From a virus: DNA of 25,046 nt. Each line of letters opens with the position of its first letter. Within the stretch, counting starts at the first letter, position 1. Where the stretch lies: the IMG/VR virus record IMGVR_UViG_3300018079_000116, positions 1 to 25,046 of that record, one strand, 5' to 3'. Positions 1-25,046 of this stretch are shown here, piece by piece. The notes beneath the pieces were generated by a model. It was given only the letters and a program-made list of their open reading frames with translations. It was not told the DNA's origin and searched no databases. Made by a program: the position numbers and the translations under genes.

Positions 1-1176
1 CGCCCGATTCGCCGCCCGCGCATTTGCCAGCCGCGCTTCCTCGACTGCCAACCATTCAGCATCACGCTCTGCCGCCAAGCCCGAAGCCGCCGCTAGTCTG
101 TCCGTTTGTTCAGCCAGCGCCGCCTCTTCCGCCGCCAATTCATTCGTTGCTTGTATTTGCGCTTCCGCAATCTGTTCCTCGCTAAAATGCCATCCCTCAA
201 CAAACCCAAAAGAGGCACGCTCATTGTCACTACTAGCCTCACCTAATATTTCTTGAGATCGTGTCTGAATCTGTGCCTCTCGCGCTTGCCCCTCTAAATC
301 GACTGTGCCACCTTGCGCCGCCGTGATGACATTGCCCAAGCCGAACTCGCCAATCATTGAGGTAAGTTGGTACATTTGGTCCAAGGTTGTAAGTTGCGAC
401 TCCATCCCTCCTGCGACGAATTCCGCGATCTCCGCTTTCGCATTTTTGGCGCCCGTCGCCAATCGATTAAACGCCGTCTCACCCGTATTCGCGGCATCAC
501 CGAGTAACAGCAACTTCTCGCGCCCCTGCTCAAGTACCGCTTGCGAGAAGGCTTCCGACATATCGTAGCCTTCCTCTTTCAACTCAGCCACCCGTTGTCG
601 TACCGCCGCCGCGTTGATACCCAATGTATCCAAGCGTGCAAATGAATTATTCAGCAGCGCCGCATTCAAGTTCTGGATACCCTCAGTCGCAGACACGCCC
701 ATTGCCGCGCTCAGTCGATAACCCAAATTAACCAACTCGGCTGCTTGGTCATTGGTGGAAGCTAACCCGGTCAGCAGTAGGGAATTTGCCCCGCGCATCA
801 GCGTCATGTCATCCACCACGCCACCCGTGACTTCCCGCATATTTTCCAGCGAACGCGCCGCCGCTGCTGGACCGCCGGATAGCTGATTGAATGTCGTCTC
901 AACTGCCGTGACTTCGCGCCCTAAATCGCCCAACTCCAGCACAGTGTTGGCAATGCCCATCGCCGACAGACCCAAGCCGAATTGTTGCAGCATACTATTG
1001 ACGTTGCCGAATCCCGTTCGCAGACTCCCGATCGAAGTCTCCATCCGAGTCATGCTGTTATTCGTATTGGCAGTATTCGTTACAATCTGCCCCAACTGTT
1101 GATTGACTTGGCGCAGTTCATCGCTGAGATTATCACGACCATCCAGCGTGACTGTGATTTGATAATTTGCTGCCAT
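1..1176 (-). CDS. Tail tape measure protein, N-terminal part (runs off the left edge)
   Basis: The frame is open for 392 codons from an ATG at 1176 to the window edge without a stop, so the gene is incomplete at its 3' end. The protein starts MAANYQITVTLDGRDNLS and continues with long helical, Gln/Asn/Ala-rich stretches (VNQQLGQIVTNTANTN) and repeated heptad-like Ala/Glu/Leu patterns near residues 340-390. This is the character of phage tape measure proteins, which set tail length and act as scaffold inside the tail tube. Its position directly after a pair of overlapping tail assembly chaperone frames is the canonical siphovirus order and is the strongest argument for the call. The region around residues 80-230 (LSGGPAAAARSLENMREVTGG) resembles the tape-measure domain found N-terminally in many long-tailed phages. 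I cannot see the hydrophobic or lytic segments that usually lie further downstream. Confidence 0.82.
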   Translation of the reverse strand, partial: MAANYQITVTLDGRDNLSDELRQVNQQLGQIVTNTANTNNSMTRMETSIGSLRTGFGNVNSMLQQFGLGLSAMGIANTVLELGDLGREVTAVETTFNQLSGGPAAAARSLENMREVTGGVVDDMTLMRGANSLLLTGLASTNDQAAELVNLGYRLSAAMGVSATEGIQNLNAALLNNSFARLDTLGINAAAVRQRVAELKEEGYDMSEAFSQAVLEQGREKLLLLGDAANTGETAFNRLATGAKNAKAEIAEFVAGGMESQLTTLDQMYQLTSMIGEFGLGNVITAAQGGTVDLEGQAREAQIQTRSQEILGEASSDNERASFGFVEGWHFSEEQIAEAQIQATNELAAEEAALAEQTDRLAAASGLAAERDAEWLAVEEARLANARAANRA

Positions 1177-1225
1177 GCTTATCCTTTAATCAACAATCTC
1201 CGCCTACAGTCCCCCAGCATCTGCT

Positions 1226-1275
1226 GTAGGGACAGCATCTATGCTGTCCGTTGGGGTGAGGGCTAAATGGGGAGA
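1226..1275. repeat. Composite palindromic mini-repeat between tape measure and chaperone genes
   Basis: This short intergenic stretch combines a GTAGGGACAGCAT / ATGCTGTCCG inverted repeat (1226-1250) with a GGGGTGAGGGC / GGGGAGAGGGC element (about 1254-1275). Both belong to families found repeatedly elsewhere in the window. The hairpin lies between the tape measure start and the chaperone stop, so it could influence transcript processing, but nothing shows that it does. Confidence 0.6.
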
Positions 1276-1278
1276 GGG

Positions 1279-1497
1279 CTATAAGTCCAATGCCAAGCGG
1301 ATGAGTGTCACAGCTTCGGGCGTGTTCGCCTCTTGTTTGAGGAGCGTATCGTAGTATTCAAGCAACTTCATTTGGCGGCGATAATTCCAGAGCACCCAGA
1401 GTTCTTTCTCACTCACTGGCAATTGCGCCCACTTCTTCAGTGTCCACCGATTCCGTGAACACACCTCCATGACCATTCTCAGATACTTGTCCTCCTC
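1279..1497 (-). CDS. Tail assembly chaperone, frameshifted C-terminal extension (gpT-like)
   Basis: This frame overlaps the end of the 183-residue chaperone gene and lies +1 to it. It is open upstream to a TGA near 1538 and ends at 1279. Read from 1497 it gives EEDKYLRMVMEVCSRNRWTLKKWAQLPVSEKELW in two parts (residues 1-20: EEDKYLRMVMEVCSRNRWTL), then KKWAQLPVSEKELW and a charged helical tail. A C-terminal WxxLP...E motif of this kind is typical of the T part of G/GT-type chaperones, which are made by ribosomal frameshifting in long-tailed phages. The first ATG (1476) has no good ribosome binding site at normal spacing, which favours translation by frameshift over independent initiation. A fusion at the TTT-C site gives a product of about 226 residues. 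Confidence 0.62.
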   Translation of the reverse strand, partial: EEDKYLRMVMEVCSRNRWTLKKWAQLPVSEKELWVLWNYRRQMKLLEYYDTLLKQEANTPEAVTLIRLALDL

Positions 1498-1960
1498 GAA
1501 ATCGCTCCACCTTATCGCTGATGCGCCCCATCGTCATCTGCACAAGCGTGTTCATGGTTCGCGCCAGCGCATTCAACATACCAGCATCCAGCGCACTCAC
1601 CGCTTTCATCTGCTCATCAGCACCCGCATGTTTTAATTCAGGGAAGTTGCCAGCTTCAATCAGCGCAAATGTCAGTCGCCGCAGTGTCCGTTGATTATTT
1701 GAGAGTAGCAACTTTGCCTCGTATGCCGCACCTGATTCTTTATCCCAAGCAGCTTTGCCATTTTTCATGACGCGCACCATCTCCGGCTCCGGCACAGGGA
1801 CTTCCATCCCTAGCTCATTCCACTCCACCCATGACGGTACACGCAGCGGCACAACCACTACATCCTCACGCGCCGACTCGCCTTCTTTTTCCGGTGGCAG
1901 TTGACCGCGTACAATCGCAATATCTACGGTCCGCGGCTGCAAATCATTCAAGGTCAGCAT
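1409..1960 (-). CDS. Tail assembly chaperone (gpG-like)
   Basis: This 183-residue acidic protein begins MLTLNDLQPRTVDIAIVRGQ and has the make-up of a tail assembly chaperone, the cytoplasmic factor that coats the tape measure protein during tail polymerisation. The call rests on position (after the tail tube genes and directly before the tape measure) and on the overlapping second frame at its 3' end. The ATG at 1960 overlaps the TAA of the upstream gene by one base (TAATG), indicating translational coupling. The last 30 or so residues (GGQVSENGHGGVFTESVD) are low in complexity, as expected where the 0 frame continues past a frameshift site. I do not recognise a named family from sequence alone. 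Confidence 0.7.
   Translation of the reverse strand: MLTLNDLQPRTVDIAIVRGQLPPEKEGESAREDVVVVPLRVPSWVEWNELGMEVPVPEPEMVRVMKNGKAAWDKESGAAYEAKLLLSNNQRTLRRLTFALIEAGNFPELKHAGADEQMKAVSALDAGMLNALARTMNTLVQMTMGRISDKVERFRGGQVSENGHGGVFTESVDTEEVGAIASE
1497..1501 (-). promoter_or_regulatory. Candidate +1 ribosomal frameshift site
   Basis: On the minus strand the 0 frame reads GAG CGA TTT CGA GGA. A peptidyl tRNA-Phe on TTT could slip one base forward to TTC with full pairing, while the next codon, CGA, is commonly slow to decode. Slippage would join ...DKVERF to EEDKYLRM in the second frame. GGAGGA follows immediately. An alternative site is ATG GGG CGC about 36 bases upstream, where a +1 or -2 shift could enter the same frame. 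The choice between them is inference. Confidence 0.4.
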
Positions 1961-2373
1961 TACAACGTCACTCCCGAATTGATAGCCAGTATCAGCGCCG
2001 TTGTTGTTGATAACGCCAGCACCGCCAGGGATATGTAATCACCTGAACCTATGTCAGCAAATGGCGCAAGTCCACCCGCATTCAGCGAGACATAGTAAGT
2101 CACGCCCTTGGTGAAGGAAGCCCCGGCTACCGTAATCACTGCGCCCGGCAGCGCGACGGTCACATACTCACCAATCGCCGCGTCGCCCACGGCAATACCT
2201 TTTAGCTTCGAGGAGGCTAACACATCAGCATCGGTCAAGTTGAACTTGCCACCGTTTGAGGAATCTTCATAGACTCCCTGACCACCACTAATCGCCACCT
2301 GCGCGACTTTCGTGAGTGTTGGGTCCCCAACACGGCATATCACTGCACCTGCCGCAATCACTACATCAACCAT
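1960..2373 (-). CDS. Putative capsid cement/decoration-type protein (DUF2190-like)
   Basis: This 137-residue Ala/Gly/Val-rich protein has the alternating short beta-strand pattern of small phage surface proteins. Features recalling DUF2190-type capsid stabilising proteins include QGVYEDSSNGGKFNLTDAD (a 'vyldtatG..kLaDa' style hairpin), SKLKGIAVGDAAIGEYVTVA (GvA...a.G..v.V) and a C-terminal set of strands. The start ATG at 2373 follows GGAGGG at 8-base spacing. The gene sits after the tail tube gene and overlaps the chaperone start by one base, a place where one would more often expect a tail protein. An alternative is a tail tube accessory or trimeric tail protein. The family assignment is from memory of the pattern and is moderate. 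Confidence 0.5.
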   Translation of the reverse strand: MVDVVIAAGAVICRVGDPTLTKVAQVAISGGQGVYEDSSNGGKFNLTDADVLASSKLKGIAVGDAAIGEYVTVALPGAVITVAGASFTKGVTYYVSLNAGGLAPFADIGSGDYISLAVLALSTTTALILAINSGVTL

Positions 2374-2385
2374 ATCGTCACCCTC

Positions 2386-2835
2386 CTAGGTGATAACCGT
2401 CCATGTTGGAGCGCCATCGACTTCCAGCGCCAGCGCATGTTCGCCCGGATTAGCTTCGCCCGCCGCCGCAACAATCAGATTGTACGAGCCGGGACGAATT
2501 TCCATGTCATACTGGAAGCTGCCCACTGCCGCATCCGGTGTTTGCACCCGCAGCGATTTTAGCCCCGCCTTATTCACAATCGAATTCAACAGCCAGTGGT
2601 TGATGATGTGATGAGCGCCAGCAGCATCCACGCTGCCATACACCGTCATCGTCCCTTTGACCATCGCTGTTCCCTCAGTCGTCGGGTCAAAACGTTTACC
2701 CAGCACCGAGAAGCGCCCGATTTTGGTTTCAATGTCCGTCTTGACATCTTTGACGTAATCGCTGATATCCAGCAGACTACCCGCCGTATCATCCAACTGG
2801 ACAATCGCATTGTCTTGACCGTTATACGTCGCCAT
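2386..2835 (-). CDS. Putative major tail (tube) protein
   Basis: This 149-residue protein starts MATYNGQDNAIVQLDDTAG and continues with DISDYVKDVKTDIETKIGRF. A 'd.sg...dis.yv..v.....' opening followed by a GTMTVYGSVDAAGAHHIINHW segment and a long beta-rich C-terminal half (GSFQYDMEIRPGSYNLIVAA) fits small tail tube proteins of siphoviruses, which polymerise around the tape measure. It lies between head-tail completion genes and the tail assembly chaperone, the expected place. The ATG at 2835 overlaps the previous TAA by one base. I see no Ig-like extension. A tail terminator-like or secondary tube protein cannot be excluded. Confidence 0.62.
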   Translation of the reverse strand: MATYNGQDNAIVQLDDTAGSLLDISDYVKDVKTDIETKIGRFSVLGKRFDPTTEGTAMVKGTMTVYGSVDAAGAHHIINHWLLNSIVNKAGLKSLRVQTPDAAVGSFQYDMEIRPGSYNLIVAAAGEANPGEHALALEVDGAPTWTVIT

Positions 2836-3218
2836 TATTCACCTTCCTCTGTAGCGAGTTTCGGCTTGCGCTTTGCCGGGGCGAAGGCTGGATAATCTGT
2901 ATTCTCCGCGGCTGTAGGGACATGCAACGGCGTATCCGTTAACGGCGTGTCCGTTTCTCCAAACACCACCGGATACATCTCCCGCAGATACGCCATTTCC
3001 CGCGTGTCCGGCGTATGCTCCACCAGCACGCCCCAACCGCCTTCACTTGACGGATTAATCAGTTGTGCGAATATCGCATCCGGCACAATCTGAAACCACT
3101 GCACCGGCACAACATCGCCAATGTTCAGTTGGTCATCCATGCGCCGAATACCCGCTATATCCGTACTCGCACGCGGACGCGGATTCGTTACTACCTTTAC
3201 AAATTTGGGTCTCTTCAT
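2835..3218 (-). CDS. Hypothetical phage protein of the head-tail/tail module
   Basis: The 127-residue product begins MKRPKFVKVVTNPRPRASTD. The ATG at 3218 was chosen because GAGGTGG lies just upstream and because a longer reading would run deep into the preceding gene. The middle (IGDVVPVQWFQIVPDAIFAQ) looks like a small beta domain, and the C-terminus is Pro/Lys/Glu-rich (PAKRKPKLATEEGE). Residues around 88-100 (DTPLTDTPLHVPT) are encoded by a 40-bp palindromic mini-repeat also present in the 486-residue protein near 23.2 kb, so this stretch is probably an in-frame insertion. I do not recognise the family. Location suggests a structural or assembly role between the tail completion and tail tube proteins. 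Confidence 0.6.
   Translation of the reverse strand: MKRPKFVKVVTNPRPRASTDIAGIRRMDDQLNIGDVVPVQWFQIVPDAIFAQLINPSSEGGWGVLVEHTPDTREMAYLREMYPVVFGETDTPLTDTPLHVPTAAENTDYPAFAPAKRKPKLATEEGE
2914..2953. repeat. 40-bp mini-repeat (family C), in frame inside a structural gene
   Basis: The element begins GTAGGGACATGCAACGGCGT and ends GTTAACGGCGTGTCCG. It matches 23232-23271 at 37 of 40 positions. It contains two copies of ACGGCGT(A/G)TCCG around a GTTAAC palindrome. Read on the minus strand it gives DTPLTDTPLHVPT in the host gene frame. Confidence 0.8.
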
Positions 3219-3225
3219 ATCCACC

Positions 3226-3684
3226 TCATGGAATAATCTCATGGACGACCAGCGTAGCCTTCGCCCCGTGATAAAACTTGTCGCCATTAATCGGGAAGCG
3301 GAACACGCCAATCTCGATATCAATGCTCACAATCTGCACATGCTGCTTATAGCCGAGTTTGTACATAGCACGCATTGCATCCACGTATGCACCCTGATAC
3401 TTCACCAGCCAGTACATATCGTTTTCGATCCCACTGCCATCCGTTGTTTTGTTGTAAAGCAGCAAATCAGTAATCGTCCAATCGACCTGCGTCTGATTAC
3501 CGAACGTCATTTTTATCGCTTTACGCCCTTCGTTTTTATCGGAGAGCGGCGAGATAATGCGGAGTGGCGTACTGTTCACAACCGTACTCGTATCCGCCAG
3601 CACGCGCCCAACAATCGGCGTACCTTCGATGTTGATACCCACCCCGGCAATCGCGTTGTAAATATCGACAATCAAGCTGCCCAT
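3226..3684 (-). CDS. Putative tail completion/head closure protein
   Basis: This 152-residue protein (MGSLIVDIYNAIAGVGINIE) starts at an ATG that overlaps the previous stop by one base and has GGAG eight bases upstream. It sits directly after the gp6-like connector, where head closure, neck or tail terminator proteins are encoded in HK97-like genomes. The mixed pattern with a C-terminal run of strands (HVQIVSIDIEIGVFRFPING, then HGAKATLVVHEIIP) is compatible with a tail terminator or completion fold. No signature motif decides between neck and terminator, so the call is mainly positional. Confidence 0.5.
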   Translation of the reverse strand: MGSLIVDIYNAIAGVGINIEGTPIVGRVLADTSTVVNSTPLRIISPLSDKNEGRKAIKMTFGNQTQVDWTITDLLLYNKTTDGSGIENDMYWLVKYQGAYVDAMRAMYKLGYKQHVQIVSIDIEIGVFRFPINGDKFYHGAKATLVVHEIIP

Positions 3685-4292
3685 TACGCCCGTCTCCGGT
3701 AATACTCATAGACCTCTTTGCCGAACATCGTCCATGCAATCGGCAAATAGCGTGTGCCGTCCATACTTTGCTGAGGTCTATCGGTTTGTAAGAGGTTGTC
3801 ACCGCGCCGATGAAAGCAATACAGCACCATCTCAATCGCCGCTTGTTTCACATCCGCCGGAATAGCAACCGCGTAGCCCCACTTGCCCGCAACCGCGATA
3901 AACCCGTCATCAGCAAAATCCCAACTCACGGTTGAGGCTTCTTTGATTCGGATATAGCTTTTGCGTTCGTAGCTTCGCGGCATCAGGAAGTATTCAGTCG
4001 CGGCGATAGCATCCCCATTGCCATTGGTCAATGTCGTAATGCTGACGAGCGTATCATCCAGCATCAAATCACCAATCTTGATACCACCGTCATACTCGCA
4101 ATCAGCGATATCAGCAGCAGCGAAGTAATGCGTTGCATCGGCAGCAGGCACAATCAAGCGCCCACACTTGTTATCCATCAGCGCCGATATACTGTCAATC
4201 AGGTCATCGAGCAAACCGTCATTGGCCGTGTCTTCTTCTTTAAATACGCCAAACGCCCGTACTTCAGCCAACGTGCAGTAATCCGTCGCCAT
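3684..4292 (-). CDS. Head-tail connector protein (gp6-like)
   Basis: The 202-residue product starts MATDYCTLAEVRAFGVFKEE and continues with DDLIDSISALMDNKCGRLI. An N-terminal 'Y.tl.evra.l......D..l..li..as..id..cgR' pattern is characteristic of the gp6/gp15-type head-tail connectors that form the ring below the portal. Further typical features are VSITTLTNGNGDAIAATEYF (edge strand and loop), GKWGYAVAIPADVKQAAIEM (the 'G.wgy...P..vk.A.i.l' helix that lines the ring) and an Arg-rich end. Both ends overlap neighbours by one base. This is one of the firmer assignments in the structural module. Confidence 0.82.
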   Translation of the reverse strand: MATDYCTLAEVRAFGVFKEEDTANDGLLDDLIDSISALMDNKCGRLIVPAADATHYFAAADIADCEYDGGIKIGDLMLDDTLVSITTLTNGNGDAIAATEYFLMPRSYERKSYIRIKEASTVSWDFADDGFIAVAGKWGYAVAIPADVKQAAIEMVLYCFHRRGDNLLQTDRPQQSMDGTRYLPIAWTMFGKEVYEYYRRRA

Positions 4293-4507
4293 TACGAGTA
4301 CCAGCCTTTTGTAGGGGCATAGCGTGCTACGCCCAAAACCAGATGCAGCAGCCCAAACAGCGGGTCAACAGAAAATACATTATCCAGAACTGGAACATGC
4401 AGCGCATACAGCCCTGCTCGCCAATCCATAATCCGTTTCAGTTTGCCCAACCGCTTCAATGCGTGCATCTGCATCTTCTCCGCTTCATCCAATTCCCCTC
4501 CCTGCAT
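4292..4507 (-). CDS. Small hypothetical ORF bounded by two mini-repeats
   Basis: The reading frame gives up to 71 residues and lies in the operon between the putative decoration protein and the connector, overlapping the connector start by one base. Its first codons come from a family A GC-rich palindrome and its last (GVARYAPTKG) from a family B palindrome. Only about 45 central residues (MQMHALKRLGKLKRIMDWRA and onward, with a hydrophobic LFGLLHLVLG stretch) are independent of repeats. Possible starts are the ATG at 4507 (no clear ribosome binding site), a TTG at 4492 preceded by GGAGG at four bases, and an ATG at 4474. It may be a real small gene, or a relic reshaped by repeat insertion. 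Confidence 0.4.
   Translation of the reverse strand: MQGGELDEAEKMQMHALKRLGKLKRIMDWRAGLYALHVPVLDNVFSVDPLFGLLHLVLGVARYAPTKGWYS
4311..4334. repeat. Family B palindrome (GTAGGGGC...GCCC)
   Basis: GTAGGGGCATAGCGT is followed by GCTACGCCC, giving an imperfect hairpin around a central GT. It overlaps the last codons of the small ORF at 4292-4507. Related copies lie at 6934-6958 and 20579-20602. Confidence 0.75.
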
Positions 4508-4533
4508 CGCGGGGAGGGGTTAGGGGGGTGGGG
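4495..4533. repeat. Family A GC-rich palindrome
   Basis: CCCCTCCCTGCATCG / CGGGGAGGGG arms are followed by TTAGGGGGGTGGGG. The same layout (CCCCTCTCC...GGAGAGGGG then CTAGGGGTGRGG) recurs in at least six other places. Here it covers the gap before, and the 5' end of, the small ORF ending at 4292. Confidence 0.7.
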
Positions 4534-4534
4534 A

Positions 4535-4969
4535 CTACTCCACAATCTGCGCCACAGCCGCCAAATCAACATACTCCGGCGGTACAAAATGCGGAATGCC
4601 GAGTGCCACTACAGAGACATTCGCACCTAGCGTGCCATCGGCAATTGTAACAATACACGCCACTGCAACATCACCTTCGTTGAGTTCGTCTTTCGACACA
4701 TTCAGAATCTTGATTTTGTTGTCGTCAGTCGCGCCCCACTGAGAAGTAGCCTTGCCTGGGATGTCTAGCGGGTTCGTGCCAGCCGCATCATCTGCACTTT
4801 GCAACTTCGCATTAACGGTAATATCGGTTGCGCCCACCTGCACAATAAACATCACGCGCTGCCATTTGGCCATGTCCACCCAGTCGGTTGTGACCGATAG
4901 GTTGTCTCGCAGCAGAGGGAGAGCCTGTGCAGCAATACCGATGTAATCACTCATCACTTCTGTTCTCAT
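4535..4969 (-). CDS. Putative head decoration/minor structural protein
   Basis: This 144-residue protein begins MRTEVMSDYIGIAAQALPLL. I chose the ATG at 4969 because GAGGTG lies five bases upstream; a further ATG at 4954 is possible. It follows the major capsid gene directly with a 10-base gap. The body has an alternating-strand pattern with many Asp/Ala/Thr (QRVMFIVQVGATDITVNAKL, then QSADDAAGTNPLD) and ends in a long strand (ANVSVVALGIPHFVPPEY). Proteins of this size and pattern next to the capsid gene are often small head or head-fibre proteins. I recognise the general type but not a named family, so the role is inferred from position. Confidence 0.5.
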   Translation of the reverse strand: MRTEVMSDYIGIAAQALPLLRDNLSVTTDWVDMAKWQRVMFIVQVGATDITVNAKLQSADDAAGTNPLDIPGKATSQWGATDDNKIKILNVSKDELNEGDVAVACIVTIADGTLGANVSVVALGIPHFVPPEYVDLAAVAQIVE

Positions 4970-4979
4970 CGCAGCACCT

Positions 4980-6851
4980 CTATGTCTTATTCTTGATAAC
5001 GACGAACGGCGAGAGTTCCCATGTTCCATCAGCCAATATCACGGCATCCGGCATAATCGGCTTACCGTCGATATTCTTGCCGAAGTACCATGCCACCTTA
5101 CCCTCATCGGCATGACGATGTTCTGTGAAGAAGATGTACAGCCCTTCAAATTCAAAGACAACATACTTGTCCCAGTCACCCAGAACAATGTACCCATTCG
5201 TGCCGAGCAGCGGCAGATGCTGGCTTGTCATGTGCGGATAGCCATGGAACATCGTCGAGATGGTCTGTCCGCGATTGCCAGCAACGGCTGTATTTTCACG
5301 CACGAACGGCGCGATACTGGTGTAAATCGAGTTGTGATACACCCATGAAATTTTGGTGTTACCTTTTGCCAGCAGGTGTGCCATCATCTCGTCCGAGTCC
5401 GCCGCGACGAACGTGTTGTCGGTATCTTCCTCGACCAGCACCTTGCCGTCCCAATTCAGAATACCGAGCGGTTCACCCGCGCCAGTCCCGCGCAAAATTG
5501 AGCGTTCCTCACGATTACCGACATCTTCAGCGATTGCGGCTTTAAGCAGCATTTCAATCATGCTTGCCGCTTTCATCTGTTCGCGTGTCGCCTTGACTAC
5601 ACCGCTTGCAAAATCGCTTGTGTCATAATGCAGTTCATCCAGCAACATTGTTTCATCGCCGTATGCAGCACCTTCAGCACGTTTCTGACTGGCGATACCG
5701 CTTGCACTTGCCGAGGAGCCGCCACTGGGCGTAACCCGATAATTGCGAATCGGCGCTTTGCCCGATGGTGTGGGGGTTGGCACACGCCGCACCATGCCCG
5801 ACAGCCCGGAGAGCAGACTAATATCCAGCCCCAGCCCTTGCAGCGTCGTTTCCGGGATGATGTACGCCCCTTCCGGACCACTGCCCGTACTTTGCAGCTT
5901 CATCTCATAAATCTCCGTGAGCCGCTTCATATCCTTACGAGCAACGGAAACCATCAAATCACCCACTGATTTGATTGCCTTGTCAGCCGCGCCGCCGTCC
6001 ACGGTGAAGTAGCCACTATTCCGAATCATCGGGCTATCTTCCATGAACTTCAGCACCTGATCCATCTTCTTGTGCGACTCCTCGAACTTCTTCTCGAAAC
6101 CGTCCTGTTGGTTTTTCAGCGCGTCTAACGCTGTCTTCATTGCATTATCAGCCGGAGAAGAATTATCGTCCGGTTGCGTCGGTTGCTCACTCATAACGTG
6201 AACCTCCATAGATTTCTTATCGGACAATCCATGCGCCCCATCACTTGCCGCGCCCACCGCTTCAACTGAAGCCTCTGGTGTTTGCGCCTCCGGCTGTTTC
6301 AAAAGCGACTTTACATTTGTCCGCTCAATTTGATTCACATCAATTAGCGATTGCCGCCAGTCATTCATAATCAACGTGATGCTCGCATCATTGCCGAGGG
6401 GCCAGTTTTTGACTTTGCGCCCTTTGCCTTGATGCTCACGTTCAACCAAATGACCCGGCACACCACTAGACCAACCCCAGTTTTTACCCTCTTCGACTTT
6501 CCGACGTTGGATAAGTTCTAGCACCATTGAGTCATATTCCTTAGCTTCGCTCAGGTGATGTTCAATCCACACGGCACGCCGGTCTTTCGTGAGTTTCGCC
6601 TTCCCCTCACCCAATCGTGTCTTGCCGATAACAACATCCATCCCATGATTGAAATACACCGAACTTTCGCCCTGACCGTTCTCATCAAGGTCATAGTCAG
6701 CATCTGCCGTGAAGAAGTCCGTATCAAAATCCCGTTCGGCACCATTACCAAACAGAACTAACGCACCCTTCAAATGCCAGATACCATTGCCAAGGCTCTT
6801 AAGTTCAATGTCACTGCCGAACGTGACCAACGATTTTTGTTCGTCTGTCAT
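4980..6851 (-). CDS. Fused prohead protease and HK97-type major capsid protein
   Basis: This 623-residue protein joins two functions that are usually separate genes. Residues 1 to about 180 resemble S78-type prohead proteases: the His motif VYFNHGMDVVIGKTR (His69), a Ser region WGWSSGVPGH (Ser128/129) and the closing WPLGNDASITL. They process the capsid shell during maturation. Residues 190-235 are a low-complexity linker, followed by a charged helical delta/scaffold-like stretch (residues 240-275, QQDGFEKKFEESHKKMDQVL). Residues 280-623 have the HK97 capsid character: SGPEGAYIIPETTLQGL, the P-loop-like hairpin region, REERSILRGTGAGEPLGIL, GNTKISWVYHNSIY and GYIVLGDWDKYVVFE. The start ATG at 6851 has AGGT five bases upstream. 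A strong internal ribosome binding site lies before Met220. Confidence 0.9.
   Translation of the reverse strand: MTDEQKSLVTFGSDIELKSLGNGIWHLKGALVLFGNGAERDFDTDFFTADADYDLDENGQGESSVYFNHGMDVVIGKTRLGEGKAKLTKDRRAVWIEHHLSEAKEYDSMVLELIQRRKVEEGKNWGWSSGVPGHLVEREHQGKGRKVKNWPLGNDASITLIMNDWRQSLIDVNQIERTNVKSLLKQPEAQTPEASVEAVGAASDGAHGLSDKKSMEVHVMSEQPTQPDDNSSPADNAMKTALDALKNQQDGFEKKFEESHKKMDQVLKFMEDSPMIRNSGYFTVDGGAADKAIKSVGDLMVSVARKDMKRLTEIYEMKLQSTGSGPEGAYIIPETTLQGLGLDISLLSGLSGMVRRVPTPTPSGKAPIRNYRVTPSGGSSASASGIASQKRAEGAAYGDETMLLDELHYDTSDFASGVVKATREQMKAASMIEMLLKAAIAEDVGNREERSILRGTGAGEPLGILNWDGKVLVEEDTDNTFVAADSDEMMAHLLAKGNTKISWVYHNSIYTSIAPFVRENTAVAGNRGQTISTMFHGYPHMTSQHLPLLGTNGYIVLGDWDKYVVFEFEGLYIFFTEHRHADEGKVAWYFGKNIDGKPIMPDAVILADGTWELSPFVVIKNKT
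6192..6207 (-). promoter_or_regulatory. Internal ribosome binding site and in-frame start for free capsid protein
   Basis: On the minus strand GGAGG is followed after eight bases by ATG, in frame with the protease-capsid fusion at codon 220 (MSEQPTQPDDNSS). Initiation there would make a 404-residue capsid precursor with its helical delta domain, a normal length for HK97-type capsid proteins. The spacing and match are better than those of the upstream fusion start. Use of the site is inference. Confidence 0.65.
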
Positions 6852-6995
6852 TGCTTACCTGAATCAAAAAGCGGATACATTTACGATTTTCAGTATACCC
6901 GCCGCAAAACGAACCTATTTGATTTTATGTTTTGTAGGGGCAAGGCGTGCCTTGCCCAATGGGGATGAGGGCTACAGAACAGCACTTATCCGGTA
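6852..6995. other. Intergenic region upstream of the protease-capsid gene
   Basis: At 144 bases this is the longest clear non-coding gap in the late operon. It contains an AT-rich part near the capsid gene start (about 6860-6930) that could hold a minus-strand promoter for high capsid expression, and a perfect family B palindrome at 6934-6958. I could not pick out convincing -35/-10 boxes. Confidence 0.4.
6934..6958. repeat. Family B palindrome, perfect 9-bp arms
   Basis: GTAGGGGCAAGGCGT is followed by GCCTTGCCC, so GGGCAAGGC and GCCTTGCCC pair perfectly around a central GT. It is intergenic here and could form a hairpin in the late transcript. Confidence 0.8.
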
Positions 6996-7208
6996 CTAAT
7001 CCTTCCACAGCCGATACACTTCATAGGCAATTTTGGGCAATGTAAACAGCAGCATAATCACCAGCCCTTGCCACGTCCGCTGCAATAGCTGCATCTGTGA
7101 CCATTCTGGATTCTGCCACCAGACAATAGTTACCCACATTACATAACCAAACACCGCCGAGTATGCAATCACATTCAAAATCAACTGAATTCGCTTCTGT
7201 GAAATCAT
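6996..7208 (-). CDS. Small two-helix membrane protein
   Basis: The 70-residue protein has two predicted transmembrane segments, LILNVIAYSAVFGYVMWVTI (about residues 9-28) and LVIMLLFTLPKIAYEVY (about residues 49-65), joined by a Trp/Gln-rich loop. Its ATG at 7208 overlaps the stop of the upstream gene (ATGA). A holin-like role is conceivable from size and topology, but no lysin gene adjoins it and the location within head genes is not usual for lysis. The function is unknown. Confidence 0.6.
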   Translation of the reverse strand: MISQKRIQLILNVIAYSAVFGYVMWVTIVWWQNPEWSQMQLLQRTWQGLVIMLLFTLPKIAYEVYRLWKD

Positions 7209-7666
7209 CGCACATCCTTCGCCACTTCACTGTTGATGATGTTGAACGCATTATCGCGCTCATCATCCACAATATCCTCGACCTTCTTCCAGCCCGTCTC
7301 TCGATGATACACCGACTGCTCATCGCCCTGCACATAATTGATATAGCCGGCATTGTTCCCGATAACCTGTGTCAGCCCACCATTCCGCGCTGAAATCTCC
7401 CAACGCAGCCCCATCCGTTCCGACCCCGGCGAAACACCCCGCCGATACGGAATATCAATCGCGCCCGACTTGCTTGCCGCCCACAGGTATCGAATCTGTT
7501 TCGGCGTTAAATATTGCCCGATTTGCCGCCGCGACACAGCCGGATACGGCCCGACTCGCCCACGCAGATACAACGCAGCAGCCGCCAGACCGCGCAGCAG
7601 ACCATTGCCGCGCAGCATCGTAACGACCTTCGTATCAACCCCGCCCATATCCGTTGTGATTGGCAT
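7205..7666 (-). CDS. HK97 gp10-like minor structural/tail completion protein
   Basis: The 153-residue protein starts MPITTDMGGVDTKVVTMLRG. The ATG at 7666 follows AGGGGA at normal spacing; an in-frame TTG 21 bases upstream is a poorer choice. The order GLAAAALYLRGRVGPYPAVS (N-terminal helix leading to a 'G.YP...' loop), SERMGLRWEISARNGGLTQV (edge strand) and IGNNAGYINYVQGDEQSVYH followed by TGWKK fits the HK97-gp10/neck family: helix, then 'pY..yvn.G...mp.r..'. Such proteins usually lie after the connector genes; here the gene is between the MuF-type protein and the capsid, a less common arrangement. Confidence 0.6.
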   Translation of the reverse strand: MPITTDMGGVDTKVVTMLRGNGLLRGLAAAALYLRGRVGPYPAVSRRQIGQYLTPKQIRYLWAASKSGAIDIPYRRGVSPGSERMGLRWEISARNGGLTQVIGNNAGYINYVQGDEQSVYHRETGWKKVEDIVDDERDNAFNIINSEVAKDVR

Positions 7667-7735
7667 TTCCGTCCCCTGTAATATCAAATTGAAATGTGAT
7701 TATGTAAGAATACTTTTAATATCTGCAAGTGAGGG

Positions 7736-8416
7736 CTATGCGAGGTATTGATACCGCACCCCACACCGACAGCCTGTATGCGCCGGAGGCAACATAAACC
7801 AGCTTGTCCCCTGCGCCGTATCATGCCTTGGTCCACACACTCGACACACAAACTCATCCAATCGCGTTTCCCATATTGGAATCATCGTCACCCCGGCAGC
7901 ACCCAATTGTCGCGCCACCCACGCCTGACCCTCAGCCGCTGACCGTGTTACTTCCGTAATCGCAATCGTATTCGCTCTACCCGGCCCATATATCGCAGTG
8001 AGTCGTTCGCTCAATTCCTGATTGTTCATCGGTGCAGCGAAAAAATCTGTCAGTACAGAAGACAATCTATCCCGACTGGTAGCATTGATATCTGTCACAA
8101 GGTCGAAACCGTAGGCTTCTGCCCACCCTTGTGCGGCGAGTTCCAGCGCATTCTCATCCAACCCGTATGCCAGAGCGTCCGATAATTCGCGTGCCGCTTC
8201 AATATACGCCGCCTCTAATCGTGGACGAATCGCCTCTTCCAAAGAAGCTGCAAGATTATCCCATGCGTCCAACGGCAAATCGGCCAGTGTTTCACCGCGC
8301 CCCAGCGCCGCTTCCAGTTGCTCCGATATCAACCGCCGCGAATCCCGAAATGCCGGAGCCAGCGCCCGTGCCGTTCGCTCCTCAAGCTGATTCTGCAACC
8401 CTTCCGTAATCGTCAT
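7736..8416 (-). CDS. MuF-type (SPP1 gp7-like) minor head protein
   Basis: This 226-residue protein is helical over residues 1-130 (EERTARALAPAFRDSRRLIS) and ends with the signature C-terminal domain of the MuF/SPP1 gp7 family: ITEVTRSAAEGQAWVARQLG, then WETRLDEFVCRVCGPRHDT and finally PPAHTGCRCGVRYQYL. The paired CxxC...H and HxxCRC motifs are conserved in this family, which binds the portal inside the capsid and is injected or aids packaging. It lies two genes after the portal, the normal location. The length is at the short end for the family, so it is probably a single-domain version without a toxin extension. The ribosome binding site is weak. Confidence 0.85.
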   Translation of the reverse strand: MTITEGLQNQLEERTARALAPAFRDSRRLISEQLEAALGRGETLADLPLDAWDNLAASLEEAIRPRLEAAYIEAARELSDALAYGLDENALELAAQGWAEAYGFDLVTDINATSRDRLSSVLTDFFAAPMNNQELSERLTAIYGPGRANTIAITEVTRSAAEGQAWVARQLGAAGVTMIPIWETRLDEFVCRVCGPRHDTAQGTSWFMLPPAHTGCRCGVRYQYLA

Positions 8417-8425
8417 ATCTGAAAA

Positions 8426-8689
8426 TCAATCTTCGCTATCAAGTGTCCAATCTAGATTGAGCAGGTCATCGCTAATCTTGTTATCAAAGTTGACAACATC
8501 AGCATGGACATGAAGCTGCACATAAACTCCATAGCCATAGTCACCGGGTTTAAACTCCAGCTTCAACCCTGTAACCTTATCCGGGTCTAAGCCAAGTGCC
8601 TGACAAATCTTCTGTGCGAGTTCACTAGACTCAACTGTGGTGATAGTTTTTGATATCTTTTCGGTATAATCACCGTCCGTGTGTACCAT
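8426..8689 (-). CDS. Hypothetical acidic protein between portal and MuF genes
   Basis: The 87-residue protein (MVHTDGDYTEKISKTITTVE) starts at ATG 8689, preceded by GAGGTG at five bases and overlapping the portal stop by one base. It has a helical first half (SSELAQKICQALGLDPDKV) and a beta hairpin second half (VTGLKLEFKPGDYGYGVYVQ), ending in an acidic tail (LNLDWTLDSED). I do not recognise the family. Its coupling to the portal gene suggests a head-assembly or accessory role. Confidence 0.6.
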   Translation of the reverse strand: MVHTDGDYTEKISKTITTVESSELAQKICQALGLDPDKVTGLKLEFKPGDYGYGVYVQLHVHADVVNFDNKISDDLLNLDWTLDSED

Positions 8690-10209
8690 CAATGCACCTC
8701 CACATACTGCCGCGCATCACTGAAAATCAGCTTCACATCATCGACACTCGCCGCCGCTTCCAACCCGCCGATAATCGCGCCCTTCAACCCGGCTGGAATC
8801 AGCGCACTCTCAAATGCCAGCGCCTTCTCTGGCTTGCCTTCATCCCAGCGCTTAACCGCCATCCGCTCCCACTTCTCAATATCACCGACAGCAGCAGTTT
8901 CCCCCTCTCCAAAGCTGTGTGAGGAACGAACCAGCGCCAATGAGGAGGGGGTCAGGGGGAGGGGTAAGTGTTTCGCCTCATCCCGTATGTCCTGCCCCGT
9001 CTCGACACCCTCACCAACCGGAGGCTTCAACGTTCCCCCATTCGTTGGCGCTGACTGTCCCTGACCCGGCGTAACAAAATGGTCTACGGGCAGCGGGTCC
9101 TTACCCAAATCCTCCCGTACCTCATTCACACTCAGCAAACCCGACGTGTACAACGGCACCATCGCATACGCCTTTTCCGATTCTTGCCGTTGAAACGCTT
9201 CAAGCCGCTTCTTCACAGGCAGCAGATTAAATCCCGCCTGACTAAATAAGCGGTCATTCAACTGTGGCGCAATCACTTCCCGATAAAATGGCGCGATGGT
9301 CGTGTCATAAAAATTGATGATGTCTTGTCGCGCCGTCGCAAAATTCGCAGCGTTCGATATAATCAACGACAATGGAATCCCGAACGTCACCGCAATATCC
9401 TCACGCTGTTGATTGGTCATACTTTCCAACGCCATATCCTTGAGACTGTTCATTAGGTTGAACACTTCAACATCGCTATCGATCGGCGTAATCTTGAAGG
9501 CATTACGGACACCACTCATCATCTTCTGAAAAACATTCGTAACCCGTTCCTTTTCATCCTTTGCCAGGGTAGAAAACCCCTTCACCTTCACCAGTGTCGG
9601 GTTGATAGCCCCATGCTCAAAATAATATGCAGTGAACTTATCCTTATTCGCCATGCCTGTTGCCGCCAACAGTGCCGTGAAGCCCACACCCGCGCCCGGA
9701 CGATTTTCCGAATTATCAGACGGCATCCACAACCACAGCAGTTCATCCAACTCAAAGCGCTGCTTCCCATCCCGCGCCCCATAATTACGCAGGAAATGTG
9801 TCAGTTCGCCCGTTCGCCCGTCGTATTGCGGCGCAATACTCGCCGGGTGCAGTCGCCGCCACTGCTGCTTATAGCCAAAAATATCCGTCTCGTATAGCGC
9901 ATACGCCGCTCCGTATTTATCAATGTCGCGTGTCAGTTGACCCAACAGGGGGAAGATGTTCAGCACAGGCGGGATATCGTCAGTGTTCGCTTGTTCATTG
10001 TAAACAGCATTGTCGCCGCGCTTCAAATCGTAAGGCATCTCCGTTACACCGTTCGCCCGTAAATCCAGCGCACGGCGATACCATCCCACTTCTCGATACG
10101 CACGGTCAACTGGCAGCCGCTCGACATCGCCGCCATAGCCGAAATCCGCCGCCGTGAACTGACCCAACGGGATTGATTTCAACGCACTGCTGTTAATCAC
10201 ATTAATCAT
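8689..10209 (-). CDS. Portal protein (HK97 family)
   Basis: At 506 residues the protein has the layout of HK97-type portals, the dodecameric ring at the packaging vertex. Visible features are an N-terminal region with RALDLRANGVTEMPYDLKRG, RRLHPASIAPQYDGRTGELT (the 'l.P..v.p..d..G'-type strand), DELLWLWMPSDN, GVGFTALLAATGMANKDKF (clip/stem helix), and QQREDIAVTFGIPLSLIISN ('edIa..fgvP..ll'). The C-terminal 80 residues are variable and contain a family A repeat insertion (about residues 415-440, LPLTPSSLALVRSS, then FGEGE). The ATG overlaps the terminase stop by one base (TGATG). The gene follows the large terminase directly, as expected. Confidence 0.9.
   Translation of the reverse strand: MINVINSSALKSIPLGQFTAADFGYGGDVERLPVDRAYREVGWYRRALDLRANGVTEMPYDLKRGDNAVYNEQANTDDIPPVLNIFPLLGQLTRDIDKYGAAYALYETDIFGYKQQWRRLHPASIAPQYDGRTGELTHFLRNYGARDGKQRFELDELLWLWMPSDNSENRPGAGVGFTALLAATGMANKDKFTAYYFEHGAINPTLVKVKGFSTLAKDEKERVTNVFQKMMSGVRNAFKITPIDSDVEVFNLMNSLKDMALESMTNQQREDIAVTFGIPLSLIISNAANFATARQDIINFYDTTIAPFYREVIAPQLNDRLFSQAGFNLLPVKKRLEAFQRQESEKAYAMVPLYTSGLLSVNEVREDLGKDPLPVDHFVTPGQGQSAPTNGGTLKPPVGEGVETGQDIRDEAKHLPLPLTPSSLALVRSSHSFGEGETAAVGDIEKWERMAVKRWDEGKPEKALAFESALIPAGLKGAIIGGLEAAASVDDVKLIFSDARQYVEVH
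8901..8966. repeat. Family A repeat inserted in frame in the portal gene
   Basis: CCCCCTCTCC and GGAGGGGGTCAGGGGGAGGGG arms (the latter read as two parts) flank an irregular centre. On the minus strand it is read through as LPLPLTPSSLALV...SFGEGE in the C-terminal variable part of the portal, leaving the frame intact. Confidence 0.65.
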
Positions 10210-11648
10210 CAGTATTCATATCCTTCGATGAGAATGCTCTGCGAAACCGTCGCATTGTGATAAGCGAGTGCCAGCGCATCCGCCGCATCAGTCGAACGTC
10301 CAATCCGCTTCCGAATATCATCCTTACTTTCAACCTTTATCCGCCCATTGCTGGTGTACGTCCACAGCGGCGCAGTCAAATCGCCAATCAAAAGCGGGTC
10401 ATCCGGGATAGCCAGAGCATTGGGGTTATCCGGGTCTAATGCCTCCCGCAATTTCCACCAGACCGCCGAACGCAAATTTACAAACATCAACTCACCCGAA
10501 CTATCCGTCGCATCCGTCGCCTCAGCCACATTCACAGGCAGCACGCTATACCCCAATTCGCGCAAGCGGTCATACACCCCCGCCCCAATGCCAATGGTAT
10601 CAATCGCCACGCGCACATTCTTACCCACCGTCGCGGCGACACGCCCCGCTGTCTGCATTGTACTTTGTTTCGTGGTATAAATTAGGGATTCCAGCACGCG
10701 CCCCACCAGCTTGGCAATCGTCGTTTTGTCCTCACCATAACGCGCCGGGTCAACACCATACCACACACGACCCTCACCCTTGCCACCACATTCATGATGC
10801 CGCTCGACTGCCAACTCCACCCAGCGCAGCGGAATCAGCGCATCACTCGCATCTTCGGCAAACTCACCCAGCACACGATTCTGATAAACCGCGCTGTTCT
10901 CACCCCATTGTGCCTTGCGTTGTTTCGCCCACGTCCGGCTGACACGTCCGGCTCTAATCGCCTCTTCCAGTGTCACATGCCGCACCCACCAATCATCAGT
11001 CCCCGGCTTGCGTTTGTGAATATCATAAAATCTCCCCGACGGTTCGCCCGGCGTACTGATTGCCAACGCATAGGCTTCAGCATCCGTATCCTCACCCGCA
11101 CCAGAGAACGCACCTTCGGTAGCATCCCACGTCGGAATCGGAATCGCCTTCGCTTCATCAAAGATATAGATAAGAAATTTGGCATGAGCGCCCTCAACCA
11201 GCGACGGATTATCACTCGCCACCGCGAACGCCTCTGCGCCCGCCAGCTTGATACTCTGCTCGAACAATTCCTTGCCGTGTCGCATCTGTATACCAAGCAG
11301 TGACCAGTCTGCTCGTCGCGCCCACTTCCTAATTTCGGGCCATGTGTAGTAAATGAGTTGCCGCCATGCCGATGCGGTTGTGACAATTTTCACATCATCG
11401 CCATGACACGCTATCCCCCACAGCACAATCCACGCCGCGAGTGTTGTCTTGCCTAGCCCATGCGGACCACGCACTGCCGCCCGTTTGTGGATGACGAAAT
11501 GCCGCAGAATAGCTTCCTGATAATCGGCAATCTTTTGAACCCGTAGCACATCCCGCACAAAATCGACTATCCCATCCGCCGAGCGATAACGCGCCGCCAC
11601 ATCATCCTGCGCCAGCGCCTCCGCTACAATGTCATCAATGACTGACAT
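10209..11648 (-). CDS. Terminase large subunit
   Basis: The 479-residue protein is the DNA packaging motor and headful or cos nuclease. The ATPase domain carries Walker A RGPHGLGKTT (residues 60-69), a TTASAWRQ segment, and Walker B FLIYIFDEAK (Asp164-Glu165), followed by an ALAISTPGEPSG coupling motif. The RNase H-like nuclease domain shows the three acidic positions YGVDPARYGEDKT (Asp300), VAIDTIGIGAG (Asp350) and RSTDAADALALAYH (Asp454/Asp457). The length is normal for TerL. It is preceded by a 75-residue unknown protein and two genes further up by the putative small terminase, and is coupled to the portal by a one-base overlap. Confidence 0.95.
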   Translation of the reverse strand: MSVIDDIVAEALAQDDVAARYRSADGIVDFVRDVLRVQKIADYQEAILRHFVIHKRAAVRGPHGLGKTTLAAWIVLWGIACHGDDVKIVTTASAWRQLIYYTWPEIRKWARRADWSLLGIQMRHGKELFEQSIKLAGAEAFAVASDNPSLVEGAHAKFLIYIFDEAKAIPIPTWDATEGAFSGAGEDTDAEAYALAISTPGEPSGRFYDIHKRKPGTDDWWVRHVTLEEAIRAGRVSRTWAKQRKAQWGENSAVYQNRVLGEFAEDASDALIPLRWVELAVERHHECGGKGEGRVWYGVDPARYGEDKTTIAKLVGRVLESLIYTTKQSTMQTAGRVAATVGKNVRVAIDTIGIGAGVYDRLRELGYSVLPVNVAEATDATDSSGELMFVNLRSAVWWKLREALDPDNPNALAIPDDPLLIGDLTAPLWTYTSNGRIKVESKDDIRKRIGRSTDAADALALAYHNATVSQSILIEGYEY

Positions 11649-11876
11649 TTAATCATTCGCCAACTTGGAGTAATCCAACTTTGAGAGAAAGGGCAAACAA
11701 CCCTCGCCATGTTCAGGACATTCTGGCAATAGCTGAATTACTTCCCACGCCACGTCATAATGACGGTTGATATCCCGCACATATCCGACAAATACTCGGC
11801 ATTCTCCATCGGTGAGATCACGTATCGCCAACGGGTCAGCTTCTACCGCCGCCCATAACTCATCAATATTTCGCAT
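11649..11876 (-). CDS. Small hypothetical protein upstream of the large terminase
   Basis: This 75-residue protein (MRNIDELWAAVEADPLAIRD) has an excellent ribosome binding site, GGAGG four bases before ATG 11876, and its stop abuts the terminase start. It is mainly helical with LTDGECRVFVGYVRDINRHY and two late cysteines (ECPEHGEGC), which could bind metal. I do not recognise it. The tight linkage suggests cotranslation with the terminase. Confidence 0.65.
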   Translation of the reverse strand: MRNIDELWAAVEADPLAIRDLTDGECRVFVGYVRDINRHYDVAWEVIQLLPECPEHGEGCLPFLSKLDYSKLAND

Positions 11877-11902
11877 ACATCCTCCAATTGTAGGGGCAAT
11901 TA

Positions 11903-12385
11903 TCAGGCTTCATACCCTAATTGCTTTAAGCCGTCCGCTATTTTGAAGCGGCTATCGTGAATACGGTTGTATACCCCTATCGGCAAAGTGCGTGTTTCTT
12001 CCAACCATTCGACCAGGGGCTTAAACCGATTGCGTGGGAAATTGAACTCCATCAGCAGATGAAGCAAATCGGCAATAGTTAACTTGATATTGGCGTTTGC
12101 ATTGCGGCGGACAATTGCGCTATCGGCAATCGCCTTGCCTTTCAGTGACAGAATCGCTTTGAGGATGGCATAGTATCGTTCGCCGCGTGCCAATCGAAAG
12201 GCTTCCAGCAGCTTGTCATAATCGAGATTGTAGCAATGTGTACAATCCTCATATTCGCCCGTTTTAGAGTCCATGAAATGCCCTATGCCCTTGCAATTCC
12301 CGCACGTATATTGATAGCTGTTATCCGATTGGATTTGACCCTTTGCGACTGCCATTACTAACATCCCCCCGGCTCTAATCATCAT
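11903..12385 (-). CDS. Zinc-finger-type hypothetical protein
   Basis: The 160-residue protein carries a DnaJ-like zinc-binding pair: CGNCKGIGHF (Cys28, Cys31) and CTHCYNL (Cys48, Cys51), the first with the CxxCxGxG arrangement of a J-protein cysteine-rich repeat. No J domain is present. The rest is helical (DKLLEAFRLARGERYYAILK, later IADLLHLLMEFNFPRNRF). The ATG at 12385 was chosen because GGAGA lies about seven bases upstream; an internal ATG at 12355 with GGGGG nine bases before it is an alternative. It lies between the small and large terminase genes. The function is unknown. Confidence 0.65.
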   Translation of the reverse strand: MMIRAGGMLVMAVAKGQIQSDNSYQYTCGNCKGIGHFMDSKTGEYEDCTHCYNLDYDKLLEAFRLARGERYYAILKAILSLKGKAIADSAIVRRNANANIKLTIADLLHLLMEFNFPRNRFKPLVEWLEETRTLPIGVYNRIHDSRFKIADGLKQLGYEA

Positions 12386-12418
12386 GCCGTGTCTCCGTAA
12401 ATACAGGTAGCAGGTGCA

Positions 12419-12931
12419 TCATTTCATCTTCCCCTCTCCATGCAATGGGGAGGGGCTAGGGGTGGGGATTTTCCTTTTAGCCGCCGCCTCAACCAGCTTG
12501 CCAAACACCAGCGCCGGATCCTCACCAATCGCAACCAGCGCCCGATACGCCTCCATCACCACCGGCAGCACACCAATAATCTCCGTTGGCAAATCACGCA
12601 GCAATCGCATCTTATCCACAGCGATAGCAGCCGCCGTCATCGCACCCGCGCCCGACGACTTCTCAACAACATCAGTCTGCATCGCATGACGCACATACCG
12701 CTCTGCCGCCAACTCAAATAATTCCGCCAGTCCTTCTTTTTTCTCTTGGACAAGTTTTTCCGGCGCTGGCTTGTGCTGATTCTGAAACCAGTAGCGCAGC
12801 GTTCGCACGTTCGGTCTGTCACCTTCCAGCTTGTCATACACGCGCTTGATTGCCGTTGCATCCCCCGCATAACCTTCAGCAGTCATCATCGCAATCGCCG
12901 TCGCCCGATACTCATCACTATACTTCGCCAT
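12419..12931 (-). CDS. Putative terminase small subunit
   Basis: The 170-residue protein begins MAKYSDEYRATAIAMMTAEG. The N-terminal 55 residues look like a helix-turn-helix DNA-binding domain (GDATAIKRVYDKLEGDRPNV, then RTLRYWFQNQHKP), as in small terminase subunits that recognise the packaging site. A helical oligomerisation region follows (LAELFELAAERYVRHAMQTD). It lies three genes before the large terminase, and no better candidate exists. The last 12 or so residues (PTPSPSPLHGEGK) are encoded by a family A palindrome, so the C-terminus has been extended or replaced by a repeat insertion. The start at 12931 has only a weak ribosome binding site. Confidence 0.65.
   Translation of the reverse strand: MAKYSDEYRATAIAMMTAEGYAGDATAIKRVYDKLEGDRPNVRTLRYWFQNQHKPAPEKLVQEKKEGLAELFELAAERYVRHAMQTDVVEKSSGAGAMTAAAIAVDKMRLLRDLPTEIIGVLPVVMEAYRALVAIGEDPALVFGKLVEAAAKRKIPTPSPSPLHGEGKMK
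12431..12467. repeat. Family A palindrome at the 3' end of the small terminase gene
   Basis: CCCCTCTCCAT and ATGGGGAGGGG form nearly perfect arms around GCA, followed by CTAGGGGTGGGG. It encodes PTPSPSPLHGEG in the gene frame on the minus strand. This is the cleanest copy of the family in the window. Confidence 0.8.
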
Positions 12932-12946
12932 ACATCACCATCTCGC

Positions 12947-13564
12947 CTACATCGTAGGGACGGCATTCTTGCCATCCGTTGTGGGCATCAGCGGCTTCCA
13001 CCCACCCCGTAACCCCTTGCGCTCCACCTGCCCCACCCCTTCATAATTACGCAGCACATCCCGCACATGCGCCGCACTCACATCAAGCCGCTGGGCAATC
13101 TGAACCGTCCGCACGAATAAAAAATCCTCAACATACAACTGACTCAGCACATCCAACACCATCCCGGACGCTGGCGCAATATCATTGCACCGCTTTGGTT
13201 TCCAGCCACCACGCCCTTGCACAACCAGTCCCGCCACTTGCAGCTGCTTGAGATGCAGCCGCACCGTCCAGTAACTCCGGTCCTGCAAATCCGCGATTGT
13301 CTGTACCTGCACATACGACTGTGACCGCCGATACACATCCAGCAAATGCCGATACGTACACTCATACATATGTCGTGGTCGCCAGCCGCCGCGGACACCC
13401 TTCCGTACCACCAGCCCCGCCGCTTCCAGGCACGCCAGTTCCGAACTCGCTGTCGAAAGCGGCACATGCGCTCGCCGCGCCACTTCGCGCACATGGATAT
13501 AAGACAAACGCTTTGCATACAAAGCACATAAGCCCTCATAAACTTTGACCCGCTGAGGCAGCAT
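12947..13564 (-). CDS. Protein with three tandem winged-helix repeats
   Basis: This 205-residue basic protein consists of three units of about 55-60 residues. Each reads as helix, helix, helix-turn-helix, then a wing ending in the same signature: RGGWRP (58-63), RGGWKP (118-123) and RGGWKP (186-191). Within the units the recognition regions are VREVARRAHVPLSTASSELA (25-44), VQTIADLQDRSYWTVRLHLK (87-106) and VQIAQRLDVSAAHVRDVLRN (154-173), each followed by G-L/V-V or a related core. This is a DNA-binding design. Its place at the head of the late operon, just before the small terminase, suggests a late regulator or a packaging-site binding factor. The final ten residues (TDGKNAVPTM) derive from a family C repeat. 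I do not recognise a named family. Confidence 0.72.
   Translation of the reverse strand: MLPQRVKVYEGLCALYAKRLSYIHVREVARRAHVPLSTASSELACLEAAGLVVRKGVRGGWRPRHMYECTYRHLLDVYRRSQSYVQVQTIADLQDRSYWTVRLHLKQLQVAGLVVQGRGGWKPKRCNDIAPASGMVLDVLSQLYVEDFLFVRTVQIAQRLDVSAAHVRDVLRNYEGVGQVERKGLRGGWKPLMPTTDGKNAVPTM
12954..12981. repeat. Family C mini-repeat, short form
   Basis: GTAGGGACGGCATTCTTGCC is followed by ATCCGTTG, a short version of the GTAGGGACA...GTCCG element. It supplies the C-terminal codons of the triple winged-helix gene. Confidence 0.65.
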
Positions 13565-13665
13565 ATCGCAACCACTCCGAATTAGCTATTTCAACACATT
13601 CTAATCCCCACTGTACCGAAATATTGGATAACACATAAACAGAAAACCCCTCGCCATCGCTTAAA

Positions 13666-13953
13666 CTACAACTCTTCTTCGCGCTGCTCAATCCATTCAT
13701 CGACCATATCTCGAAAATACGACCCCGGCGTATCGCCTATAATCGTCGGGTCTTTGACCCTATAAATCGCCTGTTTGACCATTGCATTTAATTCATCATG
13801 CGATAGTCCTGCTTTCAAGCCGCGCTCATAATGCGGCTGGATGAATCTATGGTAGTCCCGCCGCACGAGCAAAATTAAAATGATAGGGAAGCTGCCAACG
13901 ATTAGTGCAATCAGCACTACGATAACCGTATTCCAATCAAGTGTCTCATTCAT
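13666..13953 (-). CDS. Small single-pass membrane protein
   Basis: The 95-residue protein starts MNETLDWNTVIVVLIALIVG. It has one strong transmembrane helix (about residues 9-29, ending PIILILLV) followed by a charged cytoplasmic region (RRDYHRFIQPHYERGLKAGL) with helical LSHDELNAMVKQAIYRVKD. The ATG overlaps the stop of the XRE regulator gene (ATGA), so the two are cotranslated. I do not recognise it. Pairing with a regulator suggests a role at the end of the early operon, possibly superinfection exclusion, but that is speculation. Confidence 0.6.
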   Translation of the reverse strand: MNETLDWNTVIVVLIALIVGSFPIILILLVRRDYHRFIQPHYERGLKAGLSHDELNAMVKQAIYRVKDPTIIGDTPGSYFRDMVDEWIEQREEEL

Positions 13954-14198
13954 CCTCTGACCTCACCAGTCCAATCAACCCATACGAAGTAATCGCCCGG
14001 CTGCAACTTGAATGCTTCACACAAGCGCATGAAGATATTCATATCCGGCATTGCGCCATTGTCGAGTCGGGATAAAGTGGAGGCGCTCACGCCAGATACA
14101 GCCTCTAAGTCTCGCAGCGATTCGCCGTCCGCCGCGGCGCGAATATCCTGCATCAACTTCACGGTGTTAAATTCCAAAGTCGTCTTTTTCAATTCCAC
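13950..14198 (-). CDS. XRE-family helix-turn-helix regulator
   Basis: The 82-residue protein is a single Cro/C1-type DNA-binding domain: LMQDIRAAADGESLRDLEAV (helices 1-2), SGVSASTLSRLDNGAMPDMN (helix-turn-helix, 'vs.stlSr.e.G..p') and a C-terminal FMRLCEAFKLQPGDYFVW, the usual 'l..l...l.v.p.dff' helix 5. No dimerisation or autocleavage domain follows. It starts at GTG 14198 with AAAGGGA upstream. It is the best candidate for a phage-encoded Cro-like or early-late switch regulator in the phage body. A second XRE protein lies at the right edge of the window. Confidence 0.85.
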   Translation of the reverse strand: MELKKTTLEFNTVKLMQDIRAAADGESLRDLEAVSGVSASTLSRLDNGAMPDMNIFMRLCEAFKLQPGDYFVWVDWTGEVRG

Positions 14199-14244
14199 TC
14201 ACTAATCCCTTTCTCCATGACCGGGACGAGTCACCCCGTCCCCT

Positions 14245-14688
14245 TCAATCCTTTTCCCAATTCTCTAGCGGCGTACCATACTGTTGACCGGCAGCCGCCT
14301 TGTCCAATTCCTCAACACACTTGGAAAACGAGCGCCCGATGTAGAAACCATCGAAAGCCATGCAGTCTTGAAACTTCCCGCCAATTTTCAAGACTGCCCA
14401 CTCCACCAAATGACCATCGAGACCAATCTGATTCACGTAGGTATCAACGGCATCATGCAACCAATCAATTGAGTAGTCAGGGTCACTATCAACTACAATG
14501 TCTTCCTTAAAATCCAATTCGGTACACCAAGTAAGATGACGATGGACCCATTCATCATCCACCTTGACGATTTCGCCCTCATCCGGAAAAATATCAATCT
14601 CTGCACCGTTGATTTTGCAGGTGTAGTCGCCTCGATCCTCATTCGATAGTCCGCACTTTGAGCATTTAAAATTCACCGTATCCATCAC
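14245..14688 (-). CDS. Hypothetical protein with possible zinc-ribbon
   Basis: The 147-residue acidic protein begins MMDTVNFKCSKCGLSNEDRG. Cys9, Cys12 and Cys24, with Cys55 further on, suggest a zinc ribbon at the N-terminus. The rest is rich in Asp and aromatic residues (DEWVHRHLTWCTELDFKEDI, YSIDWLHDAVDTYVNQIG). The GTG at 14688 overlaps the preceding stop, with an ATG directly after it. I do not recognise the family. It belongs to the early operon downstream of the methyltransferase. Confidence 0.55.
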   Translation of the reverse strand: MMDTVNFKCSKCGLSNEDRGDYTCKINGAEIDIFPDEGEIVKVDDEWVHRHLTWCTELDFKEDIVVDSDPDYSIDWLHDAVDTYVNQIGLDGHLVEWAVLKIGGKFQDCMAFDGFYIGRSFSKCVEELDKAAAGQQYGTPLENWEKD

Positions 14689-15197
14689 TCGCCGACCTTC
14701 ACACCACTGCCGAGCAGCACCAATGACTTCTGTTCGACAATCACCTGTGCCACAGTCTTATCGCCATCCACCAGCAAATATTGCAGCAGTGGGTTACTGT
14801 ACGGGTCATGAATGCGCGTCGTGAACGCGGCTTTAAAATATTCCGCACGATTGAGCAGCGCCATTGCCAAGACCCGATTTTTCTTATCAACTGATTCCTT
14901 TCGCAGGGGAAGCGCGGCAATGTGCATTCGTCCACGCGCCCCACCGCCGAACATAAACTCAACGATGAAACCGTAACGCAGCACATTCTTTGCAGCGACG
15001 GCGTTATTGAATCTCACCGGAATCATGCCTGTTACAATGCCGCCATGCTTGCCTAGCCAGCGCGATAACTCACTCTGGGCATCGGTCACAGAGCGCGTCG
15101 TCCGATAATTCGGCGCAGTCTCGCCCGTTGCATCCTCGAAAAACGGCACTTCGATTTCAGTCTTCAGCGCGTCGCTGTCGATTTCAAAATCCCACAT
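14685..15197 (-). CDS. Hypothetical phage early protein
   Basis: The 170-residue product starts MWDFEIDSDALKTEIEVPFF. I chose the ATG at 15197 because GAGGGGAG lies seven bases upstream; a GTG 21 bases earlier has poorer support. The protein is a mixed alpha/beta fold with VRFNNAVAAKNVLRYGFIVE, a glycine-rich FMFGGGARGRMHIAALPL strand pair, and LLNRAEYFKAAFTTRIHDPY. FGGGARGRM resembles a nucleic-acid or nucleotide-binding hairpin in general terms only. It lies in the early operon between two cysteine-containing proteins. The function is unknown. Confidence 0.6.
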   Translation of the reverse strand: MWDFEIDSDALKTEIEVPFFEDATGETAPNYRTTRSVTDAQSELSRWLGKHGGIVTGMIPVRFNNAVAAKNVLRYGFIVEFMFGGGARGRMHIAALPLRKESVDKKNRVLAMALLNRAEYFKAAFTTRIHDPYSNPLLQYLLVDGDKTVAQVIVEQKSLVLLGSGVKVGE

Positions 15198-15211
15198 CTG
15201 CTTACTCCCCT

Positions 15212-15523
15212 CTACCACCCCGGCAATCGCTTCTGCCCGGCGGCTTCTAATTTTGCGTTCTTGGCTGTAATTCGCTCTTTGCGTGCGACTGCATCTTCAT
15301 ACGGCTTGCGGCAGTCCTGACACAGCAACTTAAATCCGTTCGACACATAGCAATTCCGCACATCTGCCCGAAACGACATGGCGAGAGTATCATCATCGTT
15401 GCCCGTGCCACTGCCGTACCAATTCGCGCCGTCAGCAATATCAAGGCTGATGCGGTGATACAACTCTGGATGCCGCCAGTAAATCTCGTCATGAATAACC
15501 GCGCATTGCTCACAAATATTCAC
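15212..15523 (-). CDS. Small CxxC...CxxC protein
   Basis: The 103-residue protein (MNICEQCAVIHDEIYWRHPE) has two CxxC pairs, Cys4/Cys7 and Cys68/Cys71 (LLCQDCRKPYED), that could together hold one zinc, and a basic helical C-terminus (RKERITAKNAKLEAAGQKRL). Spacing between the pairs resembles small HNH or RNA-binding zinc proteins, but I see no HNH catalytic motif. It starts at GTG 15523, 14 bases inside the methyltransferase gene, with GAGGT eight bases upstream. The role is unknown. Confidence 0.6.
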   Translation of the reverse strand: MNICEQCAVIHDEIYWRHPELYHRISLDIADGANWYGSGTGNDDDTLAMSFRADVRNCYVSNGFKLLCQDCRKPYEDAVARKERITAKNAKLEAAGQKRLPGW

Positions 15524-16526
15524 GGCTCAGAACCTCACTTTCACTCAAAACATCAATGAGCATCTTAAAAATCGGATAAGCCACCTGCGGCACAACGGCA
15601 TTACCCAACGCCTTCACCCGATTGCGGCGATTCGGTATCTTGCCACATAGACGCGGTGGCTCGCCATCAAACTGCGATTCATTGGGACGTGCAGGAAATT
15701 GATGAGCCATCAGCCTATCTCCGTCCAGCCGGGCGGTAGACCTTGAAGCATCTCGATCCAAGCTGGATTCAACTGCGCGTCTGGAATTGCGGAGACTGCT
15801 CGAATTTGTGCCGAAAGCCCGTTTTCGGGTATCTGCGCGATAACCCCGTTCTTTAGAGCGTCGTTGGCGATAGGGGTATGCCAGTCTTGTTTCTGCTCGT
15901 AGTATTTGACTGTCTGACCGAGATTCACATACGATAAACCTGTCGGGTTGATGTATTTCAATGTCCCCGATTTCGTCACATGCGTCTTGTCCTCTGGTGG
16001 CATCTTGCGATTCTGAAAATCGTGTGCCGTTGGCGTAGCCCACACAGAACCATCGATTGCGCTGGTGCGGCGCTCCGGCATCGGCAGCCGATATAATGCC
16101 CCATTGCGCGTCATACCCCAATCCGGTAAGCGCCGCAACAACTTCAGTTCCCCCTCGTCCATCATAAGTAATTGCTGCAACATTCTCCAAGACAACAGCA
16201 GCGGGTCTAATCTCGCCAATAAGTCGGCAAAATTCCCACCATAGACCAGAATTCGCGCCTTCGAGACCGATACCTTTTCCAGCTTGAGAGATTTCGGTAC
16301 AGGGAAAGCCGCCGAAAAGGACATCAACGTATCCAAGTTCTTGTCCTGTAAGTCCTCGAATATCGGCAAACTGAGTTGCGTTACTCCAATAGTCTGCGGC
16401 ATGTTTCGCTAGTACCTTTCTGCAAAATTCGTCTATTTCGACCTGAAAGCGAATATCAAAGCCAGCCAGTGACGCTGCCAAATCCAGTCCACCAATACCA
16501 CTAAACAAACTCCCGGCTGTAATCAC
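15510..16526 (-). CDS. C5-cytosine DNA methyltransferase (Dcm-like)
   Basis: The 338-residue enzyme transfers a methyl group from S-adenosylmethionine to C5 of cytosine in DNA. Motif I is SLFSGIGGLDLA (residues 6-17), motif II lies at VEIDEFC, motif IV is FGGFPCTEIS with the catalytic Cys76, motif VI is VVLENVAAI (Glu114), and motif VIII is QRNRWFCVG (155-163). Motifs IX-X close the protein (RVKALGNAVVPQVAYPIF). Residues about 175-285 are Arg/Ser-rich without clear motifs. They occupy the target recognition region and coincide with an overprinted +1-frame ORF. The gene starts at GTG, overlapping the replication gene stop (GTGA). No cognate restriction enzyme is visible, so it is probably an orphan that protects phage DNA. 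Confidence 0.93.
   Translation of the reverse strand: MITAGSLFSGIGGLDLAASLAGFDIRFQVEIDEFCRKVLAKHAADYWSNATQFADIRGLTGQELGYVDVLFGGFPCTEISQAGKGIGLEGANSGLWWEFCRLIGEIRPAAVVLENVAAITYDGRGGTEVVAALTGLGYDAQWGIISAADAGAPHQRNRWFCVGYANGTRFSESQDATRGQDACDEIGDIEIHQPDRFIVCESRSDSQILRAETRLAYPYRQRRSKERGYRADTRKRAFGTNSSSLRNSRRAVESSLDRDASRSTARLDGDRLMAHQFPARPNESQFDGEPPRLCGKIPNRRNRVKALGNAVVPQVAYPIFKMLIDVLSESEVLSREYL
15710..16402 (-). CDS. Overprinted +1-frame ORF inside the methyltransferase gene
   Basis: This 230-codon frame lies wholly within the methyltransferase gene, +1 to it. Its product carries features I recognise from phage hypothetical proteins associated with such methyltransferases: SWRMLQ (71-76), GMTRNGALYRLP (96-107), WATPTAHDF (121-129), a second WHTPIANDA (174-182) and the ending QLNPAWIEMLQGLPPGWT (210-227). 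The methyltransferase frame is clearly constrained over its catalytic motifs, whereas this frame looks protein-like where the methyltransferase is motif-poor. The ATG at 16402 has only a distant AGAAAGG, so expression could be by coupling or frameshift. It could also be a fortuitous open frame; the matching motifs argue against that. Confidence 0.55.
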   Translation of the reverse strand: MPQTIGVTQLSLPIFEDLQDKNLDTLMSFSAAFPVPKSLKLEKVSVSKARILVYGGNFADLLARLDPLLLSWRMLQQLLMMDEGELKLLRRLPDWGMTRNGALYRLPMPERRTSAIDGSVWATPTAHDFQNRKMPPEDKTHVTKSGTLKYINPTGLSYVNLGQTVKYYEQKQDWHTPIANDALKNGVIAQIPENGLSAQIRAVSAIPDAQLNPAWIEMLQGLPPGWTEIG

Positions 16527-17746
16527 GGCTCAATAACCTCAAATCGAACACTCGCCTCACGACCTACCACATCGCGCAGAACTCGCGCCACATTGCGGTA
16601 AAACCGATGCTGCAACATATCCCGCGCATAACTGTTGTGAACGCCGACGACAAAACCATCAGCGCCATAATCCAGCAGTCGCGCCGAACGCAACCATGTA
16701 TCAAAGCTGGCTCTATCAAGCTGCAATTCCAACTGCTGGAAAGCGGCATTCCAAGCACGCTGCGCCGTGTAGCCATCGCTGACCATCACGGCTAATCGTT
16801 CATTCGCAGGTTCCGGCGCAGCATTGGCGACGGGTTTTAACTTTCGCAGTGTATCGCGCCAATCCGACTCCCCCACCCCACTATTTTCAGGCGAAATCGG
16901 CGGCTCTTGTGCCGGAATATCCGTTACAAACTCCCGCTCGTCTACGGGAGAGGGGCTAGGGGTGAGGGCTTTCGCTTGATTCTTCAACGCACCAACGAGA
17001 TACGCGACACGTTTCTCTGGACGCACGCGCTTGGCATCCACCGCACTCTGGACATCGGCAATACATACCCGCACAGCCGCCTCCGGCAGCAGCGCATACG
17101 TCACGGCGCGTTGCCCCGCAACCCCCGCTTTTTTCAGCAATTCAATCACGCGCAGCTGTGAGGGTTTGCTCTCCGGCAAGTCGCTTTTGAATTTAACAAT
17201 CTTTGGCAACAAAACAGGCGTGTCATTAACAACCGGTTCTTGTTCTTGTGTAGTTGTTCTTGTAGTGAATCTTGTTAATGTTGCGCTGGATTCCGACGTA
17301 ACGTTACGCTGGATTCCGACACAACGTTGTGCAAGATACATCGCTGGCAATCCAACAACATCCGCCAGCCGCCGCAAAAATTTCCACAGGTGCAGCGTGA
17401 AGTGCGTGGTATTCGCCTTGCCTGTGTGCTTGACCGTCATCAGCACGCCGCACTGCGGGAACACATCTTTTTTCACGCGGTCCACCACACTGCGTTTAAC
17501 CCGGCATTGCTGCCACCAATCTGCTTTCGAGAGGTAGAACTCGCGCCCTAGTCGCCCATGCCAGTACAGCACCCGCTTGAGCATTGACCCGGCGGCGGCA
17601 TCGTCATAGGCAAGCGCCGTCAGCAGGGCATCCAAGCTCCGGAACTCGCTGGTCTTGAGTGTTCTGACCAGCACTGCCAGACTGTCAAGTAGGTCTAGTA
17701 GGTCTAGCTGTGTTGAAGGGGTATCCACCGCTATGCGAGCTAACAT
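16523..17746 (-). CDS. Replication initiator-like protein with C-terminal DnaA domain I
   Basis: The 407-residue protein has a winged-helix-like N-terminal half (residues about 30-135: LDALLTALAYDDAAAGSMLK, KADWWQQCRVKRSVVDRVKK, TTHFTLHLWKF), a Ser/Thr/Gln-rich linker (about 140-190), a middle region, and a C-terminal 90 residues that match the N-terminal domain of bacterial DnaA (AWNAAFQQLELQLDRASFDT, WLRSARLL, HNSYARDMLQHRFY). In DnaA this domain binds the helicase DnaB, so the fusion may recruit host helicase to the phage origin. Two 23-bp repeats lie in the linker-coding part. A family A repeat gives ALTPSPSPVDERE near residue 265. The gene starts two bases after the parB-like stop and overlaps the methyltransferase. 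Confidence 0.7.
   Translation of the reverse strand: MLARIAVDTPSTQLDLLDLLDSLAVLVRTLKTSEFRSLDALLTALAYDDAAAGSMLKRVLYWHGRLGREFYLSKADWWQQCRVKRSVVDRVKKDVFPQCGVLMTVKHTGKANTTHFTLHLWKFLRRLADVVGLPAMYLAQRCVGIQRNVTSESSATLTRFTTRTTTQEQEPVVNDTPVLLPKIVKFKSDLPESKPSQLRVIELLKKAGVAGQRAVTYALLPEAAVRVCIADVQSAVDAKRVRPEKRVAYLVGALKNQAKALTPSPSPVDEREFVTDIPAQEPPISPENSGVGESDWRDTLRKLKPVANAAPEPANERLAVMVSDGYTAQRAWNAAFQQLELQLDRASFDTWLRSARLLDYGADGFVVGVHNSYARDMLQHRFYRNVARVLRDVVGREASVRFEVIEP
16931..16968. repeat. Family A palindrome in frame in the replication gene
   Basis: CTCCCGCTCGTC and TACGGGAGAGGGG arms are followed by CTAGGGGTGAGGG. It is translated as LTPSPSPVDERE in the linker ahead of the DnaA-like domain. Confidence 0.75.
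17284..17329. repeat. Two 23-bp direct repeats (candidate iterons/origin)
   Basis: Two adjacent copies of CGCTGGATTCCGAC followed by a palindrome centred on AACGTT (CGTAACGTTACG in one, CACAACGTTGTG in the other) lie within the linker-coding part of the replication gene. A third partial copy (CAACATT on the minus strand) adjoins at about 17277-17283. The 23-bp period is not a multiple of three, so the repeats are read in different frames and are not kept for protein sequence. A DnaA-box-like ATTTCCACA lies at 17380-17388. Position inside the initiator gene recalls lambdoid origins. Confidence 0.6.
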
Positions 17747-17748
17747 GA

Positions 17749-19767
17749 CTAATCCTTCTTCGCCATCTCAAGTGCCACTATCAGCACCTGTTGTAGATGG
17801 TCATTGATGCGCTGTTGAATCGCGTTCATGACTTCCTGCGTGGCGCGGCCGTAGCCCTTGACCATCTCTTCGACAGCCGCAATGCCGCCCTCTATGAGAA
17901 CCCGCTGCAGTCGCAGCTTGTCCAGTAGGTGCAAGTCAGCCAGCGCATCGACCCCCGGCGTGTCCAGCAGTCCGGCTAAAATTGCTATGCCATCAATCAC
18001 GTCAAGCGTGGTTTCGTCAAATGCCGGGAACGCCGCGGTATCGTCGGTGAGCATATCATCATCAATCACCACGTCCGCAGCATCGAGAATACGCCACACG
18101 GCATAATGGCTGATACTGCGTGCTACACCGTCATCATCAACGGAAAGCCACCGCGGATGACTATCCTTATTCACGCGCTTAATTTGCCAGCGCCGATACT
18201 CGTTGTCATGTATCCACGCGCCGACCACTAAATCATCCTTGCGAATCGGCGGATATGGCGACTTGACCTCAACTAATTGACCCGGTTCAAATCTTGCCGC
18301 GAGTGTGTCTTTGTACTTGCGTACCACCACCATATCGGATGCGATCCCTATTACCACAAATCGCTCATCCTTTGTTGAGCCGACAATTGATTCAACCAGC
18401 ATCCCGACTTGTAATGCGGGTGTGCCGTGCGCCATGCCGAAGGGCTCCCAGCGAGTCGGCGCATTTTGTTCCCCTCGCTCATCGAGAGCAGGATCCGGGG
18501 TGGGTGCCTTACTTGGCGGCTTAAACAAATCCAGCTTGTCGTTAGCGATTGCCACAATCTTGTGATACGGCACTTGCAACCGATAGCCCGCGGGCGTGCG
18601 GCAGATAAACGCCTCACCGCCATAGTGGACTTCCTCAATCAGCCAGTAGTCGCCCATGTCGCGCTTGATGACTGTGCCGACGGTCAGCAGTTCTTTGGCA
18701 ATCGCAGTTGCTTTCGTATCGTCACCATCTGAATTATGAGAGCCAGATGAGATGTTCGGCACGCCGAACCTTAATGCCGCGACTCTAAGGTCTTCGAGCG
18801 TGAACGACCTCTGTAAAACAATCGCACGCAATGTATCTAGCGGCAGTCTGCTGAAATCGACCAGCGCCCGGAATGCCCAATCTTCCTCATCGGCACGTAA
18901 CCAGAGGATGTCATTGACCCCATCGACCTCATTGTCATCCGTCAGTCGCAGCAGCGAGCGGTACTCGGCGATGGTATTGCGCTTGAGTCGCATGGCGGAT
19001 TGGATGCGTTCACTCATGCCCTTCGGTATCGGATGATGATTGCCGTTTGCCACCTGTGCGTAGAAGATGCGGTCACAACCCACGACTACATCCTCATAGC
19101 CGTTGTAATTGGTCTGTCCACCGCGCAAATCCATGATGAGCAGTGCCAATTGCCGCGCCTTCTCAATCGCGTTCAAATCGCTGCGCTGCATATTCTCGTG
19201 TGCCTGTCGCCATACGCTCTCGGACGACTTGCTTTCAATCGCGGGGATTTTGCCGTAGGTCTTATCGACAAGGTGATTGAGCAGGTGATACGCCAACCAG
19301 CGCCGTTCACCTGATTCGATGACATAGCTGCTGCCGCGGCGGATAATACTAATCGGATTCACCAGCCCATCACGCTGAATCGATTGCGCCAGTGTCAGCA
19401 GTGCCATGAATTCATCAAAGTGCGGATGGCTTGTCTCTGACTCGATACCGCCCCGTCCTTTGAGAATATCCATCACCGGAATCGTTGTGCCGGCTTTTTG
19501 CTCGGCGACAGTTTGCCAGTGGCTCAGCAGGTCAGCCACCTGTGCCGGGTTGCCATCCCAATTGCTGCGAATCAATCCGGGAACTGCGCGGCGCGGTTGC
19601 TGACGGTCTGCCCACACGCTCATGATATCGACAGGTTTGCCAATCATGCGCCCTGTGTCTAAATCCGGATTGGGCTTAATCGACCCGTAGGTTGTCTCGT
19701 CCAACTTCTGAATATCAACCTCATCCGTAAATGCCGCACGTTTGACTGCTTTGTTACGCTGTGACAT
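17749..19767 (-). CDS. Large ParB-like partition/nuclease-domain protein
   Basis: The 672-residue protein has an N-terminal ParB/Spo0J-type domain: a box I-like DRQQPRRAVP (55-63), SIQRDGLVNPISII (129-142), VIESGERRWLAYHLL (149-163, the GERR box) and ENMQRSDLNAIEKARQLALL (191-210). A helix-turn-helix region follows (SERIQSAMRLKRNTIAEYRS). The C-terminal half is unusual: it carries several SH3-like beta segments (VGTVIKRDMGDYWLIEEVHY, LQVGMLVESIVGSTKDERFV, RKDDLVVGAWIHDNEYRRWQ) and an acidic end. The ATG at 19767 was chosen for AGAGGGA upstream and its 14-base overlap with parA. It would bind a centromere site and load ParA. A degenerate family A repeat adds PTPDPALDERGE. Confidence 0.75.
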   Translation of the reverse strand: MSQRNKAVKRAAFTDEVDIQKLDETTYGSIKPNPDLDTGRMIGKPVDIMSVWADRQQPRRAVPGLIRSNWDGNPAQVADLLSHWQTVAEQKAGTTIPVMDILKGRGGIESETSHPHFDEFMALLTLAQSIQRDGLVNPISIIRRGSSYVIESGERRWLAYHLLNHLVDKTYGKIPAIESKSSESVWRQAHENMQRSDLNAIEKARQLALLIMDLRGGQTNYNGYEDVVVGCDRIFYAQVANGNHHPIPKGMSERIQSAMRLKRNTIAEYRSLLRLTDDNEVDGVNDILWLRADEEDWAFRALVDFSRLPLDTLRAIVLQRSFTLEDLRVAALRFGVPNISSGSHNSDGDDTKATAIAKELLTVGTVIKRDMGDYWLIEEVHYGGEAFICRTPAGYRLQVPYHKIVAIANDKLDLFKPPSKAPTPDPALDERGEQNAPTRWEPFGMAHGTPALQVGMLVESIVGSTKDERFVVIGIASDMVVVRKYKDTLAARFEPGQLVEVKSPYPPIRKDDLVVGAWIHDNEYRRWQIKRVNKDSHPRWLSVDDDGVARSISHYAVWRILDAADVVIDDDMLTDDTAAFPAFDETTLDVIDGIAILAGLLDTPGVDALADLHLLDKLRLQRVLIEGGIAAVEEMVKGYGRATQEVMNAIQQRINDHLQQVLIVALEMAKKD
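18471..18505. repeat. Degenerate family A repeat in the parB-like gene
   Basis: CCCCTCGCTCATCGAGAGC is followed by GGATCCGGGGTGGGTG. It encodes APTPDPALDERGE in frame, at a point between the ParB domain and an SH3-like segment. Confidence 0.5.
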
Positions 19768-20551
19768 AAATCCCTCTTTCCACTTGCTGGACGAGTGACC
19801 AGCATTCCTCGGTTGCTTCACTACCGGCGTCTAGTTTCCACACAGGTAACGCCGTGCCTTCGGTTTCGGTCCACAACGTCCGCAAGGGAATCGGACTCCA
19901 TACCTTGTCGCCGAATTGCTGCTTGAGTTTCGCCAGATTGTCAATTTGTTCTTTGGTCGATGTCCGAAATTTCATCGGCACGATGCCCAAGACTTCAATC
20001 GGTGGCAGGTCATAAAAGCGTTTGCGCCCGCCGTCCGCACCTTGCTTTGACTTGATGCTCTCGCTGAGACCATCGAAACTGCTGTAGGCGAGTTCGGTTG
20101 GAATCAGCACATAATCCGATGCCACAAAGAACGTGGCGTGCAGCAGCGACGGCGTGGGCGATGTATCAATCACCACCAAATCAATCTTGCCCGCATCGCG
20201 CAATTCATCCAGGCGCCGGGCAAATATCGCGCCGTCATTCGTAGTATTCGCAATGTTGCGCGTCTCTTTATTGCTCGGCAGGACATACAATTTCCCGGCA
20301 CGCCACGCCGGGACGCTGTAGCGTTCGCTGTCCACCTGCCGCGTCAGTTCCGACCACTCACCATCGCGGATGAGCAGGTCATACAGTCCTGCCGACTTCG
20401 GGAAACCGCAGCGCAGTGTCGCGTGTCCCTGTGCATCGGCATCCACCAGCAGCACATTATGTCCCTGTGCTGCCAGCCCCGCGCTGATATGCGTGGCGAG
20501 TGTCGTCTTGCCGACCCCGCCTTTTTCATTCAACAATGTGATAACTTTCAC
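19754..20551 (-). CDS. parA: ParA-family partition ATPase
   Basis: The 265-residue protein is a deviant Walker ATPase that positions DNA along the nucleoid together with ParB. It has the signature KGGVGKTT (residues 10-17, including the first lysine), LLVDADAQGHATL (motif A'), and DLVVIDTSPTPSLLHAT (Walker B). There is no N-terminal helix-turn-helix, so it is the short form, which usually leaves repression to the partner or upstream DNA. It starts at GTG 20551 with GGAAGG five bases upstream. The gene lies directly upstream of the parB-like gene and overlaps it. Partition genes in a phage point to a plasmid-like lysogenic state at some stage. Confidence 0.92.
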   Translation of the reverse strand: MKVITLLNEKGGVGKTTLATHISAGLAAQGHNVLLVDADAQGHATLRCGFPKSAGLYDLLIRDGEWSELTRQVDSERYSVPAWRAGKLYVLPSNKETRNIANTTNDGAIFARRLDELRDAGKIDLVVIDTSPTPSLLHATFFVASDYVLIPTELAYSSFDGLSESIKSKQGADGGRKRFYDLPPIEVLGIVPMKFRTSTKEQIDNLAKLKQQFGDKVWSPIPLRTLWTETEGTALPVWKLDAGSEATEECWSLVQQVERGIYVTA

Positions 20552-20578
20552 AATGACCTTCCTTATATGTATATGATG

Positions 20579-20605
20579 GTAGGGGCGCAGCGTGCTGCGC
20601 CCGAT
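20579..20605. repeat. Family B palindrome upstream of parA
   Basis: GTAGGGGCGCAGCGT is followed by GCTGCGCCC, with perfect GGGCGCAGC / GCTGCGCCC arms around GT. It lies in the 70-bp gap between the acidic-repeat gene and parA, where a hairpin could limit readthrough or an operator could sit. Confidence 0.75.
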
Positions 20606-20621
20606 TGCCTAACGCTGAGGT

Positions 20622-21128
20622 CTAATACTCAATCTCATCGTATTTGATCTCGAAATCGTCATCATCGAGATCGTCATCATCGAAATCGTCATCATCGAGA
20701 TCGTCATCATCGAAATCGTCATCATCGAGATCGTCATCATCGAGATCGTCATCATCGAAATCGTCATCATCGAAATCGTCATCATCGAAATCGTCATCAT
20801 CGAGATCAATCCACATCTGCGGATTATCAATCGTCAACAGACATTCGCTCATGAGAATCGACACGCCGTGTTGCTCCAGCAAACTGCTCACTTCGTGTGC
20901 ATCGATGCCAAATCGTTCGCTGATGTCTGCAATCAGCCGCGCCCGTTCATCGTCCGTGATTTCTTTCAGGTCGAGCATATAGACGCTTTGCGACTCATCG
21001 AAACCCGGTAGATTCACCGCAATCGGAAACGGACTCAGCACACAGACTTCGCGCCGACCGAAAACTTTCATGAACACATCTGCCCGTTCCGTACCCTCAA
21101 ACACTGTGACCTTAAAATCTTTACCCAT
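20622..21128 (-). CDS. Protein with long Asp-rich tandem-repeat tail
   Basis: The 168-residue protein has a folded N-terminal part (MGKDFKVTVFEGTERADVFM, LSPFPIAVNLPGFDESQSVY, helical ITDDERARLIADISERFGID) and a C-terminal tail of ten pentapeptides, each L/F followed by four Asp, ending FEIKYDEIEY. Tail charge is about -40. Such a tail could mimic DNA, bind basic proteins, or chelate cations; none of these is shown. The ATG at 21128 follows AAGGGAA at five bases. The gene lies immediately upstream of parA, and its repeat DNA may have a second role. I do not recognise the N-terminal domain. Confidence 0.65.
   Translation of the reverse strand: MGKDFKVTVFEGTERADVFMKVFGRREVCVLSPFPIAVNLPGFDESQSVYMLDLKEITDDERARLIADISERFGIDAHEVSSLLEQHGVSILMSECLLTIDNPQMWIDLDDDDFDDDDFDDDDFDDDDLDDDDLDDDDFDDDDLDDDDFDDDDLDDDDFEIKYDEIEY
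20655..20804. repeat. Ten tandem 15-bp repeats
   Basis: Ten units of ATCGTCATCATCGAR (plus strand) run without interruption. All positions are identical except the last base of each unit (A or G), which switches Phe and Leu codons. Synonymous third positions of the Asp codons do not vary, which indicates recent expansion or DNA-level constraint. The array ends about 100 bases upstream of the parA start. Confidence 0.95.
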
Positions 21129-21177
21129 GCCATTCCCTTTCCTCTAAACCAGCCCCTATAGCTGGATAAAAAACATC

Positions 21178-21516
21178 CTATTTCGGCAACTTGTCCTGTG
21201 CCGCCATCAACTTCGCCAGCTTCGTCCACCGCTCGTGATATTCCTCAAGCGCGTCTGCATCGCGGTTGAATACCCGCACCCACTGCATCACCCCGCTCAT
21301 GCACTCATCAACATTCGTCTTCGGAATAAGTTGCATATCCTCATTGAAAAAATCAACTAACTCCTGTACCGCTGCTTGAATTTCTTCGTCCATAGTGTTC
21401 CATTTCTCAACCCATTTAGGCTGGATAATATTTTGAATTCGCTCTATTTCGGCTTTTGCACTATACTGATAGCGCCTTTCTTCACCGTTGGGCGTTGCCG
21501 TGGTGGGCTTGCCCAT
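21178..21516 (-). CDS. Hypothetical helical early protein
   Basis: The 112-residue protein (MGKPTTATPNGEERRYQYSA) is almost wholly helical and charged (AEIERIQNIIQPKWVEKWNT, DEEIQAAVQELVDFFNEDMQ, EEYHERWTKLAKLMAAQDKL). The ATG at 21516 has GGAG five bases upstream. There are no cysteine motifs, membrane segments or catalytic patterns. It is part of the early operon between a coiled-coil-type protein and the acidic-repeat protein. The function is unknown. Confidence 0.6.
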   Translation of the reverse strand: MGKPTTATPNGEERRYQYSAKAEIERIQNIIQPKWVEKWNTMDEEIQAAVQELVDFFNEDMQLIPKTNVDECMSGVMQWVRVFNRDADALEEYHERWTKLAKLMAAQDKLPK

Positions 21517-21527
21517 CGCGGCTCCAA

Positions 21528-22007
21528 CTAATCTTCGCGGCTGGCAGCGTCCCAGACCTGCTCTTCAAACAATGACTCGGCTACATTCCGTATAACTTCA
21601 TACAGTGTTGCGAGGCGCGGCTCTTCAAGTGTCGTCATCTTACCCGCCAGCACATCCAATACACGCATGACATCCGTTACTGGAATCTTGCCATCCACGG
21701 CGATGCGACCCGCCAGAATGCGTCGCGCCAATTCGTCGCCATGTTTACGCCACGTACCGACATCATGTACGGCAATATTGCGCTGTCGTGCCATTTCATC
21801 CAGCGCAGCTTGCGCCCCGGCGACAATGACATCCAGCTTGATATTGATGCGTTCAAGCATCTGGACTTTTTGCCATGCTGCATCGAGCGCCAACTGCATC
21901 TCTTTGTTATCGACGGCGGCATTTGCCAACTTGCTAAAGTCCACTGCAATCGCCGCCATCAGTTCGTGTGTGGCTTGCACATCACCAACACTTAATGTCC
22001 GTGTCAT
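21528..22007 (-). CDS. Hypothetical helical early protein
   Basis: The 159-residue protein begins MTRTLSVGDVQATHELMAAI and is rich in Ala, Leu and charged residues with long helices (LALDAAWQKVQMLERINIKL, VAGAQAALDEMARQRNIAVH). Its ATG overlaps the stop of the 486-residue protein by four bases (ATGA), so the two are translationally coupled. A coiled-coil or oligomeric helical bundle seems likely. No known domain is evident. Confidence 0.6.
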   Translation of the reverse strand: MTRTLSVGDVQATHELMAAIAVDFSKLANAAVDNKEMQLALDAAWQKVQMLERINIKLDVIVAGAQAALDEMARQRNIAVHDVGTWRKHGDELARRILAGRIAVDGKIPVTDVMRVLDVLAGKMTTLEEPRLATLYEVIRNVAESLFEEQVWDAASRED

Positions 22008-23464
22008 GCCTGTCCTCCTGCCGCCAGTACCATGCTCGGCACAAATCGTTCCTCTGTACTCGCTGCCCGATACCGACTAAGCCGCTCATCAGCCGCTTGT
22101 CGTGCAACTGCCAGCACCTCAGCATTGCCAGCCGCGATAACATCCTCGACTAGCGCATTGCCGCGCAGCAAGTCCTCGAATGAGTTGTGTTCGTCAACCA
22201 GTGACGGAATCGGCTCAGTCTTTTCATCGGTGAACAGGGTCGTGGGCGACGGCTCACAACCAATCAGGTGTGTGAAGCGATACAGTTGCGGCGTTAGATT
22301 ACCCGCCTGTATCTCAGTCGTAATCGCCGCAATTTGATACCCCTGCGGAATTTCAACATCATTGAAGCCACCACCGCCACCCATGGTCATGAGTGTCCGC
22401 AACTTCTGCCTCCCCTCTCCATCGATGTGCGCGGTACGAGTCATCGGCAATGGAGCGGGGTCGGGGGAGAGGTTAGCCTGGTTCGGCAGGGGAGTCGCAG
22501 CCGTCTTCAACAACTTCACTTGCTGCTGATTAGTCGCCTCAAGCCGCTGGATTTTCTTCCGCGCATCCGCTAATTCCGCCGTCAACTTTCCGGCATCCTC
22601 AATCGCCTTCATAATTTCATCCGGCACCTGCCCTATCGCACCAGCTTGGTACTTATCCAACTCACGGTGCAGTACGGTCAGGTCTAAATGCGCCGAGTCC
22701 AATGCGCGTTGCAGTTGGACGTTATCGCGCCGCAACGCCTTGAACGTGTGTTCGTTTATCTCTCCTCCTGGTTCGGGAGAGGGGTCAGGGGTTGCCGCGT
22801 CATCCGCCACAACCGCCTCGCAGTGGTCGAGGATATACACCTGCTTGCCGTTTAGGGTGCGGAAAACAGTCGCACCGCGATAACGGTCTGCTTTGAAGCC
22901 GAGATCATTACCTACCTGTGCAACTGTCCCCTCATCACCCTCATCTAATGGATACTGGTCGTGCGGCAAATCACAGAGCAACCGCGCCCGTTCGCCAGCA
23001 CCCCATGTATGTAGCTGCGCTTCATCGACTTTTTGCGGCTGGTTTGCCTTTTGCAACCACAGGTGAACATCTTGTTCGCTCAGTGTGAACGCCTCACCGC
23101 TTGCAGAGAAGTCGGTTAGATTTGCCCCGCTCCCCGCCTGCAATTTGACATCCGTTTTCCAGCGCCCAATGACTTTCACCGTTTCACCCGCTTCATTCGT
23201 AAGCAGCGTGTCGATGGGGTATAAGTCATCGGTAGGGACACACAACGGCGTGTCCGTTAACGGCGTGTCCGCAGGGGAACTGACAGGCGCAGTAAGGCGT
23301 TGCAAATCACCGACACTGATCCATCCAGCGCGGCGACTCGGCGTATAAGGGAATGTCACCTTAACTGATTTGCCATGTGTGGCGACGGCAACTACCTCGC
23401 CCTCCGCGCCGTGGTGTTTCACCTTATCCCCTACGGCAAGACTACGATTACCCAACTCACCCAT
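22004..23464 (-). CDS. First gene of the early operon: SH3-like and coiled-coil protein of unknown function
   Basis: The 486-residue protein opens with a KOW/SH3-like segment (VGDKVKHHGAEGEVVAVATH) and has another beta segment at LDEGDEGTVAQVGNDLGFKA. Residues about 240-325 form a helical, probably coiled-coil region (ALRRDNVQLQRALDSAHLDL, IEDAGKLTAELADARKKIQR). The C-terminal 100 residues are mixed. Three mini-repeats lie in frame: family C (DTPLTDTPLCVPT, near residue 70) and two family A copies (TPDPSPEPGGE and LSPDPAPL...HIDGEGR). The ATG at 23464 has GGAGGG eight bases upstream. It is the first gene leftwards from the divergent promoter region. SH3-like parts resemble those in the ParB-like protein. 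I do not recognise it. Confidence 0.65.
   Translation of the reverse strand: MGELGNRSLAVGDKVKHHGAEGEVVAVATHGKSVKVTFPYTPSRRAGWISVGDLQRLTAPVSSPADTPLTDTPLCVPTDDLYPIDTLLTNEAGETVKVIGRWKTDVKLQAGSGANLTDFSASGEAFTLSEQDVHLWLQKANQPQKVDEAQLHTWGAGERARLLCDLPHDQYPLDEGDEGTVAQVGNDLGFKADRYRGATVFRTLNGKQVYILDHCEAVVADDAATPDPSPEPGGEINEHTFKALRRDNVQLQRALDSAHLDLTVLHRELDKYQAGAIGQVPDEIMKAIEDAGKLTAELADARKKIQRLEATNQQQVKLLKTAATPLPNQANLSPDPAPLPMTRTAHIDGEGRQKLRTLMTMGGGGGFNDVEIPQGYQIAAITTEIQAGNLTPQLYRFTHLIGCEPSPTTLFTDEKTEPIPSLVDEHNSFEDLLRGNALVEDVIAAGNAEVLAVARQAADERLSRYRAASTEERFVPSMVLAAGGQA
22411..22472. repeat. Family A repeat in the 486-residue protein gene (copy 1)
   Basis: TCCCCTCTCCATCGATG and CATCGGCAATGGAGCGGGG arms are followed by TCGGGGGAGAGG. 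It is read as LSPDPAPLPMTRTAHIDGEG within the protein, just after the coiled coil. Confidence 0.65.
22761..22793. repeat. Family A repeat in the 486-residue protein gene (copy 2)
   Basis: TCTCCTCCTGGTTC and GGGAGAGGGG are followed by TCAGGGGTTG. It encodes TPDPSPEPGGE at the boundary between the SH3-like part and the coiled coil. Confidence 0.6.
23232..23271. repeat. 40-bp mini-repeat (family C), second full copy
   Basis: The element begins GTAGGGACACACAACGGCGT and ends GTTAACGGCGTGTCCG. It differs from 2914-2953 at three positions and is translated in the same phase as DTPLTDTPLCVPT. It lies within the gene for the 486-residue protein. Confidence 0.8.
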
Positions 23465-23541
23465 CTGTTTACCCTCCGTTCCGCTTATTTTTTAATATAG
23501 TTAATAACATCTTAAAAACTTTATTGATGGAGTACCGCACT
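23465..23541. promoter_or_regulatory. Divergent AT-rich promoter/operator region
   Basis: The 77 bases between the leftward early operon and the rightward integrase gene are strongly AT-rich and hold a GTTAATAAC palindrome (about 23500-23508) next to TATA-like sequence. Ribosome binding sites for both genes lie at its edges: GGAGGG for the leftward gene and GGAG nine bases before the integrase ATG. Divergent promoters are inferred from layout; exact -35/-10 boxes are not certain. Confidence 0.5.
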
Positions 23542-24501
23542 ATGTTACTGCGCGAAGCGATTGACATCTGGTTGTCGCAACACATCGCCACCACCCGTGA
23601 AAGTTATTCCCGCCCCATTACCTACATGCTCAATCGTGTCGGCGCGGAACTCGAACTGGATGACATCACACCCGCCGATATGGTGCGCTACTCGCGCTAC
23701 ATCTTGGAGCGTGAGGATTACGCCATCAAGACCAAAGAGAAGCACATCAAAACCACTAAGACCTTCTTTAATTGGCTGGTCAAAATGGATTTCTTGCTCA
23801 AGTCCCCGGCTCGTGTTCTCAAGACCCCCAAGGTGCCGCGCCGCGTCAACCGCGAAAAGGCGATAACCGATGCTGACCTTGAAGTGTTGCTGGCTTATCT
23901 CCAACTCGACCAGAGCGCGGCAGGTGTTCGCAACTATGCGCTTGTGCGCTTCCTTGCTGATACGGGCGCACGCGGTGGCGGGGTAGTCGGCTTAAAAATC
24001 GTCAACCTCTTCCTCAATGAGATGTATGCGCTCATAGTTGAAAAGGGGAATAAGGCACGCAAAGTTGCTTTCTCGGAAGAGTGCGCCCGTGCGCTGCGTG
24101 TGTGGCTACTGCGCCGCCCCGCCATCAAATCAGCTTATGTCTTCCTGTCGCTGCGTGGCAAAAACAAAAAGCTAACCGTGAATTATGTCGGCACGATTCT
24201 GTTTCGGGCGGTGCAGTACGTGAAGCGCGATTGGGGCTACACCATCCAGCGTGCTAATCCGCACAGTATGCGCCATCGTATCGGTCATAAAATGGCTGAT
24301 GAGCGTGAAACACCACGGGCGATTGCCGATGCTCTGGGGCATGAGCGCATCATGACCGCTCAAGAGAGTTACGTCGATTACGACTTTGAAGATATTGCCG
24401 AGAAAGTCCGCCGTCATTCACTGGCTGGTCAGCGTCCCAGATCAGCCGAAGAAAAGATTATCGACCTCACAAACCTTGATGACCGTTTCGGGACAAAATA
24501 A
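23542..24501 (+). CDS. int: Tyrosine recombinase (phage integrase)
   Basis: The 319-residue enzyme carries out site-specific integration and excision. An N-terminal SAM-like core-binding domain (residues 1-95: LREAIDIWLSQHIATTRESY) precedes the catalytic domain. Catalytic residues are visible: Arg144 in LADTGARGGGVVGL, a Lys in VEKGNKARKV, His241 and Arg244 in HSMRHRIGHKM, His267 in ALGHERI, and the nucleophile Tyr277 in ESYVDYDF. I chose the ATG at 23542 because GGAG lies nine bases upstream; the frame is open further upstream but that part overlaps the divergent gene and region. The gene ends about 23 bases before the tRNA-like attachment site. Confidence 0.93.
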   Translation: MLLREAIDIWLSQHIATTRESYSRPITYMLNRVGAELELDDITPADMVRYSRYILEREDYAIKTKEKHIKTTKTFFNWLVKMDFLLKSPARVLKTPKVPRRVNREKAITDADLEVLLAYLQLDQSAAGVRNYALVRFLADTGARGGGVVGLKIVNLFLNEMYALIVEKGNKARKVAFSEECARALRVWLLRRPAIKSAYVFLSLRGKNKKLTVNYVGTILFRAVQYVKRDWGYTIQRANPHSMRHRIGHKMADERETPRAIADALGHERIMTAQESYVDYDFEDIAEKVRRHSLAGQRPRSAEEKIIDLTNLDDRFGTK

Positions 24502-24524
24502 CCCTTCAGCTTTGAAGTCACGAC

Positions 24525-24558
24525 AAGGGGTCGTGGGTTCAAATCCCGCTGCCCCGAC
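24525..24558 (+). other. 3'-terminal tRNA(Pro)-like fragment: probable attachment site
   Basis: AAGGGGTC, a T-arm with stem GTGGG / CCCGC around the loop TTCAAAT, and the acceptor strand TGCCCCG with discriminator A form the 3' end of a tRNA, best matching tRNA-Pro. The anticodon and 5' half are missing, so this is not a functional tRNA. CCA is not encoded. Lying just after the integrase stop, it is the expected phage/host crossover segment. CACGAC / GTCGTG (24519-24535) forms an inverted repeat across its left edge. Confidence 0.8.
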
Positions 24559-24577
24559 AAACAATCACATACAAATA

Positions 24578-24602
24578 GGGGTGAAGCTAGTTCGCCCTTT
24601 TT
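24578..24602 (+). terminator. Rho-independent terminator after the tRNA fragment
   Basis: GGGTGAA and TTCGCCC form a seven-base stem (one G-T pair) around GCTAG, followed by TTTTT. Placed 20 bases after the tRNA 3' end, it is probably the original terminator of the tRNA gene, and now also ends integrase transcription. Confidence 0.75.
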
Positions 24603-24706
24603 GTGTTTGCATGATTTTGTTGCCCCGCTTTTGGGGAATATTCTTTTATTAAAGAGCATGGCGCACTAGCCCTTATCGGGGAAGCCGCCGTGATTTTTTA
24701 CAGTTG

Positions 24707-24751
24707 CCGCACTTGCCGGAGGGTCTGTTCAAAACGCCGGAGCGAGTGCGG
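24707..24751 (-). terminator. Stem-loop at the 3' end of the right-edge XRE gene
   Basis: CCGCACT and AGTGCGG arms, with inner CCGG / CCGG, form a stem across the stop codon of the leftward XRE gene. No T-run follows on the minus strand, so a terminator role is tentative. Confidence 0.35.
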
Positions 24752-25013
24752 TTTCGTTTTCAGGGGATTCTTCATTCCATCCTTGAGCATCCTCCCACAT
24801 AAACAAGTCACCCGGTTCACAACCCAAAAACTTTGCCAGCGCGTCAATTTGCGTCGCTGAATATTGCGAGTTTCGGTTATGTATCCAATTCTGAATACTT
24901 GTTAATGAAATACCTGTATCGGTTTCTAGCTCTCGTCTCGTCCAAGTGCGACCCTCGCGGCGCTCTTTGATAGCGAGGAGCTCGGCGAAACGATTGACAA
25001 CGCGCTTTGGCAT
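24729..25013 (-). CDS. XRE-family helix-turn-helix regulator
   Basis: The 94-residue protein has a Cro/C1-type DNA-binding domain: FAELLAIKERREGRTWTRRE (helix 1), LETDTGISLTSIQNWIHNRN (helix-turn-helix) and ATQIDALAKFLGCEPGDLFM (C-terminal helices, the 'i..l...l...p.dl' pattern), followed by a short acidic tail. The ATG at 25013 follows AGGAG at six bases. It has no autocleavage domain. It lies on the far side of the attachment site from the integrase, so it is a host gene if this is an integrated prophage, or the phage repressor if the contig is a circular or excised phage genome. Confidence 0.85.
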   Translation of the reverse strand: MPKRVVNRFAELLAIKERREGRTWTRRELETDTGISLTSIQNWIHNRNSQYSATQIDALAKFLGCEPGDLFMWEDAQGWNEESPENETALAPAF

Positions 25014-25046
25014 GTGTTTCTCCTAAACTCAGACTTCATATTAAAG

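Follow-up and report, generated by a model that had tools for sequence, protein, structure and literature searches.

A single stretch of DNA within the window, which is a whole viral record of 25,046 nucleotides, appears to encode two proteins in two nested reading frames, most likely joining into a single DNA cytosine methyltransferase. Judged from sequence and predicted structure, this locus very probably represents one heterodimeric C5-cytosine DNA methyltransferase (C5-MTase) with a large subunit, alpha, and a small subunit, beta. The best reading of the pair is a two-subunit C5-MTase of the M.EcoHK31I type, an already known kind. The relevant features are listed below.

15510..16526, minus strand: alpha ORF, putative C5-cytosine DNA methyltransferase large subunit; 338 aa, GTG start, motifs I-VIII and X
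15710..16402, minus strand: beta ORF, putative small subunit; 230 aa, ATG start, inside alpha in the +1 frame
16488..16514, minus strand: alpha motif I (GSLFSGIGG), near-invariant in alignments A2 and A6
16287..16313, minus strand: alpha motif IV with the predicted catalytic Cys76 (GGFPC); G73, P75 and C76 invariant
16187..16189, minus strand: beta Trp72 codon (TGG), over the Leu-Glu junction of alpha motif VI; xTG codon preference
16179..16187, minus strand: alpha motif VI (ENV); E114 and N115 invariant
16053..16067, minus strand: alpha motif VIII (HQRNR); downstream of it, constraint passes from alpha to beta (positional substitution profile)
15722..15772, minus strand: beta C-terminal motif LNPAWIEMLQGLPPGWT, candidate equivalent of motif IX, near-invariant in the beta alignments
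15573..15620, minus strand: alpha motif X (RVKALGNAVVPQVAYP), past the beta stop; G308, N309 and P313 near-invariant

The initial annotation had placed a 230-codon frame wholly within the methyltransferase gene, and this frame is indeed present at 15710..16402, on the minus strand. All of the motifs that were quoted at the time could be located, and the description of the methyltransferase frame as motif-poor downstream holds after QRNRW until KALGNAVVPQ. The beta start is offset from the alpha start by 124 nt, which corresponds to the +1 frame. Read from stop to stop, the +1 ORF comprises 232 codons, compared to a mean longest ORF of 95 codons upon synonymous-codon shuffling of alpha, and an equally long +1 ORF was obtained in 4 of 20,000 such shuffles. 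The +1 frame is thus more open than expected by chance, and the other sense frame of alpha displays unremarkable openness under the same shuffling.

Alpha matches PF00145 with E=5.2e-43 and belongs to the C5-cytosine DNA methyltransferases by its motifs I, IV, VI, VIII and X as well as by its predicted fold. Alignments for structure prediction were built without rows from annotated phage records. The AlphaFold model of alpha has pLDDT values of 80-98 over residues 1-170 and mostly below 50 over residues 178-310, which appear mostly disordered; the C-terminal helix of motif X is again confident (pLDDT about 92). Foldseek analysis of this model displays M.HhaI as the best match (E=3e-15). Residues 10-179 of M.HhaI are matched by the alpha profile, and residues 300-318 weakly so. 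Because the profile skips the part in between, the segment of the target-recognition domain (TRD) and motif IX is considered absent from alpha; alpha is not of the one-chain type of C5-MTase, in which both are part of a single polypeptide. The spacing between motifs VIII and X of alpha can be as short as 67 residues (locus L009), compared to about 120 in M.HhaI. M.HhaI and other one-chain C5-MTases have the fold in common with the alpha core, but also house the TRD and motif IX on that one chain and have no nested frame.

Beta matches phrog_1008 (6.9e-17), which is labelled DNA methyltransferase, and has no match among the Pfam and NCBIfam families. Its best-conserved residues include the TP motifs and the C-terminal LNPxWVEWLMGxPIGWT. 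When the profile of the staggered beta forms (see below) is compared with one-chain C5-MTases, LNP-GWT lies opposite motif IX and motif X lies opposite motif X, in a weak alignment with a probability of 17%. Folded alone, beta yields a model of low confidence (pTM 0.40), for which Foldseek returned no useful PDB structure match, and no solved C5-MTase was found among the beta profile matches. As beta is poorly folded by itself and unmatched, we infer its possession of a TRD, and consider it probable that the TRD sits in beta. The xTP modules of the beta family, most of them W-TP-x-A-x-D, can number seven at most, and close relatives (L050 and L072) differ in how many they have. These modules are perhaps specificity units.

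The first seven relatives all contain a beta ORF in the +1 frame, and scans of viral contigs and genomes with beta alignments yielded 160 further loci. The resulting set of 169 loci takes in the window's own copy twice (L004, L005). At every one of them the best beta ORF lies +1 to an overlapping methyltransferase ORF, with no case of a shared frame or of a solitary beta. The genome loci map to 15 bacterial phyla and one archaeal phylum, and many phages are also among the 169. Forms of beta that lack the C-terminal motif would be missed, because the loci were collected via that motif. A search of viral contigs with a single beta sequence gave no match, and fixed patterns were too specific, an alignment being required as query; tblastn of the window's beta against plasmids gave no match either. 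One-chain methyltransferases of the same genomes served as controls: a beta match was found in 0 of 19, and no +1 ORF was strongly beyond its shuffles (lowest fraction 0.03). Beta is present at the loci with alpha-type genes in those control genomes.

Two loci, L040 and L054, were left out as evidence, since they look like frameshifted or decayed copies. Their LNP-WLMGWPIGWT motif falls in the alpha frame, which may reflect decay, sequencing error or frame exchange. Locus L076 (2378-4030) seems to be a natural fusion, its beta frame continuing into an apparent second DNA methyltransferase of the N4/N6 type (TSPPYW motif). Five identical copies of the pair (L152, L153, L156, L157, L158) are present on one Roseovarius chromosome and probably lie in repeated prophages.

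At least eight loci are staggered (L036, L050, L068, L072, L074, L077, L140, L145): in these, alpha terminates shortly after motif VIII, and motifs IX and X are both read in beta. The two annotated methylase genes of Gordonia phage Upyo also read as staggered once the beta frame is extended upstream. Because the staggered alphas retain almost nothing past motif VIII, the TRD must be in beta, if the enzyme has one; and since beta holds motifs IX and X there, the staggered form fits a division with motif IX in beta. On a quick FastTree tree of alpha motifs I-VIII, with long branches and modest support, one change separates the split enzymes from the one-chain controls, and at least 7 changes are needed between nested and staggered forms. 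Hence, motif X seems to have switched frames repeatedly, motif IX having stayed in beta. For the family as a whole we lean, with some reservation, towards a reading in which the nested +1 gene supplies TRD and motif IX across at least 15 bacterial phyla and phages, alpha past motif VIII is a stop-free linker, and motif X moved between frames several times. As motif X would have moved between them, the two frames would trade modules of one enzyme.

In the +1 geometry, alpha position 3 is beta position 2, and alpha position 1 is beta position 3. Among 33 independent pairs, changes after motif VIII amount to 0.355, 0.205 and 0.264 at alpha positions 1, 2 and 3, with position 1 exceeding position 3 in 25 of the 33; both in the stretch up to motif VIII and outside the overlap, the most variable position of these pairs is alpha position 3. 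Comparison of the window with locus L006 gives 0.56/0.28/0.29 at alpha positions 1/2/3 after motif VIII, and 0.29/0.17/0.67 past the stop codon of beta. In its substitutions, the DNA downstream of motif VIII behaves as beta-coding and not as alpha-coding sequence.

Such a change of frame in the constraint at motif VIII would also fit programmed ribosomal frameshifting near this motif, joining alpha motifs I-VIII to the C-terminal half of beta and leaving the N-terminal part of beta untranslated; frameshifting of this kind at the staggered loci would yield a methyltransferase with all of motifs I-X. However, the beta frame is selected upstream of motif VIII as well. Where Val, Leu or Met precedes the Glu of motif VI, the alpha codon is xTG in 94 of 98 loci, compared to 41% expected, which retains Trp72 of beta; ordinary one-chain C5-MTases of the same genomes lack this Trp-keeping nested frame. 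Changes at four-fold sites of alpha are likewise fewer, with 0.225 and 0.147 in the overlap parts and 0.301 and 0.412 outside (Fisher p=4e-5 and 8e-13). As the retention of Trp72 amounts to selection on the N-terminal part of beta too, a pure frameshift model is disfavoured. Further points speak against it: of 127 classifiable non-redundant loci, 51 have a start codon for the beta frame at four bases past that of alpha (NTGAATG type), a distance that suggests shared initiation, and M.EcoHK31I consists of two polypeptides (PMC3404938). We regard frameshifting as very improbable. The substitution patterns indicate that beta is a real gene and that both frames are under selection.

Beta might instead be translated but work alone, with an anti-restriction or regulatory role for instance, and not as a methyltransferase subunit; it lacks a Pfam or NCBIfam match, and the label of phrog_1008 may merely reflect the location of its members. 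This appears very improbable, given an alpha without motif IX and TRD, a beta with a C-terminal motif IX-like sequence and, in the staggered loci, motif X, and 0 of 169 loci with beta but no alpha. The initial annotation had envisaged a widespread overlapping pair, the second product of which either assists target recognition or acts independently. Its view of a widespread pair is borne out by a frame open at 169 of 169 loci, by fewer synonymous changes in the overlap and by some homologues that reach beyond the methyltransferase gene. Assistance in target recognition fits the second product best, and independent action is not supported, given an alpha lacking motif IX and TRD. A chance or composition-driven opening that shadows conserved alpha residues is refuted, as conservation of alpha motifs can by itself force some +1 similarity, but not the shuffling result (4 of 20,000), the beta-like substitution pattern, the retention of LNP-GWT where the overlying alpha residues are unrelated, or the lack of such a frame in one-chain control methyltransferases.

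For the heterodimeric C5-MTase, we hypothesize that motifs I-VIII of alpha would form the AdoMet-binding catalytic core, to which motif X is joined by a poorly structured linker. Beta, with a start of its own within alpha, would bring motif IX and most likely the TRD, and both subunits would come together on DNA in the manner of the single-chain M.HhaI. Heterodimer formation, the TRD in beta, activity and biological role are all features that we infer.

The 25-kb viral record contains portal, terminase, head, integrase and ParA/ParB-like genes. Just upstream of alpha, at 16523-17746 (minus), a 407-aa protein with a C-terminal DnaA N-terminal domain (PF11638, E=9.6e-7, residues 330-390) is encoded, which could be an initiator of phage replication. 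Partition genes, ParB-like and ParA-like, are located at 17749-20551 (minus) and the integrase at 23377-24501 (plus); given these genes, the phage may be maintained as a plasmid or prophage. As the scan of neighbouring genes revealed no recognisable restriction enzyme, the predicted methyltransferase probably methylates phage DNA against host restriction.

Lee, Kam and Shaw reportedly described in 1995 that the beta gene of M.EcoHK31I is contained in the alpha gene and read in another frame. M.EcoHK31I (YGGCCR) comprises two polypeptides; motifs I-VIII and X and a predicted TRD are in the larger one, and motif IX is in the smaller (PMC3404938). Likened on the basis of this published description, the window pair splits its motifs in the same way (I-VIII and X in the large subunit, IX in the small one), motif IX being assigned by pattern, position and a weak profile alignment, and its small-subunit gene also lies inside the large-subunit gene in another frame. 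The TRD of M.EcoHK31I is predicted in the large subunit, whereas the evidence for the window pair points to beta; a TRD in alpha, the 1995-type placement, was judged less likely here. M.AquI (CYCGRG) is split into two polypeptides as well, the small one consisting of the distal variable region and motifs IX-X (PMC3404938), and the staggered loci split their motifs likewise. The window pair differs from M.AquI in being nested and in having motif X in alpha.

Annotated nested +1 pairs are found in Paenibacillus phage Diva (gp49 and gp50, 'g49 internal gene'), with the same motifs and an identity to the window pair of about a third, and in Escherichia phage K1ind2 (GU196280), as ORF29 (C-specific methylase) and ORF28 (Mte8-like protein). 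The K1ind2 beta ends in QLNPAHSRWLMGYPPEW; this pair is divergent in sequence from that of the window and belongs to a different phage group. Mte8 in the K1ind2 annotation is presumably EcoHK31I. The kind is already known, since M.EcoHK31I is published (PMC3404938) and nested pairs are annotated in Diva and K1ind2. Within a limited search of the literature, no statement was found of how broad the family is, of its staggered forms or of the evidence for selection on the beta frame after motif VIII.

The arrangement is far wider than its one well-studied example, M.EcoHK31I, suggests, and this example is turned into a broad, testable family of nested pairs, in which the selected reading frame can be mapped codon by codon. 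To the known kind, the analysis adds that the TRD is probably in beta and that motif X apparently changed frame repeatedly. It offers an explanation for the truncated look of many phage C5-methyltransferases, the Pfam matches of which end near position 165 of 324, and for beta being mostly unannotated or labelled hypothetical. Cloning alpha by itself, or recoding it, would abolish beta. Should the TRD be in beta, the target specificity of these enzymes would be encoded in a frame that most annotations ignore.
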